From Spirochaetales bacterium (GTDB lineage: Bacteria; Spirochaetota; Leptospiria; Leptospirales; Leptonemataceae): a DNA stretch of 64,000 nucleotides. Position numbers and translations under genes: made by a program. Under the pieces are notes generated by a model. It made no database searches and was not told the DNA's origin. It worked only from the letters and a program-made list of their open reading frames with translations. The DNA lies in the NCBI GenBank assembly GCA_015075425.1, contig JABTUL010000001.1:1116001-1180000 (forward strand). Reading direction: 5' to 3'. Shown here one piece after another: positions 1 through 64,000 of this stretch (position 1 is its first letter; each line of letters begins with the position of its first letter).

Positions 1-1
1 T

Positions 2-715
2 ATTATTGAAATTGTATTGAAATGGGTAGCGCTTATGCCGCGCCCCTGGACCTTTTTCAAGGATCCCTGGAATGTTTTTGACTTTGTCATTGTGGCCCTT
101 TCTCTCCTGCCTGTAGGTTCAGAAGCCGTGACGGTTGTGCGACTGTTCCGATTGCTTCGCGTCCTGCGTCTTTTACGGGCTCTGCCGGCTCTCCAGATTT
201 TAGTCAACTCGCTTTTAAAAAGCATTCCTTCCATGGGTTACGTGGGAGTGTTACTCGGGCTGCTCTTTTACATCTATGCTGTGGCTGCCGTATTTCTTTT
301 TGGCAGCAACGACCCCTGGCATTTTAAAGATTTACAAACCGCTTTTGTGACGCTCTTTGGAGTGGTTACCCTTGAGGGATGGACAGATATTATGTATATA
401 CAAATGTTTGGTTGCAATGTGTATCCAGGTCCTGGAGGCGAAGCGGAGTGTCTGCATCCCCGGGCGATGCCGGTGGGTGGCGCATTCTTTTTTATCAGCT
501 TTGTACTCGTCGGGACAATGGTGATCCTCAATTTGTTCATCGGTGTCATTATGAATGGGATGGAAGAGGCTAAATCAGAGCAGGAAGATGCAAGGGTGGC
601 GGATCTGGGAGGAAAGCCGGATTTAAAAGACGACTTCTTTCAGTTGAATCGGCAGTTGACAGAGTTGCAGGAAAGGCTGCGGCGCATCGAAAAGCAGGCG
701 CTGGAGCAAAAATAG
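2..715 (+). CDS. Voltage-gated cation channel, 3' part (5' end outside window)
   Basis: The reading frame is open to the window edge, so only the C-terminal ~237 residues of an inner-membrane ion channel are seen. They begin at the end of S2, followed by an S3-like stretch (FFKDPWNVFDFVIV). An S4 voltage sensor follows, with Arg at every third position (RLFRLLRVLRLLR). Then come S5, the pore loop TLEGWTD (bases 368-388), S6 (MVILNLFIGVIM) and a charged, coiled-coil-like cytoplasmic tail. This is the one-repeat, 24-helix-per-tetramer design of the NaChBac/NavAb family. The filter has Gly after the key Glu and a final Asp, more like calcium-selective channels than the sodium-type LESW filter. 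The pore-S6 loop is long and holds two Cys that could pair. The TTG at base 17 lies inside S2 and is not a real start. Confidence 0.88.
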   Translation: MIEIVLKWVALMPRPWTFFKDPWNVFDFVIVALSLLPVGSEAVTVVRLFRLLRVLRLLRALPALQILVNSLLKSIPSMGYVGVLLGLLFYIYAVAAVFLFGSNDPWHFKDLQTAFVTLFGVVTLEGWTDIMYIQMFGCNVYPGPGGEAECLHPRAMPVGGAFFFISFVLVGTMVILNLFIGVIMNGMEEAKSEQEDARVADLGGKPDLKDDFFQLNRQLTELQERLRRIEKQALEQK

Positions 716-775
716 TCCAGGCTACCAAAAAACTCTTTACAAGGCCTGGAATGCCATCCCCTGTAAACGGGGGGT
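716..775 (+). promoter_or_regulatory. Two hairpins before the orphan ATPase gene
   Basis: The short gap between the channel and the next gene holds two inverted repeats. TCCAGGC (716-722) can pair with GCCTGGA (744-750) across a 21-base loop. CCCC (758-761) can pair with the G-run that starts at 769. That G-run (769-774) is also the only ribosome-binding sequence for the ATG at 782, so the second hairpin could hide it. There is no U-tract, so this is not an intrinsic terminator. Function is inferred from position only. Confidence 0.3.
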
Positions 776-781
776 GCGTTC

Positions 782-1447
782 ATGGGGAAACAGAAGATTT
801 CGGTACGGATACTCGACGAGTCCGCCCGCGGCGAACTGCAGACGGCTTTTGACCGGCTGGAGGCTGAGCTGGGCATCGAATGGCTGGCAGCAACCCTGAC
901 CACAGCCATTCTTGAACTCATTGAGAACGCTGTTAAAGCCAATCTGAAACGAGTTTTTTTTCAGGTGCATGGCTATCGCCTGGATGAACCCGCTTCTTAC
1001 TCTGAAGGGATTCGTCATTTCAAACGTGAGTTTCCGAGCGTAAGCAAGGAAGACTATCGCAAATCGCTCGAAGATCTCAATCTCATGGTTTCTGTGGAAG
1101 TGGACCTGGACCAGGACCGCTTGCTGGTCTTTGTGGAAAACAATACATTGCTCCTCACCGCAGAGGAGGAAAGGATCCGGCGGCAACTGGCCCGGGCCAT
1201 GACAGCGCCGGATCTACTGGAATTCAGCGTTCAGTACGGTGATGAGACGGAAGGCAGCGGGCTGGGACTGGCCATGATCGTCTTTTTGATTCGCACCCTG
1301 GGGTTTAAGCCAGAGCTCTTTCGCATTTACAATCAGGTGGATCGGACCATGGCCCGGCTGGAATTTCCTTTGAATGCCTCGTACGTTTCTCTACGTGAGC
1401 AATACGAACGCGAGCAATCGCTCAAAGTCGGTACGCTTTCAGGATAG
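782..1447 (+). CDS. Orphan GHKL (histidine-kinase-like) ATPase protein
   Basis: A 221-residue soluble protein with the N box of the GHKL fold (ELIENAVKANLKR, about residues 40-52) and a G box (QYGDETEGSGLGLAMI, about 151-166). These bind ATP-Mg in histidine kinases and anti-sigma kinases. It has no dimerisation/phosphoacceptor (DHp) domain, sensor domain or membrane segment, so it cannot autophosphorylate like a classical kinase. A clear paralogue lies at 50346-51092 with the same NAxKANLKR and QYGDxTEG signatures. Its role may be anti-sigma-like serine kinase or nucleotide-dependent partner binding; this is inference. The ATG is preceded by a GGGGGG ribosome site. Its end overlaps the convergent lipoprotein gene by 26 bases. 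Confidence 0.75.
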   Translation: MGKQKISVRILDESARGELQTAFDRLEAELGIEWLAATLTTAILELIENAVKANLKRVFFQVHGYRLDEPASYSEGIRHFKREFPSVSKEDYRKSLEDLNLMVSVEVDLDQDRLLVFVENNTLLLTAEEERIRRQLARAMTAPDLLEFSVQYGDETEGSGLGLAMIVFLIRTLGFKPELFRIYNQVDRTMARLEFPLNASYVSLREQYEREQSLKVGTLSG

Positions 1448-2582
1448 CTGCAAAAAAAATCTGCGCCAGATGTTCACCTCCAGCGTAGGTTAAATGGGTC
1501 CCGTCCCGGTGAGCTTCTTGCCGGGCCATCATTCGTTGCATGCCGCCTTCTCCTCCCAGAGCATTGTAGGTATCAAAAAAAGCAAAGCCCTGTTTCAGCG
1601 CCAGTTCCGCCTGGATGGCACTGATGAGTGGAATTTCTGCCTGGGCCTTGAGACGGCCGCCCACAGAAATCAGGCGTTCCGGCGGACCAAAGACCAGCAC
1701 TGCTCCAGGATAAGCATTTCTTAGTTTTTCAAACCACAGTCTGAGTTGTTCGCGGTAAACATCGGTATCAAAAGGCTGGCGACCGGCCCGCATGGTTTCC
1801 GCTTCGTTGATTCCCGATTGAAGAATGATCAGCTGAGGCCTGTACAGTTCCAGGCCGCAGCGAAGATGTTCGTCAGGAATCCCTTGCATCCAGGCCTGAT
1901 GAAGCCCCATTTGCACAAGGGGGCTCAGGGTAACGCCCGTTGCTTTTTCTAAAATCACTGCGTCCAGAAGCGCGGTATCACGGTTCCCTTTGATTTGTAT
2001 TTTTATTTCTTTTGTGAAAGATCCCGCCAGCCTGAAAAGACGGCACGGACCTTTCATTTCTGGCTTCAGACCAACCAATTCCTGCCCGGAGATTTTTGTC
2101 GGGCTGAGATCCCCGCGAACGATGAGTTTCACCTGATCCGGTACGGTTCGTGATTTGATGTAAAGCGTATGAGAACGCAAGCTGTAGCTAAAACCCGTGA
2201 AACCGAGCCCGGGAAAATCGGGTAAATGAAAAACAGAAAAGGGAATGCGCATTACGCGAATCGCATCTGTACTCAGATGCCTGGCCTCCTGCTGCCGCAG
2301 ATGTGCTTCCCGTCCCAGCGTAACCAGCCCTGCGCCACCGTGGCCAAATCGCTCCGTAAAAAGATTTCGTAATTGCAGGGTGAGATTATCCCCGGAAATT
2401 GTGGAATCACCTATAAAAAGAATGCGAACGACTCCCTCTCTCTTTTCTTCCAGAGTGCGGAGTGCGGCAAAGAAGCTCCGTAAACCACGCCCATGCAAAT
2501 GGTCGATCTCCTGCTCTTCACCCTTACGGTCTGACTGACAGAAAAGGAATAGTCCGGCCAGCAGGCAAAAGAGGGGCTTCAT
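1422..2582 (-). CDS. SGNH/GDSL-type lipoprotein hydrolase
   Basis: A 386-residue protein with a short signal peptide ending in a relaxed lipobox (LFLFC, Cys at about residue 15), so it is probably a lipoprotein facing the periplasm or cell surface. SGNH blocks are visible: nucleophile block ILFIGDSTISGDN (about 54-66), an Asn block (QSGINEAE) and the catalytic dyad block DGTHLTYAGG near the C-terminus. The family removes or transfers acyl or acetyl groups on polysaccharides and lipids. It starts at an ATG that overlaps the stop of the upstream esterase gene by 4 nt, so the two are co-transcribed. It is clearly related to the SGNH half of the fusion protein at 3446-6145, suggesting a shared substrate. 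Confidence 0.8.
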   Translation of the reverse strand: MKPLFCLLAGLFLFCQSDRKGEEQEIDHLHGRGLRSFFAALRTLEEKREGVVRILFIGDSTISGDNLTLQLRNLFTERFGHGGAGLVTLGREAHLRQQEARHLSTDAIRVMRIPFSVFHLPDFPGLGFTGFSYSLRSHTLYIKSRTVPDQVKLIVRGDLSPTKISGQELVGLKPEMKGPCRLFRLAGSFTKEIKIQIKGNRDTALLDAVILEKATGVTLSPLVQMGLHQAWMQGIPDEHLRCGLELYRPQLIILQSGINEAETMRAGRQPFDTDVYREQLRLWFEKLRNAYPGAVLVFGPPERLISVGGRLKAQAEIPLISAIQAELALKQGFAFFDTYNALGGEGGMQRMMARQEAHRDGTHLTYAGGEHLAQIFFAAILKAYRL

Positions 2583-3385
2583 GGTTGCAGGCTCTTTCTT
2601 AGCCGGCTCAGGTGACCTGGCAGGACCTGCTCAAAAAATTTCAGGGAATGCCGGCCGCTATGATTGAAATGGCTTTCGAACAGCACATGGTTCCGGCGAA
2701 AAGACCGGGCCAGTTCCTGATTCTCCTCAAAGGCAAAATCGTCCGGACCGGTTTCGAGGATGATACGCAGCGGTACAGCATCTTGAATGCGGGCCATGCG
2801 GGCAGGCAGATGATAAAGGACCGATAGTTTTTTATAGATTAGCGGATCATCTCCAAGCATACTGTCGAGTCCCCAGCGTCCACGGTGGCGGCTGACATCT
2901 ACAATGCCACTCACGCTGCCGGCCACGGCAAAATATTCGGGATGCATGGCCGCCAGACGCAGTGCCGCCTGGCCTCCCAGAGAGTATCCGGTTACGGCTC
3001 TTTTTATTATTTTAACATTCTTTGCGCTCAGTGTAGTTTCAGCCGCGCCCAGTAGCTCTGTGAGCATGCGGAAGTACTGCCGATCGGGATGGTGCGGGGA
3101 GTCCATCCAGCCGCCATCCGCTTCCATCGTAGGTTGCAAAAGGATAAGCGACAGGTCGGTTGCCAGAGAGCGATTGATACTTAGATACTGTTTCTCATCC
3201 CCGCCCCATCCGTGCAAAAGATAGACCAGCGGCACGGGGCCGCTCAGGGTTTGAGGAAGTTTAACTACATACGGCATGCGCCGCTTCATGGCCTGCGAAG
3301 AAAACGTTAGATACAAAATTCTATCTTTCTCTGAGGCTGCCGGCGACAGCGATACAAATAAAAGGAAGAAAAGGATTCCTTTCAC
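2579..3385 (-). CDS. Exported alpha/beta-hydrolase of the esterase D-like family
   Basis: About 268 residues with an N-terminal hydrophobic signal sequence, then an alpha/beta-hydrolase of the PF00756 (esterase D/antigen 85/feruloyl esterase) type. Visible are the oxyanion region (YLLHGWGGDE), the nucleophile elbow GYSLGG (Ser in GxSxG) and a late His (NHSGRHSLKFF). The Asp is probably in TGPDDFAF. I placed the start at a GTG (3385), which gives a standard signal peptide (MKGILFFLLFVSLSP). A TTG at 3421 would add 12 residues. It is translationally coupled to the SGNH lipoprotein and divergent from the SGNH-MBOAT gene. This suggests an esterase acting on acylated envelope sugars (inference). 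Confidence 0.78.
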   Translation of the reverse strand: MKGILFFLLFVSLSPAASEKDRILYLTFSSQAMKRRMPYVVKLPQTLSGPVPLVYLLHGWGGDEKQYLSINRSLATDLSLILLQPTMEADGGWMDSPHHPDRQYFRMLTELLGAAETTLSAKNVKIIKRAVTGYSLGGQAALRLAAMHPEYFAVAGSVSGIVDVSRHRGRWGLDSMLGDDPLIYKKLSVLYHLPARMARIQDAVPLRIILETGPDDFAFEENQELARSFRRNHVLFESHFNHSGRHSLKFFEQVLPGHLSRLRKSLQP

Positions 3386-3445
3386 AAGCGACACGGTGTA
3401 CTTTGGTTGACCGGCTGGCAAGAGCTTTTAGGGCGGAAGGCTCGC

Positions 3446-6145
3446 ATGCCATCGCGGTTTTATTTCCTTCTGCTCTGGGCGCTCATTCTTGTAACCATTG
3501 GTCTGGCCCAGAGAAAGTGGGGCCTTGACTTGATTTCTCTTCCGGAAATGTCCTGGCTTTCAGGAAAAGCCGGCGAGGAAACGACCGGACCGGAAAAATC
3601 CGCAGAGAAAACGGTAGCGCCGGCAAAACCAACAGGCCCGTTGCACCGTGCTGATGCACTGAAGGATTTTTTTCAGGGTCTGGATGAATCGAATCGCCGT
3701 ACCGTCAGGATATTTTTTTCGGGAGATTCTCAGCTCTGGGGCGATAACATAACGGGAAAGTTACGTGAACTTTTTCAGGAGAAGTACGGTGATGGGGGCA
3801 TCGGTCTTCTTGAACTAACCCGTGATCCAGCCCGGGCCAAAATGGGTCACGAAATTCTCCGTTCCCGTGGTTTTACCGTCGAGGGCATTCCCTACGAATG
3901 GTTTGATCGCCGGGTCCTGCCGGCTGTAGGTTTTAGCGGCCGGAGTTTTCGTAGCGGCGTTGAGTCCCATTTTGAGTACAGGGATCCATCCGGCCGGCCC
4001 TGGCATAATTTTGAATTGCTGTTGCGGCCGGTGAAGGACCAGGCCCGGCTTTCTCTGACTGTAAACAACAGTCAGGAGGACTTTATCATCCGGGAATGCC
4101 ATTCCCTTGTCCGGTCGGTGGATACAGACCGCCTTCACTTTACTCTGCGGGGAGATCCGGTCTACGTGGATGGTGCCCTGCTGGAGAGAAACCAGGGCGT
4201 TGCTTTGAGTTCGGTCGTGCATATGGGTCTGCACGGCGCCTGGCAAACGGCCATCCGTGCGCCCAATCTTTTTTGTGGATTGAAGTGGCTGCGGCCGGAT
4301 CTCATCATTTTGCATTACGGAATCAATGAGTCGGCTTCCCTGGGCAGTCGCTACCGCGGGTTTACGGCACGGCGCTACCGGGAAGAATTAACGGAGTGGT
4401 TAGCGGGGGTCCAGAAAGCCGCCCCGGCCACTCCTGTCCTGCTTTTTGGACTTCTGGAGTATACGCGCGGCGGAAAAGAACCGGCCTACCATCGTGAAAT
4501 TCGGGAAATCCAGGAGCAGGTTGCAGCGGACCTGGGCCTCATCTATTTTGATGCCTACGAAGCGCTGGGTGGTGAGGGTCAGGCAGGCCGACTGCTGGCC
4601 CGGCGATTGCTGCAAAGTGATCTACTTCATTTAACGATGGGTGGTGGCGATCTACTGGCCCGGACCTTTTTTGAGGCTCTCCAGAACGCGAAGGAGAACC
4701 GACCCGCAGCGCCAGAACCTGTACAGAATGAAACGGAAGCCAGCAGCGCTATCCATTTTCATTCCTTTTCCTATGCAGTCTTTCTTGTGGTAGTTTTCTT
4801 CCTGGGAAATTTTCTGCTCCGCTGGCCTGCTTTGCGGTTGCTTCTGTTGCTTCTGGCCTCCTACTATTTTTATGCTTCCTGGAAACTCTGGCCGCTCCTT
4901 ATTATCGTATTCTCCACACTGGTCGATTACCTGGCCTGCCTGGGAATCGACCGGGCTCGCCGGCGTAAGGGCCGGGGACTTTTCTTTTTATTATTCTCGC
5001 TATTTTCGAACCTGGGGCTGCTATTTAGTTTTAAGTATCTGGATTTTGCCATTGGAAGTCTTAATTCTTTGCTTTCCGGCTGGTCGGTAGAACCCCTGCC
5101 GCTGCTGGGATTGCTTCTACCTGTTGGTATATCTTTCTATACATTTCAGACTCTTTCCTATACAATTGATGTCTATCGCGGTCAAATTCCGGTAGAACGC
5201 AATCTGGCCCGTTTTGCCTTTTATGTGGCTTTCTTTCCGCAATTGGTAGCCGGGCCCATAGTGCGCGCGCGCGAATTCCTGCCCGGTTTGCGTCCTGATC
5301 TGACTCATTTTGCCGTGGGTGAGATGGAATTTTTCAGCGGTCTTACGCTAATCTTTCGCGGCCTTTTCAAAAAGGTCATGGCCGATTTTCTGGCGCTGCA
5401 ACTGGTGGACCGATTCTTTGATCAACCTTCCATGTACACTTCTCTGGAAGGTATTCTGGCTGTTTACGGCTACGGACTGCAGATCTATGGAGATTTTTCC
5501 GGTTACACGGATATTGCCATTGGCAGTGCGATGCTGCTGGGATTCCGCCTGACGGATAACTTCAATCGGCCCTACCAGTCCCTGTCGGTTACGGAATTCT
5601 GGCGTCGCTGGCATATCTCTCTGGGGGCCTGGTTGCGCGATTATTTGTACATCAGTCTGGGTGGATCGCGCCAGCGTCTGTACTTCAATTTGCTTGTAAC
5701 GATGGTCCTGGGCGGACTCTGGCATGGGGCTTCCTGGAATTTTGTGCTCTGGGGTGCCTATCATGGTCTGCTCCTTGTTGTGGAGCGCCGCTTCAAGCTG
5801 GATCGGCTGGAAGGATATCGACTCCTCCGCAATGTTCTTGTTCTTCACCTGATTCTTCTGGGCTGGCTACTGTTTCGCGTACAGGATCTTTCCGAGCTGT
5901 CCCGCCTTCTTGCCGTTATCAGCCGACTGGATCTGCGTCTTCCCAACACAACCTGGGAGGCATTCATTGTTTTGCTCCTATGGTATGTGCAGCATCTTTC
6001 TCCACAGCGATTACGTGAGCAGCTGGAAGCCAGGATTCTGAACATGCCTGTCCTTTTCAAGGCACTCCTGGCAAGCGGGGCCCTGGTGCTGCTCCATCAG
6101 TTCGCCACGCAGGAGGGCAGACCCTATATTTATTTTCAGTTTTAG
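3446..6145 (+). CDS. SGNH hydrolase-MBOAT acyltransferase fusion
   Basis: A protein of about 899 residues. It has an N-terminal membrane anchor, a low-complexity linker and a periplasmic SGNH domain (FSGDSQLWGDN; HYGINESASLG; SDLLHLTMGGG). About ten membrane helices follow, forming a DltB/AlgI-type MBOAT domain with the invariant His in GLWHGASWNF. MBOAT proteins move acyl groups across the membrane, and a separate SGNH protein (DltD, AlgJ/AlgX, PatB) usually finishes the transfer to a periplasmic sugar polymer. Here both steps are in one chain, with SGNH first. The ATG at 3446 is chosen because it has a GGCGGAAGG ribosome site. An upstream in-frame start at 3407 would overlap the divergent gene. 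The natural acceptor is unknown. Confidence 0.85.
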   Translation: MPSRFYFLLLWALILVTIGLAQRKWGLDLISLPEMSWLSGKAGEETTGPEKSAEKTVAPAKPTGPLHRADALKDFFQGLDESNRRTVRIFFSGDSQLWGDNITGKLRELFQEKYGDGGIGLLELTRDPARAKMGHEILRSRGFTVEGIPYEWFDRRVLPAVGFSGRSFRSGVESHFEYRDPSGRPWHNFELLLRPVKDQARLSLTVNNSQEDFIIRECHSLVRSVDTDRLHFTLRGDPVYVDGALLERNQGVALSSVVHMGLHGAWQTAIRAPNLFCGLKWLRPDLIILHYGINESASLGSRYRGFTARRYREELTEWLAGVQKAAPATPVLLFGLLEYTRGGKEPAYHREIREIQEQVAADLGLIYFDAYEALGGEGQAGRLLARRLLQSDLLHLTMGGGDLLARTFFEALQNAKENRPAAPEPVQNETEASSAIHFHSFSYAVFLVVVFFLGNFLLRWPALRLLLLLLASYYFYASWKLWPLLIIVFSTLVDYLACLGIDRARRRKGRGLFFLLFSLFSNLGLLFSFKYLDFAIGSLNSLLSGWSVEPLPLLGLLLPVGISFYTFQTLSYTIDVYRGQIPVERNLARFAFYVAFFPQLVAGPIVRAREFLPGLRPDLTHFAVGEMEFFSGLTLIFRGLFKKVMADFLALQLVDRFFDQPSMYTSLEGILAVYGYGLQIYGDFSGYTDIAIGSAMLLGFRLTDNFNRPYQSLSVTEFWRRWHISLGAWLRDYLYISLGGSRQRLYFNLLVTMVLGGLWHGASWNFVLWGAYHGLLLVVERRFKLDRLEGYRLLRNVLVLHLILLGWLLFRVQDLSELSRLLAVISRLDLRLPNTTWEAFIVLLLWYVQHLSPQRLREQLEARILNMPVLFKALLASGALVLLHQFATQEGRPYIYFQF

Positions 6146-6206
6146 ATCGGTTCATCGTCCTATAAAAAGCACTGGACAGTACGGCCGCTGCTGTGCCGGG
6201 GGGACT

Positions 6207-6896
6207 GTGTCCGATGCAAAAATCACAGCACCCGGTGCGGCGATGCTTGTTGACGTCAGCAATTTTACGGCAACAACCAACCATTTCTTTCTTAAAGCGT
6301 CGCCTGCGGGTCTTGCGGCTTTTATTGAGGGATGGAATGAATTTCGCAATCGCTATATTGCGCTCCTGTCAAGCCACGGTGTGGCACCGGCCTATCCGGC
6401 CAATCGCATGGGCGATGGATTTCTAACCCTGATCTATGGCGATTTTCTGGTTACCAGTCGGGTCGTGCATATTGTATGGCGTTTGAATCGTTTTCTTGAT
6501 GATCTTTCAGCCAGGCTACGGCCGTATCTACCGGCCCGACATGCGGGACTGAGTCAGTTGAAAGTAGCGGTCGTCTTTGATCCTCTGGTCTATGAACTGA
6601 TGGTTCCGGTCCGCTTGATGGGCAATAAGACAATAGATCCTAAAGACTATCTATCTCCACATATTAATCTTCTGGCCCGAATGCTTGTCTGGTTTGACAA
6701 AAGCTTCAGCGCCAATTCCCTCTTGATTCCGCATAACGCTCCGGAGTTCCCTGACCTGTATGCTCCCGTTCGGCGGCGTATTATTGAGCAATCAAACCTT
6801 GAGAAGAAAATGAAGGGTTTTTCCAGGGCAGCGATTGGAAAGTATTTACCCGGGGGGATGGACCTGTTGACTGTCGGCCGCTGCCACTTTGTTTGA
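6207..6896 (+). CDS. Protein with a degenerate nucleotide-cyclase-like fold (tentative)
   Basis: 229 residues, GTG start after a G-rich ribosome site. Two short motifs recall class III nucleotidyl cyclases: MLVDVSNFT near the N-terminus (first metal Asp in the DxxxFT pattern) and NRMGDGFLTLIYG about 50 residues later (second metal Asp in GDG). The spacing and the helical segment between them fit that fold. The downstream base-selecting and transition-state residues (an N...R pair) are not apparent, and the C-terminal half is unfamiliar. It could be an inactive cyclase homologue or a pseudo-GGDEF. The call rests on motifs only. Two cNMP-binding proteins lie 1.5-2 kb downstream, which makes a cyclic-nucleotide link tempting but unproven. 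Confidence 0.42.
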   Translation: MSDAKITAPGAAMLVDVSNFTATTNHFFLKASPAGLAAFIEGWNEFRNRYIALLSSHGVAPAYPANRMGDGFLTLIYGDFLVTSRVVHIVWRLNRFLDDLSARLRPYLPARHAGLSQLKVAVVFDPLVYELMVPVRLMGNKTIDPKDYLSPHINLLARMLVWFDKSFSANSLLIPHNAPEFPDLYAPVRRRIIEQSNLEKKMKGFSRAAIGKYLPGGMDLLTVGRCHFV

Positions 6897-6961
6897 GAGC
6901 CTGGGTAAGGTATTCCGGAAGGAGTCCAGCAGGTAAGACCGGCCGGAATTCCAGGGACAGT

Positions 6962-6987
6962 GCGCTGCAGAAAGCGATGCTTTTTTT
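6962..6987 (+). terminator. Possible weak intrinsic terminator
   Basis: A small hairpin (CGCT at 6963-6966 with AGCG at 6973-6976) is followed by seven T (6981-6987). It sits between the cyclase-like gene and rpsR. The stem is short, so termination would be weak at best. The rest of the 128-base gap shows no convincing promoter. Confidence 0.3.
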
Positions 6988-7024
6988 GATTGCCGGATAG
7001 GTTTGCTTACCGTAACTGACCGGG

Positions 7025-7297
7025 ATGCAGGAAAAAGAGCGCGTCTCAGAACAGAATCCGGAAGAGGGTGGCGATCGTAAGAAGCCGCCGGCGCGTCGCT
7101 TTCGTAAGAAGGTCCTCGATACCCGTACTGTAGATATCAATTTTCTCAAACCAGAGGAACTGGAACGATTTATCTCCCGCACAGGCAAAATTCTGCCCCG
7201 CCGTATGACCGGAGCAACTGCCCGGATTCAACGCAAAATTTCCCGTGAAATCAAGCGGGCTCGCCAGATCAACCTGCTGCCTTTCCTGAAAAAATAG
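7025..7297 (+). CDS. rpsR: 30S ribosomal protein bS18
   Basis: 90 residues. The last ~60 match S18 closely (FRKKVLDTRTVDINFLKPEE, then SRTGKILPRRMTGATARIQR and an IKRARQINLLPF end), with a charged N-terminal extension. S18 binds 16S rRNA at the platform beside bS6. It has no cysteine, so it is the zinc-free form. It is unusual that rpsF, ssb and rplI, the usual partners, are absent on both sides. It stands between a cyclase-like gene and a convergent esterase-like gene whose stop is 2 bases away. It may therefore be a relocated sole copy or a second, zinc-independent paralogue. The ATG is preceded by a GGGATGCAGG-like region without a strong ribosome site. Confidence 0.9.
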   Translation: MQEKERVSEQNPEEGGDRKKPPARRFRKKVLDTRTVDINFLKPEELERFISRTGKILPRRMTGATARIQRKISREIKRARQINLLPFLKK

Positions 7298-7298
7298 T

Positions 7299-8228
7299 TC
7301 AGCCTTCCTTCAGGATTTCCCCCAGAAAAATCAGGGATTTGCGCCGTACCTCCTTAAATGTGGGAGGTTTTTCATCCATGAAGAGCTCCATGGTCTTTTC
7401 GCATTGCAGCCGGTTGAAAAAGCCAAAAGCCGGTCGCGGGGGATTGAGGGCGTCGTGCATGTGAATGACAGAAAGCGTGGGTGTGCGCAGATCCGGAACC
7501 AGATGCAGAACATCCAGGTATTCCAGGTTTTTGCGGGCCCGTGCCTTCTGCGGGGCATTCCTGGATAAGAGGAAGCGCAGTTCGTTGCTGTAGTCTACAC
7601 TGGCATCCTTGAGCCACAAAGGGAAGGCTGCAAATCCCATCTGCTCGAGCGCCAGCGCCCGAATCGGTCTCCTCCAGGCTACAAAAGCGCCTATGGCGGC
7701 CCCGAACCCGCGGCCCACAATACCGATCCGGTCATGGGCCAGGTTTTTCAAGGTGGTCAGGTAATCCACAGCCCGCAAGCCATCCAGAAAGCACTGGTAA
7801 GGAAAACTGCTCTGTGTTTCTGCCAGACCGTAACGCTGGAACAGCGGAATGCTCAGGACGTCCTGATCTTCTTGAGGGGTCCGGTGATGGTATCTTAGTT
7901 GCACGGCCAGGTGGGCCAGGCCCTGGTCCGTATACTCGCGGTCGATTTCCGGCGTGGCATGGTAGTCATGGAAGGAAATGACAACCGGTGGGAGGCCGCG
8001 ACGACGGGGCACGCTCAAACTTCCCTGCAAGCGCAGGTTTCCCGCTCCGCTGAAAGAGACGTCTGAAAGGCTTTCCCAGCCCAGGGATTTCTTGAGGTTG
8101 AGTTTCTGCTGGATGTCCAGTGGCTGCCCGGACAGGGAATCTTCGGCTTTTTCCCAGAAAGCCTGGTAGTCTGCGGGGATCTTCAGCTCCGGGAAGGCGC
8201 TAAAACATTCGTCAAAGGAATGAACCAT
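7299..8228 (-). CDS. Acetyl-xylan-esterase (AXE1) family protein lacking the nucleophile Ser
   Basis: 309 residues aligning by pattern to AXE1/cephalosporin-C deacetylase hydrolases: an N-terminal region with DYQAFWEKAE, the strand VVISFHDYHATP, RAVDYLTTL before the nucleophile elbow, and a C-terminal HMHDAL segment. At the elbow, where the family has GGSQGG, this protein has GRGFGAA (residues 172-178), so Gly replaces the catalytic Ser (codon 7707-7709). A clear catalytic His near the C-terminus is also missing. The frame is long and uninterrupted, so it is maintained as a protein, probably a non-catalytic homologue or one with changed chemistry. ATG start with a GGAAA upstream; no signal peptide, so cytoplasmic. 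Confidence 0.7.
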   Translation of the reverse strand: MVHSFDECFSAFPELKIPADYQAFWEKAEDSLSGQPLDIQQKLNLKKSLGWESLSDVSFSGAGNLRLQGSLSVPRRRGLPPVVISFHDYHATPEIDREYTDQGLAHLAVQLRYHHRTPQEDQDVLSIPLFQRYGLAETQSSFPYQCFLDGLRAVDYLTTLKNLAHDRIGIVGRGFGAAIGAFVAWRRPIRALALEQMGFAAFPLWLKDASVDYSNELRFLLSRNAPQKARARKNLEYLDVLHLVPDLRTPTLSVIHMHDALNPPRPAFGFFNRLQCEKTMELFMDEKPPTFKEVRRKSLIFLGEILKEG

Positions 8229-8294
8229 GAAATTTCCAGCTCTCTTTGCTTACCGGGGGCGTAAAGCAAAGAAAAAGTTCCGATAATCTAAGGG

Positions 8295-8684
8295 TTGGAA
8301 AGTCGGGAAAAAAGCGTGGCCGAATTCGGCAAGACCGTCACGTTCACGCGCGGTCAGCATCTGTATATGCCGGAGTATCTGGTGACGGACCCCTCCGTGT
8401 ATCTGCTCCTGGACGGGGAAGTGCAGATCATTCATAAGTACAACCCCCTGCAGAAAGAAGTCTTCGTTTATAAAAAAGGTGACCTGGTGGGATTGCTTGA
8501 GCTGTACACGGGGGGGAATCGCATTACCAGTGCTGATGCCGTCACCGATGTGCATGCAGTTGCTTTTACCAGGGAAAATTTCGAGAAGGCCATGATCAGC
8601 AATTTGAACTTCGCCCTGGGAGCGATCCGTATTCTCAGCAAAATGTTAAGACAGATTAATCAAAAAATAAAGGCTCTGGGCTAA
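8295..8684 (+). CDS. Small divergent cyclic-nucleotide-binding-domain protein
   Basis: 129 residues forming one cNMP-binding beta-roll: a VYLLLDGEVQI strand pair, then YKKGDLVGLLELYTGG, where the family has GE(I/L)FGE..L. The Arg-containing phosphate-binding cassette is degraded (no PRSAT), so ligand binding is doubtful. There is no helix-turn-helix output domain, so it is not a CRP-type regulator. The annotated start is TTG (8295) directly after AGGG. A GTG at 8316 with GGGAAAA upstream is an equally good alternative. Two bases separate it from a second cNMP-binding gene, so the two are made together and may form a heterodimer (inference). Confidence 0.68.
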   Translation: MESREKSVAEFGKTVTFTRGQHLYMPEYLVTDPSVYLLLDGEVQIIHKYNPLQKEVFVYKKGDLVGLLELYTGGNRITSADAVTDVHAVAFTRENFEKAMISNLNFALGAIRILSKMLRQINQKIKALG

Positions 8685-8686
8685 AA

Positions 8687-9130
8687 GTGGCACTCGAAGG
8701 TACTCACGATTTTGATTTGATGAAGCTCGGCTTTGAAGGCGAGCAGGCGATTACCGCCGATCTGTTCTTCAAATACGGACGGACCTATAAGCCCAAGCAA
8801 ATCATCCTGAAGGAAGGGGAAATTGGCCGCGAAGTTTTCCTGATTATCTCAGGAAAGGTTGTTGTTACGGAAAGGCTCAATCGCGGTTCCTATCGCGTGC
8901 TCAATGCCCTGGGTCCGGGGGAGATCTTTGGAGAAATGGCTGTCCTTGAGGAAGCGCCACGATCGGCTACTCTGATTGCTGCTCTGCCCAGCAAAGTGCT
9001 GGCCCTGTCTCCAGAGAATTTTGAAAAAATTTTTAAGTCACATCCACGCTGGGCCTTCAAGATTCTGACGGCTCTGGGCCGGCGTATCCAGCAGGCGCTC
9101 GGTCAGGTCCAGGCGCACTATGGCGGTTAA
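8687..9130 (+). CDS. Cyclic-nucleotide-binding-domain protein
   Basis: 147 residues with a complete cNMP-binding domain: VFLIISGKVVVTER strands and a canonical phosphate-binding cassette GEIFGEMAVLEEAPRSATL (about 84-102). The cassette's Glu and Arg contact the ribose and cyclic phosphate. A C-terminal helix pair (FEKIFKSHPRWAF) follows, and there is no DNA-binding domain. It probably senses cAMP or cGMP and passes the signal by protein contact. GTG start, 2 bases after the preceding degenerate homologue; its end overlaps the next gene by 11 bases. An intact receptor beside a degraded one and a degenerate phosphatase suggests a small complex. Confidence 0.82.
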   Translation: MALEGTHDFDLMKLGFEGEQAITADLFFKYGRTYKPKQIILKEGEIGREVFLIISGKVVVTERLNRGSYRVLNALGPGEIFGEMAVLEEAPRSATLIAALPSKVLALSPENFEKIFKSHPRWAFKILTALGRRIQQALGQVQAHYGG

Positions 9131-10205
9131 AAGCTTAAGTCGCCGGCTCCCGGCTTCTGAACTTCACGGAGTCGGTAGACTGCCAGGAAAGTTTGTAATC
9201 CGGCTTCTGCCCATTCCTCTTATTATAGAAAATATACTTAAAGAATATCCCGGCTATCAGCTGATCGAGGACCTGCACTGGCCTTCCGAATTTTCTGACT
9301 TAATGAAGAAGATACAGCTGACGCCTCAAATCCAGGGCAGCATTCTTCTGCGAGATCGGCGTCCGCTTCGGTCTCTGGTGATTGTTGAACGCGCCTCTTT
9401 GATCCCTGATGAACGATCACGGTTTCTGGATCTATCTTTGCGGCGGTTGCTCAGCTTTGCTCTCAAGCAAAGTCGTAAAGTCATGGATGACGTTATCATC
9501 CTTCCCCTTTCAAGCCGGCTGGCCGGTCGCTTTGGTTTTTCCGCAGACCGACCGGTGCTCTTCATCCTCTGGGCGATGGAGCGTCCCCCGCTGGAACACT
9601 TTTTGTCCGCGCGGCCTGTTGATGCGCTTACGATCTGGAAAGAATCTCTGGCGTTGCCTCAGGCGCAAAAGCTCCTGCCTCATAATCCGGGGGATTTTCG
9701 GCTGGATCCTGTGGGTGAAGCCAGCAGGGAAAGATTCTGTCAGAAAGTATTTATTAAAAAATCTAAAGACAGAGTTCTGGTCCGCATGCTCAGCGGGCCG
9801 GCAGCGCAGGGAAAGGAAGCTTTCAAGCGTCGGTTTGAACCGTTTCTGCGCTGTCGCAGCCAGGCGGACTTTTCGCAATTCTTCCGTGATGAACCGCTAC
9901 TCTGTGGCATGGTGCTGGAAATTCGATCCGATCGCCGCCTGCGGGCTATTCTATGTAACGCCGGACCGCTGATCTACAGGGCCAGAGGTGAATCGCACTA
10001 CCAGAGTGAGGACGGTGTACGGATGATGCGCGGCCGTCTTTCTGCTGAGGATCAAATTTTGCTTTTACCCGGCCGTCCGGCAGCCGGGGAGGCTGCTGCA
10101 ATATTCAAGCTTCTGTCCAAAAAAGATTCGCAGAAAATGTCTGCTCTGACAAAATTGTTGCGGAAGGGCGAAGCGGGTCGGGGTCTATGGATTCGTTTCC
10201 AGTGA
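9120..10205 (+). CDS. Unknown protein with a degenerate SpoIIE/PPM phosphatase-like C-terminus
   Basis: 361 residues, cytoplasmic. The N-terminal ~200 residues match no family I recognise. The C-terminal part reads like the last third of a SpoIIE/PP2C-type Ser phosphatase: a strand ending CNAGPLIYRARGE corresponds to the family's NAGHPPPLL..., and AEDQILLLPGR corresponds to GD.LLLYTDG. The terminal metal Asp pair of TDG is gone (LPGR), so it is likely inactive. It overlaps the upstream cNMP-binding gene by 11 bases, so the three genes form one translational unit. It may act as a non-catalytic partner-binding module. The family call is from pattern memory and needs structure prediction. Confidence 0.45.
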   Translation: MAVKSLSRRLPASELHGVGRLPGKFVIRLLPIPLIIENILKEYPGYQLIEDLHWPSEFSDLMKKIQLTPQIQGSILLRDRRPLRSLVIVERASLIPDERSRFLDLSLRRLLSFALKQSRKVMDDVIILPLSSRLAGRFGFSADRPVLFILWAMERPPLEHFLSARPVDALTIWKESLALPQAQKLLPHNPGDFRLDPVGEASRERFCQKVFIKKSKDRVLVRMLSGPAAQGKEAFKRRFEPFLRCRSQADFSQFFRDEPLLCGMVLEIRSDRRLRAILCNAGPLIYRARGESHYQSEDGVRMMRGRLSAEDQILLLPGRPAAGEAAAIFKLLSKKDSQKMSALTKLLRKGEAGRGLWIRFQ

Positions 10206-10209
10206 AATC

Positions 10210-11706
10210 TTGAACCAGAAATTCCGTTTTATTATTTATATTTTCTTTTTTGCCCTGACTCTATGGGCCCTGGATCGTCTGATCTACGACCGGCTCATCT
10301 TTGCCTTTGAGGATAGAACGGGCTGGGATGCTTTCCGCTGGTATAGCTTTGAGCGCGCCAGCCGCGAGGCCCGTTCTGCCGGGCCGGATTTACTTTTTGC
10401 TGGATCGAGCGTAGCCCAGTATGCCGTGCAGCCAGAAAATATTGCCCGGCGGACCGGACGTAGCAGTATGCTCTTCTCTCATGCCGCTTTAATGCCGGTG
10501 GATCTGTACCATTATCGTTCGCGAATCGAAGCCGTCGGTCCGGATCTACTGGTATACATTTTCAATGCGGCGGACTTTGATCTGGAAAGAATGACGTATC
10601 CCTGGGAAGCCGGTCCGCAGGAAGCTCAGGGCGCGGTCCGGGCCTATCTGGATGCGCGCCATCCGGTCAGCTATTTCTATCCACTTGAGTATGCCCTCTC
10701 TCAGGATTTGCCCCTGCTGCGTCGCAGTGAGCTTTTACTCAAGGGAGTGTTTTACGGGCTTCGCTGGGGCCAGGTCTGGCGAGATGTGTACTCCTGGAAT
10801 CAGGAGTGGCAGGCCGGTCCGCTCAAACGTTACCTCAATTACCAGGGCACAGACATTGCGGAAGGGATTTTCCGTGAAGGACTTACCGGGGCCTGCTTTA
10901 GTCTGGATGTTTCGCAAATGGCAGGCGGGCAGCTTCTTCTGCAAGTACCGGAAGGACTCGAACCCGTTACGATTGCTTACCACCGCCCCGGCAGGCCCGG
11001 AAATGGACCGGGCCAAACCTGTCAGCCTCCCGGGGCTCCATCCGGCAGCTTAACTCTGGAAAAGTCCGGCTGGCAGAAAATCACGGCAGGCCCCGAGCCT
11101 TTATTTTTTCTGCTGAGTCACGTGCTTGTAGATGGCAAACGGATTCCCGTGCGTCCGGATGCTGCCGTTTACCAGGGTCGCGGAGTGCGTCTTCCCGGGA
11201 ACCTTGGCCGGTCCCGGATCGATTTACCGGACCGTTATGTGCGCCGGCAGAGTCTTGAAGATCAAATCCTTGCAGATCTGAATTACCCGGCCTACAGGGC
11301 CGATTTCTTTGCCCGCCTCGAAGCGGATGGCTGGCAGAGTCCAGAATTCCGGCATTTGCGGCAGTTTCATACGCTGCGGCTGGCCAAATACGCTCTGGGC
11401 TGGGCCGATTTTCAGGAGACCCGTCAGTTTGCTTATCTGCGGCAATTTCTGACGCATTACAGAGGACCGGTGCTGCTCATCAACAATCCGGAAAGTCCCC
11501 TGACGCTTTCAGTGTACAGAAAAACGGTCTGGTATGCCGGATATCTCAATTTTTTAAAAAATCTGTCCAATGAAAGGGTTCGATTTGTGAACCTGGCAGA
11601 TTTTGAGTTGCCGGCCCGGAGTTTTATTGACGCCCACCACCTCAGTTACCAGGGGATGGAACTCATGCAGGAAGAATATGCCCGGCTGATCCAGGCAGGC
11701 AACTGA
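10210..11706 (+). CDS. DltD-like SGNH membrane-anchored protein
   Basis: 498 residues. One N-terminal membrane helix (residues 7-20) is followed by a large periplasmic domain of the DltD-like SGNH type. It has the nucleophile block DLLFAGSSVAQYAVQP (about 60-75) and a C-terminal DAHHLSYQGM block carrying the Asp-x-x-His dyad. Such proteins complete transfer of acyl or alanyl groups from an MBOAT protein to envelope polymers. It could serve the MBOAT domain at 3446-6145, though the two loci are 4 kb apart. TTG start (no nearby ATG fits); it follows the preceding stop by 4 bases and overlaps the next start by one base. Substrate unknown. Confidence 0.68.
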   Translation: MNQKFRFIIYIFFFALTLWALDRLIYDRLIFAFEDRTGWDAFRWYSFERASREARSAGPDLLFAGSSVAQYAVQPENIARRTGRSSMLFSHAALMPVDLYHYRSRIEAVGPDLLVYIFNAADFDLERMTYPWEAGPQEAQGAVRAYLDARHPVSYFYPLEYALSQDLPLLRRSELLLKGVFYGLRWGQVWRDVYSWNQEWQAGPLKRYLNYQGTDIAEGIFREGLTGACFSLDVSQMAGGQLLLQVPEGLEPVTIAYHRPGRPGNGPGQTCQPPGAPSGSLTLEKSGWQKITAGPEPLFFLLSHVLVDGKRIPVRPDAAVYQGRGVRLPGNLGRSRIDLPDRYVRRQSLEDQILADLNYPAYRADFFARLEADGWQSPEFRHLRQFHTLRLAKYALGWADFQETRQFAYLRQFLTHYRGPVLLINNPESPLTLSVYRKTVWYAGYLNFLKNLSNERVRFVNLADFELPARSFIDAHHLSYQGMELMQEEYARLIQAGN

Positions 11707-12434
11707 TGCTCAAGGTAACGGTGCTGGGATCGGGCAATGCTTTTTGTTCGGATGGTAGGGCGCAGGCAGCCTTTCACCTACAAAGCCGTTCCGCCTCCAT
11801 GCTCCTTGATGCCGGAGCTACTACCCTCAAGCAGTGCAAAACCTTTGCTGTGGATCCTGGCTCCCTCGATCTTGTGCTTCTCACCCATTTTCATGGCGAC
11901 CATTTCCTGGGCCTTGTCTTTATTCTTCTGGAGCTGGACTTTTTGTGTCACCGGCAAAGACCTCTTGATATTGCCGGCCCGCCAGGTCTGACGGAACGTT
12001 GCGAAGCTCTCCTTAACCTGGCCTACCCTGAGTACAGACCGCCTTTTCTGCTGCGCTATCATCCCCTGACCGGGCCGGCCCATTTATGCGGCTTTCAGAT
12101 TGAGCCTGTGCCTGTCCGGCATCGGCCGGAAAGCCTGGGCTACAGGATACGTGAAAGCGAGGGACGCTCGCTGAGTTTCAGCGGCGATACAGCTTTTGAC
12201 CCGGTTTTATTCGATCTGTATGATGGTGTGGACCTGGGTCTGCTTGAAGTATCGCTGCATGTACCGGAACCGGGAGTGGCGCATGTTGCTTTAAGTGAGG
12301 TCCTCGGAGCCCGCCAATCTTTCCGCGCCGGTCGAATGCTCTTCACCCACCTGACGGATGCAATTGCCGCCCGGCTGGAAGAGGTCTGGCCCGGCAGTGC
12401 CGCCCGGGACGGGCAGCAGATTCTCCTTTCCTGA
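11706..12434 (+). CDS. Metallo-beta-lactamase-fold hydrolase (RNase Z-like)
   Basis: 242 residues. It opens with the VTVLGSGNAFCSDGR strand typical of RNase Z/arylsulfatase-like MBL enzymes, and the zinc motif THFHGDH is at residues 60-66. A later Asp (FSGDTAFD) and His (FTHLTD) complete a two-zinc site. It is shorter than tRNase Z (about 310 residues) and lacks a recognisable exosite arm, so it is more likely a phosphodiesterase-like or general MBL hydrolase. The ATG overlaps the preceding stop by one base (TGATG). The opposite-strand M23 gene ends two bases away. Confidence 0.83.
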   Translation: MLKVTVLGSGNAFCSDGRAQAAFHLQSRSASMLLDAGATTLKQCKTFAVDPGSLDLVLLTHFHGDHFLGLVFILLELDFLCHRQRPLDIAGPPGLTERCEALLNLAYPEYRPPFLLRYHPLTGPAHLCGFQIEPVPVRHRPESLGYRIRESEGRSLSFSGDTAFDPVLFDLYDGVDLGLLEVSLHVPEPGVAHVALSEVLGARQSFRAGRMLFTHLTDAIAARLEEVWPGSAARDGQQILLS

Positions 12435-12436
12435 GA

Positions 12437-13390
12437 TTACTTTTCCAGAACGTAAGGGTAAGGATCGCTTGAGTGGCCCTCACCCACCTTAACTTCATAG
12501 TGCACATGATTGCCTGTTGAGCGCCCGGTGCTGCCGACCAGAGCGATCACGTCACCCCTCTTGACTCGCTGTCCTTCTTCCACCAGAATCTCCGAGCAAT
12601 GCGCGTAAAGCGTGCGAATGCCGTTGCCGTGATGGAGCCAGACATGCAGTCCATATCCGGATTCTCCCTGACTCGATGTGCTAACAACCCCCGGAGCTGT
12701 AGCAATGATGGGCGTTCCAGGAGAAGCGGCAAAGTCCATGCCGCTATGACGGTCTCCGCTTTTATGGCCGAAAGGATCCTCTCGCGAACCAAAAGTGGAT
12801 GTGATACTACCCTTACCGGGTTTGAGCGGCCAGCCACGCGGTGTATTGTGGTGCAGCACGGACCGATGCCAGAGAAAGTGGAGGTTATAGTAGGCATCGG
12901 CCAGCAAGTGCTGTAGTTCATATTTCATCCGATCCAGTTGCAGTACCCGGCTGGCAATCTCTTCATCTGCACCGGCTTTCTCTTCGTATTCTACTTTCTC
13001 CGGAGCCTGCTGAAAATCCTGATGCTCATTGCTCAGGGCACGGTAGAGTTCCAGCTGCCGGGAAATCTGGAGCAAAAGACCCTGGCGCTCGGACGTGGCC
13101 AGAATCATACTTTCCATCAATGATTTGCGGTTCTCAAGAGCAATGATGGGCCGGGCGCTGCTGGACCGGAAGTTCTGTAAGAAAGTTAAAAAAATGAGAC
13201 CAGGTCCTAAAAGCCCGAGAAAAAGCAGGAGAAAATAGTTGACCCGGATCCGCAAAGGGGGGGCCGCTCCCTCCGTTTCCATGACCAGAATCGAGATTCC
13301 ACTCCAGGCCCGGTTTTTGTTCTTCCGGGCATTCTTGCGCCATTCTTCCAGTTGAAAGTGGATGCGCTCGGCAAGAGTCACGGTAGACAA
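12437..13390 (-). CDS. Membrane-anchored M23 (LytM-type) peptidase
   Basis: 317 residues: a basic cytoplasmic head, one membrane helix (about 50-71), a coiled-coil region and a C-terminal M23 zinc metallopeptidase. The zinc ligands are HSGMDFA (His and Asp, about 217-223) and HVHYE (second His, about 295-299), with an AHCSEILVE loop between. M23 enzymes cut peptidoglycan cross-bridges or activate amidases. All key ligands are present, so it is probably active. It starts at TTG, supported by a GAAGGG ribosome site 6 bases upstream. That site lies in a hairpin (13392-13408). Divergent from the poly(A) polymerase gene. Confidence 0.86.
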   Translation of the reverse strand: MSTVTLAERIHFQLEEWRKNARKNKNRAWSGISILVMETEGAAPPLRIRVNYFLLLFLGLLGPGLIFLTFLQNFRSSSARPIIALENRKSLMESMILATSERQGLLLQISRQLELYRALSNEHQDFQQAPEKVEYEEKAGADEEIASRVLQLDRMKYELQHLLADAYYNLHFLWHRSVLHHNTPRGWPLKPGKGSITSTFGSREDPFGHKSGDRHSGMDFAASPGTPIIATAPGVVSTSSQGESGYGLHVWLHHGNGIRTLYAHCSEILVEEGQRVKRGDVIALVGSTGRSTGNHVHYEVKVGEGHSSDPYPYVLEK

Positions 13391-13391
13391 A

Positions 13392-13408
13392 ATACCCTTC
13401 GTGGGTAT
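13392..13408 (-). promoter_or_regulatory. Hairpin covering the ribosome site of the M23 peptidase gene
   Basis: ATACCC (13392-13397) and GGGTAT (13403-13408) are perfect inverted repeats with a 5-base loop. On the minus-strand transcript the GGG of the GAAGGG ribosome site is in the stem, and the UUG start follows immediately. This arrangement could limit translation of the peptidoglycan hydrolase. The remaining ~60 bases before pcnB show no clear promoter. Confidence 0.4.
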
Positions 13409-13470
13409 GGGACGGCAAGAACAAAAGCAATTGACTCTAAAGCCGCCGGCCTGTTTCCCTTCCTATCAGG

Positions 13471-15060
13471 ATGTTCAATCGAATTCTGGGGTTCGTGAAA
13501 CGGCTGCCCCTGCTGAAAAACCGGGCTCTTCAACAATCGGAAGGAAAAAGATACTACCGGCAGCAGCATGGTCTGCGCCGTGAGCAGATGGATCCGGATG
13601 CGCTCAAAGTGGTCAATCGACTGAGTCGTCATGGCTACAAATCGTACTTTGTGGGCGGCTGTGTCCGCGATATGTTGATGGGGCGTAAACCCAAGGACTT
13701 TGATATCGTAACCAATGCTACTCCAGCACAGATTCGTAAGTTGTTTTCTAACAGTCGATCCATTGGCCGGCGCTTTCGCATTGTTCATATTTTGTTTCGC
13801 GGAAAAGTCATTGAGGTCAGTACGTTTCGCAGTCCTTCGCGTCGCGCCGGTGCGCGTGACGATGATACGGAAGGGGAGCTGCACTACGGCACACCCCAGG
13901 AAGATGCCAGCCGGCGCGATTTTACTTTTAATGCTCTTTATTTCGATCCGCGCAATGAAAGTGTGATTGATTATGTTGGCGGTTATGAGGACATTCGGAA
14001 CAAGCGCATTGTAATCATCGGCGATGCCGACCGGTCTTTCCGTGAAGATCCGGTGCGGATGTTACGTGCCGCTAAATTCAGCGGGCTTCTGGGTTTTGAA
14101 CTACCGTCTTCTCTGCTTAAAGCGATTCGCCGCAACAAACAGGAAATCCTGAAAGCCAATCAGTCGCGATTGCTGGAGGAATATACTAAGATTTTTAGAA
14201 CCGGTCAGACTACAGAGGTTTTCCACAAGCTGGCGGACACCGGACTTTTGCGGATCCTCTTTGGCGATGCATTCGATGCCGGTGATGCCGGTCGCGTTCC
14301 CTTTCCGGAAAGCGGCATTGGCAAGAGGCTGGCTATTGCGGACCGAATGCTTAATGAGCGCGAAGACCTGACGGCTACCATCTACATGTCGCTCATCATG
14401 GCTGATCTGGTAAGCAGCATTCTGGATGATCGGGTAAAGCATAACGTTATTGAGCATATTAAGAAAAAATTGATGCCGGCCTGGAAAGCGATCCAGTATC
14501 CGGCCCGGGAGAGGGACCGGATGCTACAGATCTTTGCCAGTCAGAGTCGTTTCAATCAGTCCGACAATCGCAAATCCAGACCGGATGTTTTTCGTAAAAA
14601 GCCCTTTTTCTATGAAGCCTTTATGGTTTTCAAGATCAACGCCCTGGCCCGTGGCAATGAGGCCCTGGTGCAGAAAGCTATGTTCTGGGAAATCGGACCC
14701 AAGACACGGCCGCCAGAAGCGAATCGTATCATCAGCATTTTCAACCGGGCCTCCTACGAAAGATCTCTACAGAGGGCCCTGGCAGATGATTCCATGGATC
14801 GCCTGGGTGATGGCGGGCCGGACAAATTCAGCCGTGGCCAGGATCGTGGCCCCCGTGAGCGCGGTGACCGCGGTGAGCGGAGCGACCGTACTGACCGTAC
14901 TGAACGTACTGAACGCAGTGCCCGCCGCCCCGATCGTGAAACCCCCAGAGAAGGAGAGCCTCGCGAAGGAAGACGTCGCCGCCGGGATGGGCGCAGAAGA
15001 CGCCGGCCCGGTTCTGCTAATGTGACGGAGAAGCAGCCGGAAAGTGTGGATCAGGGATGA
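13471..15060 (+). CDS. pcnB: Poly(A) polymerase/CCA tRNA nucleotidyltransferase family
   Basis: 529 residues. The class II nucleotidyltransferase head is clear: YFVGGCVRDMLMG (GGxVRD), KPKDFDIVT (metal-binding DxD) and FRIVHILFRGKVIEVSTFR. The neck region follows (EDPVRMLRAAKF, the RNA-binding RMLRA motif). This arrangement and the length favour PcnB, which adds A tails to RNA, over a pure CCA enzyme. The tail from about residue 450 is highly charged, with Arg-Asp/Glu repeats (DRTDRTERTERS) and an Arg-rich end, like the basic tails of other poly(A) polymerases. Its 4-base overlap with the next gene suggests an operon with the PPK2 genes. Confidence 0.88.
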   Translation: MFNRILGFVKRLPLLKNRALQQSEGKRYYRQQHGLRREQMDPDALKVVNRLSRHGYKSYFVGGCVRDMLMGRKPKDFDIVTNATPAQIRKLFSNSRSIGRRFRIVHILFRGKVIEVSTFRSPSRRAGARDDDTEGELHYGTPQEDASRRDFTFNALYFDPRNESVIDYVGGYEDIRNKRIVIIGDADRSFREDPVRMLRAAKFSGLLGFELPSSLLKAIRRNKQEILKANQSRLLEEYTKIFRTGQTTEVFHKLADTGLLRILFGDAFDAGDAGRVPFPESGIGKRLAIADRMLNEREDLTATIYMSLIMADLVSSILDDRVKHNVIEHIKKKLMPAWKAIQYPARERDRMLQIFASQSRFNQSDNRKSRPDVFRKKPFFYEAFMVFKINALARGNEALVQKAMFWEIGPKTRPPEANRIISIFNRASYERSLQRALADDSMDRLGDGGPDKFSRGQDRGPRERGDRGERSDRTDRTERTERSARRPDRETPREGEPREGRRRRRDGRRRRRPGSANVTEKQPESVDQG

Positions 15061-15794
15061 TCGGTAACAAAATGACCGGTAGCGAACTGCGCCGGCTCAA
15101 GGATCGGTTGTCTTTACTCTTTCGCTCGGCTTTTGAACAGAGGCGCAATGTCATCCTGCTCTGCGATGGCAACGACCTGCTGGGCCTGCAACGTTTTGTC
15201 CAAACGCTCATGGGTCTGCTCGATCCCCGCCATTACCGGGTGTACCGCGACAATGCAGCACCACGCGGCCCCTTCCTGCTCCCCTGGTGGCGGGCGCTAC
15301 CACCGGGGGGAGATCTGCTCATTCTGCCCCATTCATACTGTCACCGGGCTGTTGTTGAATATTTAAACAAAGATATCAGCAAGAATCGGTTTTCAGAAAT
15401 ACTTGAGGAAATTGAAGAATTTGAGCGTAGCCAGTTCCAGCAGGGGTGCCTGGTTTACCATCTGGCTTTCATGGTTCCATCTCGTGAGTTCAAAAAACAG
15501 ATGCGCAAGATTGGTAGCCGGCCCGTGGAAGATCTTCTGGCAAAGACCGAGGCAGAGATTGCCCGCGCACCACGCCGCTACATCCGCAGTATGGAACGCA
15601 TTTTTCTTTCCGCGGCAGAAGAGCCATGGTTCAAGCCGGAACTCAAGAAGTACGCCAGACTGGAAGTGGCCATGCTGCGCTTTCTTGTCGCCCGTCTCGA
15701 AGAAGATCTGCAGGTCGATTCAGCGCAGGCCACGGCCGTTTTTGATGAGGCCATGGAAGCTCTGCGCGGCAGGAGGCCTGGCCATGCTGGATGA
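15057..15794 (+). CDS. PPK2-family protein, degenerate N-terminal half of a class II enzyme
   Basis: 245 residues. It matches the first (non-catalytic) domain of two-domain PPK2 enzymes (polyphosphate:AMP phosphotransferase). LLCDGNDLLGLQRF sits where a Walker A loop would be but lacks the GxGK core. WWRALPPGGDLLIL corresponds to the Walker B region but lacks the DRSW motif. A helical end contains the W-F-K-P-x-L-K-K segment. Probably structural rather than catalytic. The start overlaps pcnB by 4 bases and its end overlaps the catalytic half by 11 bases in another frame. In other bacteria the two halves are one chain; here they are two genes, suggesting a heteromeric enzyme. Confidence 0.68.
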   Translation: MIGNKMTGSELRRLKDRLSLLFRSAFEQRRNVILLCDGNDLLGLQRFVQTLMGLLDPRHYRVYRDNAAPRGPFLLPWWRALPPGGDLLILPHSYCHRAVVEYLNKDISKNRFSEILEEIEEFERSQFQQGCLVYHLAFMVPSREFKKQMRKIGSRPVEDLLAKTEAEIARAPRRYIRSMERIFLSAAEEPWFKPELKKYARLEVAMLRFLVARLEEDLQVDSAQATAVFDEAMEALRGRRPGHAG

Positions 15795-16500
15795 ACTGGA
15801 TCTGAGTCAAAAAATTACGCGGGAGGAATACGACCGCGCTTTGCCCGCATTACAGAAAGAATTGCAACTCCTGTCACTACAGTACCATCGCAAAGAGCGT
15901 TCCTGTTTGATTGTATTTGAGGGCATGGATGCGGCCGGCAAAGGCGGTGCCATACGTCGCCTGATCGGTCGACTGTATCCTGGCGTATTTTCTGTGTATC
16001 CCTTTGCCGCTCCTTTGCCAGAAGAGAAGGCCCGTCACTATCTGTGGCGCTTTGCCCGGGTTCTTGAACGCGGTCCGGTCATCCATATTTTTGATCGCAG
16101 TTGGTACGGCCGCGTTCTGGTGGAAAGGGTGGAAGGATTTGCGTCTCAGGCGGAATGGGAAATGGCCTATCGTGAGATTAACAGCTTTGAGAAGTCTTTC
16201 ATTCAGGCGGGGCTCCCGGTCATTAAATTCTGGCTGCACATTGGCCTGGATGAGCAGTTGCAGCGCTTTACAGACCGTGAAGCCAGCCCCCTCAAACAAT
16301 GGAAGCTTACCGCTGAAGACTGGCGCAACCGCGAAAAATGGCCGGCATACAAAATGGCGATTGATGAGATGCTTCTGCGTACGGCGACACCCTTTGCTCC
16401 CTGGCATGTTATCGAGGGGAACGACAAACTTTTTGCCCGCATTAAAATTTTACGGATCGTTACGGAAGAACTGCGTCGGGCTTTGAAATATAAAAAATGA
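15784..16500 (+). CDS. Polyphosphate kinase 2 family, catalytic subunit
   Basis: 238 residues, matching the active C-terminal half of class II PPK2: the opening LDLSQKITREEYD, Walker A GMDAAGKGGAIRRL, Walker B HIFDRSWYGRVLVERVEGF, then KFWLHIGLDEQLQRF and a lid-like segment EDWRNREKW. PPK2 enzymes move phosphate between polyphosphate and nucleotides; the close match to the PAP C-terminal domain suggests AMP as acceptor. The ATG at 15784 lies 11 bases inside the previous gene, so translation is probably coupled. The split falls exactly at the usual domain boundary. The stop overlaps the response-regulator start (ATGA). Confidence 0.88.
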   Translation: MLDELDLSQKITREEYDRALPALQKELQLLSLQYHRKERSCLIVFEGMDAAGKGGAIRRLIGRLYPGVFSVYPFAAPLPEEKARHYLWRFARVLERGPVIHIFDRSWYGRVLVERVEGFASQAEWEMAYREINSFEKSFIQAGLPVIKFWLHIGLDEQLQRFTDREASPLKQWKLTAEDWRNREKWPAYKMAIDEMLLRTATPFAPWHVIEGNDKLFARIKILRIVTEELRRALKYKK

Positions 16501-17294
16501 CCGGACCTTCCGGTCCGCCGATTGTTCTGGTTGATGATGATGTCGATTTTGTGGATGCTCTCGCCGCTGCATTGCCTCCCTGTGATCTTCATGTCTTTTA
16601 CCGAACGGCTCCTGCCCTGCGCTATGTGCGCCGTAACGATCCGGCTCTGATTCTTCTTGACTATGACCTTCCCGGCCCGAGCGGGCTTGCGTTGCTTTCG
16701 CGCATCCGCAGCTATCTTCATCTGCGACATCGGCCCGTGCTATTACTAACCGCTCATCAGAACCGTGAGCTTCTCTACGAAGGGTTCGTTGCCGGCCTGG
16801 ATGACTTCTTGTTCAAACCCGTGGACCTGAGGGAAGTGCGTTTACGTGTAGACCGATTGCTTGCACGAAGTCCCCGGCTTGTGGAGCAATTGCGTGGCCC
16901 GGACAGCCGCAGCGAAGAAGGCGAAAGCATGTATGTTCTGTGTTTTGATCGTCGTGCAATTCCAATGAAGGAGTTCGACTCTTTCCTGCGCCAGGCTCTC
17001 TTGCTTCTGGGAGGGCGATCGCTGAAATCCAGGGCACGTCTGGTTCAGGATATGCTGATGATCATTGCTTCACCCGTGCCGGTGAAGCAATTGCCCGGGC
17101 GGCTACAATCGCTCAAGAGATTCTATGGCGAAATCAAAACGGATGCTTTTAGCAAAACAGAAGAGCACTTTGTGGAAGCATCTCCCCTGCGCCCACTTCG
17201 CCTTCTGGCCTTGCGGAGAGAAGAGGGCCTGGGCCAGGAATTCTTTCAGGCTGTATTCTCGGAGACCGATGAAGAGTTCATAGCCTGTTTGTAA
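16497..17294 (+). CDS. Response regulator with an unrecognised C-terminal domain
   Basis: 265 residues. Residues 6-120 are a complete receiver domain: acidic pocket VLVDDDVD, phosphoacceptor in ILLDYDLPGPSG, a switch Thr in LLLTAH and the Lys in FLFKPVD. The C-terminal ~130 residues (after the REC helix) are not a known DNA-binding, GGDEF or HD-GYP domain. They contain a hydrophobic stretch FLRQALLLLGG and a helical region, so output is probably by protein contact. No kinase gene is adjacent. The start codon overlaps the ppk2 stop by 4 bases, so it is the last gene of the pcnB-ppk2 operon. Confidence 0.82.
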   Translation: MTGPSGPPIVLVDDDVDFVDALAAALPPCDLHVFYRTAPALRYVRRNDPALILLDYDLPGPSGLALLSRIRSYLHLRHRPVLLLTAHQNRELLYEGFVAGLDDFLFKPVDLREVRLRVDRLLARSPRLVEQLRGPDSRSEEGESMYVLCFDRRAIPMKEFDSFLRQALLLLGGRSLKSRARLVQDMLMIIASPVPVKQLPGRLQSLKRFYGEIKTDAFSKTEEHFVEASPLRPLRLLALRREEGLGQEFFQAVFSETDEEFIACL

Positions 17295-17326
17295 TTTGTG
17301 CGGGCACCCTGAATGATAATCCGGGT

Positions 17327-17926
17327 TTAAGAGTACCCATCGCGTGTATTGCCCAGTATCAACTCACTCATCCTTTCCAGTCCGAACATTACTTTCTGCA
17401 TTTTCTGGCATTCGATGATGATATCGTTCAATTCGAGCAGAGTCAGGCGCAATTCAGCCATGTCGTGAATAGGCGTGCGAAAAAAAGAATCGGTCGGATT
17501 TTCATTGTTACCCAGAAGTTCCACGAGTTGCAGACGGGCGAGCGTGAGGATGCGCAGGACCAGTCGGTCATGGGCGCCGGACAGTTCATCAAATCGGGAC
17601 AAGAACTCCAGCATTTCCTTTCTCAGTTCCTGCTCTTCCTCTTGCACTTCAACTCGTTTCGAGAGCTTTTTATAGACTTCAGTGAATCGTTCATAAAACG
17701 TAAGGACTTTATTGCGCTCAATCAGACTGAGTTTGAGCAGACGCATTACGGTTATGTAGTGTCCGGGGATCCCGGGATTTCCGTTCTTGAAGCGATCAAT
17801 CAAATCATCGCAGGGATCGGCCAGAGCTTCAATATGAGTGACCAGCGTGGGAAGCTGGTCTTCGCGAAAACGTAAGGCAAGATTCTGGAGAATCTTTTTG
17901 TATCCGCTTATGATTTCTGAATCCAT
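17327..17926 (-). CDS. Conserved-looking helical protein, function unknown
   Basis: 199 residues, no signal peptide or membrane segment. The composition and heptad pattern (KKLSKRVEVQEEEQELRKEM, about residues 86-105) point to a long helical bundle or coiled coil. No catalytic motif is seen and I recognise no family. It lies 5 bases downstream of the cyclophilin gene on the same strand, so it is likely co-transcribed. It ends convergently with the response regulator 32 bases away. ATG start. Confidence 0.6.
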   Translation of the reverse strand: MDSEIISGYKKILQNLALRFREDQLPTLVTHIEALADPCDDLIDRFKNGNPGIPGHYITVMRLLKLSLIERNKVLTFYERFTEVYKKLSKRVEVQEEEQELRKEMLEFLSRFDELSGAHDRLVLRILTLARLQLVELLGNNENPTDSFFRTPIHDMAELRLTLLELNDIIIECQKMQKVMFGLERMSELILGNTRDGYS

Positions 17927-17931
17927 GCGCT

Positions 17932-18675
17932 TTAGCGCCGGTCGATGATCGATACCTGTTTGATTTTACTGTTTCCATTTCCGGCGGCAATAATAGCATC
18001 AAGAACAGGGTAGGATTTCGCTTCCAGTTGTCCAAAAACCGTGTGCAGACCATCCAGGTGAGGGGTATCGACCTGATTGATGAAGAATTGAGAACCGTTT
18101 GTAGCGGGACCAGCATTGGCCATGGCCAGTGCACCTTTGAGCGCTTTCTTGCTGGGCAGTTCATTCTGATACTTGTAGCCAGCAAGCTCGAGCACCCGCG
18201 CTACGGGCCAATCCAGCATTTTTTCGTATTCTTTGTTAAGTTCGCGCTGCATTTTCTGAAACTGTTCTTCTGAGCCCACGCTGTGCTTTCTTAAGAGATA
18301 CTGCTGCGCCTGTCGGGCGTAGTGGGGAGCTTCGCGCAAAGTGGTTTTGTCCAGACCCAGTGCCGTAGCACTGATTTCATCTTCGAACTGGTAGCCCGGT
18401 CCGCCGCTGCCGGTTCCCTGGGGATCTCCGGTCTGGGCCATGAAGTCCGGAATCACGCGGTGAAACTTGATATCTTTATAAAATCCTTTTTGGGCCAGTC
18501 TGGTAAAATTCTCCACGGTTTTAGGCGCAGCCTGGGGGTAGAGTTCGAGAATCAGATCACCGCGGTCCGTTTCAATGACAGCAAAAAGTCCGCTACGAGT
18601 GGGAACTTCTTTCTGGCAGGAGAAAATGGGTGTGGTTAGAACCACCATGGTTAGAATTTTGAACAAGAATTTCAT
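17932..18675 (-). CDS. Cyclophilin-type peptidyl-prolyl isomerase lipoprotein
   Basis: 247 residues with a signal peptide and lipobox (TTPIFSC, Cys about 20), so it is probably anchored in a membrane and active in the periplasm. The cyclophilin core is plain: TDRGDLILELYPQAAPKTVE, FYKDIKFHRVIPDFMAQTGDP with the catalytic Arg, NAGPATNGSQFFI and HLDGLHTVFGQL. It helps fold exported proteins by turning X-Pro bonds. An insert of about 60 helical residues (YARQAQQYLLRKH to about SKKALKG) separates the two core halves, longer than in minimal cyclophilins. ATG preceded by AAGGAAA; probably first gene of a two-gene unit with the helical protein at 17327-17926. Confidence 0.88.
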   Translation of the reverse strand: MKFLFKILTMVVLTTPIFSCQKEVPTRSGLFAVIETDRGDLILELYPQAAPKTVENFTRLAQKGFYKDIKFHRVIPDFMAQTGDPQGTGSGGPGYQFEDEISATALGLDKTTLREAPHYARQAQQYLLRKHSVGSEEQFQKMQRELNKEYEKMLDWPVARVLELAGYKYQNELPSKKALKGALAMANAGPATNGSQFFINQVDTPHLDGLHTVFGQLEAKSYPVLDAIIAAGNGNSKIKQVSIIDRR

Positions 18676-18703
18676 ATGTCATTTCCTTGATTGTTTGTAA
18701 AAA

Positions 18704-19630
18704 TTAAATGTAGCCAGGCAGTTCTTCATCGGTGAAGATGCGTCCTTTTTTGCGGGAGGTGAGGTAGGGTGGCAGGACCCCGATCTTGCGATCCATATCC
18801 ACCGAATAGTAGTTCAGGCGCAGGTCATGGGAAGCGATTTCTTTTTGTAGCGAGCTCTTTTCCAGCTCATAGAATGCCGGATCCGGGCTGGCCAGGATGA
18901 AAGCGGTGGGCATCATGAAACTGGGGATATTCACTTCTATCTGTCTGGCTCCGGCAAATACGGAGCGCACCGTTGCCAGCAAATCCTGGTGGAACGGCAT
19001 GTGCAGCCACTCCGCCTGGATGGATACGATTCCCCGGTCAGTAAGAGCCTGGCGCAGCAGCAGATAGAATTCTCTGGTGAAGAGCAGTTGCGCGGGGGAA
19101 TCTTCCATGGCCTCATTGATATCCATAATGATTACATCAAAGCTCTCTGTGGCTGCATGCTCTATGTAGTTTCTGCCATCCTGATGCAAGAGAAGCAGCC
19201 GCGGATCACTGAAGGGATCACCATAAACGTCAGAAAGATGCGCGCGACAAGCTGCTACAAGCTCTCCGTCTATATCCACCATGACTGCCTGTTCTACGTC
19301 TCTGTATTTGAGCACTTCGCGCAGAGTGCCCCCTTCAGCCCCTCCAATAATGAGCACGCGTTTGCGGGACGGGGCCCGCAGCATGGCCGGGTGGACGATG
19401 CCTTCGTGGTAGATGAATTCATCGTATTCTGTGGAATTCAGGATGTCATCGAGAAAGAGGGCCCGACCAAACGCCGTGGTCCGAATGCAGAGCGCCTTCT
19501 GGAACTCCGTTTTCATCTCGAAGATGGTTTCTGTGTAGGGGAAGCCGGTTATGATCCCGGATTGCTCAATCTCATAGAAGATCGGGAGCTGGCCCGGGCC
19601 AGGATATTCGGCTTCTTTTTTCAAATTCAA
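18704..19630 (-). CDS. speE: Spermidine synthase
   Basis: About 308 residues. The polyamine aminopropyltransferase core is visible: the substrate-loop region ALFLDDILNSTEYDEFIYHE, the Rossmann motif VLIIGGAEGGTLREVLK (usually GGGDGG; here GGAEGG), the acidic VMVDIDGELV strand, and VIIMDINEAMED, where the family has the catalytic D.TDP. These bind decarboxylated SAM and putrescine. The two substitutions suggest a changed substrate, so spermidine is the family call, not proven. A frame upstream to an ATG at 19738 is open but would overlap argH by 167 bases. I chose the TTG at 19630, with AGGA about 10 bases upstream. Confidence 0.78.
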   Translation of the reverse strand: MNLKKEAEYPGPGQLPIFYEIEQSGIITGFPYTETIFEMKTEFQKALCIRTTAFGRALFLDDILNSTEYDEFIYHEGIVHPAMLRAPSRKRVLIIGGAEGGTLREVLKYRDVEQAVMVDIDGELVAACRAHLSDVYGDPFSDPRLLLLHQDGRNYIEHAATESFDVIIMDINEAMEDSPAQLLFTREFYLLLRQALTDRGIVSIQAEWLHMPFHQDLLATVRSVFAGARQIEVNIPSFMMPTAFILASPDPAFYELEKSSLQKEIASHDLRLNYYSVDMDRKIGVLPPYLTSRKKGRIFTDEELPGYI

Positions 19631-21002
19631 TTCTGGCAAGTCCTGTCTGCATTTCCTGGCAACCCTGCGCTGTTCCGCCTCTGCTAATTTTCTTTTCCGT
19701 ACTGGCTTCCAGGCTGATAGCCCGAAAGTAGAAAGCATCGTTCGTTAAAGCACCGTGGATGGCTGCTCTTTCCTGTGTTTCAAGACCCTGTAAAACTTTG
19801 CCGTTCTTTAGGCAATAAGAAATCAATCGTCCTGTAATGTGATGGGCATCACGAAAGGGAATGCCATGTTCTTTTACCAGGGCATCCGCCAGGTCTGTGG
19901 CGGTAGCAAAGCCGGCTTCCAGGGACTTCTGCATGTTTTCCGGTCGGAATTGTGCCTGCTCAAGTAGGGCACCCAGAGCCTCAATGAGCAGCTCGAGCTG
20001 TTCTGCGGTATCGGTGAGCGGGAAGCGATCTTCCTGGAGATCCCGATTGTAAGTCAGAGGCAACCCTTTTAAGTTGATCAGAAGATTCTGTAAGTGGGAA
20101 ATGAAGCGGCCGCTTTTCCCGCGCACCAGCTCGGCTAAATCGGGATTTTTCTTCTGGGGCATGATACTCGAGCCGGTGGTGAGGCTGTCGGGTAGCTCCA
20201 GAAATTGAAATTCACTGCTCATCCACAGTATCATTTCCTCTGCCAGGCGAGAGGCATTGACGGCAAGCACCGATGCCGCAAAGAGAAATTCCAGAATATG
20301 ATCACGACTGGAAACTGCATCCATGGAGTTTTCGTATAATTCAGAAAAACCTAATTTTTTCTGCACCATCTCCCTGTCTACGGGGTAATTGACGCCGGCC
20401 AGTGCACCGCTGCCCAGCGGCAAGCGATTGGCAGTTTGCATGGCCCGGAAAAAGCGATCGAAGTCACGCAGGAATTTCCAGAAATAGGCCAGCAAATGAT
20501 GGCTCAAACGCACGGGCTGGCCAATTTGCAGGTGGGTGTAGCCGGGCAGGATGGTGGCTCTGTGTTCTTCAGATCTTTTGAGGATCACGGCCAAAAGTCC
20601 CAGAAGACTGTGGCAGGTAAAAACCGATTGGTCGCGCACATACAGATGGGTGTCCAGGGCTATTTGGTCATTGCGCGACCGTGCGGTGTGCAGCTTACGT
20701 CCGGCCTCCCCCGTCAGTTCAATGAGTCGATTCTCCACGTGAGTATGGATATCTTCCAGTTCTGCCCGGAGCGGTAACGTTCCGGCCTCGATCTCTTCTG
20801 CGATTTGCCTGAGTCCGGCCAGGATCGTCTGGCTTTCTTCCTGGCTGAGGACGCCAATCGAATGGAGCATGATGGTATGGGCCCGGGAGCCCAGGATATC
20901 CTGGCGGAAGAGTTTGATATCCAGGTCGATGGACTGTCCCATGCGTACCAGAATGGAGGCGGAGGGACCCGATTGCCGGCCTTTCCAGAGTTGATCTACC
21001 AT
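19572..21002 (-). CDS. argH: Argininosuccinate lyase
   Basis: 476 residues, full length for the fumarase/aspartase superfamily. The opening LWKGRQSGPSASILVRMGQS fits the ArgH N-terminus. HTARSRNDQIALDTHLYVRD is the first conserved block and the superfamily signature GSSIMPQKKNPDLAE carries the catalytic Ser loop. The enzyme splits argininosuccinate to arginine and fumarate in the last step of arginine synthesis. The ATG overlaps the stop of the upstream gene by one base (TAATG), and its end overlaps the spermidine synthase gene. The pairing puts arginine production beside polyamine synthesis, a plausible metabolic link. No argG is in the window. Confidence 0.93.
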   Translation of the reverse strand: MVDQLWKGRQSGPSASILVRMGQSIDLDIKLFRQDILGSRAHTIMLHSIGVLSQEESQTILAGLRQIAEEIEAGTLPLRAELEDIHTHVENRLIELTGEAGRKLHTARSRNDQIALDTHLYVRDQSVFTCHSLLGLLAVILKRSEEHRATILPGYTHLQIGQPVRLSHHLLAYFWKFLRDFDRFFRAMQTANRLPLGSGALAGVNYPVDREMVQKKLGFSELYENSMDAVSSRDHILEFLFAASVLAVNASRLAEEMILWMSSEFQFLELPDSLTTGSSIMPQKKNPDLAELVRGKSGRFISHLQNLLINLKGLPLTYNRDLQEDRFPLTDTAEQLELLIEALGALLEQAQFRPENMQKSLEAGFATATDLADALVKEHGIPFRDAHHITGRLISYCLKNGKVLQGLETQERAAIHGALTNDAFYFRAISLEASTEKKISRGGTAQGCQEMQTGLARIEFEKRSRISWPGPAPDLL

Positions 21003-21823
21003 TAAAGCTCCAGTTCCTTGATCAGGGTGGCCACGGTGTAATGGCCGCTGATGGTTACAGCAAATATACGAAAATCAATGGGCATATTGCGCACAGAAAA
21101 TTGCAGTCTGTTGAGCCGTTCCAGAATCTTCTCTTTATGAACTCCCGGTGATAGCAAAACGAAAGAAAAGGGACTGAGCTCAAAGAGCACATCGCTTTGT
21201 TTTAGATTTCTTTCCAGAATTCTTTTGATTTCTTCAATCATTTCAGCGCTACTGTATTCTCCGGAAGCCGTGAAATAGGGACGCAAATCTTGAATGCGAA
21301 CATGAGACAGGGTGGCAACGGATGTTTGTTGCAGCGCAGAGTCAAGCAGATCACCGATTTTCTGCCAGGTTTCTGTGTACATATCGATAAATCGGTCTTC
21401 CATCAGGGAGGGAGCGTAAAGATAGTAGTTGCTGATGAAAGGGATGAGTTCCTGGGAGAGTATTGCCGAGCAAAGACTTTCAATGGAGGCCGGAACCGTA
21501 GCTTCAAAGGACAGTTCGATGTCTTTGCGGGATTGCTTCATACTTATGCGGGCCGTCTCTATTGCGCCGTCCGGCAGGGGCACACCAAACTCAAACAGAG
21601 GTTCGCTGTGATTTTTTAGCAGCGCATGTATGAAACCACTCTGCAAACAAAAATGGTAAAGAGTATATTCGATAAAAGATTTCAGCCGATCGCTGGCCGC
21701 CATTTCCCGGGCCTGTTTTTGATAGGCCTCTGCGACTGCCGCATGCTCGCGCAGCGTGTGAGCCAGAGCTTCAGCAATGCGACTCTGATTTGCAGCAATC
21801 AAAGGCGAGGGGAAGTCGCTCAT
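21002..21823 (-). CDS. Unknown protein with a degenerate GGDEF-like C-terminus
   Basis: About 273 residues. The N-terminal part is helical with a phytochrome- or GAF-like middle (LFEFGVPLPDGAIETARISM) that I cannot name. The last ~90 residues follow the GGDEF pattern: a helix IKRILERNLKQSDVLFELSPFSFVLLSPG, where the signature is SPFSF, then helix KEKILERL and a strand RIFAVTISG (family: vTvSiG). Without GGDEF it cannot make c-di-GMP. It could be a receptor or scaffold. The ATG at 21823 is preferred over a TTG further upstream at 21880. It is the first gene of the argH-speE unit and divergent from aroA. Confidence 0.55.
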   Translation of the reverse strand: MSDFPSPLIAANQSRIAEALAHTLREHAAVAEAYQKQAREMAASDRLKSFIEYTLYHFCLQSGFIHALLKNHSEPLFEFGVPLPDGAIETARISMKQSRKDIELSFEATVPASIESLCSAILSQELIPFISNYYLYAPSLMEDRFIDMYTETWQKIGDLLDSALQQTSVATLSHVRIQDLRPYFTASGEYSSAEMIEEIKRILERNLKQSDVLFELSPFSFVLLSPGVHKEKILERLNRLQFSVRNMPIDFRIFAVTISGHYTVATLIKELEL

Positions 21824-21906
21824 GTTCTTAAGCGCTCGGGGGGAGGGTCCCTTGCAATCAAAAAAGCCTCGACGGCGCAACCGGGCGTGGCAGCATACTC
21901 CATTCA

Positions 21907-23184
21907 GTGGACAGTCCCCCGGAACTCTTCCTGCCCCGCCAGATATCCTTTCGTGGCTCCGTGCAACTGCCAGGCTCCAAATCTATAGCCAATCGAGCGC
22001 TCCTTCTTTCCGCACTGGCCCAGGGGGATACTCTTCTTTTCCACTTGCCGGATGCCGATGACACCCGGGTACTCCTTCAGGCTCTCACGGTGCTGGGCAT
22101 CGAATGGTCACGGGAGGGGGATGCCCTCTGCGTGCGTGGTTGCGCGGGAGAGCTGCCCCGGCGCGAGGCATTCCTGGATCTTGAAAATGCGGGGACTGCC
22201 TTCCGTCCCCTGGTTGCCATTCTGGCTTTTGCCGGAGGTTACTACACTCTCACGGGCAATGAGCAGATGCAAAGACGTCCTGTGGGCGACTTGACCCGCG
22301 CTCTTTCTGCAGCCGGCCTTGGCTGCTCCGCCCGGGATGGAAATTTTCCCCCCGTTGCCATTGATAGTCCCGGGGCCGGCTCCCGGAAGTTTGCAGTGAA
22401 GGGTGAGGTTTCAAGCCAGTTCATCTCCGCTCTGTTAATGGCTTCCGTGCTGGCATCCGGCACGATCGAAATTCGCACCGTGGGACCCGTGGTCAGCAAA
22501 CCCTACATTGAGTTAACTATCAGTATGCTGGCCGATTTTGGCGTTCGCGTGGAACGTCAGGGTTACGAACTATTCCGGATTGAACCCGGGCAGTTGCGAT
22601 CTCCGGGGAGCTACAGAGTGGAGGGCGATGCTACGGCGGCCACCTACTTTCTGGGGCTCGGAGCTTTTCCTGGAAGCGGGCCCATCCGTATCGGTGGACT
22701 GCGTCCCGATTCAGCGCAGGGTGATCTTTCCTTTACGAAAGTCATTGGAGAAATGGGCGGGAGATGTGCCTTTGAGGACGATTGGCTGGTTGTGCATTCG
22801 CAAAAGCCATTTGCTCCGCTGGATATGGATTTCAATTCCATGCCTGACGCCGCCATGACGGCCGCAGTCCTCTCTGCTTTTGCAGAGGGCAGGAGTCATT
22901 TGCGCGGCCTTGCCAACCTGGAATTAAAAGAATCACGCCGATTGACCAATCTGGCAACAGAGCTCAATCGGCTGGGTGTTCCCGCCAGGGCCGGTGTGGA
23001 CGATCTGACCATTGACGGTGGTGGAGCATTGCACAGCGCCCGGATCGAAACCTACCGGGATCACCGGATGGCCATGGCTTTTTCCCTGGCCTCTTACGGG
23101 ACGGACCTGACCATTCTGGATCCAGGCTGCGTCTCCAAAACCTTTCCGGACTATTTTTCTGTATTTCGCAGTCTGCTGGCATGA
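21907..23184 (+). CDS. aroA: 3-phosphoshikimate 1-carboxyvinyltransferase (EPSP synthase)
   Basis: 425 residues, full length. Conserved blocks seen: LPGSKSIANRALLLSAL, the PEP-site loop ENAGTAFRPL, QMQRRPVGDL, EGDATAATYFLGLGA, the catalytic FNSMPDAAMTAAVLSAFAEG and YRDHRMAMAFSLAS. The enzyme joins PEP and shikimate-3-phosphate in the route to chorismate. The usual NAGT(A/T)(M/A)RP reads NAGTAFRP, which departs from the class I Gly-Thr-Ala-Met motif. Starts at GTG and overlaps the FapA gene by 4 bases (ATGA). Confidence 0.93.
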   Translation: MDSPPELFLPRQISFRGSVQLPGSKSIANRALLLSALAQGDTLLFHLPDADDTRVLLQALTVLGIEWSREGDALCVRGCAGELPRREAFLDLENAGTAFRPLVAILAFAGGYYTLTGNEQMQRRPVGDLTRALSAAGLGCSARDGNFPPVAIDSPGAGSRKFAVKGEVSSQFISALLMASVLASGTIEIRTVGPVVSKPYIELTISMLADFGVRVERQGYELFRIEPGQLRSPGSYRVEGDATAATYFLGLGAFPGSGPIRIGGLRPDSAQGDLSFTKVIGEMGGRCAFEDDWLVVHSQKPFAPLDMDFNSMPDAAMTAAVLSAFAEGRSHLRGLANLELKESRRLTNLATELNRLGVPARAGVDDLTIDGGGALHSARIETYRDHRMAMAFSLASYGTDLTILDPGCVSKTFPDYFSVFRSLLA

Positions 23185-24857
23185 GTTCGCATTCGGAGTT
23201 CTTGCAGCGTCTGGATGCCTCAGATCCCGGACGATTTTCACTCACCGCAGATCAGGGACAGGCAATGCTTACCGTCCATCCACCGGGAGCGCAGGGCAAG
23301 CCCGTCGTTTTAAGCTCCGTCATTGCCCGCCTGGAACTCATGGGTCTTTCTGGCTGGGACAAAGCGCGGATAGCAGAAATCGTTGCCGTCTGCGATGGTC
23401 GACCGCATGCCGTATGTCCCTGGGTAGAGCCCGCGCCCGTTGATGCTCAGGTGCATGTACTGATCGCGGAAGATGCGATGTCTGCGGATATCGAAATCAC
23501 TCCTCCGGCCTTTCAGGGGAAGGAGGCAACTCTGGCTGATCTCCATGTTGCCCTTCAGACGGCCGGTGTGCTGCATGGTATTGAGGAATCCAGTCTGGAC
23601 CGCCTCCTTGCAATGCAAGGGGAAGAGCCCGGGGCCGGGGCCCTGCCGTTACGTTTTAGAAGTGCCGTACGTTTGACTGTTGCCCACGGTACGGCACCCC
23701 GGCCGGGCCAGCCCGCGCAAATCAAACATTCCTTTGACCCGGCCCCCCGCAAAGCACCAGACGCGGACCCGAGCAGTCGGGTCGATTTTCGTAAACTGCA
23801 TGTGATTCAAACCTGTGAGGAAAACACACTCCTGGCGCGGATCTTGCCCGGTCTTTCCGGCGAGATGGGTTTAACGGTAAGAGGTGAGCCCATTACCCTG
23901 AGCGAACCTCATAAAGTAACGCTTCTTGCGGGCCATGGGGCGCGCATGGAAGGCGATTCGCTTTTTGCTGACATTGCCGGCCAGGTGCGCATCAGCGAAC
24001 GCGATGGCCTGACAACCATCAGTGTGGAAGAAATTCTAAAATTAAAGAATGTTGATTTTTCCACCGGTCATATAGATTTTCCGGGCACCGTGCTTGTGGA
24101 AGAGCGCATTCTCGAGGGATTTAAGGTTGAAGCCGGTGGCGATATCATAGCCGGGAAAAGTGTGGGTCAGGTCATTTTAATTTCTGCCGGTGACATCATC
24201 CTTTCCGGTGGAGCTGCCGGAAATGCCATCATCCAGGCCGGGGGGGATATCTATGCCCGCTTTGTGCAGAATTCTACCCTGTCCAGTAAGGGTTCCATTA
24301 TGATTGAGGAAATGGCTATGAACAGCAGGCTAACAGCAGGCGCGGCCATTCTTCTGGAGACGGGCCGCGGCGAACTGATGGGCGGCGAATCGGTTGCCAG
24401 TCAAAGAATTGTATGCCGCAAAGCCGGTTCCAGAGCCGAAACACGCACCGGACTCACGGCGGGAATCAAGCCAGAGGTTATGGAGGAGTTGCTGCGCATG
24501 GAGAATGAGCTGCGTGAAAGCACGGAAACTCTGCGTCGCATCGAGGCGCACCTTCTGCAAATTGAAGAAAGTCAGCGCAAGCACGGAAAATCGGATCAGG
24601 AAACCTATGATAAATTGAAAACCCTGTCGGAACACTATCGAAGTATTCAAGAAAATTTACAGAAGCAGCGGGAACGCATTTACGCAACGCTTGAGCCGGA
24701 TGCCGGGGCTGAAATTATCGTGCTGGAAGCCATCTATCCCGGGGTGGAAATTACTTTTGGTGCCGGGATTCGTCGCTATGTCCAGGAGCGCAAACCGTCT
24801 TTTCTCTATACTCGTTTTGTTCCCGGAGAGGGCAGAGTGATGGTGCTGCATACGTAG
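23181..24857 (+). CDS. FapA (DUF342) family protein, copy 1
   Basis: 558 residues. Central region (about 195-440) shows FapA architecture: a RVDFRKLHVIQTCEENTLLA entry strand, then a right-handed beta-helix of repeated GGDI/IQAGGDIYARF-type turns. A long coiled coil follows (about 435-510, MENELRESTETLRRIEAHL) and a short C-terminal domain ending near the YPGVEITFG strand. FapA-type proteins are cytosolic and in other bacteria link to flagellar polarity or signalling. The N-terminal ~190 residues are poorly conserved. It starts inside aroA (ATGA overlap), so the two are translationally coupled. A second, longer copy is at 51134-53086. Confidence 0.78.
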   Translation: MSSHSEFLQRLDASDPGRFSLTADQGQAMLTVHPPGAQGKPVVLSSVIARLELMGLSGWDKARIAEIVAVCDGRPHAVCPWVEPAPVDAQVHVLIAEDAMSADIEITPPAFQGKEATLADLHVALQTAGVLHGIEESSLDRLLAMQGEEPGAGALPLRFRSAVRLTVAHGTAPRPGQPAQIKHSFDPAPRKAPDADPSSRVDFRKLHVIQTCEENTLLARILPGLSGEMGLTVRGEPITLSEPHKVTLLAGHGARMEGDSLFADIAGQVRISERDGLTTISVEEILKLKNVDFSTGHIDFPGTVLVEERILEGFKVEAGGDIIAGKSVGQVILISAGDIILSGGAAGNAIIQAGGDIYARFVQNSTLSSKGSIMIEEMAMNSRLTAGAAILLETGRGELMGGESVASQRIVCRKAGSRAETRTGLTAGIKPEVMEELLRMENELRESTETLRRIEAHLLQIEESQRKHGKSDQETYDKLKTLSEHYRSIQENLQKQRERIYATLEPDAGAEIIVLEAIYPGVEITFGAGIRRYVQERKPSFLYTRFVPGEGRVMVLHT

Positions 24858-24915
24858 ACTGCGGCTTTGCCGAACACAGGACTGCCAGAGAGATCCTGCA
24901 TTACATTTACCCAAA

Positions 24916-24934
24916 GGCCCCCTGTGAAGGGGCC
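24916..24934 (+). terminator. GC hairpin in the gap after FapA-1
   Basis: GGCCCC (24916-24921) pairs with GGGGCC (24929-24934) over a 7-base loop. The overlapping palindrome AAGGGGCCCCTT (24927-24938) offers an alternative fold. No run of T follows, so if it stops transcription it does so weakly. The rest of the ~130-base gap before the diguanylate cyclase shows no other feature that I can identify. Confidence 0.35.
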
Positions 24935-24990
24935 CCTTGCCCGATAGTTCATTTCCTTGACAGTAGATTCCCGGTATCAATCCTGAACTC

Positions 24991-25677
24991 ATGAATTGCC
25001 CCAAATGCGGCTCAGCTATGGAAAGCCGGAACATCGATAAAATAGAAATTGATCTGTGCACCAATTGTGCCGGCATCTATCTGGATGACGGTGAATTTGA
25101 AAGTTTTACCGGTGTCGATCCAACAACAGGACTCCTGCGTTTAAGCAAATTTGTGAAGGTTCTTTCGCGGCTCAATGAAAGAGCCATTCGCGATGAATTG
25201 ACCGGGGCGTTCAACCGCAAATACTTTAATGAATTTATGGCGGGGATCTTTGAAAATAAAAAGCGCGGCCCGGTTTCGCTGCTGGCCATTGATATAGATC
25301 ACTTCAAGCAGTTCAATTCCAGGTTCGGGCACGACGGAGGGGATGCCGTGCTCAAAGAACTTTCTCGATTGCTCCATATGATCCTGCGCACTTCACGCGA
25401 TGACCATGTTTTCCGGTTGGGCGGAGAAGAGTTCTGCATCATTCTTTTTGACCTGAGCCCGGAGGACAGCTACTATGTCGCCGAGTCCGTCCGTCGCCTG
25501 GTCGGTGCTCAACCATTTATCATGCCGGGAGGTGAATCGGTATACATCAATCTCTCCCTGGGAGTAACTCTGGCGCGGCCCACAGATACCCCCGAATCCT
25601 TCTATAAGCGCGCGGACGAGTTACTGTACCAGGCCAAGAATACGGGTCGTAATCAGGTGATCATCGACAAGCCCTGA
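24991..25677 (+). CDS. Zinc-ribbon diguanylate cyclase
   Basis: 228 residues. The N-terminal 40 residues form a four-Cys zinc ribbon of the TFIIB-type (CPKCG at 3-7, CTNC at about 23-26). A GGDEF domain follows: DELTGAFNRKYF start, IDIDHFKQFNSRFGHDGGD, active loop RLGGEEFCIIL and the SLGVT strand. GGEEF is an accepted active form, so it probably makes c-di-GMP from two GTP. The inhibitory-site Arg of RxxD is replaced by Ser three residues before the Asp, so product inhibition may be weak. The zinc ribbon could sense metal or redox state or bind a partner. No close neighbour in operon; ends 9 bases from convergent rel. Confidence 0.85.
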   Translation: MNCPKCGSAMESRNIDKIEIDLCTNCAGIYLDDGEFESFTGVDPTTGLLRLSKFVKVLSRLNERAIRDELTGAFNRKYFNEFMAGIFENKKRGPVSLLAIDIDHFKQFNSRFGHDGGDAVLKELSRLLHMILRTSRDDHVFRLGGEEFCIILFDLSPEDSYYVAESVRRLVGAQPFIMPGGESVYINLSLGVTLARPTDTPESFYKRADELLYQAKNTGRNQVIIDKP

Positions 25678-25686
25678 ATTCCGGGT

Positions 25687-27711
25687 TCATTTACTCATCC
25701 GTTGCACGGATTCCACACCCGGCACCCTGCGCAGGCTTTCCATGATGTCGCTCAGATGATCGACATGTTCCACTTCAACCATGAACTCTGCCTTCATCAG
25801 TCCACCGCGGTGCCGGGGGATATCCGCCTCTGCCTTGAGTATGTTTGTATGGGTTGCCGTGATGGTGCTCACCAGATCCAGGTAAAGGCCCTGGCGGTCA
25901 TGCGCTTTCACTTCGATATTGACCGGATACTTTTCCGTAAGTCCGGCCCAGTTTGCCGGTAGCAGACGTTTTTTTTCCGGGGCCGACTCCGGTAGCATGG
26001 CACAATCCGTGCGATGGACGGTAACGCCGCGGCCCCGGGTCACAAAGCCTACAATACGGTCACCGGGAACGGGAGTGCAGCAGCCAGCGTAATGAACCGG
26101 AATGTCCCGGGATCCCGCCACTTCAATAGGCACCTCTTTGGGATTGCTCGTTTTCTTACGGCGGATGCGCAGCAGGGGAGCCGATGGTTTCTCCGGTTCT
26201 ACGATTTTTTCAACCTGTTCCTCTTCTTCCTTGCGCCGGAAGAAAGAACGCAGTTTCTGCCGGGCCCCGCTGGAATGAAGATAACGCAACCAGTTAGGTG
26301 AAGCTGCGGGATGACGATTTGTTATAATCCGGATCCGGTCTCCGCTCTTGAGAACTGTGTGCAGCGGAACATTTTTATCATTTACGATAGCATTTTTGCA
26401 GCAAAGGCCCACTTCCGTATGGATGCGAAAAGCAAAATCAAGCACCGTACTTCCCTGGGGCAAAGCAATGACATCGCCCCGGGGAGTGAAAACAAAGACT
26501 TCATCAAAGGACAGGTCCTCGCGCAAATCCTCTATATATTCGCGACCGCGACTTTCCGTAATGCTGGCCAGGCGTTCGATCCAGGAAAGTCTTGCCGCTT
26601 TTTCATTGGCGTTGATGTTACTTTTGTAAGTCCAGTGTGCGGCAATTCCGTGTTCAGCATTGCGATCCATTTCCTCCGTCCGGATCTGCACTTCCACCGG
26701 ATTGCCATCCGGCGCAATGATTGAGGTATGCAGACTCTGGTAGCCATTGGTCTTGGGTGTGGCAATGTAATCTTTGAAGCGGCCAGGAACCGGAGGCCAG
26801 AGGCTGTGCACAATGCCCATGGCCGCGTAACATTCGGTGATCTGGGAGACGATTACGCGAATGCCGCGCAAATCATATATATCATTTATATCTTTTTCTG
26901 ATGATTTCATCTTGTGGTAAATGGAATAAAGATGCTTGGCCCTTCCGGAGACCTGCGCTTTGATCTGATGTTCATTAAGTCTTTGCTGGATTACACGCCG
27001 GTATGTTTCGATTCTTTCCTCCTGATCTTTACGACTGGAGGCCAGCATTCCGACAAGCCGGGTGTGTTCCTCCGGCTGTAGAGCCCTGAAAGCCAGATCC
27101 TCCAGTTCTCCTTTGATGCGGAAAATCCCCAGTCGTCCGGCAAGCGGTGCGTAGATTTCCAGAACTTCTGAAGCAATGCGCTGGACTTTTTCGTGCTTTT
27201 GATGATCGATTGTGCGCATGTTATGCAGTTTATCTGCGAGTTTGATCAGAATCACGCGTACATCTTTTGCCGTGGCCAGTAGCATGAGTCTTATATTTTC
27301 TGCGGCTTCTTGTTCTTTGAGTCGGCTTTTCTTTTTCTCAGAAAGCTGACGCTGGTTTTTCATGTTTGAAATCTTGGTGACTCCGCGAACCAGATGATTG
27401 ATTCCGGCGCCAAATTCGCTCTGGATGGTATCATGACTGTGTGCTGTGTCTTCGACAACATCATGCAAGAGGGCCGCAGCAACCGTTTCGGAATCCATCC
27501 CCAGATCCGCAAGTATGGTAGCCACGGCGAGGGGATGCACGATGTAGGGTTCGCCAGAAAGTCTGCGCTGCTTGCTGTGCGCCTGATCGGCGAAACGAAA
27601 AGCCTTACGGATCAGAGGAAGGTCCGCTTCACTCATCCTTTTTTTTGCGGTGCGGATGAGGGCCAGGTAGCCCTTGAGGATCAGCCAGTTGTCCTGAGCC
27701 TGCGTGAACAT
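25687..27711 (-). CDS. rel: Bifunctional (p)ppGpp synthetase/hydrolase (RelA/SpoT homologue)
   Basis: 674 residues in classical Rel order: an HD hydrolase domain (VAAALLHDVVEDTAHS, residues about 75-95), a synthetase domain (YDLRGIRVIVSQ and IATPKTNGYQSLHTSI), the TGS domain (EVFVFTPRGDVIALPQGSTV), a conserved-Cys region (HYAGCCTPVPGD) and a C-terminal ACT domain. The HD motif and synthetase residues are intact, so both making and degrading the alarmone is likely. It controls the stringent response. ATG start; it is probably transcribed after the small membrane-protein gene. Only one copy is in the window. Confidence 0.93.
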   Translation of the reverse strand: MFTQAQDNWLILKGYLALIRTAKKRMSEADLPLIRKAFRFADQAHSKQRRLSGEPYIVHPLAVATILADLGMDSETVAAALLHDVVEDTAHSHDTIQSEFGAGINHLVRGVTKISNMKNQRQLSEKKKSRLKEQEAAENIRLMLLATAKDVRVILIKLADKLHNMRTIDHQKHEKVQRIASEVLEIYAPLAGRLGIFRIKGELEDLAFRALQPEEHTRLVGMLASSRKDQEERIETYRRVIQQRLNEHQIKAQVSGRAKHLYSIYHKMKSSEKDINDIYDLRGIRVIVSQITECYAAMGIVHSLWPPVPGRFKDYIATPKTNGYQSLHTSIIAPDGNPVEVQIRTEEMDRNAEHGIAAHWTYKSNINANEKAARLSWIERLASITESRGREYIEDLREDLSFDEVFVFTPRGDVIALPQGSTVLDFAFRIHTEVGLCCKNAIVNDKNVPLHTVLKSGDRIRIITNRHPAASPNWLRYLHSSGARQKLRSFFRRKEEEEQVEKIVEPEKPSAPLLRIRRKKTSNPKEVPIEVAGSRDIPVHYAGCCTPVPGDRIVGFVTRGRGVTVHRTDCAMLPESAPEKKRLLPANWAGLTEKYPVNIEVKAHDRQGLYLDLVSTITATHTNILKAEADIPRHRGGLMKAEFMVEVEHVDHLSDIMESLRRVPGVESVQRMSK

Positions 27712-27753
27712 ATTTCAGAAACCCTGTTCAGGCGGAATCTGGCAAATCATTCT

Positions 27754-28269
27754 TTAATAAAGGAGCGGACCAAAAAAGAGAGCCGTGGCTGTTGCCCCCC
27801 AGAAATAGAAATCGGGAGGAATAGGCGCTTTGCGCTGCCAGCGTAAAGACAGTTCTGTGACCCAGTAGAAGAGAAAAACACCGAACCAACCGATGGCAAA
27901 AGCAGCGGAGAGGATTTCCCGGTAAGGTTCAAATTCGGGGAATTCCAGGTTCGGAGCAAGAACGATGGCGATGGCCCGCAGGGCCAGAAGGATCCAGGCG
28001 AACAACCAACGAGAGCGGTAGTTGCTGCGTTCGCTGCGCTCAAGCTTTTTGTAATGTCCAAAAAGGACGGAAGCCATCCCGGAAAACGCAAGCAGAGCTG
28101 CACCCAGGTGCAGCCCAGAACGGAGCCATAGCGCCATGGCTCCGGCTTCTTGCAGGAAGTGCGCAAGGTAGAGCAAAAGAAGTGGCACGGGAACAAGAAA
28201 AAAGAGGCCGATTCGAAGCAGGAAGCGTTCTGTGCTTAAAGATTCCGGGGGGATTTCAGGTTCCTTCAT
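27754..28269 (-). CDS. Small multi-pass membrane protein, unknown
   Basis: About 171 residues with four hydrophobic segments (around RFLLRIGLFFLVPVPLLLLY, a second near LHLGAALLAFSGM, a third at WILLALRAIAIVLA and a fourth at IGWFGVFLFYWVTE). The last ~20 residues are also hydrophobic, so a fifth is possible. No family recognised. The ATG at 28269 overlaps the previous gene's stop by 4 bases, preferred over an upstream start at 28302. It lies 42 bases upstream of rel on the same strand. Confidence 0.6.
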   Translation of the reverse strand: MKEPEIPPESLSTERFLLRIGLFFLVPVPLLLLYLAHFLQEAGAMALWLRSGLHLGAALLAFSGMASVLFGHYKKLERSERSNYRSRWLFAWILLALRAIAIVLAPNLEFPEFEPYREILSAAFAIGWFGVFLFYWVTELSLRWQRKAPIPPDFYFWGATATALFFGPLLY

Positions 28270-29093
28270 AGCAGTGCGAGGATTTCCTCCAGTTTTTGGC
28301 ATTGATCCGGTTGCAGAGTTGCGAGCAAGCCCTCCAATTCCCTGGCGGAGCTAAAAGAAAAGCGAATCTCCAGGCTTGTGGCCTCCAGATCGGCGGGCAG
28401 AGGAATATGAATGCCCGGTGGCAATTTCAGTTCGCGGATTTTCTCTTTTACGCGTTGCCCGAGGGCCGTAAGCTCCGGAAAGCGCCTGGCCCGCACCAGA
28501 TCACGCAGCGTCTCCGCCGGAAAGGGGGCACTCCGGGCCGCCCAGCTCTCCTCAAAGGCCTGGACTTCTGCAAGGCACTCCTGCCGATCTACAGGCCCCA
28601 GATCATAGAAGTCGTGAATCATTTCCCGGACGAGATTTTTTTTCACCCGTCTTTTTTGCCAGAGCTGATCCCAGGTGTTTTGGTCGGCTTCCCCAAAGCG
28701 GTCGTACAGCCGGATGGTGGCTAAAGGCAAGTCGTAGAGGACACCCAGACCACGCCCTCGATGGGAGAGAAGGCCAGCCTCGCGCCATTCTGCAAGGCTC
28801 TGATAGTTCTTCCTTAAACCGAGCGCCAGAAGCATGGGGCCCGGAGGCAAATCGGAATGCCTTGCCGAGTAGTAAGCCAGATCCAGGCGATGGAGCGGAT
28901 AAACGGTTAAGAGTGCAGTCCAGGCGGCCTCTGTGTCAAAATCGGACCGGTCAAAATGCAGGGCATGACTGTGGCCCTCCGGCTCCGCCAGCCAGCCGTC
29001 TTCAAAGATCAGGTCACAGGGCAGTTGCGGCTTTGAAGGTGGCAGTAGATAATCGCGGCCTTCCGGCCTTGATTTTATCAGGTCAAAGCGCAT
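28266..29093 (-). CDS. Uncharacterised protein
   Basis: 275 residues, soluble, no signal peptide and no catalytic motif that I recognise. The middle segment RYSARHSD-like/ALGLRKNYQSLAEWREAGLL resembles a helical domain that could bind nucleic acid, but this is weak. The C-terminal ~50 residues are Leu/Glu-rich and helical. It is the first gene of a unit with the membrane protein and perhaps rel, divergent from the transglycosylase gene. ATG start. Confidence 0.5.
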   Translation of the reverse strand: MRFDLIKSRPEGRDYLLPPSKPQLPCDLIFEDGWLAEPEGHSHALHFDRSDFDTEAAWTALLTVYPLHRLDLAYYSARHSDLPPGPMLLALGLRKNYQSLAEWREAGLLSHRGRGLGVLYDLPLATIRLYDRFGEADQNTWDQLWQKRRVKKNLVREMIHDFYDLGPVDRQECLAEVQAFEESWAARSAPFPAETLRDLVRARRFPELTALGQRVKEKIRELKLPPGIHIPLPADLEATSLEIRFSFSSARELEGLLATLQPDQCQKLEEILALL

Positions 29094-29145
29094 AAATTAG
29101 TTTATTTTTCCGATCAATGCTGCAGCAGTGTTATCGGTCCGGGAT

Positions 29146-29814
29146 ATGGCAAGTAGATTTCTCAAACTGAGCCGCTGGTTCTTCCTTCATATGCTGGTCT
29201 GCCTGTCTGCCTGGCAGTTCTTTCAATTCCTGAATCCGCCCCTGCTCCTCAAGAAGGAGGAGAAGAGGCTCCTTGTGTACGGTGGGGAGCTGTACCTGGC
29301 CAAAGAAGTGAATATTGAGTATCCGCTCGCAGAGCTGCCGACGGCCCTGGTGCAGGCCCTCCTGTTTCAGGAGGATCAGGCCTTTTACGAGCATCGTGGT
29401 TACCATTTGCGGGAGATGGGACTGGCCCTCGTGGATTTTGCATCCGGGAGCCGGCTGCGCGGCGCATCCACCATCACCCAACAGCTGGCGCGGACCCTTT
29501 TTTTGAGTCGTGAGAAAACGCTGCAGCGTAAACTGCAGGAACTCTACCTGGCGCGACTTCTGGAATTGCATCTGAGTAAACAGGAGATCCTTGAACTTTA
29601 TTTAAATCATGTCTATTGGGGCAAGAATCAAAGCGGTATCGGGCGGGCAGCGCGCTACTATTTTGCTTCACCTCCTGCTCGACTTTCACTCAGTCAAATC
29701 GCTTTTTTAATCAGCCTGCTTCCTCATCCCGATCAATGTAAACAGAAAACCTGCCCCGCGCCCCTGCGTGAAAAAAGACAGCGACGACTGGAACGTTACC
29801 TGAGGTCACTGTGA
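29146..29814 (+). CDS. mtgA: Monofunctional peptidoglycan glycosyltransferase
   Basis: About 222 residues: one N-terminal membrane helix, then a GT51 domain without a penicillin-binding half. All five family motifs are seen: EDQAFYEHRG (catalytic Glu), GASTITQQLARTLFLS, RKLQELYLARLLE, KQEILELYLNHVYWG and a late SQIAFLISLLP helix. It polymerises lipid II into glycan chains outside the inner membrane. The ATG at 29146 is chosen; a GTG at 29128 is also in frame and would add six residues. It overlaps the PilZ gene by 4 bases. Confidence 0.9.
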   Translation: MASRFLKLSRWFFLHMLVCLSAWQFFQFLNPPLLLKKEEKRLLVYGGELYLAKEVNIEYPLAELPTALVQALLFQEDQAFYEHRGYHLREMGLALVDFASGSRLRGASTITQQLARTLFLSREKTLQRKLQELYLARLLELHLSKQEILELYLNHVYWGKNQSGIGRAARYYFASPPARLSLSQIAFLISLLPHPDQCKQKTCPAPLREKRQRRLERYLRSL

Positions 29815-30914
29815 GCGAAACCCGCCATATAGGAGATGTCGCTCAGATTGCCAGAGTAGTGGATCAGCTCTACATGAAGGGTGAAGTGAACCTGAGCTTG
29901 AACGGAAGCCTGATGGCGGTCACGCTTACACATCTGGACGGAGGGCGGATCACAGCGGTGTATGCCCGGGAAGTGGAAAGTGCCCCTGAACGGCTGCTCC
30001 GTCTGCTCACCCGTGAGCATCAGATGGTTCTGCAATGTCGGGTGGTTGCGCGCAATTCAGATCGAATCGAAGAACTTGAGCCCTTTCGGCTTCATCTGCA
30101 AAATCGCGCTGCGCGCGGTGAGCGTGCTGCCGTTCCGGAAAAAAAAGTGCTCTACGTAACAGGGCTTGTTTCTCTGGATTCCTTCATCGATCGATTATCA
30201 TCCATAAACCACAAACGGGACACGATTATAGAATACTGTATTGATAAGCTCAAGCAGAAGTATGATTTTGTACGTATTGAGTTGCGGCGCAGTTATCGTA
30301 TGGAGGCGCGCATGCGCCTGATGGATTCTCTCAAGAAGCCCATCTTTGCACCGGATCGCACTGATGCTGACAAATGGCAGTTGTCAGCGCGGGTGGCTTT
30401 TGAGGAGCAATTCATTGGCTACGGCGACTACCGTTCCCTGGATCAGTATGGTAATATACCGGCGGGTATGCAGAGCGAAATTGATGTTCCATTAAGTTAT
30501 CGAAATATTTTTTTATATGGTTTCATTCAGGTATTTTCCACGCATAACCTTCAGGCTGATGATTACATTTTTATCGAACGCTATGCTCGCTCTTTAGAAA
30601 AGGAGCTTGAGTCACAGGGCCTTCTTCCGTCGAATCCGGAAAAAAGCCCGGTGGTGGACCTCAATTTGGGCGGGATCGGAATCATGCACCCGCACAATTC
30701 CAGTGTGTTGCGCGATTTTCAGGTGGGAGATGAGGTGATTTTCGACTTGCATTTTCCGCGTATGCCCGCACTGGCCTTTCCCGGCGTGGTGGCCAATGCC
30801 CGCTCTCTTGAGAAGGCTCATCGCATTGGCATTCAGTTCAAGGATTTGAAAGAAGAACAGACGTCCAGGTTACAGGCCACGCTCCGTGAGTTGGGGAAAA
30901 ATGCGGCACCTTAA
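29811..30914 (+). CDS. PilZ-domain protein
   Basis: 367 residues. The C-terminal ~110 residues are a PilZ beta-barrel: VVDLNLGGIGIMHP (family D/NxSxxG; here DLNLGGIG), FQVGDEVIFDLHFP and AHRIGIQFKDL. The RxxxR that normally starts the c-di-GMP site is not evident before the barrel, so binding is uncertain. The N-terminal ~100 residues look like another beta domain and the middle is helical. It may link c-di-GMP to cell-wall growth, because it is coupled to the transglycosylase (GTGA overlap). GTG start; ends convergently with the amidase gene, overlapping by 4 bases. Confidence 0.75.
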   Translation: MSETRHIGDVAQIARVVDQLYMKGEVNLSLNGSLMAVTLTHLDGGRITAVYAREVESAPERLLRLLTREHQMVLQCRVVARNSDRIEELEPFRLHLQNRAARGERAAVPEKKVLYVTGLVSLDSFIDRLSSINHKRDTIIEYCIDKLKQKYDFVRIELRRSYRMEARMRLMDSLKKPIFAPDRTDADKWQLSARVAFEEQFIGYGDYRSLDQYGNIPAGMQSEIDVPLSYRNIFLYGFIQVFSTHNLQADDYIFIERYARSLEKELESQGLLPSNPEKSPVVDLNLGGIGIMHPHNSSVLRDFQVGDEVIFDLHFPRMPALAFPGVVANARSLEKAHRIGIQFKDLKEEQTSRLQATLRELGKNAAP

Positions 30915-32260
30915 TCGGTGACGATTTGAAAGTAGTTACCTTCCGGGAGCTTTTCATACTTATGAAAATCCAGTTTTTTCCCGCGCGGTTTGATCGTGCC
31001 GTATCCTTTTTTAAGCTTGAGACCGGAAAAAAGACTGTAGACTCCGACAGCGAGTGACCGGGCCACGGCATCCTCCTGACCGATGATGATTTCACGATCA
31101 AGAGAGCGGTTCAAGTGTCCCACTTCCAGGAAAGCAACGATGGCGTTGCTGTAAATGGGCAGCGTGTAGGCGGAAATAAAAGGGTCTATCAGCGGATGGA
31201 CGGAATCAGAATTGCGCCGCGAAGGTACCTGCAGGCGAACGCCGTACTGGATGTAGCGCATGAGTTCATCAGCAGCATAGTGGTTGTCCCCACCAAAGCC
31301 CACCGGTCCATCTTCGCGGCGCCATTTCTCTGCTTTTGACTGTTCCCTTTCCCAGAATTTTCCCTCTGGCTTCCAGTCTTCGTATTTGAGGGCGTAAGGC
31401 CCCGGCGGATAGCCGCGGGCAGTCACTTCCCAGCCCGGCGGATCCGCGTATCGCCAGGTAAAAAAATTCTGACGAATGCCACGATTCTTATCCATCATGG
31501 GAGCCGTTGCGCCTTTATTGCTACGAAATCCATGGAAGTAAACCCAGGCATCGGCCAGGGCAGAGTCCACTTTATCAAAACCCGGATCCGAACCCAGCCA
31601 GCCTTTCTGCCAGCCCTTGAGTGCAAAAAATGCCGAGCGCGGTTTCTTCTGCAAAGTGATCCTGCGTAGCGTTTCAAAAGTGCGGTAACCGGGCGAAAGC
31701 ACGGCAGCCATGCCCCCCGGATGACCTTTGCCCGCTGGATTGAGATGCAGTGAAAGGATAAGATAAGGTTTTTGACGATTGATAAAAGAAATCCGGCCTT
31801 CCTGGATCTTTCCTTTTTTGTCCGGGAAATCGTAAAGCCGGTAGGGTGCATTCGTGTTCAGATCGCTCACGGGTTCTCCGTTTCCCGAATAATTGGTAGT
31901 GCGCGACAGAACGCTATCAAAAGCTATCGGTTCAAAGCGGGTCTGCACGGAAAAAGCCTGCAAAATCTCTGCAAAGCGCGGCCAGGTTTCCGCAGAGCGA
32001 CTCAGATCCAGATACCATTTCACTTTGCGGGCCAGAGAAAACATAATTGTAGATTCGCGCAACTGGCCGTGGCGCATCCCGGCAGCGTAGTGGCTCAGAT
32101 ACTGCCGGGTTACCGGATCCCAGCGTTCATCTTTGATGCGGCTGGAGGCGCCGCCGTGGCCGGGATCAATTACGACGGTATAGCGGGCCGGTGGTTCTTT
32201 TTCCGCCCGAAACGTAGCTGGCAGAAAAAAAACGAGGGAAAGAAGGAGAGATCGTTTCAG
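30911..32260 (-). CDS. N-acetylmuramoyl-L-alanine amidase, likely CTG start
   Basis: About 449 residues counting from a CTG at 32260. From that codon the protein begins KRSLLLSLVFFLPATFRA, a clean signal peptide, then VVIDPGHGG, the first zinc motif of Amidase_3. Later come SLHLNP (second His) and VAFLEVGHLNRS (catalytic Glu). There is no in-frame ATG, GTG or TTG upstream of the PGHGG motif: the frame is closed by a TGA in the end of the neighbouring gene. Starting at the first ATG (32077) would remove the motif. The enzyme cuts the lactyl-peptide bond of peptidoglycan. The large inserts between the motifs are unusual. It lies five bases after the upstream gene's stop. Confidence 0.82.
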   Translation of the reverse strand: MKRSLLLSLVFFLPATFRAEKEPPARYTVVIDPGHGGASSRIKDERWDPVTRQYLSHYAAGMRHGQLRESTIMFSLARKVKWYLDLSRSAETWPRFAEILQAFSVQTRFEPIAFDSVLSRTTNYSGNGEPVSDLNTNAPYRLYDFPDKKGKIQEGRISFINRQKPYLILSLHLNPAGKGHPGGMAAVLSPGYRTFETLRRITLQKKPRSAFFALKGWQKGWLGSDPGFDKVDSALADAWVYFHGFRSNKGATAPMMDKNRGIRQNFFTWRYADPPGWEVTARGYPPGPYALKYEDWKPEGKFWEREQSKAEKWRREDGPVGFGGDNHYAADELMRYIQYGVRLQVPSRRNSDSVHPLIDPFISAYTLPIYSNAIVAFLEVGHLNRSLDREIIIGQEDAVARSLAVGVYSLFSGLKLKKGYGTIKPRGKKLDFHKYEKLPEGNYFQIVTD

Positions 32261-32265
32261 AGCGA

Positions 32266-33003
32266 CTACTTTTTCTCCGCCGTCGCGCTGCGTCCGTACG
32301 CATCACGCAAGTCTACAGCATATTTTGTTTCAATCTCTGTTGCCTTTTCCGGAGCCTGAGCCAGGTCTTTTAAAATACCGATGGCGTAGAGTTTTCCGAG
32401 GCGGTAGTGATCTATGGCCATAGCATAACGCCGATCTCCCGCATTGCTTTCTGCCATGGAAGCCTGCTGAAAGGCGGTGCGCAGCCTGAACTGACTGCGC
32501 AGGATGCGTTCACTTAACTGGGCAGAATTCTGGCCGGGTTCAAGACTCTGGGTGAATTCCAGATCAGACAGGCTCAGCGAACATTCTGTGAGGAGGGCGG
32601 AAAGGTCTTCCTTGAAGACCGTGACAAAACCCTGATAGAGCTCCTCAATCTGCTTCAAGCACTCCACCTGCCTGTCGCGAGCTTCACCAAAGTCCCTGCG
32701 GTAGTAGCTCTCTGTAGCTTTTTTGTAGGTATTCTTTATTTTTTCAAAGGCCTCATTACTGCCGGAAACTTTGCTGCCAAAATTGGCGATGAGGATCTTC
32801 AGGCGCTGAATGTCCGCAATGTTACGTTCCTGCAGGACTTCTGCCCGGCGAGTTGCATGGGCAAGTTCCAGATAGGAGATTTTCTGGTGGGAATCCAGTG
32901 CCTTTTTTTCCGCCCCGGCAGGCTGTGCCATGAGCGGGAAAGTCGTGAGAAATGCCACGGCTATTTTCAGTTGCCGGCAGGGGTGCTTCAACTTCTTTGT
33001 CAT
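32266..33003 (-). CDS. Exported helical protein, unknown
   Basis: About 245 residues with a basic, hydrophobic signal sequence ending AQPAGA, so periplasmic. The rest is alpha-helical (long runs such as IQRLKILIANFG and QSEARDRQVECLKQIEELY-like helices) with no catalytic motif. It is co-transcribed with the amidase whose CTG lies five bases past its stop, suggesting a role as a helper of cell-wall hydrolysis (inference). The ATG at 33003 is preferred over an upstream TTG at 33045, which lengthens the signal peptide. Confidence 0.6.
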   Translation of the reverse strand: MTKKLKHPCRQLKIAVAFLTTFPLMAQPAGAEKKALDSHQKISYLELAHATRRAEVLQERNIADIQRLKILIANFGSKVSGSNEAFEKIKNTYKKATESYYRRDFGEARDRQVECLKQIEELYQGFVTVFKEDLSALLTECSLSLSDLEFTQSLEPGQNSAQLSERILRSQFRLRTAFQQASMAESNAGDRRYAMAIDHYRLGKLYAIGILKDLAQAPEKATEIETKYAVDLRDAYGRSATAEKK

Positions 33004-33067
33004 GACGGTTGTATGGCTTTTGCCTTTTTCACTCCTGGCTGTCAAAACAATTTTTCGAGCATTGTGA

Positions 33068-35599
33068 TTGGTTGATTGTAAACGATTGTTCCTGTTTTTC
33101 TGTATCGCGCTTCAACCGCTCTTCGCCGGTCGTGAAATCCTTTTGCGCGGCAAGACCTACAATCTGTCCAGGCTCGGTCCGGAAAAGCTGAACGATTTTT
33201 CTCTGGCAGAACAGCGACTTCTTGCTTCCTATCTCATAGAATACGGCGTGCAGTACTACGATGATCGTCAGCGCAGGCAACTGCTGCAGCGGCTTGAGGA
33301 AGGCAGTGATCCGGTGCTGCGCACGCTCGCGGCCGTCGGACGCGCCTACTTTTTCCACCGCACCTTGAGCGGCCGGCTTGCAGAGCTTCAGGTGTATCGC
33401 AATCGTCCTCTGGAAGCTTCTATTCTTGATTTTCATATAGCTCTCACGGAATTGTCACAGGGCAAATTTTCGGCGGAGAAGCTGCTGGCCATCTGCAAAT
33501 TGCCGGCGGAGAATGCCAGTTGTCGTCTGGCCCATTTTCTGGCCGCACTGGAGAGTCCCGCAAAACAGTCCGGCGGCGATTTGGCGGCAATCAAGGAATT
33601 GCTGGTTACCGGGCAGAGCTTTCTTTCCGGCGATCCTTTATTCCCGGCCTTTTTTCGACTGCAGGCCCGGCGCATCTGTGATGAACTGTACCGCTCAGGA
33701 CTTCCTCTGGAAGCCGCTCTCCTTGCTGATCGATTGACGCACGGTGAAGATCACTTTGATATGAAGGAACTCCAGCGCCAGATTCCCGTCTACCTGGCCG
33801 GCTCGGGAGACTTTTCTTCTGCAGCCCGCTTTGCCGCCCGCACTCACCCGCAGAGTACACTGCTCGATCTGGTTCGCCTGGACTGGTTGATTCTGGCCGG
33901 TGAGTACAATGAAGCTCTGAATTTGATTGCAGCACGTGGCCCGGAGAAATTGATCCGGACCGGTTATGTGGATTACTGGACTCGTTTCCCCGTCTCGGCG
34001 GAGGGAAATCGGCTCAAGGCGGCCATGCTCCTTTATTTGAATGGTCAGGCCCGCGATGCAGCTGTGGCCCTTGAAAAAATCAAAGACTTCAAAGGGAAGA
34101 CACCGGAAGGCGAGCCGGAAGCCATGTTTGCGCGTTTACGCCTGGTGCAGATGATTATGCGCGACAATCCGGCGCTGGCCCAGAAAATCGCCGAGGATAT
34201 TTCCTACGAAGCCCAGGAGCATGGCTGGGATATTTTAGAGTATCAGGCAACGGTGCTCGACGGCTGGGCGCGCTACTTCCAGAAAGAATACTACAAAGCA
34301 ATTATCAATTTTCAGAAATCTCAAGGAATTGTCAAGGGTGAAAAGCGGCGGCTCATATCTGACTATTCACGTTTGCTGGGGATTTTTGCTGCCCGGCGGG
34401 CCATGGCTCCAGCGGGAAACCACCGTCCGCAGATTGCTTCTTTGAATGCATTTCTGCAGCGCCATCCCTATCACGAATCGATCTACATACTCCGGGACTG
34501 GCTCATCGCCGGCCTTGGTCCGGAATTTCTGGCTCGCGAAGTGGCTTTAACCCATCAGGCACGGCGTGACGGTTGGGGTGCTCTCAATGCCATGCTGGAG
34601 TTTGAGCGGGTGGCCGCATCCTTTTTCCCGCCGGGGCGCAATCCAGGCGGGTTTCGCGGTTTCGACACCAGCATGCGCTGGATCCAGAATTTACTGGAAA
34701 TGCAGGCTCCCCGGGCTCTCTTTGGCACGATTCCGCAGCCAGGATCTTTGGCCCGCACGCTGGCGCAGGAACGTTCTGCCGAGCCCACCCGTGTGCATGT
34801 CCAGCCCAACAATCTCCGCCCGGGATCAGCGTATCTTTTTACCTTTCCCCGTCACCTGGGTCGGACGATTGTGAGTCTTTTGCCGTCCGGTCGGGCACAC
34901 AGTGTGCTTGTAGAAGAGCTGGGGGTACAGGAAGAGCGCGCCTTGCGAGCCTGCCGCAGTCCCTGCACGCTCCGGCCGCCCGGCGGGAGGGTGCTATCTG
35001 CGGAGCGATTGCTTGTGCAATACGATGCCGATTTTGATCCGGACTGGTCCGGCTACCTGTCCTATTCGGGGCGTCCTGTTTACTTTGTTCATGCCACTCA
35101 GAGACATCCCGGCAGGGGATTTTCCGGGGATTTCTTAACCGTGGGTGGCTGTGCCGTCCCGCCCGGATTCAGATCGCAATCGATTTCTTTTGAGGCGCTG
35201 CTTGCTTCCGGTGATCTAAAACCGGCCCTGTGGCTCTGGCCACCGGGTCTGGACCGCCGTGTGGGTAGCAGGCAATCGGAACGGCCTGTGTATTTGCGTA
35301 ATTTTCTCTGCGGCCGCAGTCAACTGCGTTTCTGGGATCTGGATCGCTTCCACAGTGGCCGCGGTCCGGGCTACCTGGCATACCGCCTGCGGGCCGGAGA
35401 AGCAGCGCTGGATCAGGCTTTTGCCAGACATTTTGCGGATCGAGGGACGACGCTGCTGGAGCTCTGGCCCGGCTGGTCTTCAAGGCATTCAGAGGCTCTC
35501 CTGCCGGCGTTGCGTAACCAGAACGATTTGCTCGAGCTGTCCGGCCGCGGTGAAGCAGGAAGGCAGTTGCGGCTCATCCTGCCGGATATGTTTGACTGA
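33068..35599 (+). CDS. Large exported TPR-like repeat protein
   Basis: 843 residues, with a short signal peptide (RLFLFFCIALQPLFA). About residues 20-500 are helical hairpins in TPR or SEL1-like style, for example LAKELLVTG-type and ALNLIAARGP helices, of irregular spacing. The C-terminal 330 residues form a different, more compact region (FVHATQRHPGRG, LRFWDLDRFHSG) that I cannot name; a degenerate protease domain of the CHAT type is possible but unproven. The TTG at 33068 is the only start that keeps the signal peptide. It is divergent from the amidase unit and leads into lepB 25 bases downstream. Probable role: periplasmic scaffold. Confidence 0.6.
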   Translation: MVDCKRLFLFFCIALQPLFAGREILLRGKTYNLSRLGPEKLNDFSLAEQRLLASYLIEYGVQYYDDRQRRQLLQRLEEGSDPVLRTLAAVGRAYFFHRTLSGRLAELQVYRNRPLEASILDFHIALTELSQGKFSAEKLLAICKLPAENASCRLAHFLAALESPAKQSGGDLAAIKELLVTGQSFLSGDPLFPAFFRLQARRICDELYRSGLPLEAALLADRLTHGEDHFDMKELQRQIPVYLAGSGDFSSAARFAARTHPQSTLLDLVRLDWLILAGEYNEALNLIAARGPEKLIRTGYVDYWTRFPVSAEGNRLKAAMLLYLNGQARDAAVALEKIKDFKGKTPEGEPEAMFARLRLVQMIMRDNPALAQKIAEDISYEAQEHGWDILEYQATVLDGWARYFQKEYYKAIINFQKSQGIVKGEKRRLISDYSRLLGIFAARRAMAPAGNHRPQIASLNAFLQRHPYHESIYILRDWLIAGLGPEFLAREVALTHQARRDGWGALNAMLEFERVAASFFPPGRNPGGFRGFDTSMRWIQNLLEMQAPRALFGTIPQPGSLARTLAQERSAEPTRVHVQPNNLRPGSAYLFTFPRHLGRTIVSLLPSGRAHSVLVEELGVQEERALRACRSPCTLRPPGGRVLSAERLLVQYDADFDPDWSGYLSYSGRPVYFVHATQRHPGRGFSGDFLTVGGCAVPPGFRSQSISFEALLASGDLKPALWLWPPGLDRRVGSRQSERPVYLRNFLCGRSQLRFWDLDRFHSGRGPGYLAYRLRAGEAALDQAFARHFADRGTTLLELWPGWSSRHSEALLPALRNQNDLLELSGRGEAGRQLRLILPDMFD

Positions 35600-35624
35600 G
35601 AAGCCTCTTTCTGTAGTCTGGCCT

Positions 35625-36677
35625 ATGGCCCGGACAAAGGAAAAAGAGAAGCCCTTCGCGGTGAGTCTGTCTTTTGCCTTTTTGCTATTTGTCGTCCTGG
35701 CTTTCAAGAGTTCCGTTCTGGATGCCAATAACATTCCGTCCGGTTCGATGATTCCGACGCTCAAAGTAGGCGATTACCTTTTTGTGAATAAAATGCGTTA
35801 CTCCCTGCGCATTCCCTTTACCGGTATTGAACTTTTGCGTATTGATGATCCGGCCCGTGGCGATATCGTGACCTTTGTGCCACCTGGTGGCAGCGCCAAT
35901 AATTACGTAAAGCGAGTGGTGGGCGTACCCGGCGATACCTTGCGCATCCGCAGTGTCGGTGCCTGTGATTTGCGGCCTGCTCTGGATAGCCGTGAATTCA
36001 ATTGTGAGCTTCCCTTTCTCAAGTTCCTGGAACCGCGCATAGCGCTTGTTGAGTATCAATCGGCAGGCAGCACTGTCTGGGAGAACTACAATCCGGAAGA
36101 ACTCCCGGCCACAGAAAGTCGCAAAGAACTCCTGGATGCCGATGATGCGCAGGTGTTGTATCCGGAAATGATCCCGGACGCCTGGCATGCCGATTCCGTG
36201 CCCGTGCTTTTTACGGAGACTACCGGCCGGGCCAGCCATTATACCGTGGAAAAGAATCTGGAAGCGCCCGTTTTCAATCGTATCTGCCCTACAATCGAAA
36301 CCTCCGGGTGCAAGCTGGAAGCAGATCAGTATCTGGTGATGGGGGACAATCGCGATAATTCCCAGGACTCCAGAGTATTTGGCATTGTGAACCGCAGTGA
36401 TATTCTGGGCAAAGCCCTTTTCATATACTTCAGCATCAACTGGTATGACGGAATCTGTCAGCGCTACATGGAAAATCAGGCCCGCTATCCGGTCGTCGGT
36501 GGTTTTCTTCTGCCCTCTTTTCCACCGGAAAAGCAAAAGGAATACTGCCACAGCGGAGACCTGTTTGCCACGGATTCCCTGGTTGCAGCCATTCCCGGTT
36601 ACCTGTACAACACCATTTTTTTTCGTCTGCCGCGCATGAAGGTGCGCTGGAGCCGAATCGGCAGCATTCTGAACTGA
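35625..36677 (+). CDS. lepB: Signal peptidase I
   Basis: 350 residues. A membrane anchor (LSFAFLLFVVLAFKSS) is followed by the S26 motifs: SGSMIPTLKVGDYLFVNK (nucleophile Ser), VKRVVGVPGD (Lys base) and MGDNRDNSQDSR. Compared with the E. coli enzyme it has an insert of about 130 residues between the Lys motif and the GDNRD motif, as in other large spirochaete signal peptidases. It removes signal peptides of exported proteins. The ATG at 35625 is the first Met, with the membrane helix right after. The open frame further upstream lies in the previous gene. Its TGA overlaps the ATG of atpZ. Confidence 0.92.
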   Translation: MARTKEKEKPFAVSLSFAFLLFVVLAFKSSVLDANNIPSGSMIPTLKVGDYLFVNKMRYSLRIPFTGIELLRIDDPARGDIVTFVPPGGSANNYVKRVVGVPGDTLRIRSVGACDLRPALDSREFNCELPFLKFLEPRIALVEYQSAGSTVWENYNPEELPATESRKELLDADDAQVLYPEMIPDAWHADSVPVLFTETTGRASHYTVEKNLEAPVFNRICPTIETSGCKLEADQYLVMGDNRDNSQDSRVFGIVNRSDILGKALFIYFSINWYDGICQRYMENQARYPVVGGFLLPSFPPEKQKEYCHSGDLFATDSLVAAIPGYLYNTIFFRLPRMKVRWSRIGSILN

Positions 36678-36934
36678 TGCAGAGCGGGCTGGAATTTGCC
36701 AGCTACCTTGCGGCCGGCGCGCTTCTGGGCTATATCCTGGACGATCGCTTTCTGGGTGAGGCTCCCTCCTGGTTTTTCATCGCGGGAATTTTTCTGGGTT
36801 TTGCAGGCGGGATCTGGATGACCCTGAAAAAGATAAAGCGTCCGCCGCCCTCTCCGCCGGCCCGACCATCCCGGAGCGAACAAATAAAGGAAGCGCGCCA
36901 GAAACTTGATGCTTTGAAGAAAGAGCTGGAGTGA
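36677..36934 (+). CDS. atpZ: ATP synthase accessory membrane protein (AtpZ/AtpI family)
   Basis: 85 residues: two membrane helices (YLAAGALLGYILDD and FFIAGIFLGFAGG) of the AtpZ type, then a Pro-rich linker and a charged helix. The family helps assemble the c-ring or transport Mg/Ca for the F-type enzyme. First of the uninterrupted ATP synthase operon, with a one-base overlap (TGATG) with lepB. Family assigned by helix pattern and position. Confidence 0.75.
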   Translation: MQSGLEFASYLAAGALLGYILDDRFLGEAPSWFFIAGIFLGFAGGIWMTLKKIKRPPPSPPARPSRSEQIKEARQKLDALKKELE

Positions 36935-37257
36935 AAGACGGCCTTCTCTGCGCTTTCTTTGCTTTTCTGGCCCTCGTCTGCGGACTTATCCTCGGGGAAT
37001 GGCAGGCCGGTATTGCTGCTGCGGTCCTTTCCTTTCTGCCCTGTCTCGGGTATGCGCTCTGGCAAAAGCGAAGGCCACGGCTTGCGATTGGCATTTATCT
37101 GGGCGGAACGGTTCTGCGCCTCTTTGCCGTATTTCCGCTGGCCTTTCTTGTGACAGAAAGGGCGCTTCTCGCCTATTGCGGATGCGTGGGACTTTTTTTA
37201 TTTTTTGAAGTTGTCAGCAAGGGCTTATTAAGAATCTCTGGTCGCACTCGAACGTGA
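36931..37257 (+). CDS. atpI: ATP synthase subunit I-like protein
   Basis: 108 residues with four hydrophobic helices (residues 4-22, 27-44, 50-72 and 80-97), as in AtpI. AtpI helps c-ring assembly. GTG start overlapping atpZ by 4 bases; its stop overlaps atpB. The family is weakly conserved, so the call relies on position between atpZ and atpB and on membrane topology. Confidence 0.7.
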   Translation: MKDGLLCAFFAFLALVCGLILGEWQAGIAAAVLSFLPCLGYALWQKRRPRLAIGIYLGGTVLRLFAVFPLAFLVTERALLAYCGCVGLFLFFEVVSKGLLRISGRTRT

Positions 37258-38279
37258 AAAAATTCATTCTGACAGTATCGTTCCTGCTTTCCACGCTGCC
37301 TCTGGCGGCCGCTGAGTTCGATTTTGAAAGCATTCTGGTCCACCATCTGATGGATGATGTCGTCGTTGAATGGCAGCCTGGTGGCGAAAAGGTCCGCCCG
37401 GGCACCCCCGAATACGCAAACGATCCTTACCGTCGCTTTATCTTTAAAGACGCAGAAGGTCTCTACAAATACCAGGGTGGACTGCCGCTTCATCTTACCC
37501 GGCGCGTTTTTATGCTGTTCGTCGCCTCAGGGACTCTTATTGTGCTCATGGTCCTGGCGGCGCGGGCCATTGCCCGGGATCCTTTCCAGGTTAAGGGTGG
37601 TTTCGTATCGCTGGCGGAATCCATGATTGAATTTGTGCGTGAAGATGTGATTTCCAAGAACATGCACGGGCATGGCAAGGGCTTTGAGCCCTATATTCTT
37701 TCTCTTTTTTTCTTTATACTATTCAGTAATCTGTTTGGTCTGATTCCGCCACCCGGTGAGTTTATCGTGACCGTGCAGACTTTCCTGAGCGGTCATGCTC
37801 ATGCCCATCCAGAAGTTGGAGAGACCACGGGTCTCATACCGGGAGTCTGGTCCGGGATGACGGCAACCGGTGACATTGCCGTCACGGCGGCTCTTGCAAC
37901 CATCACCACGCTACTCATCTGGATTACTGGGTTTCGTTACCAGGGGATCCATTTTCTCTGGTCCTTTATGCCGGCCGGGCTCAACCCCATCATGTTTGTC
38001 ATTCTGTACCCCATGCTCTTTGTGCTGGAGTTTGTGGTGGGGCCCCTGGCTAAAGGATTCGCCCTTACCGTACGACTCCTGGCCAACATGACAGCCGGCC
38101 ATATCATCATTCTGGCGCTGCTTGGTTTTATTTTTCAGTTTGGCGTTTTTGTCTCGGCTATTGCCGTGCCAGGAGCTGCGGCCATTCTGATGCTGGAGCT
38201 TTTTGTTTGCTTCTTGCAAGCTTTTATTTTTTCTTTACTTACAGCTATCTTTGTGGGCGGCAGTATGCACGCCCATTAA
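37254..38279 (+). CDS. atpB: ATP synthase F0 subunit a
   Basis: 341 residues. An extended N-terminal region with a signal-like stretch and an amphipathic segment (HHLMDDVVVEWQPGG) precedes the usual helices. The proton-channel core shows FFILFSNLFGLIPPPGE and the essential Arg in ALTVRLLANMTAGHII. It forms the proton half-channels beside the c-ring. The His-rich loop GHAHAHPEVGETTG is unusual and may bind metal. GTG start, overlapping atpI by 4 bases. 33 bases with a strong ribosome site separate it from atpE. Confidence 0.93.
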   Translation: MKKFILTVSFLLSTLPLAAAEFDFESILVHHLMDDVVVEWQPGGEKVRPGTPEYANDPYRRFIFKDAEGLYKYQGGLPLHLTRRVFMLFVASGTLIVLMVLAARAIARDPFQVKGGFVSLAESMIEFVREDVISKNMHGHGKGFEPYILSLFFFILFSNLFGLIPPPGEFIVTVQTFLSGHAHAHPEVGETTGLIPGVWSGMTATGDIAVTAALATITTLLIWITGFRYQGIHFLWSFMPAGLNPIMFVILYPMLFVLEFVVGPLAKGFALTVRLLANMTAGHIIILALLGFIFQFGVFVSAIAVPGAAAILMLELFVCFLQAFIFSLLTAIFVGGSMHAH

Positions 38280-38600
<321 letters not shown>

Positions 38601-38614
38601 GCGGAGGACTTTCC

Positions 38615-39142
38615 GTGAGTCTTGAATTTCTGGCCGGAGAAGGCGGAATATCGCTCCTGGATGCCAATCCAGGCTTGTTCATCTGGACGCTCATCACTTT
38701 TACTGTAGTGATGCTCGTGCTGCGAGCTTTTGCCTGGAAACCCATTACCTGGGCGCTCGATCAGCGCAGTCTGCGTATCCAGAGTGACCTTTCCGCAGCT
38801 GATTCCATTCGCAAGGAAGCGGAAGAAAGTCTGGCCGCGTACAGGGCTAAACTGGCCGGGCTGCGCGAAGAGGGATTGCAGATCGTGGCAGAGGCGCGCC
38901 AGGAAGCGGAAAAATTAAGGGCCCGAATGATTTCTGAAGCAGAAGCCGATGCGGCGGAAATCCGCAGGCGCGGTAAAAGGGATCTGGAGCTGGCGCGTGA
39001 TGCCGCTCTGGCTGATTTTCACCGGCAGGTGACGGATCTCTCTGTGACGGTTGCCGGCCGGATCATCGGTCGCGAACTGAAAGCAGGTGACCATGTCCGG
39101 CTTATTGACGAAAGTCTTGAAAAACTGCGGGCAGTTCCCTGA
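38615..39142 (+). CDS. atpF: ATP synthase F0 subunit b
   Basis: 175 residues: one membrane helix (residues 20-39) then a long charged coiled coil (ADSIRKEAEESLAAYRAKLAG) that forms the peripheral stalk, ending in a delta-binding region. GTG start with GGAGG upstream, 14 bases after atpE. The stalk holds F1 still against rotation. Confidence 0.92.
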   Translation: MSLEFLAGEGGISLLDANPGLFIWTLITFTVVMLVLRAFAWKPITWALDQRSLRIQSDLSAADSIRKEAEESLAAYRAKLAGLREEGLQIVAEARQEAEKLRARMISEAEADAAEIRRRGKRDLELARDAALADFHRQVTDLSVTVAGRIIGRELKAGDHVRLIDESLEKLRAVP

Positions 39143-39145
39143 TTT

Positions 39146-39718
39146 ATGGTAACAGGATCCAAAGTTGCTGCTGTCTATGCTGAAGCTCTGCTGGGGGTGG
39201 CCTCAGAAGACGGTTCGCTCCGGGAAGTGGAAACAGAGCTGTCAGATCTCTGCGCACTGATCGTGGGCGGCCCGGAGATCTGGGCCTACTTTCGCTCTCC
39301 TGTTGTTGAACCATCAGCCAAAGTCTCCCTCTTAAAGAAGGTGCTCGGTGGAAAGGCCAGGCCCATCTTGCTCAACTTTCTTTGTGTGCTGGCCCGGCGG
39401 CGGCGGATGGAGATACTGCCGGGGCTTCCTCTGGTGTACAGTCAACTGCTGGATGCAAAGATCAGTCGCAGAAGAGTGCAGGTTCGCTCGGTTCGTCCGC
39501 TGGAGTCTGCAGAGGAAGGGCGCCTGCGTGAGGTACTGGGCAACACACTGAAAGCGGAGATTGAGCTGCAGGCCGCCGTGGATCCGGAGCTTGTGGGCGG
39601 ACTGGTAATTTCTGCCGGCGATTTGCTCTTTGATGGCAGTGTGTCGCGGAAGCTGGCTCTCATGCGTGAAGCCATGCTGGGTCATAAAATATTTGGTGAG
39701 GAATATTATGAAAATTAA
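39146..39718 (+). CDS. atpH: ATP synthase F1 subunit delta
   Basis: 190 residues in the OSCP/delta fold: an N-terminal helical bundle ([18 protein letters not shown]; the A.RYA-like start) and a C-terminal domain with the [20 protein letters not shown] signature. It joins the b stalk to F1. ATG start 3 bases after atpF; its end overlaps atpA by 11 bases. Confidence 0.93.
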
Positions 39719-41216
39719 AACGGACGAAATCACCAGCGTTCTTAAGAGTGAAATCAAAAAATTCGACGCGCAGTTGAATCTTGAGGAAACCGGCGATGTT
39801 ATTTCCGTCGGCGATGGAATTGCCCGCGTGTACGGGCTGGATCGGGCCATGTTCAATGAAATGGTCGAGTTCGAAGAGGGGACTCTGGGACTCGCCTTCA
39901 ACCTGGAAGAAAATTCTGTGGGTGTCGTCGTTCTCGGCGAGTATACGCAGCTGCGCGAAGGAATGAAAGTCAAGCGACTGGGTCGCGTTCTGGAAGTTCC
40001 GGCCGGTGAGGCTCTTCTGGGTCGCATTGTGGATGCCATGGGCCGGCCCATTGATGGCAAAGGACCCATCAATACCAGTAAAACCCGTCCGGTGGAAATC
40101 ATTGCTCCGGGTATTCCCCGGCGACAGCCGGTAAAGGAACCCATGCAAACAGGAATCAAGGCCATCGACGCCATGATTCCCATTGGTCGCGGCCAGCGTG
40201 AACTTATCATTGGTGACCGGGGAACCGGGAAGACCGCTATCGCCATCGATACGATCATCAATCAAAAAGGTCAGGGCGTAATCTGCGTTTACGTGGCCAT
40301 TGGTCAGAAATCGGCGCAGATCGCCTCCGTACACGCCCGTCTGGAAAAGATGGGCTGCCTTGAGTATACGATCTTTGTGGCCGCCTCCGCTTCCGATCCC
40401 GCACCCATGCAGTATCTGGCCCCCTATACAGGCTGTGCCATGGCTGAGTACTTCATGTATGATAAAGGGATGGCAACACTTTGCGTTTATGACGATTTAA
40501 CCAAGCAGGCCAATGCCTACAGGCAGATGGCTTTGCTGCTGCGGCGTCCACCTGGCCGGGAAGCTTTCCCCGGTGACGTTTTTTATCTGCACAGCCGGCT
40601 TCTGGAACGTGCGGCCCGTATGCATGACAAATACGGCGGCGGTAGTCTTACGGCTCTGCCCGTGATTGAAACGCAGGAAGGGGAGGTCTCCGCTTACATT
40701 CCCACCAACGTAATTTCCATTACGGACGGGCAGATCTATCTACAGCCCAATTTGTTTGCTTCCGGACAGAGACCGGCCGTCGATGTGGGCATTTCCGTAA
40801 GCCGTGTTGGTGGAAACGCACAGATCAAAGCGATGAAAGCGGTCTCCGGCCGTATGAAACTCGACCTGGCGCAGTTCCGTGATCTGGAAGCCTTTGCCCA
40901 GCTGGGCACAGAGCTCGATGCCTCTACCCAGGCCCAGCTGGATCGCGGCTATCGTGTCCTGGAAGTACTTAAGCAAAATGAGTCCGAGCCCTGGCCTGTC
41001 GAAGAGCAGGTTGCCACGATTTTCGCGGTAACCCGGGGCTTGATGGACCGTATTCCCGTAGCCGATGTGAAACGCTTTGAAGCCCAGATGGTAAAGTATC
41101 TGCGCGAGCGCCATGGCAGCATTCTTCAAGGTATCCGCGAAAAGAAAGTGGTCGAAGATGAAGGCCGATTGGAAAAATTGATCATCGAATTTGCGGATGA
41201 GTTTCTGAAGAAATAA
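39708..41216 (+). CDS. atpA: ATP synthase F1 subunit alpha
   Basis: 502 residues, full length. Walker A is [25 protein letters not shown] marks the N-terminal barrel, and the family signature [14 protein letters not shown] is present. It is the regulatory, non-catalytic ring partner of beta. The ATG at 39708 has GGTGAGGA upstream and gives the usual [10 protein letters not shown] opening. The open frame upstream lies in atpH. Confidence 0.96.
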
Positions 41217-41218
41217 GC

Positions 41219-43539
<2,321 letters not shown>

Positions 43540-43938
43540 ATGAAAGATCGCTTTCACCTGTCCGTCGTTTCTCCGGATGCGTCCCTTTTTGAAGGGGAGG
43601 TCCGCTGGGCGCGGATTCCGACAAGCGCCGGACTCATCGGAATTTTGCCCGGGCATGCGCCCCTTCTGGGGCTTCTGGGGCCCGGGCTGCTCACCCTGGA
43701 AACCACAGCCGGGCAGGAGCCGCGTTTTTTGATTCGTGATGGATTTCTGGAAGTTCTCCGGGATCGTGTAACCGTTCTGGCCGGTCACGCTGAACTTGCC
43801 ACGCCCGGCGCTGGCAGCGACGCGCAGGCCCTTCTGGATGCTGCCCGGACCCGGGAGGCCCGGGGCGATCATGCGATCAATCGTCGGCTGGAAGAGCAGG
43901 CTTTTCAGCGCGCCCGCCTCAAACACCTCCATTCCTGA
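43540..43938 (+). CDS. atpC: ATP synthase F1 subunit epsilon
   Basis: 132 residues: the N-terminal beta-sandwich (FHLSVVSPDASLFEGEV, IGILPGHAPLLGLLGPG) and a C-terminal helical pair, which in other species can inhibit hydrolysis. Starts directly after the atpD stop. Last gene of the ATP synthase operon; a palindrome follows. Confidence 0.93.
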   Translation: MKDRFHLSVVSPDASLFEGEVRWARIPTSAGLIGILPGHAPLLGLLGPGLLTLETTAGQEPRFLIRDGFLEVLRDRVTVLAGHAELATPGAGSDAQALLDAARTREARGDHAINRRLEEQAFQRARLKHLHS

Positions 43939-43954
43939 AAAAAACGTGGCCGCT

Positions 43955-43966
43955 GCCCTTAAGGGC
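43955..43966 (+). other. Perfect 12-base palindrome after the ATP synthase operon
   Basis: GCCCTTAAGGGC sits 16 bases after the atpC stop with a short T run seven bases later. With no loop it is a poor terminator as drawn, but the position at the end of a long operon makes a termination or mRNA 3'-end role possible. The remainder of the 84-base gap to the next gene shows no promoter that I can identify with confidence. Confidence 0.35.
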
Positions 43967-44022
43967 CGTCAGTTTTAGGGCCTGCAGGGTCGAAACTAAA
44001 GTATACGCAGGGATCTGCTTGC

Positions 44023-45267
44023 ATGGCTGAAGATAAACTGGACGAACTTCCCCCTTCCGACCTGGATGATATGGATCTGGCCGACCTGGATCTGGATTTG
44101 TCGGATGATATGTCGGGACACGATGGACCGCTGGATTCGGACCTGGATCTTTCCTCCGACCATTTACTGGGCGATGATTTTCTGGCCGGTGAATCGGCTC
44201 CTGCAGCTGACGATGATTTCAGTGAACCGGTGGACCTTGATGCTGAAGAGCTGGAGCCCATCGCTCTTTCCGATGATGAGCTGGAAATGATCCTTGAATC
44301 GGCTCCGGAAGATCATGAGCTGGAAGGCACCGGCAACGAATCCCTGGAAGCCGCAGGCGATGAACTTCCCGATTTCAGTGACGATGTGACGGAACTTAAT
44401 CTGGAAGAAGCGCATGCGGACGATGACTTTGGTCTTTCTGACCCCTTCACAGCTGGCGTCCCGGAATCCGAGCTGGACCAGGAATTGATCACGCTCAGTG
44501 ATGAACCTTTCGAAGCTCGTGCAGATGGGTCGGTGATTCTGGAAGACCTTCCGCCGGCCCTTGATGATGATGAAGAAAATGTAGCACTGTCTGAAGATGA
44601 ACTGGGCAATATTTTAGCCGATGTAAACCAGGACGCCGTTCTTGATGCCTCCGCCGCAATGGAGGAAGATATCACTCTCTCGGACGCAGAACTGGGCGCT
44701 GCTCTTTTTGATGAAAATGAACTGCAACCCGCAGCTCAGGCAGAACTTCAGGAAGCCACACCATCCGCCTTCGATGAACTGGACGATGACGGGCCGATTA
44801 CCCTGACCGCAGATGAGCTGGGCAATATCGTGGCCGATCTGGAATCTGAAGAGGCCCCGGAGATACCTGTGGCTGCAGCTGCTGCCATGCCGTCGATTCT
44901 TGATGATGACGATGAAGAACCGGTCGCTCTCTCTGAGGATGAACTGAGTCTGATTCTTGAGGATGTGGCTGAAGCCCCCGCAGCAGAAGCCGAAAAAAAC
45001 ATCATCGTCCTGGATGAATACGAAGAGGATTCCGCACCGGCCCCGGCTGCTGCGGCTGCCGCAACTGCTGTGGCTGTGGAGCCTGCCCGCGATGAGATGA
45101 TTCTGCAAACGGCGGGGGATCTGCATCTTGAACCCCAGGAGTTGCGCAAGATGATCGGATATCTGGACCAGCTTTTCGATAAGCTCCCGGAAGAGACCAT
45201 AAAAGAATTTTCTCGTTCTGAATATTTTGACCTTTATAAGAAAATCATGACGGAATTGGGTCTGTAG
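44023..45267 (+). CDS. Highly acidic short-motif repeat protein
   Basis: 414 residues, very rich in Asp, Glu, Leu and Ala, mostly disordered. A short motif of the form (I/V)(A/T)LS(E/D)DEL(G/E)xIL recurs: residues 80-92, 187-199, 217-229, 259-271 and 301-313, with a partial one at 156-164. Spacings vary (24-107 residues), so these look like separate docking sites rather than a tandem fold. Residues 357-414 form a compact helical end (LQTAGDLHLEPQELRKMIGY, LDQLFDKLPEETIKEFSRSE). No catalytic motif. It probably acts as a scaffold that gathers partners. The gene is immediately followed by a GAF protein with its own repeated motif. Confidence 0.68.
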   Translation: MAEDKLDELPPSDLDDMDLADLDLDLSDDMSGHDGPLDSDLDLSSDHLLGDDFLAGESAPAADDDFSEPVDLDAEELEPIALSDDELEMILESAPEDHELEGTGNESLEAAGDELPDFSDDVTELNLEEAHADDDFGLSDPFTAGVPESELDQELITLSDEPFEARADGSVILEDLPPALDDDEENVALSEDELGNILADVNQDAVLDASAAMEEDITLSDAELGAALFDENELQPAAQAELQEATPSAFDELDDDGPITLTADELGNIVADLESEEAPEIPVAAAAAMPSILDDDDEEPVALSEDELSLILEDVAEAPAAEAEKNIIVLDEYEEDSAPAPAAAAAATAVAVEPARDEMILQTAGDLHLEPQELRKMIGYLDQLFDKLPEETIKEFSRSEYFDLYKKIMTELGL

Positions 45268-45271
45268 GAGG
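45266..45271 (+). promoter_or_regulatory. Strong ribosome site overlapping a stop codon
   Basis: AGGAGG overlaps the TAG of the acidic protein gene and lies five bases before the GTG at 45277. It supports that GTG as the true start and ties the expression of the two genes. Confidence 0.75.
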
Positions 45272-45276
45272 CGCCG

Positions 45277-47538
45277 GTGGGCCTCCTTTCGCGATCCCTT
45301 GCCCTTAAAGAAGAAAAAGAACCCGTTGCCGAAGTCCAGGGGCAGGGTTTGCTGGCACGGGCATCGGCCTGGCGGATGGGTGCGCGTACTTTCGATGCCG
45401 CGCCTCCGGCCACCGGACTGCTGCGTCGGGCCATGGCGCTCCGGGAAGGAGTCCGTGGTCTGCGGGCCCGGGCCATGGAGTTTGCTCGCGGCAACACGGC
45501 ACCGGCCAGTGAATCGGAGAGTGAAACAACCGCAACCGCTCCGGTCAGCAAACCGGAGAGTGGACTTTTAGCCCGGGCCATGCAGGCGCAGAAGGCCGGA
45601 GAGCTCAATGCTCCGGTCCCGGTGGAACCAACTTTGGGCGAGCCAGCATTTAACGAACCAGCATTTAACGAACCAGCATTTAACGAACCAGCATTTAACG
45701 AACCAGCATTTGACGAACCAGCATTTGACGGGCCAGCATTTGAAGAGCCTGCATTCGAGGAGCCTGCATTCGACGAGCCTGCACTTAGCGAACCAGCACT
45801 GAACGAACCAGCATTTGATGAGCCTGCCCCTGCCGTGTCTTCTTTCGACGCATCGGCTTTTGACCGGCCATCTCTTGACGAACCCGCCTCCGATCCGGGC
45901 TGGGAGCTGCCAGAATCTGTGGCCGACGCATTTGATGAAGAACCGGACCCCTTTGTCCGCTGGAAGGAAGAAGCCTCCGAGCAGGTGGAAGAGAAGCTGC
46001 TGGAGAAGCCGGCAAAAGTCACCTCCGGAGATACTTTTCTGTTTGCCGATGAAGGCACAACAACGGTCCCCGAAGATCAACACATTGCCAGCCAGAAGAA
46101 AATTGATAATTATCTTGCACTGTTCGATATTACCCGCGAAATCAATGCCCTGGATTCTCTGGAAGATCTCTGGGACGCCGTGCTCTATGCCATCCTTGGT
46201 CAGATGGGCTCCGATAGCATTGCCATCTTTGCTGGCTCAGTCCAGGATCCGCGCATTTTTGAACCGGTGGCAGCAACCGGACTGGAACTGAGGGCGGATT
46301 GGGTGCTGAGCCCCGGAGATCCTCTCTATGAAAGTCTGGCGCAAAAGGAAGGCGTTCGTTATGTGGCGGAGTTTGAGGCACAGGCCCTTTCGCCTCTGGA
46401 ACGAGAGATTATCGACAGAGGGCGCTTTAAGATCTTCGCTCCGCTGTGGAACCACGGTGCCATGTATGGCATCGTGATGCTCGGGGAACAACTTTCCGGT
46501 GATGATTATGCCGTGGAAGACCTGGAGTATTTAACTCTGCTGGGTGCGGTGGCGGCCGCCGGGCTGGATCGATTGCGTGCTCGCGAAGAATTTGCCATCT
46601 CCACACAAGAGCTGCGCCGACGAACCGATCTGCATCAACAGATTTTTGCTTTCTCGCGGGCCACGTCTGCGGCGCGAAGCCTCGATGAACTTTATGATTT
46701 GTTGCTGTCGCGATTGGAGAAGACTTTCGCAGTGGAGTCTTTTTCCCTGGTGCTGCTCAGTCCGGCACAGAGAACCTATCGGATTTTTGGCGGGAATGCC
46801 ATAAGCCCTCAGAGCATGGAGAAGTTTCAGCTATCAAGTGATTCGGAATTGGTGAGCATGATTTCGAACGTAACACATATCTATGAAGTGACGGCTTTTC
46901 GCGACAATGCGGAAATTCAGAGCTGTTATACAAACGATGATCTTTCGCTCATGCAGCAGTACTGGGTTTTGCCCCTGATCAATCTGAACTGGCTCGTGGG
47001 CTTTGTTACTGTCCATCGTCTGAGCCGACCCTGGGATGCAACCGAACGTGAGCTTGCTGTGACTCTTGTGGAAATCATGGCTCCAGCTTTTGCCAATGCT
47101 ATCATTCTCAAAGAAAGGGAATCGATTTTCCGGGATCCGTTCAGTCCGCTGGAAGATCGGTTACGTATTGAACTCGATCGGGCCCGGGAATTCAGTTCGC
47201 CTCTGTGTTTGATTGATTTTCGAGTGAAAAATATCAAGCGATTGCTCGCGTTGAATCCCAAAGAGGAGATGAGTCGATTTTTGCTTTCACTGAGTCGGGC
47301 GACCGGTGGATTTCTTCTGGAAGGCGATTTTTTAACCCGCATTGGACAGGGACGATTTGCCATTCTGCTACCCGGCCGCACAAAAGCCGAAGCCGGTATT
47401 TTCAGTGAGAAGCTTCAGTCGGAGCTCCGCCGCTTGCGACTGATGGCCTCTTCCCCTGTGGAAGCTCAGTATTCCTGTAAGATTCATTCAAACCAGGAGA
47501 TCCCGGGTGCCGAGCAGATGCTTGCCTTGCTGGAATAA
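45277..47538 (+). CDS. GAF-GAF-degenerate-GGDEF protein with N-terminal motif repeats
   Basis: 753 residues. Residues 2-104 carry five copies of a basic amphipathic motif, GLLxRAxxx: positions 2, 24, 47, 61 (GLRARAMEF) and 96. Residues 122-186 are 13 copies of a five-residue unit EPAF(N/D/E). Two GAF-like domains follow (about 270-415 and 440-600), and a C-terminal region in GGDEF style where the signature reads GQGRF in LTRIGQGRFAILLPG, so it cannot make c-di-GMP. No membrane segment. It could be a cytosolic sensor-scaffold. The basic GLLxRA repeats may dock on the acidic repeats of the preceding protein (inference). GTG start with a perfect ribosome site. Confidence 0.72.
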   Translation: MGLLSRSLALKEEKEPVAEVQGQGLLARASAWRMGARTFDAAPPATGLLRRAMALREGVRGLRARAMEFARGNTAPASESESETTATAPVSKPESGLLARAMQAQKAGELNAPVPVEPTLGEPAFNEPAFNEPAFNEPAFNEPAFDEPAFDGPAFEEPAFEEPAFDEPALSEPALNEPAFDEPAPAVSSFDASAFDRPSLDEPASDPGWELPESVADAFDEEPDPFVRWKEEASEQVEEKLLEKPAKVTSGDTFLFADEGTTTVPEDQHIASQKKIDNYLALFDITREINALDSLEDLWDAVLYAILGQMGSDSIAIFAGSVQDPRIFEPVAATGLELRADWVLSPGDPLYESLAQKEGVRYVAEFEAQALSPLEREIIDRGRFKIFAPLWNHGAMYGIVMLGEQLSGDDYAVEDLEYLTLLGAVAAAGLDRLRAREEFAISTQELRRRTDLHQQIFAFSRATSAARSLDELYDLLLSRLEKTFAVESFSLVLLSPAQRTYRIFGGNAISPQSMEKFQLSSDSELVSMISNVTHIYEVTAFRDNAEIQSCYTNDDLSLMQQYWVLPLINLNWLVGFVTVHRLSRPWDATERELAVTLVEIMAPAFANAIILKERESIFRDPFSPLEDRLRIELDRAREFSSPLCLIDFRVKNIKRLLALNPKEEMSRFLLSLSRATGGFLLEGDFLTRIGQGRFAILLPGRTKAEAGIFSEKLQSELRRLRLMASSPVEAQYSCKIHSNQEIPGAEQMLALLE
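45640..45834 (+). repeat. 15-base tandem repeat (VNTR) inside the GAF protein gene
   Basis: Thirteen in-frame 15-base units (consensus gaaccagcatttaac) encode EPAF(N/D/E). The first five are nearly identical and later ones diverge, as expected for recent slippage at one end. Copy number is likely to vary between strains. The repeat also keeps open long frames on the opposite strand, which are not genes. Confidence 0.9.
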
Positions 47539-47552
47539 TCTGCATTATAGAA

Positions 47553-47840
47553 ATGCTTGTAATGCAAGACAAAGACGGAAAAACGTCCCCGGTGTGCTGG
47601 GAGGTCTACATGATCCAGACCAGAAAAGGTCGGCTGTATACCGGAATCTCCACCGATCCGGAGCGCCGCTTTGCCCAGCATGCACGCGGTCAGGGAGCGC
47701 GCTACTTCCGGTTTGATCGGCCGGAACGCATTGTGTTTCGAGAGACCTGTGCGGATCGTTCGCGGGCTTTGCAGCGGGAGGCGGAACTCAAAAAACTATC
47801 GCGGCGGGCCAAAGAAAAACTCCTGGAGTGTCTTTTGTGA
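47553..47840 (+). CDS. GIY-YIG-domain protein (UPF0213/YhbQ-like)
   Basis: 95 residues. The GIY-YIG core is VYMIQTRKGRLYTGIS, then DPERRFAQHARGQGARY and REAELKKLSRRAKEKL. This is the small single-domain family (YhbQ). Nuclease activity is possible: the Tyr pair and an Arg are kept; the family's usual Glu appears in AELKKL. The first ~12 residues are uncertain; an ATG at 47562 is an alternative. Its end overlaps the lipoprotein gene by 13 bases. Confidence 0.85.
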   Translation: MLVMQDKDGKTSPVCWEVYMIQTRKGRLYTGISTDPERRFAQHARGQGARYFRFDRPERIVFRETCADRSRALQREAELKKLSRRAKEKLLECLL

Positions 47841-48394
47841 TTCGACTTCTTTTTATCCTTCTTTTATTGCAGTGTGCTTCGCCGTCACGCTTGAGTACGA
47901 GCTATGACCCCGAGCAGCCGCTCTATCCAGTGGCTGACGATGATGCATTTTTCCGCTTCAAGCCGGCAAAAGAGGAAGTTTTCAGGGTTTTGATTTCCCG
48001 CGAAAACTACCAGATCCGGCAAATTGCAGAAAAAGATGAAATCAAAAGGCGCAGAGATGTTGAAGGCGATCGGGCCGCCATCGAAGTGTTTTCCAGGTTT
48101 CATGATCGTTATGCTTTCAAAGACTGGATCATGACAGCCACTCTGCGCGTACGGCTTAATCCGCAAACCGGGAACCTGGAAAATCTGGAATTTGTTTCCA
48201 CAGAGAATCCAACTACCTGGCAATTCGGTAAACTGGTTCAGAATGATTTTGCCCGCTATCGCTTTGATCACCCGGGCCAGGTCAGGTCGCGCAATTTTCG
48301 CGTTCGTTATGAGTTACGTATCAAGCGCAGTGCCGGGATGACTGATGAAGAGGCCCGGGAAAGGGCGCTTGAGTTTTTGCGAGGCGAACTCTAA
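47828..48394 (+). CDS. Lipoprotein, unknown
   Basis: 188 residues with a short signal peptide and a relaxed spirochaete lipobox (LLLLQCAS, Cys at about 16). The rest is a predicted beta-rich domain (IMTATLRVRLNPQTG and FRVRYELRIKRS) with no recognised family. GTG start; another GTG three codons later is also possible. Its gene overlaps the GIY-YIG gene. Confidence 0.65.
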   Translation: MSFVIRLLFILLLLQCASPSRLSTSYDPEQPLYPVADDDAFFRFKPAKEEVFRVLISRENYQIRQIAEKDEIKRRRDVEGDRAAIEVFSRFHDRYAFKDWIMTATLRVRLNPQTGNLENLEFVSTENPTTWQFGKLVQNDFARYRFDHPGQVRSRNFRVRYELRIKRSAGMTDEEARERALEFLRGEL

Positions 48395-48395
48395 A

Positions 48396-49046
48396 TTGCT
48401 CCTGGTCATTCCATTCTCTCTCAGCCTGCTCATGGCCCTTGCAGGCTTTTTGGCTCTTGGCCTGCTGGGAGTGACCCTTTACATCCTTATTCTTAAGCCT
48501 GCCCGGGAAGCGCTCGCTGATACTTTAAGTCCGCCGCCGCGAGAGGGGTCAGAAGAAGAAATTACCATTACAACGGGCAGAATCCGTACTATGGGTATTG
48601 GACAGATCGATTCTGATTTCAAAACCCGAATGCATGGCATCAAAGAGGATCATCTGGTAATCAAGTTACGTCGGGATCCAGAGGTGGAAAGCTATACCAT
48701 TTCGCTGTCTCCAGGCGGTCCCGTATTCTATCGTGCTCCGCATCAAAAGACATTTGAGCTGATGAGTGGTGCGGAAAGTTTTGAATCCAGTGAATTGATC
48801 GGTCATCCGGCAGTATTGCGCTTGGCCGCTCTGGTCCGGGACCATCGCCCGATTCAGTTTGTGGAGTTCGAGATGTCTACCCGGTTTTACATCAACAATT
48901 CCGGTGAAGAAAAGATGAAATTTTTATTGAAAATAAACAAGATTTATCCGTCCATTGATCTGGATTCAAGGGATAAGCGCGGGGTTTTTCTTTTTGGCCG
49001 GCTCAAGCGGGAAGGTCCGGAGGACGCGGACAGTGCTGCAGCCTGA
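48396..49046 (+). CDS. Membrane-anchored protein, unknown
   Basis: About 216 residues. One or two N-terminal membrane helices (PFSLSLLMALAGFLALGLLG, VTLYILIL) and a soluble domain of mixed alpha/beta character. No family known. The TTG at 48396, one base after the previous stop, is preferred: an ATG at 48345 would lie 50 bases inside the lipoprotein gene. It overlaps thrC by 14 bases. Confidence 0.55.
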   Translation: MLLVIPFSLSLLMALAGFLALGLLGVTLYILILKPAREALADTLSPPPREGSEEEITITTGRIRTMGIGQIDSDFKTRMHGIKEDHLVIKLRRDPEVESYTISLSPGGPVFYRAPHQKTFELMSGAESFESSELIGHPAVLRLAALVRDHRPIQFVEFEMSTRFYINNSGEEKMKFLLKINKIYPSIDLDSRDKRGVFLFGRLKREGPEDADSAAA

Positions 49047-50349
49047 ACTGAAGACCTGGCTGCAATGCCTGGACTGTGAGCGGTCGTATCCCATTGATGA
49101 AGTTGTGTTTTCCTGCCAGTGCGGTGGTCTTCTGGACGTTCGCCATGACCTTTCCCTGATTCGCCAGACTCCGGCAGCGGAATGGAAGGAACATTTTGCC
49201 GGCCGGATGGGCGATTTTTCCCTGAAAGAAAGCTCTTCCGGGGTCTGGGCCTTTAAGGAATGGGTCCTGCCCGGTTTGCCGCCCCGATCGATCGTAAGTC
49301 TTGGCGAGGGTCGCACTCCGCTTTTGCCCGTGCGCGGCTACAATGAGCAGGAGGGTCTTGAGCTTTTGATCAAGCAGTGCGGTGTATCTCACTCCGGATC
49401 GTTTAAGGATCTGGGAATGACCGTACTTGTCAGTCATGTCCATGCTTTGCGAAAGGCGGGCAAGGATATACGCATGATTGCCTGCGCATCCACAGGCGAT
49501 ACAAGCGCTGCTCTTGCGGTCTACGCAGCTTCTGCCGGCATCCCATCCTGTGTTTTTTTACCTGCCGGGAAAATCTCACCGGCGCAACTGGTTCAGCCGC
49601 TGGCCGCCGGCTCGCTGGTCCTCAGTCTCGATACGGACTTTGACGGCTGCATGCAAATCGTTCAAGAAATCACAAAAGATTCCGGACTGTACCTGGCCAA
49701 TTCCATGAATCCTTTCCGGCTGGAAGGTCAGAAAACCATCGCTTTTGAAATCGCTCTGCAACTGGACTGGGAGCTGCCGGACTGGATCATCATTCCTGGG
49801 GGGAATCTGGGTAATGTCAGCGCTCTGGGGGAGGGCCTCTTAATGCTCCGGGCTGCCGGGCTTGTAGAGCGACTACCGCGGATTTGTGTGGCTCAGGCCA
49901 GCGCCGCCGACCCCCTGTACCGAAGTTTCCAGACCGGTTACGCCGGTTTTGAACCTTTTCCCGCGAAAAAAACACATGCCTCGGCCATCCAGATAGGCAA
50001 TCCGGTCAGCTACAAAAGAGCGATCCGCGCCCTGCGCGCCCTTGAGGGTTTTGTGGAAACCGTCCTCGAAGAAGAACTTACCCATGCGGCATCCTTCTTT
50101 GATCAGTATGGTTTTTTCCATGATCCGCACACGGGTGTGGCGCTCGGAGCTTTTCTCAAATTAAAAGCCAGCGGTAAAATTGTCCGCGGTGATCGTGTTG
50201 TGGTTATAAGTACAGCACATGGCCTGAAATTTTCCGAATTCAAAACTGCCTCTGTGCTTGGAAAAATCGAAGGGGGCCTGGCTAATCTGCCCGTTGATCT
50301 GCCCGCAGATGCGAATGCCGTTCGCAAGGTTATTCTGGAGAGACTTTGA
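49033..50349 (+). CDS. thrC: Threonine synthase
   Basis: 438 residues, PLP-dependent fold type II. An N-terminal zinc ribbon-like Cys motif (CLDCERSYPIDE, SCQCGG) precedes the core; the PLP Lys is in SHSGSFKDLGMT and the phosphate loop in CASTGDTSAALAVYA. It converts O-phosphohomoserine to threonine. The start is a GTG at 49033 with GGAGGA upstream, giving LQPELKTWLQC right after it. Earlier in-frame codons lie in the previous gene. The TTG start of the next gene overlaps its stop by 4 bases. Confidence 0.9.
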   Translation: MLQPELKTWLQCLDCERSYPIDEVVFSCQCGGLLDVRHDLSLIRQTPAAEWKEHFAGRMGDFSLKESSSGVWAFKEWVLPGLPPRSIVSLGEGRTPLLPVRGYNEQEGLELLIKQCGVSHSGSFKDLGMTVLVSHVHALRKAGKDIRMIACASTGDTSAALAVYAASAGIPSCVFLPAGKISPAQLVQPLAAGSLVLSLDTDFDGCMQIVQEITKDSGLYLANSMNPFRLEGQKTIAFEIALQLDWELPDWIIIPGGNLGNVSALGEGLLMLRAAGLVERLPRICVAQASAADPLYRSFQTGYAGFEPFPAKKTHASAIQIGNPVSYKRAIRALRALEGFVETVLEEELTHAASFFDQYGFFHDPHTGVALGAFLKLKASGKIVRGDRVVVISTAHGLKFSEFKTASVLGKIEGGLANLPVDLPADANAVRKVILERL

Positions 50350-51092
50350 ATTCCGGACTCTTGCAGGAAGCGCTCCGAACGGGCCGGGAAATTCAGCTCC
50401 GTTCCTATGTGCTGCGCGATCAGGGTGAGCAGAAACTGGAGTGGATCATTCATGGAATCCTGAACCACTACGGTCAGGCGGATTCCGCCGGACCCATCCA
50501 TGCAGCGATTCGGGAGATTGTTCAGAATGCCTCCAAAGCAAATTTGAAGCGAATTCTTTTTGCCGAGCGCGGGCTGAACGTGGAGAATTCCCTGGACTAT
50601 GAAGCAGGGATGAGCATTTTTAAGGAGCACCTGGTAAAATCTGAGCTGGCTCGTTATCGCCCCCGCCTGGAGGCGCTGGGTATGCAGTTTGAAGTCTCTT
50701 TTTTGCATTCCTCGCAAGTGCTGATCGTCAGTGTTGTGAACCATTTCCCTCTTATGCCGGCGGAGGAGCGGCGCATTCGGGAAAAGTTTCAGCAATCGCG
50801 CAGTCTTGACAATTTATACGATTTTTTTATTCAGTATGGTGACGCCACAGAAGGGGCTGGCATGGGTATTGCTATGGTTGAGATTCTTCTGGAGCAGGCG
50901 GGCCTCGATCGGCATAATTTTGTCCTGTATTCCACCGGCGGAAAGACCATTGCCCGTCTGGTTCTACCCTTTCAACCAGCCTACCGGACACCGCGGCAGC
51001 AATTTGCCGATCTGCTTACTGCGGGCTATAGCCCGGAAGAACTGCGGCAGCAGGTGCGGCTCGGGAATGTCCGTTTGACCTATCTCTCCTGA
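50346..51092 (+). CDS. Orphan GHKL (histidine-kinase-like) ATPase protein, copy 2
   Basis: 248 residues; paralogue of the protein at 782-1447. N box REIVQNASKANLKRILF (about 57-73), G box FIQYGDATEGAGMGIAMVEI (about 160-179), and a conserved IARLVLPFQPAY end. No DHp, sensor or membrane part. The extra ~45 N-terminal residues and the C-terminal PRQQFADLLT stretch differ. TTG start inside the thrC stop (TTGA). It leads the FapA-2/CheR gene group, so it may regulate that unit (inference). Confidence 0.75.
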   Translation: MNSGLLQEALRTGREIQLRSYVLRDQGEQKLEWIIHGILNHYGQADSAGPIHAAIREIVQNASKANLKRILFAERGLNVENSLDYEAGMSIFKEHLVKSELARYRPRLEALGMQFEVSFLHSSQVLIVSVVNHFPLMPAEERRIREKFQQSRSLDNLYDFFIQYGDATEGAGMGIAMVEILLEQAGLDRHNFVLYSTGGKTIARLVLPFQPAYRTPRQQFADLLTAGYSPEELRQQVRLGNVRLTYLS

Positions 51093-51097
51093 AAAGA

Positions 51098-51120
51098 CTT
51101 GCCGCTCAGAAGCAGGCAAG
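51098..51120 (+). promoter_or_regulatory. Hairpin between the orphan ATPase and FapA-2
   Basis: CTTGCC (51098-51103) and GGCAAG (51115-51120) pair perfectly over an 11-base loop, 13 bases before the FapA-2 ATG. No U-tract follows, so a translational or mRNA-stability role is more likely than termination. Function is inferred from position only. Confidence 0.3.
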
Positions 51121-51133
51121 GCAGACTAACTCT

Positions 51134-53086
51134 ATGGACCGGTTGAAGGCGGCTCTTCTGGATGTGGAACAGCAGACCACGACAGAAGTCCGCGATCGTG
51201 TTGAAGTTGTCGGGCAGAGTATTGCCTCATGCCTGAATCGCGGCGCCCTGTACCTGAACGTGGACCTTTCCCGGCTGGATTATGAAATTCTGGAAAAAGG
51301 AAAGAAATCTTTCCTCAGTCCGCGGCCTTACCGCATTCTTGTAACCCTTTTACCGGAGGAGGACCGCTATCAGGAACTTGAGGAGCTGTCGGAAAAACTG
51401 GGAGTCGGTGGCCGGCTCTTAAGTGAGGAGCTGGATCAATTTGTCACTCCGCGGCATATGGACGGGCGCGTACTGGTGCGAATCTACCGCGCCGGATGTT
51501 TTATGACAGTCTTTCCGCCTCTGGGTCATGGTGCAAGCGTCACTCTGGATATGGCATTGCTGCGCATCCAGCAGATGGGTGTGCAAAATTTTGATCGAGC
51601 GGTGGTGGAAAGGGCGATTCAGGAAAAAAGTGGTGAACCCACTAAAATTGGAAAGTACGAGCCGCGCCCGGAAAACGATTCCACCGTAAAAGTGGAAATA
51701 TCTGCGGATGAAATGAAGGCCATCATCAAGGTCACGCCGCAGAAGCCCGGCGGGCGGCATCTGGAAGTCAGTGATATTGTGAATGCGCTCAAGTCCTATG
51801 GAGTTGTTCTGGGATTCAAAGAAGATGAAATCCATAAGGCGCTGGTGGAAGACCGGTATATGGAGGAGATTATCGCTGCTGAAGGCATTCCGGCCCGGCA
51901 CGGCCAGGATGCGTACATCGATTACAAGGTCCAGATTAAAAAAGATGAAATAAAATTTGAAGAAGATTCCCAGGGTCGGGTAGATTTCAAGAAAATGAAC
52001 CTGGTAGAAAATGTTGTAGTTGGACAGATCCTGGCTGAGAAGCATCCGGCCACCCGTGGCGAGCCAGGACGTACTCTCATGAATCGGTACGTCGAGGCAA
52101 GAGATGGTCGCGATATAGAACTCAAACAGGGTAAGGGCACGATTCTGTCGGAAGAAAAAGACCGACTGATAGCGGAAATCAACGGTCAGGTGGTCTACTC
52201 CAATGGAAAGCTGTCTGTGGAACCGGTATTTCGTGTTGTGGGGGACGTTGGTCCCAAAACCGGTAACATCATGTTTCTGGGTTCCGTGCAGATCGGTGGC
52301 AGTGTTCTTGATAACTATGAAGTCAAAGCAGCCGGAAACGTGGAGGTGGGTGGTTCGGTACAGAAAGCTCGCATTGAAGCGGAGGGCGACATCATTGTCA
52401 AGGCCGGGATTCTGGGAAAAGATGAAGCCTACGTGGAAAGCACAGGCGGGTCCTTGCTTGCCAAATTCGTTCAGTCGGCTCAGGTGAAGGTAGCCCAGGA
52501 TGTTGTTGTTCAGGAAGGAATCCTGCATTCTCGCGTGGAGGCAGGCAACACCATACTCTGCAATGGTCGCCGCGCTCAGATTGTTGGCGGAAGTATCCGG
52601 GCCACAAAGGAAGTCCGGGCGCGAATGATTGGTTCACAGGCCTACACGCCAACGGAAGTTGTGGTGGGCATCGACCCGCGAGTTCTATCGCAAGCAGAGG
52701 AACTGCAGCGCATGCTCACGGAAAATGAAGATCGCGGCCGGAAGCTGCAGAAGGAGATTGCCACGCTGGAGGCTCGCTACAAATCCGATCCAGATGGTTT
52801 TTCTCCGGAGCAAAAGGATAAGCTTGATGCGGATCGTGCCACTCAGAAAAAATTGAACGACAAGATTACGGATATTAAACAGGAAGTGGCCCAACTGGAA
52901 GAATACATGCAAACGCTCGGTGCGGAAGGGAAGGTTCATGCGGAAAAGGAACTCTTTCCGGGCGTTGTCGTCACCATTCGGGATGCCACGCAAAACATTT
53001 CCGATAGTTACAAAGCGGTTACTTTGCGTTACGATAACAAATATGTAAAAATTGATAAACTGGAAAAAGCGGAGAAACGCAGATGA
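51134..53086 (+). CDS. FapA (DUF342) family protein, copy 2
   Basis: 650 residues. An N-terminal ~180-residue region starts with helices and a KH-like part (residues around 40-110). Two FapA domains of beta-helix turns follow (GGSVLDNYEVKAAGNVEVGG, VESTGGSLLAKFVQ), then a coiled coil (QAEELQRMLTENEDRGRKLQ, about 535-605) and a C-terminal domain similar to copy 1 (LFPGVVVTIRDA). It is longer than copy 1 mainly at the N-terminus. Such proteins connect to flagella or cell polarity in other groups. ATG start; the stop overlaps the next gene by 4 bases. Confidence 0.78.
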   Translation: MDRLKAALLDVEQQTTTEVRDRVEVVGQSIASCLNRGALYLNVDLSRLDYEILEKGKKSFLSPRPYRILVTLLPEEDRYQELEELSEKLGVGGRLLSEELDQFVTPRHMDGRVLVRIYRAGCFMTVFPPLGHGASVTLDMALLRIQQMGVQNFDRAVVERAIQEKSGEPTKIGKYEPRPENDSTVKVEISADEMKAIIKVTPQKPGGRHLEVSDIVNALKSYGVVLGFKEDEIHKALVEDRYMEEIIAAEGIPARHGQDAYIDYKVQIKKDEIKFEEDSQGRVDFKKMNLVENVVVGQILAEKHPATRGEPGRTLMNRYVEARDGRDIELKQGKGTILSEEKDRLIAEINGQVVYSNGKLSVEPVFRVVGDVGPKTGNIMFLGSVQIGGSVLDNYEVKAAGNVEVGGSVQKARIEAEGDIIVKAGILGKDEAYVESTGGSLLAKFVQSAQVKVAQDVVVQEGILHSRVEAGNTILCNGRRAQIVGGSIRATKEVRARMIGSQAYTPTEVVVGIDPRVLSQAEELQRMLTENEDRGRKLQKEIATLEARYKSDPDGFSPEQKDKLDADRATQKKLNDKITDIKQEVAQLEEYMQTLGAEGKVHAEKELFPGVVVTIRDATQNISDSYKAVTLRYDNKYVKIDKLEKAEKRR

Positions 53087-53427
53087 TTCGTCCCCTGGAC
53101 ATGCAGGTGGCGTTGCACGCCCTGCCGGAGCAGGCACGCAGCATCAGTGCCGAACAGGCTGGCTCCATTTATCGTCAGGTAGCTACCCTGGGCCAGGCGC
53201 GCCAGGAAAACCTGGAAAGGACTTCGCGTGTGGCGGAAAGCGCCCAGGCCCAGGCGACGCGCTTTCATCGGGTGGATCCGGACCTTGAGCGGGCCGGGCA
53301 GAGGGGAAAGCATTCGGAAAGAGATGAGCGCGAACGCCGCCCGACTTCCCTGACTCTTTTAAGTCCGGTGATTCGTCGGGCCCTAGAGCAGGAAGATAAA
53401 GGTCTTAACATGGATCTGGTGGCCTGA
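53083..53427 (+). CDS. Small protein, unknown, coupled to FapA-2
   Basis: 114 residues. Opening MIRPLDMQVALHALPEQARS is followed by a Gln/Ala/Arg-rich helical run and a charged segment (ERAGQRGKHSERDERERRP). It ends with a hydrophobic motif LLSPVIRRALEQED. No family that I can name with certainty. The start overlaps FapA-2 by 4 bases and the next start lies one base after its stop, so it is part of the same unit. Confidence 0.55.
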   Translation: MIRPLDMQVALHALPEQARSISAEQAGSIYRQVATLGQARQENLERTSRVAESAQAQATRFHRVDPDLERAGQRGKHSERDERERRPTSLTLLSPVIRRALEQEDKGLNMDLVA

Positions 53428-53428
53428 T

Positions 53429-54259
53429 TTGGAACTGGCAGCTCTTATACTATTCAATCTATTTTGCCTGGTTCTCATGTTTTTCCTGCTGAGCCTGCGT
53501 GTTTCCGCTGCAGAAAAGCGTCTGGAGAATCATTCCCTGGGGAAGCAACTTCAAGACAACGTGCAGGTGGCGCTGGAACTCATTGAGCTGTCCCTTAAGG
53601 AAATGGACCGGAAAAATGCCACTTTCTATCAGCTCACCGAACGGGCTGAAAGGCTGCGGCAATCTCTGGCCTCAGTGGAAAAGCGAGGCCGCAAAAAAAA
53701 GGGGCTGCCTGCCCCGGCTCCGCAAGCACCGGAAGAACCCAGCCCCCTGCCGGCCGCGTATGAGAGATTGCTTGCCGCGGAAGAAAGTGTACGTCTGGAT
53801 CTGAGCTCCCGCCCGCCTGTGGCCACGGCCACAGAAGGGCGGTCTGCCTCGCGCAGTCCTTTCCTCGGGCTTCTGGAAGGAACCGGGCAGTTTGTAATGA
53901 AGCTGTTTGGCGTGAATAAGGATTGGCAGCCCCCCCGACAGCAGCCCGCAGTTTCTGTGAAGCCGGCGGCCGATTTTGCAGACCTACTGGCTGCGAGGCA
54001 AAAGGGCACGGGTCTTGATATTCTTTCCGACGATGAATTTGAGTTGCCCTTTCATTCTCCCGGCTCCGCATCCGATGTGGAGCAGCTTACCCCGGCCGGT
54101 AGGCGCGCTCTGGCCCAGGACATGCTTGCGAGTGGATCTCCGACGATGCGCATAGTTCAGGTTACCGGTCTTTCCCGCGCAGAAGTAGAATTCCTTCAGG
54201 CATTGCCGGTGCGCCCGAACCGACCCCGACGGACCCGGAGGCAGGCAGATGACGGCTGA
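53429..54259 (+). CDS. Membrane-anchored coiled-coil protein with a HTH-like end
   Basis: 276 residues. One N-terminal membrane helix (LILFNLFCLVLMFFLLSL), a coiled coil (ELIELSLKEMDRKNATFYQL), a Pro/Ala-rich linker, and a C-terminal segment ALAQDMLASGSPTMRIVQVT with GLSRAEVEFLQAL that resembles a helix-turn-helix like that of DUF2802. TTG start. Its end overlaps cheR by 11 bases, linking it to chemotaxis. Role unknown. Confidence 0.55.
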   Translation: MELAALILFNLFCLVLMFFLLSLRVSAAEKRLENHSLGKQLQDNVQVALELIELSLKEMDRKNATFYQLTERAERLRQSLASVEKRGRKKKGLPAPAPQAPEEPSPLPAAYERLLAAEESVRLDLSSRPPVATATEGRSASRSPFLGLLEGTGQFVMKLFGVNKDWQPPRQQPAVSVKPAADFADLLAARQKGTGLDILSDDEFELPFHSPGSASDVEQLTPAGRRALAQDMLASGSPTMRIVQVTGLSRAEVEFLQALPVRPNRPRRTRRQADDG

Positions 54260-55076
54260 GGCCGAGCTCACTCTTGAAGAATTCCAGCGCTTTGCTGACT
54301 TTGCCTACATTCAGGCATCCATTTCCATCAAGCCCACCAAAGTGACCCTGCTTTCCAATCGGTTGCGCAAGCGCGTTCAGGCACTGGAGCTGGCAAGCTT
54401 TGAAGAATACTATGAATATCTTATGAATCATGGTAAGGAGGAAATATCGCGTTTCCTGGAAGTGATTACCACCAATGAAACTTACTTCTGGCGAACCATT
54501 CAGAACTATGAATTGATTAAAAAATACCTGGTGGCAGATTTGCTCAAGCAGGGTCGCCTGCCGCTCAAGTTCTGGTCTGCCGGTTGCTCAACCGGTGAGG
54601 AGCCCTACAATCTGGCCATGGAGCTTACAGAATCGATGAAGCAGCATGGTGTATTCTCTTTTGAAATCGATGCTTCCGACATTTCAGAAAGAGTGGTGCA
54701 TGTGGCGCGCGAAGGTCGTTACAATGGTAGAAAGATCGAAAAAGTTCCACCGCTTATACTCCGTCGTTATTTCAGAGAAGAGCCGGAGAAACCGGGTTAC
54801 TTTCGAGTTCGCGATGATATCAAAGAAAAAGTACGCTTCCGTGTGGAAAACCTTTTCACTGCCCGCAGGCCTTCTGCCTATGATTGCATTCTTTGCCGCA
54901 ACGTAATGATCTATTTTCAGAGAGTGGACCAGGAAGTCCTGATCCAGACATTTCATCAGAATCTGCGGCCTGGAGGATTCTTGATTATAGGCCATTCGGA
55001 AAGCCTGCACCTCATGCGCCATTCGTTCGAATATGTCTCCTATCCGGAGGGAGTGGTGTATCGCAAGAATGCTTGA
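54249..55076 (+). CDS. cheR: Chemotaxis protein methyltransferase
   Basis: 275 residues. The N-terminal helical domain is followed by a SAM-binding domain: TTNETYFWRTIQNYE, FWSAGCSTGEEPYNLAMEL, DASDISERVVHVAREG and ILCRNVMIYF. It methylates Glu side chains of chemoreceptors. No other che genes (cheB, cheA, cheW) are in the window. ATG start inside the previous gene (11-base overlap); end overlaps the YicC gene by 8 bases. Confidence 0.9.
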   Translation: MTAEAELTLEEFQRFADFAYIQASISIKPTKVTLLSNRLRKRVQALELASFEEYYEYLMNHGKEEISRFLEVITTNETYFWRTIQNYELIKKYLVADLLKQGRLPLKFWSAGCSTGEEPYNLAMELTESMKQHGVFSFEIDASDISERVVHVAREGRYNGRKIEKVPPLILRRYFREEPEKPGYFRVRDDIKEKVRFRVENLFTARRPSAYDCILCRNVMIYFQRVDQEVLIQTFHQNLRPGGFLIIGHSESLHLMRHSFEYVSYPEGVVYRKNA

Positions 55077-55893
55077 AAGTATGACCGGCTCCGCCAGCGC
55101 CCGACTTTCTCGCGGGCAGGATTTCATAAGTATCACATTGCGTTCAACCAATTCGCGTGGGCTGGATCTGATTATCTCCGGTGGCCCGCCAGACCTACAA
55201 AAGCAGACCGGGGAAGCTTTGAGGCGATTTTTCCAGAGGGGCAGAATCGAAGCCAGCATAGAATTGCACGGATCGGAAATACCGGACATTGATGTGCGGC
55301 AACTTTCCCGCTACAAGAAAGCGATTCGAGAGGCCGGCCTTCCGGCCCCGGATGGTCTGGCCACCATGAGTTGGCTCGGGCTTCCGGGAGTGCTGCGCAG
55401 TCGCAAAGAGTCAAAGCAATTTGCGTTGCAGCCCTTTCTCGAGCGAGCCTGTTTGTTGCTGCGCAAATCGCGAATCCGTGAAGGTCGGCAATTGCTTGGA
55501 CTCATGCAGAAACGGATTCTGGAGCTGGGTCGTCTGAAAAAGAAAGTGGTGCAACGCTACCGCTTTTTGCGAGCTAAGGAACCGGAGCGCTGGCAGAAAC
55601 TCTGGGAAAAAACTGCTTCAGCCGATGATCGGCGCGAAATCTTTGAACAATGGTTTGAAAAACAGAATATCCAGGAGGAACTGGATCGACTGGATCTGCA
55701 TCTAAAAGAGATTGCGAATCTGCTGGCCGGGCAGAAAGCTCCAGGCAGAGAGCTGGATTTCTTTTTTCAGGAGCTGTTGCGCGAATTGAATACCATAACC
55801 GCAAAACTCAAGGATTTCACCATCCGTCGCCAGCTTGTGCGCATGAAGGCCGTGACAGACGAACTCAAAGAGCAGGCCCGGAACCTGTGTTAA
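55069..55893 (+). CDS. YicC-family endoribonuclease-like protein
   Basis: 274 residues. The start ESMTGSASARLSRG matches the YicC opening SMTGF; TLRSTNSRGLDLII and the C-terminal DUF1732 block GRELDFFFQELLRELNTITAK complete the family. YicC proteins are RNases that act on structured RNA. The ATG at 55069 gives the canonical opening. It lies beside gmk as in many bacteria, an old conserved pair. Confidence 0.85.
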   Translation: MLESMTGSASARLSRGQDFISITLRSTNSRGLDLIISGGPPDLQKQTGEALRRFFQRGRIEASIELHGSEIPDIDVRQLSRYKKAIREAGLPAPDGLATMSWLGLPGVLRSRKESKQFALQPFLERACLLLRKSRIREGRQLLGLMQKRILELGRLKKKVVQRYRFLRAKEPERWQKLWEKTASADDRREIFEQWFEKQNIQEELDRLDLHLKEIANLLAGQKAPGRELDFFFQELLRELNTITAKLKDFTIRRQLVRMKAVTDELKEQARNLC

Positions 55894-56462
55894 AGCCGCG
55901 CGTTGTGATTATTTCATCGGTTTCCGGCGGCGGAAAGACTTCCATCATTCGTTTGCTGCGGCGCATGCATCCAGAGTTGCACGTGGCCGTGACGGCAACC
56001 AGTCGGGCCCCGCGACCCGGAGAGGAGCACGGAGTAGACTACTTTTTCTTATCAGCTGAGGAGTTTAAGGCCGAGCTGGCATCAGGCGGCTTTCTTGAAC
56101 ACGCTCGCGTTCATGGCAATTACTATGGAGTGCCGCGGCGTCCGGTTGAGGAGCGGCTTTCCAGCGGGCAGTCCGTTATCCTCAATATCGATGTTCAGGG
56201 AATGCGCAGTGTTCGGCAGGCGCTCGGCGACCAGACAATCTCCTTTTTTATCCTGCCACCGGGGCCCAGGGAATGGGAAGAGCGGCTGCGCTCCCGCGGC
56301 ACGGATTCACAGGAGACGATCGAACGGCGGCTGAAAGAAGGGCGCTTCGAGTTATCCTGCGCGGGTGAGTTCGATCATACCGTTCTCAATCGTGTGCTGG
56401 AAGAAGCAGCGGGTGAAATCAGTGCGATTCTTGTGGAAGAGGGTGTGCTGCCCGGCGCATGA
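55887..56462 (+). CDS. gmk: Guanylate kinase
   Basis: 191 residues. Family features: GMP loop TSRAPRPGEEHGVDYFFLS, HGNYYGVPRRPVEE, ILNIDVQGMRSVRQA and the lid-like LRSRGTDSQETIERRL. The P-loop is SVSGGGKT, whose first Gly of GxxGxGK(T/S) is Ser, an uncommon form. It converts GMP to GDP, a step also feeding ppGpp supply. GTG start overlapping YicC by 7 bases; stop overlaps miaA by 4. Confidence 0.9.
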   Translation: MLKPRVVIISSVSGGGKTSIIRLLRRMHPELHVAVTATSRAPRPGEEHGVDYFFLSAEEFKAELASGGFLEHARVHGNYYGVPRRPVEERLSSGQSVILNIDVQGMRSVRQALGDQTISFFILPPGPREWEERLRSRGTDSQETIERRLKEGRFELSCAGEFDHTVLNRVLEEAAGEISAILVEEGVLPGA

Positions 56463-57367
56463 ATGTTCGAGTTCTTTGCGGGCCAACGGCAAGCGGTAAA
56501 ACGCAAATCTCGGCACTGCTTGATCCCGATCGTTATGAAATCATTTCCTGCGATTCACGGCAGCTCTACCGGGGGCTGACCATTGGCAGTGCTCTTCCTC
56601 CCCCGGAGTTGCGCGAACGTTTGCGGCATCATCTGCTTGATTTTCTTCCTCCCGATCAAGAATATTCGGCGGCCCGCTTTGCCACGGAAGCGCGCCAGGC
56701 AATCGAGGATATTGTGGCCCGCGGCAAAGAGCCGGTCATTGTCGGTGGGGCAGGTTTCTATTTGAGGGCTTTGATGTTCGGCATGTTCCCGGCTGTTGCG
56801 GATTCGGTAGAGCGGGAAGTGGCAAGAATGGAGCCAGGGCAGCGACTCGACTACCTGCGCCGGCTGGATCCTCTGGCCCTGCTGGAAAAAGGGGGGCACA
56901 TCCATGAAAATGATGCTTACCGGATTGAAAGGGCCCTGGCACTCACTCTGAGTTCGGGCAAGCGATTCAGCCTGCACTGGCAGGAAGCACGCGAACGCAT
57001 ACAGAAGCGGGATACAGGGAGCATTACCTTTACCGGTTACACGATCGTGTGCAATCCATCAGAACTCCGGCAGCGCATCCAGGAAAGGGCGGCACAGATG
57101 ATAGCGTCCGGCCTTCTGGAAGAAACAAGGATGGTGCGGGAAAAGTACGGAGAATGCGCGGCGTTGCAAACCCTGGGATATCCGCTCGCCTGCCAGGTGC
57201 TCCTGGGAGTGCGCAAGGAAGCGGAATTGCACCATGCCCTGGCAACGGCTCATTACCAGTACGCGCGCCGGCAAGCGATCTGGTTCAAACGCGAAAGCTT
57301 TTGCCTCCTCACGCGCGAAGTTCTTTTTCGGGGCTTTGCGGGGGGGTCTTTTCCCGACAATTTTTAG
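56459..57367 (+). CDS. miaA: tRNA dimethylallyltransferase
   Basis: 302 residues. P-loop CGPTASGKTQISALL, the DSRQLYRGLTIGSA motif and the GGAGFYLRALMFG block with the later helical insert. It adds a dimethylallyl group to A37 of tRNAs that read UNN codons. ATG start overlapping gmk by 4. hfq lies 48 bases downstream, the classical miaA-hfq pair. Confidence 0.93.
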   Translation: MNVRVLCGPTASGKTQISALLDPDRYEIISCDSRQLYRGLTIGSALPPPELRERLRHHLLDFLPPDQEYSAARFATEARQAIEDIVARGKEPVIVGGAGFYLRALMFGMFPAVADSVEREVARMEPGQRLDYLRRLDPLALLEKGGHIHENDAYRIERALALTLSSGKRFSLHWQEARERIQKRDTGSITFTGYTIVCNPSELRQRIQERAAQMIASGLLEETRMVREKYGECAALQTLGYPLACQVLLGVRKEAELHHALATAHYQYARRQAIWFKRESFCLLTREVLFRGFAGGSFPDNF

Positions 57368-57415
57368 GTTGACCCCCAGGAGGTCGGGCGCAGGCTTTCG
57401 GAAAAAAGGTTTTGC

Positions 57416-57649
57416 ATGGCCAGCAGGAATAACATCCAGGATCTCGTGCTCAATGGAGCGCGCAAAGAAAAGATGGATATCACCATCTACCTGACCAATG
57501 GAGTGCCCTTGAAGGGACGGGTCATAAGCTTTGATAACTTTACCGTCGTAATTGAAAATGAGGGAAAGCAAAGTCTGGTCTACAAGCATGCCATCAGTAC
57601 AATCATATTATCCCGGAGTCTGAAGATATCTGAAGACGAAGGCGAATGA
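57416..57649 (+). CDS. hfq: RNA-binding protein Hfq
   Basis: 77 residues. Sm1 [18 protein letters not shown] and Sm2 [10 protein letters not shown] are both canonical; the [14 protein letters not shown]-terminal helix contains the Gln-Asp of the proximal RNA face. The short acidic C-terminus ends EDEGE. It helps small RNAs pair with mRNAs. ATG start; its stop overlaps the next gene. Confidence 0.95.
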
Positions 57650-58608
57650 CGGGTAGTTTATTTCGTTCTTTTTTCTGGGCTGTAATTCTGGCCAGTGCGA
57701 TCGCCTGGGTTTACCTGGGAATTGTAATTTCTCCAGCCAGAGAAGCTATTCTTATTGAAGACAGCGTACTTGGCCTGAGTCCCGAAGTCGTACGCTCCGG
57801 TGAATGGCGCTTTGTACCGGAGCGGGCCTTTCCTGATCGCATTCTGTTGCACCGGGTGTACACCGGACGCCGCAATCTACATTTTCATTTCAAAGCACCG
57901 GCAGGTCAGACGGAATTTCTTGCTCTCGATGACACTTTTCAGGTGCAGATTCAGCTGGAACTTGCCTTTGGTCTGATTCCGGATCGACTCACGCAACTGT
58001 TTGTGGCCCTCGGATCTGATGGTTTCGGCAATTTAGATTTGTTTATAGAGAGCCGCTTGCAACATTTGCTGGAAAAAGAACTGGCCTCTCGCTTTGACAC
58101 GCCCGCAGACCTGGAGGATCTGGGTGAGGACCTGGAGGCTTTCCTTCTGAGCGCAGAGTGTTTGCGTCTGTTCAACGGAGTTCTGAGTCCCTACGGTATA
58201 GAAATGGAGGAAGTATTCATAAAAAAAATGTATGTTCCGCCCGCAGATAGCTACCGGAGAGCCCTGGCCCGCAGCGATGAAATCATTGATTCGCGCTTAC
58301 GTCAGGCACAGGCCGCCAGTGAAGATCTGATGCGCTCCCGGGTCGCGGGCAAGAAAGATGAATACTACTTTGCGCGACTGGAGAAAATGGGCGGGCTTTT
58401 GCGTAGATTTCCCGAATTGCGTGAGTATCTGGCAATTGATAAACTATCCGAGCAGGTAGATGTCATGGTGGTTCCTTATGATCGCTGGAGCGGCGAACGA
58501 CAGAAACCTCCGCTGCCGGAAAAAGCTGAAGCTACTCCGCCGGAGCGTCGTAGAGTGCTGCCGGAATTTGGTTTGCCGGGCGGGTTTCGCGACCTGACTC
58601 CTCCCTGA
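57646..58608 (+). CDS. SPFH/HflK-like membrane protein (tentative)
   Basis: 320 residues with one N-terminal membrane helix ([20 protein letters not shown]) and a periplasmic SPFH/Band-7-like body: a beta domain ([20 protein letters not shown], strand-rich), a helix with alternating charges ([12 protein letters not shown]) and a terminal segment VDVMVVPYD. In E. coli hflK/hflC follow miaA-hfq-hflX, so position and fold both suggest an Hfl-like partner of FtsH. Sequence match is weak and hflX is missing. Confidence 0.5.
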
Positions 58609-58617
58609 GATTGACAG

Positions 58618-59682
58618 GTGGGCTCCGCTTCCAAACCTGCCCCGGTGAAACCGTACGTTTTGATTATGGCCGGCGGAAAGGGAGAACGTTTCTGGCCGCG
58701 TTCCACTAAGGCTTTTCCTAAACAATTACATAAAATCTATTCCAATAAAACGCTACTTCAAGAAACGATAGATCGGGCCCTGACCTTCACAGAGGCCAGC
58801 CGTATATACATTGGCTGCAGTCCAGAACTCAAGGATGCTATACGCAAGACGCATGATGTTCCGGCCGGACAGTTTGTACTCGAGCCAGTAGGCCGCAATA
58901 CCGCCCCCATCATAGCTCTGGCCGCTCTATTTTTTGCAGAACTGGATAAAGATAGCATGATGGTTGTTCTGTCAGCCGATCACTTTATCCAGACCCATGC
59001 GGAATTCGCATCTACGATACAGGCGGCCATGGAACTGGCCTTAAAGGACCGTCTGGTAACGATTGGAGTGCGGCCCGTACGACCGGAAACAGGATATGGT
59101 TACATCAAAAAGGGCGAACCGCTCAGTCCCGGATTTGCCATTGAGGCCTTTGTGGAAAAGCCGGATCGGGAGCGCGCCACGGCGTATCTGGCTGACGGGA
59201 ACTATTACTGGAATTCGGGAATTTTCATCTGGAAGACAGCCCGCATTCTATCGGAGTTTGACGAGCATGCAGCATCGATTTCTGCACCGTTGCGCGCCCA
59301 TTTTCCCGAAATTGACCCGGTATTCCCGGAGCTGCCGTCTCTGCCCGTTGACATTTCCATCATGGAAAAGAGCAAACGGGTGGCAATGGTGGAAGCCAGG
59401 TTCGTCTGGGATGACGTGGGTAGCTGGAGAGCTCTGCGCCGGGTAGCGCCGGCGGATTCAGAGAAGAATGTTTCTGTTGGTCTGACCCGGGTTGTGGCTC
59501 TCTCGGCCACGGAAAATACAGTCGTGAGTGACCGCAGACTGGTCGCTCTTCTGGGAACACGGGGTCTCGTGATTGTGGATAGCGGTGAGACCCTCTTTGT
59601 GGCCGCAGAAGAGCATCTGGACTCGATTAAAGATTTGCTGGGCCGATTGCGTGAAAATCCGTCTTTACAGGATTGCCTTTAA
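58618..59682 (+). CDS. manC: Mannose-1-phosphate guanylyltransferase
   Basis: 354 residues of the single-domain GTP-type enzyme. VLIMAGGKGERFWPRST is the nucleotide loop; FVLEPVGRNTAPIIALA, VVLSADHFI, TGYGYIKKGEP and VEKPDRERA complete the pattern; a late WDDVGSWRALRRV is typical. It makes GDP-mannose for glycans. No phosphomannose isomerase domain. GTG start. Confidence 0.9.
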   Translation: MGSASKPAPVKPYVLIMAGGKGERFWPRSTKAFPKQLHKIYSNKTLLQETIDRALTFTEASRIYIGCSPELKDAIRKTHDVPAGQFVLEPVGRNTAPIIALAALFFAELDKDSMMVVLSADHFIQTHAEFASTIQAAMELALKDRLVTIGVRPVRPETGYGYIKKGEPLSPGFAIEAFVEKPDRERATAYLADGNYYWNSGIFIWKTARILSEFDEHAASISAPLRAHFPEIDPVFPELPSLPVDISIMEKSKRVAMVEARFVWDDVGSWRALRRVAPADSEKNVSVGLTRVVALSATENTVVSDRRLVALLGTRGLVIVDSGETLFVAAEEHLDSIKDLLGRLRENPSLQDCL

Positions 59683-59727
59683 CAGAAGTCTGACTGTTCA
59701 AAAGCACAGGCTGAATAAAGGAGTGCT

Positions 59728-59760
59728 ATGATTACAGGAGAGTTCTATGCCGTCCGGTAG
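59728..59760 (+). CDS. Possible 10-codon leader ORF
   Basis: An ATG here has its own AAGGAG ribosome site seven bases upstream and encodes MITGEFYAVR followed by a TAG. The stop lies inside the start region of the next small gene, whose ribosome site (AGGAG) is within this ORF. Such overlap suggests translational coupling or ribosome-dependent control. It is short, so chance cannot be excluded. Confidence 0.35.
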   Translation: MITGEFYAVR

Positions 59761-59842
59761 AAAACGGAAGCGTCGTAAAATACGTACCCACAAACGCAAA
59801 AAGAAGCGTCGCGCCAATCGGCATAAGAAAAAGCTCAAATAG
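59747..59842 (+). CDS. Tiny basic protein of the AURKAIP1/COX24 (mS38 C-terminal) type
   Basis: 31 residues, almost all Lys and Arg (opening MPSGRKRKRRKIRTHKRKKK). The MPSGxKRKRxKxxTHKRKKR pattern is that of the bacterial AURKAIP1/COX24-domain mini-protein, related to mitochondrial ribosomal protein mS38. It probably binds rRNA. The ATG has AGGAG upstream and begins exactly where the family does. It sits between two unrelated genes and overlaps a leader ORF in another frame. Too short for usual gene finders. Confidence 0.78.
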   Translation: MPSGRKRKRRKIRTHKRKKKRRANRHKKKLK

Positions 59843-59894
59843 CTCCTGACCTGTCTGAATTCACTCTCACCCCCGGCCGAAAATAGGGGTGAGC

Positions 59895-60569
59895 ATGCCT
59901 GCAGAAAACGCCAATAAGCTCCTGCTTGTTCTCCTGGCCCTTCTTGTGGGCTTCGTGTTTATGGATATGCAGGCCCGCAACCGCAAAGCGCCGGCCTCGA
60001 CTCCGGCTGTGGATCTGGAAAAGCACATTGCGCCGGTCCCTCTCGTGAAGGTTCGGCCGGTCAATCTGGATCGGGGCGTACCACCGCAGATTGTGCAAGG
60101 TGCACTGCTCAAGGACGCCCAGGAAAAGCCGCCGGCTGTTACTCTTTATTACATTCGTTTCAAACCCGGACAGATCAAGACCTATGAAACAGAGCTTGTG
60201 CGCCTCGAGCGTGAACTCGGTGAGAAGCCAGGCCCCGATCTCATGGGGATTATAGAAATGCTGCGCCAGGGTCCTCTGCCTACCGAACGCGGGCTCATTT
60301 CCGCCTTTGATGAGCGGACGCAGGTTCTTTCTGCCCGCAAGGAAGGAAGCTGTGCTCTCCTGGAAGTGGACAGCACCCTGGGAAGACTCGGTAACCATGT
60401 GATTCGGGACCGTCTGGATCAGATTGTTTTCACACTGACGGAACTGGAAGGCATTGATTGCGTCCGTTTTTATGCCGATGGAGTGCCTCTTACCCGTCTG
60501 GGGCAGGGGTATGACATTTCGGCCACGCTATCCCGTTCCTCCCGGGAAGTGCATACCTACCGCAAATAA
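59895..60569 (+). CDS. Exported GerMN-domain protein
   Basis: About 224 residues: one N-terminal membrane helix (LLLVLLALLVGFVFM) and a GerMN-type domain (VTLYYIRF, IEMLRQGPLPTERGLISAF and the VRFYADGVPL strand). GerMN domains occur in spore germination and cell-wall proteins. In a non-sporulating spirochaete it is likely an envelope protein. The ATG at 59895 has AGGGG upstream; GTG at 59889 is also possible. Confidence 0.72.
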   Translation: MPAENANKLLLVLLALLVGFVFMDMQARNRKAPASTPAVDLEKHIAPVPLVKVRPVNLDRGVPPQIVQGALLKDAQEKPPAVTLYYIRFKPGQIKTYETELVRLERELGEKPGPDLMGIIEMLRQGPLPTERGLISAFDERTQVLSARKEGSCALLEVDSTLGRLGNHVIRDRLDQIVFTLTELEGIDCVRFYADGVPLTRLGQGYDISATLSRSSREVHTYRK

Positions 60570-60605
60570 TTTTCAGCCTGCGCTCGATTTGCCGATCAAA
60601 CAACT

Positions 60606-61217
60606 ATGAGTGCGGCCATTCTTTCCAAAACCTGGGATCAGCATTACGACCGCAGCCGTTCTGTGCTTTCCTGTCCCGACGAGAATCTGGTGCGCATTCT
60701 GGCCACCAGCGGTCGCAGTGGAGCCCTGCTTGATTTTGGCAGCGGCAGCGGTCGGCATCTGCCCCTCTTTCTGGCAGCGGGCTTTGCTCCCATCGTAGCC
60801 ACGGATATCAGTGAGCGATCCCGCCGGATGGTGGTTGAGCGCTTTGGCGATAGCCCGGTCAGCACCATAGCGCCTGATGAACTTTCCGGCTATGGCGATG
60901 GATCTTTCAGTGTTATTGTTGCCTGGGGGGTGCTGCATTACAACTCCAGGGATGAGGCTCGACAGTTGCTGCAAATGTTTCATCGCCTCCTGCAAAGCGG
61001 TGGAATTCTCATCGGGACGCTGCGTTCCGATCGCGATACCCATCTGCAAAGCAATGCCGATCTTCCGGGTATATCTGTCGAATACTATGGGAAGGACGCT
61101 GCTCGATCTCTCCTCGGTGTTTTTGCGGAGAGTGAAATCGGGCATATGGAGCGCACTCTTCTGGGGGATACAACTCAGATCATTGCCCACTGGTTTTTCC
61201 GTTGCCGGCGCCCGTGA
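60606..61217 (+). CDS. SAM-dependent methyltransferase (class I)
   Basis: 203 residues. LLDFGSGSGRHLPLFLAAG is motif I, PIVATDIS motif II, FSVIVAWGVLHY motif IV. Substrate unknown. It is coupled to the next methyltransferase by a 4-base overlap (GTGA). Confidence 0.83.
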   Translation: MSAAILSKTWDQHYDRSRSVLSCPDENLVRILATSGRSGALLDFGSGSGRHLPLFLAAGFAPIVATDISERSRRMVVERFGDSPVSTIAPDELSGYGDGSFSVIVAWGVLHYNSRDEARQLLQMFHRLLQSGGILIGTLRSDRDTHLQSNADLPGISVEYYGKDAARSLLGVFAESEIGHMERTLLGDTTQIIAHWFFRCRRP

Positions 61218-62065
61218 CGCTCAGCTGTCCGGTTTGCCGGAGCCCGTTTGAGAAGCTGTACACTATTGATCGTTTTGCTATTCCCATATCCATATTGCGC
61301 TGTCCTTCCTGCGGCCTGCAGCGTCAGGAGACTTTTCCGGTTCTGGAAGATCTCTATACAGAAGCCTACTATCAGGGTAAAAATGAGTATTCCTATCGCG
61401 ATGAACGAGAAACAGAAAGATATGACCGTTTTGTCTGGCGCGCAAGACTGAGGACGATGGGAAAGTACAAACCGGCACCGGCGCGCCTGCTGGATGTGGG
61501 CTGTGCCTTTGGCGGCTTTTTGAGTGAAGCGCGCGCGGCGGGCTATGATGTGGAAGGTCTGGATTTTTCCCCGTTTGCCGCAAAGAGCGCCGCCGCGAAA
61601 GGGCTTCCTGTGCGCCAGGGAGCTTTTGGTCCAGGACTTTTTGCGGATGCTTCTTTTGACGTCATCAGTTTGATCGAAGTGGTGGAACACTTAAGCGATC
61701 CCCTTTCCTTTGCCCGCTCTTTGTTTGATTATCTGCGTCCCGGCGGCCTGGCCGTCATTCAGACAGCCAACTTTCTGGGTCGGCAGGCCAGGCGGGCCGG
61801 ACCGGACTATCACTACTATTTGCCAGGACATTTGTTTTACTATTCGAGCCAGAACTTAAAAGAGCTGCTCAGGCAGGCTGGCTTTGAGCGATTTGTGCTG
61901 TATCGTCCGGTGGATTTTGGTTTGTGGCCCAAGATGCGCAAGGCTGCGGGTACCACGCCTCTGTGGGCCTGGCCGCGCATAGCTCTGTACCATCTCAAGT
62001 CAAAGATTGCTCTGGGCGAATGGGCCTTAACCTCATCCATGGTTCTTTATGCTTTCAAAAAGTGA
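61214..62065 (+). CDS. Zinc-ribbon methyltransferase
   Basis: About 283 residues. N-terminal CPVC (residues 5-8) and CPSC (about 30-33) form a zinc ribbon, followed by a Rossmann SAM domain (LLDVGCAFGGFLSEARAAGY, VISLIEVVEHLSDP). This arrangement occurs in sugar and small-molecule methyltransferases of glycan clusters. The nearby manC may hint at a glycan role. GTG at 61214 chosen; a TTG at 61202 is also open. Confidence 0.8.
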   Translation: MTLSCPVCRSPFEKLYTIDRFAIPISILRCPSCGLQRQETFPVLEDLYTEAYYQGKNEYSYRDERETERYDRFVWRARLRTMGKYKPAPARLLDVGCAFGGFLSEARAAGYDVEGLDFSPFAAKSAAAKGLPVRQGAFGPGLFADASFDVISLIEVVEHLSDPLSFARSLFDYLRPGGLAVIQTANFLGRQARRAGPDYHYYLPGHLFYYSSQNLKELLRQAGFERFVLYRPVDFGLWPKMRKAAGTTPLWAWPRIALYHLKSKIALGEWALTSSMVLYAFKK

Positions 62066-62100
62066 TTTGACCGGCTCCTGCATCTCATGAGCTTAAGCTT

Positions 62101-63447
62101 ATGAAACGCTCCGATTTTGGTCCTGATTTTGTCTGGGGAACGGCCACAGCTTCCTACCAGATTGAAGGAGCCTGGCAGGCAGATGGTAAGTCGCCGTCCA
62201 TCTGGGACAGCTTCAGTCATACTGCGGGAAAAATCAAAACCGCAGAAACAGGAGATCGTGCCTGTGAATTCTATACGCGCTATGAAGAAGACCTGGATCT
62301 CATGCGCTCCCTGCATCTACCCCATTTCCGTTTTTCCACAGCCTGGACCCGTATCCTGCCGGACGGCCACGGCCGGGTGAACCAGGCAGGCATTGATTAT
62401 TACAACCGTCTCATCGATGCCTGTTTGACACGGGGCATTGAACCCTGGCTGACCGCCTACCACTGGGATCTACCGCAAGTGTTACAGGATCGCGGTGGCT
62501 GGAAGAAACGCAGCATCCTTGAGCCCTTTGAAGAATACCTCTCTGTGCTGGCCCGTTACTTTGGGGATCGAGTAAAGAACTGGATGGTTTTCAATGAACC
62601 GATGGCCTTTACCGGGCTCGGTTATTTTGCCGGCGTGCATGCTCCGGGCCTCTGGGGTCCCTGGAATTTTTTTCCGGCCGTGGCCCATGTGGCTCTCGCT
62701 CAGGGGCGGGGGGGGCGTTTGCTCAAGAATTTACTGCCGCAGGCTCAAATCGGGACAACCTTTTCCAATAGCTGGATTGATCCGGCCTCCGATGGCTGGC
62801 TCGATCAGCAGGCTGCCCTTCGTCTGCATGCGGTAATGAATCGGCTGTACCTTGAACCGCTTCTGGGGCTTGGTTTTCCCAACGATGATGTCTGGCTCAA
62901 GCCCTGGATTGATTTTCATCTGAAATCCGGTGATGAAAAAGATATGGTTTTTGATTATGATTTTATAGGAGTGCAGCTCTATACCCGGGAAAAGGCGCGC
63001 TTTTCTGCGCTTACTCCCCTTGTGTGGGCTGATATTCATAAGGCCTCTTTGCGCGGGGTGAAGCATACAGAGATGGACTGGGAGGTTTATCCACAGGCCA
63101 TCTACAATATACTTAAATTTTATCACTCTTATGGCAAGATTAAGAAAATCATCGTCACGGAAAATGGAGCGGCCTTCCCGGATTCCGTGGTGAACGGTCG
63201 GGTGCATGACGCGGACCGCACGGCCTATTTGAAAGAATACATGGGTCAGATTTTACGGGCGCGTCAGGAAGGTGTCCCTGTCGAAGGCTATATGATCTGG
63301 AGCTTTATGGATAACTTTGAATGGGCAGAAGGCTTCCGGCCGCGCTTTGGTCTGGTTCACGTGGACTTTGACAGTCAGAAGAGAACGGTCAAGGACAGCG
63401 GTCTGTGGTTTTCTGATTTTCTGTCCGGCAGAAATGCGAACGTTTAG
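62101..63447 (+). CDS. Family 1 glycosidase (beta-glucosidase type)
   Basis: 448 residues. GH1 pattern: FVWGTATASYQIEGAW opening, WMVFNEPMAF (acid/base Glu), IIVTENGAAFPD (nucleophile Glu) and WSFMDNFEWAEGF end. No signal peptide, so cytoplasmic. Probably hydrolyses beta-glucosides or phospho-sugars; the phospho-binding residues are not clear. ATG start. Convergent with the next gene, overlapping by 4 bases. Confidence 0.92.
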   Translation: MKRSDFGPDFVWGTATASYQIEGAWQADGKSPSIWDSFSHTAGKIKTAETGDRACEFYTRYEEDLDLMRSLHLPHFRFSTAWTRILPDGHGRVNQAGIDYYNRLIDACLTRGIEPWLTAYHWDLPQVLQDRGGWKKRSILEPFEEYLSVLARYFGDRVKNWMVFNEPMAFTGLGYFAGVHAPGLWGPWNFFPAVAHVALAQGRGGRLLKNLLPQAQIGTTFSNSWIDPASDGWLDQQAALRLHAVMNRLYLEPLLGLGFPNDDVWLKPWIDFHLKSGDEKDMVFDYDFIGVQLYTREKARFSALTPLVWADIHKASLRGVKHTEMDWEVYPQAIYNILKFYHSYGKIKKIIVTENGAAFPDSVVNGRVHDADRTAYLKEYMGQILRARQEGVPVEGYMIWSFMDNFEWAEGFRPRFGLVHVDFDSQKRTVKDSGLWFSDFLSGRNANV

Positions 63448-63956
63448 CGCAGGCGTACGGGAGGCAATTCCAGTCGGAGAATGCGGTCCTTAAAAACCAG
63501 GTAGACGATCGTTTCCACTGCTGTTTCCGGAAAGTTTCCCAGCTCAAAACTCAGGTCCACCGTTTGAAACGAATCCACTTTTCCCGGCGAAAGAACGAGT
63601 TCCCTGGCCTCAAGCAATTCCTTTTTGTTGAATATCTCCGTGCGGGCAGAAATAAGTCCCGGTGGTGGAAAGTCCACGGACTTAGCTGACGGGTTACGCA
63701 CGTGCAGATAGAAAGAGCCGCTTTCTCTCAGGCTTGCACTCCATTCAAGGCCGGCGTGGATTTCCGTCGTCCTGGAAGTTGCCTGGCTGCGACTGAAAAA
63801 CCCGTGGTGGTAAAGAATTCCGGTTATGATAAAAATTAAGGTAAGGTCCAGAAAGATGATGAGCGATGTTCTGCTGGCAAAGAACCGGAATTTCTGGACC
63901 GGAGCTACGGCCAGATCGCGCGCCAGCTGTTCCGGAGTTTTATAGTAGTATTTCAT
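63444..63956 (-). CDS. Single-pass membrane protein, unknown
   Basis: 170 residues: cytoplasmic head, one membrane helix (LIIFLDLTLIFIITGILY), and a beta-rich periplasmic domain with an immunoglobulin-like pattern (FYLHVRNPSAKSVDFPPPG). No family known. The ATG overlaps the stop of an upstream gene (ATGA). Confidence 0.6.
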   Translation of the reverse strand: MKYYYKTPEQLARDLAVAPVQKFRFFASRTSLIIFLDLTLIFIITGILYHHGFFSRSQATSRTTEIHAGLEWSASLRESGSFYLHVRNPSAKSVDFPPPGLISARTEIFNKKELLEARELVLSPGKVDSFQTVDLSFELGNFPETAVETIVYLVFKDRILRLELPPVRLR

Positions 63957-64000
63957 TTTTTTCCAGGCGCTCCGGAAATGCGGTTGATGAGTTCTGTTGC
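63953..64000 (-). CDS. 3' end of an upstream gene (partial)
   Basis: On the minus strand a frame open to the window edge encodes ATELINRISGAPGKK and stops at a TGA that overlaps the next ATG by 4 bases. The overlap is like many true pairs in this window. Only 15 residues are visible, so no function can be given. Confidence 0.45.
   Translation of the reverse strand, partial: ATELINRISGAPGKK

Follow-up and report, generated by a model that had tools for sequence, protein, structure and literature searches.

A conserved two-gene module of Spirochaetota with a likely link to flagella

Two adjacent genes with short repeated motifs

Two adjacent genes, A and B, are found at positions 44023–47538 of the window, the 64,000-nucleotide stretch of DNA that was analysed (Table 1). 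The product of gene A has a net charge of −118 over 414 residues, an average of −0.29 per residue, and carries five copies of an LSxDELxxIL-type motif. These copies share the pattern [IV][AT]L[ST]xxELxxh[LV] and are irregularly placed, with spacings of 107, 30, 42, and 42 residues between successive motifs. Motifs of this type are nearly absent from shuffled A (mean of 0.00 and maximum of 1 in 500 composition shuffles), which bears out the initial annotation of an acidic protein with five irregularly spaced repeats. In an AlphaFold2 model of A alone, the fifth motif is a short helix predicted with moderate confidence (pLDDT of about 74), and the C-terminal domain consists of three helices (pLDDT of 78–85). 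In this model, as in that of a fusion to B, these helices come after a disordered chain. No family for A was found in Pfam or NCBIfam, the only match at E ≤ 1 being a sub-threshold one to ZIP4, and a PDB sequence search with a profile of the C-terminal domain gave nothing better than an E value of 0.36. Structure comparison of the C-terminal model pointed to an antitoxin and to sigma-factor helices with Z scores no higher than 4, which were taken as generic helical resemblance.

The stop codon of A is part of a TAGGAGG sequence that lies 5 nt ahead of the GTG start codon of B, in agreement with the ribosome-binding site previously proposed to sit inside this stop. The five GLLxRA-type copies described for B are present, four of them meeting the strict pattern (mean of 0.02 and maximum of 1 in shuffled B). 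Their reported basicity is slight, however, with a net charge of +4 over the first 110 residues, and the first and fourth copies read GLLSRS and GLRARA. The repeat-encoded spacer that follows is probably a fast-changing linker. Of the two GAF domains recognized by Pfam, the first is predicted with a pLDDT of about 95 in a model of B fused to A. The Pfam GGDEF match in the window's B falls below the cut-off (0.0048) and is significant in an orthologue (2.8e-8). Where RxGGDEF is expected, this protein reads RIGQGRF, with GQGRF at the GG[DE]EF position, and the canonical GG[DE]EF motif is found in 0 of 66 aligned B proteins. Based on these residues, the GGDEF-like domain is predicted to be catalytically dead, as had been annotated along with the GAF domains. 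The best Foldseek match of the B model is 5llw, with an E value of 1.2e-17 over the GAF-GAF-GGDEF region.

Table 1 Features of the A–B locus in window coordinates.
Feature	Position	Strand	Basis
Gene A, acidic, mostly disordered scaffold-like protein, 414 aa	44023..45267	+	ORF reading, orthologues
A motif 1, IALSDDELEMIL, residue 80	44260..44295	+	Pattern and profile match
A motif 2, VALSEDELGNIL, residue 187	44581..44616	+	Pattern and profile match (9.6e-10)
A motif 3, ITLSDAELGAAL, residue 217	44671..44706	+	Pattern, profile search
A motif 4, ITLTADELGNIV, residue 259	44797..44832	+	Pattern, profile search
A motif 5, VALSEDELSLIL, residue 301	44923..44958	+	Pattern, profile search; predicted short helix
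C-terminal helical domain of A, QELRKMIGYLDQLFDKLPEETIKEFSRSEYFDLYKKIMTELGL	45130..45264	+	Phylum-wide profile; helices in model
AGGAGG ribosome-binding site, overlapping the A stop, 5 nt before the GTG start of B	45266..45271	+	
Gene B, GLLxRA N-terminus, GAF-GAF-degenerate GGDEF, 753 aa	45277..47538	+	ORF, Pfam, model
B motif 1, GLLSRS, residue 2, extreme N-terminus; copy conserved phylum-wide	45280..45297	+	
B motif 2, GLLARA, residue 24	45346..45363	+	
B motif 3, GLLRRA, residue 47	45415..45432	+	
B motif 4, GLRARA, residue 61	45457..45474	+	
B motif 5, GLLARA, residue 96	45562..45579	+	
15-bp tandem repeat, about 12 copies, coding for an (F)xEPA / EPAF-type spacer in B	45625..45824	+	
GAF domain 1 of B, residues 294–432	46156..46572	+	Pfam GAF_3 PF13492, 2.1e-8, above cut-off
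GAF domain 2 of B, residues 469–602	46681..47082	+	Pfam GAF PF01590, 8.7e-6, above cut-off
Degenerate GGDEF-like domain of B, residues 625–737	47149..47487	+	Weak Pfam match, Foldseek

Conservation of the pair in Spirochaetota

Within the order, B was found in 29 of the 30 genomes searched, the window's own included, and A lies directly upstream of B in all 25 fetched loci where both are readable. In the window's family, the gene block is composed of ATP synthase genes, A, B, a lipoprotein-like gene, a membrane protein gene, and thrC. In the sister family, it is composed of ATP synthase genes, usually a small SLBB gene, A, B, and MBOAT. The pair thus adjoins the ATP synthase operon and not flagellar genes in this order. 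Regulation of the ATP synthase by A and B is not favoured, because most other clades do not show this linkage. The window's lipoprotein-like and membrane protein genes (47828–49046), which have no Pfam match, are conserved downstream of B at 17 loci of the family. A small GIY-YIG ORF directly after B in the window (47553–47840) has a similar counterpart in just four other loci, which suggests that it entered the block recently. At three loci of one genus (L041, L043, and L045), a receiver-PAS-kinase gene, checked by Pfam in L045 only, lies between atpC and A. At locus L046 (G010), B itself contains an A-type motif, ITLTAEELADL, around residue 160.

The C-terminal domain of A (its last 45–60 residues) was found in 212 of 296 Spirochaetota genomes, in single copy in nearly all of them, and homology detected with the B profile likewise extends outside the order. 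Across the phylum, A proteins are mostly 300–1300 aa long and always acidic, with a median net charge of −138. Most families have one copy of the motif in A and Leptospirales have many. Over 209 copies, the L, E, L, and I positions of the motif are nearly invariant, the first three being partly fixed by the search pattern. The downstream gene, defined as the first start within 60 nt after A, begins with M-[GS]-L-x-x-x-A in 72 of 105 loci compared with 0 of 724 background ORFs; a start of M[GS][LF] is seen in 81 of these loci and 10 of the background ORFs, and the median gap to A is 3 nt. Given the spread of the A domain and this recurring downstream start, the two motifs are signatures of a two-gene module that has been conserved.

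In 80 of 102 A proteins, one or more motifs score higher than any shuffled sequence, and B follows A in most loci across the phylum, so that motif conservation and gene linkage in relatives, on which the initial annotation had staked its proposal, both hold. A scan of 84,980 species for relatives returned 30 loci, all from Spirochaetota wherever the group was named. No description of the pair was found in the literature, including c-di-GMP inventories of Leptospira, in which an ATP-synthase-linked pair is not mentioned. With neither a paper nor a Pfam or NCBIfam family for A, the earlier statement that no system of this kind has been described stands within the literature and databases searched: A–B is a real, conserved, and undescribed module.

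The two proteins vary in their repeats. B is shrunk to 250–350 aa in Treponema-like genomes, one of them T. pallidum-like and 1.14 Mb in size, and its N-terminal motif is still there. In a clade of about 20 loci, the clean A motif is gone and the B sequence MGLLEKA is retained. Based on the phylum-wide comparison, the constant parts are thus the N-terminal GLLxKA of B and the C-terminal domain of A, and the repeat expansions are variable. Several A proteins of the clade without the clean motif (L104, L105, L157, L161, and L169) contain a variant ILxLSEDDLIEELExFD segment, which could be a diverged single copy of the motif. At a set of Treponema-like loci (L090, L096, L098–L102, and L108), the A proteins have a common N-terminal ELDxYGVWVK motif, and two Maf-like PF01973 proteins follow B. 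Two assemblies from one genus (L109 and L140) are interrupted at almost identical points within A, which upstream repeats may explain.

Association with flagella

The neighbours of A and B differ by clade and include ATP synthase genes (32 loci), pairs of Maf-like PF01973 genes (26–28), FliM (10), FliS (7), and FapA (5). A bactofilin gene is found at 3 loci. FliM is present in 267 of the 296 Spirochaetota genomes, and 201 of these 267 also have A. Among the 29 FliM-negative genomes, 11 have A, and 10 of these 11 are incomplete MAGs. In one FliM-negative family, presumably Sphaerochaeta-like, A is absent from the four listed genomes, which are 96–99% complete. Nearly all sampled flagellated spirochaete groups keep the pair, the exceptions being the Borrelia-like group and most of the Brachyspira-like group. 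Specifically, A was undetected in a flagellated small-genome family inferred to be Borrelia (f38), and a flagellated family inferred to be Brachyspira (f14) is mostly without it, so A is not essential for flagella. The link between A and flagella is therefore strong, and it is neither exclusive nor obligatory. The nature of the neighbours (fliM, fliS, FapA, and Maf-like genes), together with the absence of A from the listed non-flagellated genomes, suggests a flagellum-linked assembly, and a flagellar role for the pair is likely.

Candidate mechanisms and known systems

The reading that we tentatively prefer, with a chance as a whole that falls somewhat short of even, is that A and B constitute a spirochaete two-gene signalling module, likely flagellum-linked, in which an acidic scaffold is combined with a GAF sensor-like client. 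In such a module, A would be a long acidic disordered tether that is strung with short hxLSxDELxxIL helices and ends in the conserved three-helix domain, through which it would self-associate or be anchored. The helices along the tether would capture a folded partner. B would be a soluble protein that combines GAF(-GAF) with a GGDEF-like domain devoid of catalytic activity and with at least one amphipathic GLLxKA helix at the N-terminus. Using its GLLxKA helices, B would dock on the assembly, and it would relay the state of a ligand or second messenger to the flagellar machinery. Given the linkage of the genes, physical binding between A and B is reasonably probable.

Docking of the GLLxKA helices on the C-terminal domain of A, with the LSxDELxxIL helices left to bind a third protein, is a real possibility, since hardly any genome lacks either of these two features, even in the clade that has no clean A motifs. 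The A stop codon is in frame with B, so a read-through fusion could be modelled with AlphaFold2, with the stop read as Q; judged by pLDDT and without contacts, this model is a weak test. In the fusion, the first GLL helix of B is the best-predicted copy, with a pLDDT of about 72 compared with 40–60 for the others. However, this helix lies a few residues past the C-terminal domain, which may lift its score, and the domain itself is no better predicted when fused (74–81) than in A alone.

It is doubtful that A is instead a general polar or condensate organiser of the PopZ type with no specific flagellar task, its flagellar neighbours then being due to polar biology or chance. The architecture and charge density of A are like those of PopZ, and the neighbourhood does change between clades, from ATP synthase to bactofilin. 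In contrast, the absence of A from the listed non-flagellated family and its occurrence in three different flagellar or motility-associated contexts argue against such a general role.

The multivalent assembly originally proposed, in which direct binding would take place between the acidic LSxDELxxIL helices of A and the basic GLLxRA helices of B, now appears quite improbable. The linkage of the genes and the co-conservation of the motifs are consistent with this pairing, as are the motif copy numbers in the window's family, which track each other (rho of 0.71, n = 20, for related genomes that are not phylogenetically independent) and include a genome with strict counts of zero for both. The similarity in copy number is not shared by the sister family, however, where 12–15 A motifs are accompanied by one B motif, and the opposite charge of the two proteins is not general, as only about 20% of genomes encode a B whose N-terminus has a net positive charge. 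In addition, the B motif persists where the A motif has been lost, and fusion to B brings no gain in pLDDT for A in this weak test, the value for the A motif being about 59 in the fusion compared with 74 in A alone. Thus, from the counts, the charge, the motif-loss clade, and the fusion model, direct pairing of the motifs is not supported. Finally, that A is a low-complexity acidic protein under weak selection, as its strong acidity and variable length might suggest, is practically untenable, because a compositional origin of the motifs is refuted by the shuffles and by the near-invariant (in part pattern-fixed) motif residues, and the C-terminal domain is conserved phylum-wide.

For the partner captured by the A motif in the preferred reading, a lead is provided by FliM. 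A profile of the motif, searched against all locus ORFs, 13 whole genomes of relatives, and the PDB, revealed no second motif-bearing family; in the 13 genomes, the motif is confined to A, bar one weak match in a B. A scan with the motif consensus recovered the FliM N-terminus, LSQDEIDQLL, in 10 of the 10 FliM proteins of the set, with scores of 28–30, and just four other sequence segments reach a score of 28, which makes FliM the highest-scoring class outside A. The whole-genome profile search does not reach FliM, so this likeness is treated as a lead and not as homology, and it may be the convergent likeness of a short N-capped helix. No Pfam match to the FliM middle domain (PF02154) or the FliN C-terminal domain was found in A, and the window's genome has a separate FliM. 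The sequence EIDALL in FliM/FliY is the site for CheY-P (PMC9126983), and a literature search for proteins with multiple EIDALL motifs gave FliM/CheY background only. Because the A motif resembles this CheY-binding peptide, a CheY-like receiver is the leading candidate for what the A helices would capture, and a receiver domain in this place is conceivable rather than probable. More speculatively, A could be a spirochaete CheY antenna, in which one to about 15 FliM-N-like helices would gather phosphorylated receivers near the motors, with B as a ligand-gated tuning client. Such an antenna would insert, between the chemotaxis signals and the motor, a level of control that is not described elsewhere.

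Spirochaetes coordinate motors at two cell ends. The A–B pair, which follows flagella in much of the phylum and has a T. pallidum-like genome among its carriers, is a concrete, testable candidate for the organisation of such signals, as it is conserved, mostly single-copy, uncharacterised, and scaffold-like with putative docking peptides. In addition, the range from one to about fifteen docking motifs is a natural series for the evolution of multivalency in bacterial disordered proteins.

Among known systems, the disordered region of PopZ has a charge of −0.28 per residue, close to the value for A, and is combined with three C-terminal helices (PMC9512792). PopZ and A share an acidic disordered chain followed by a short C-terminal helical region, as well as a partner-binding helix, putative in A, outside the folded part (PMC9512792). 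No homology to PopZ was detected for the C-terminal region of A (no Pfam match; best PDB profile E value of 0.36), and PopZ, which is confined to alphaproteobacteria, has one N-terminal binding helix, whereas A has repeats with no sequence match to it. The N-terminal peptide of FliM/FliY has in common with the A motif a short N-capped amphipathic helix with the core L-S-x-D-E-[IL]-D-x-[IL]-L. In contrast to this peptide, the A motif is internal, occurs in up to 15 copies, fixes EL and not EI, and carries one more I, placed two residues ahead of the core leucine. Lastly, B resembles GAF-linked diguanylate cyclases, such as the bacteriophytochrome-activated cyclase 5llw, in its GAF domains, GGDEF fold, and long signalling helices between modules. 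It differs from these enzymes in that the GGDEF signature is lacking in 66 of 66 proteins, the N-terminus is extended by GLLxKA, and B is always paired with A.
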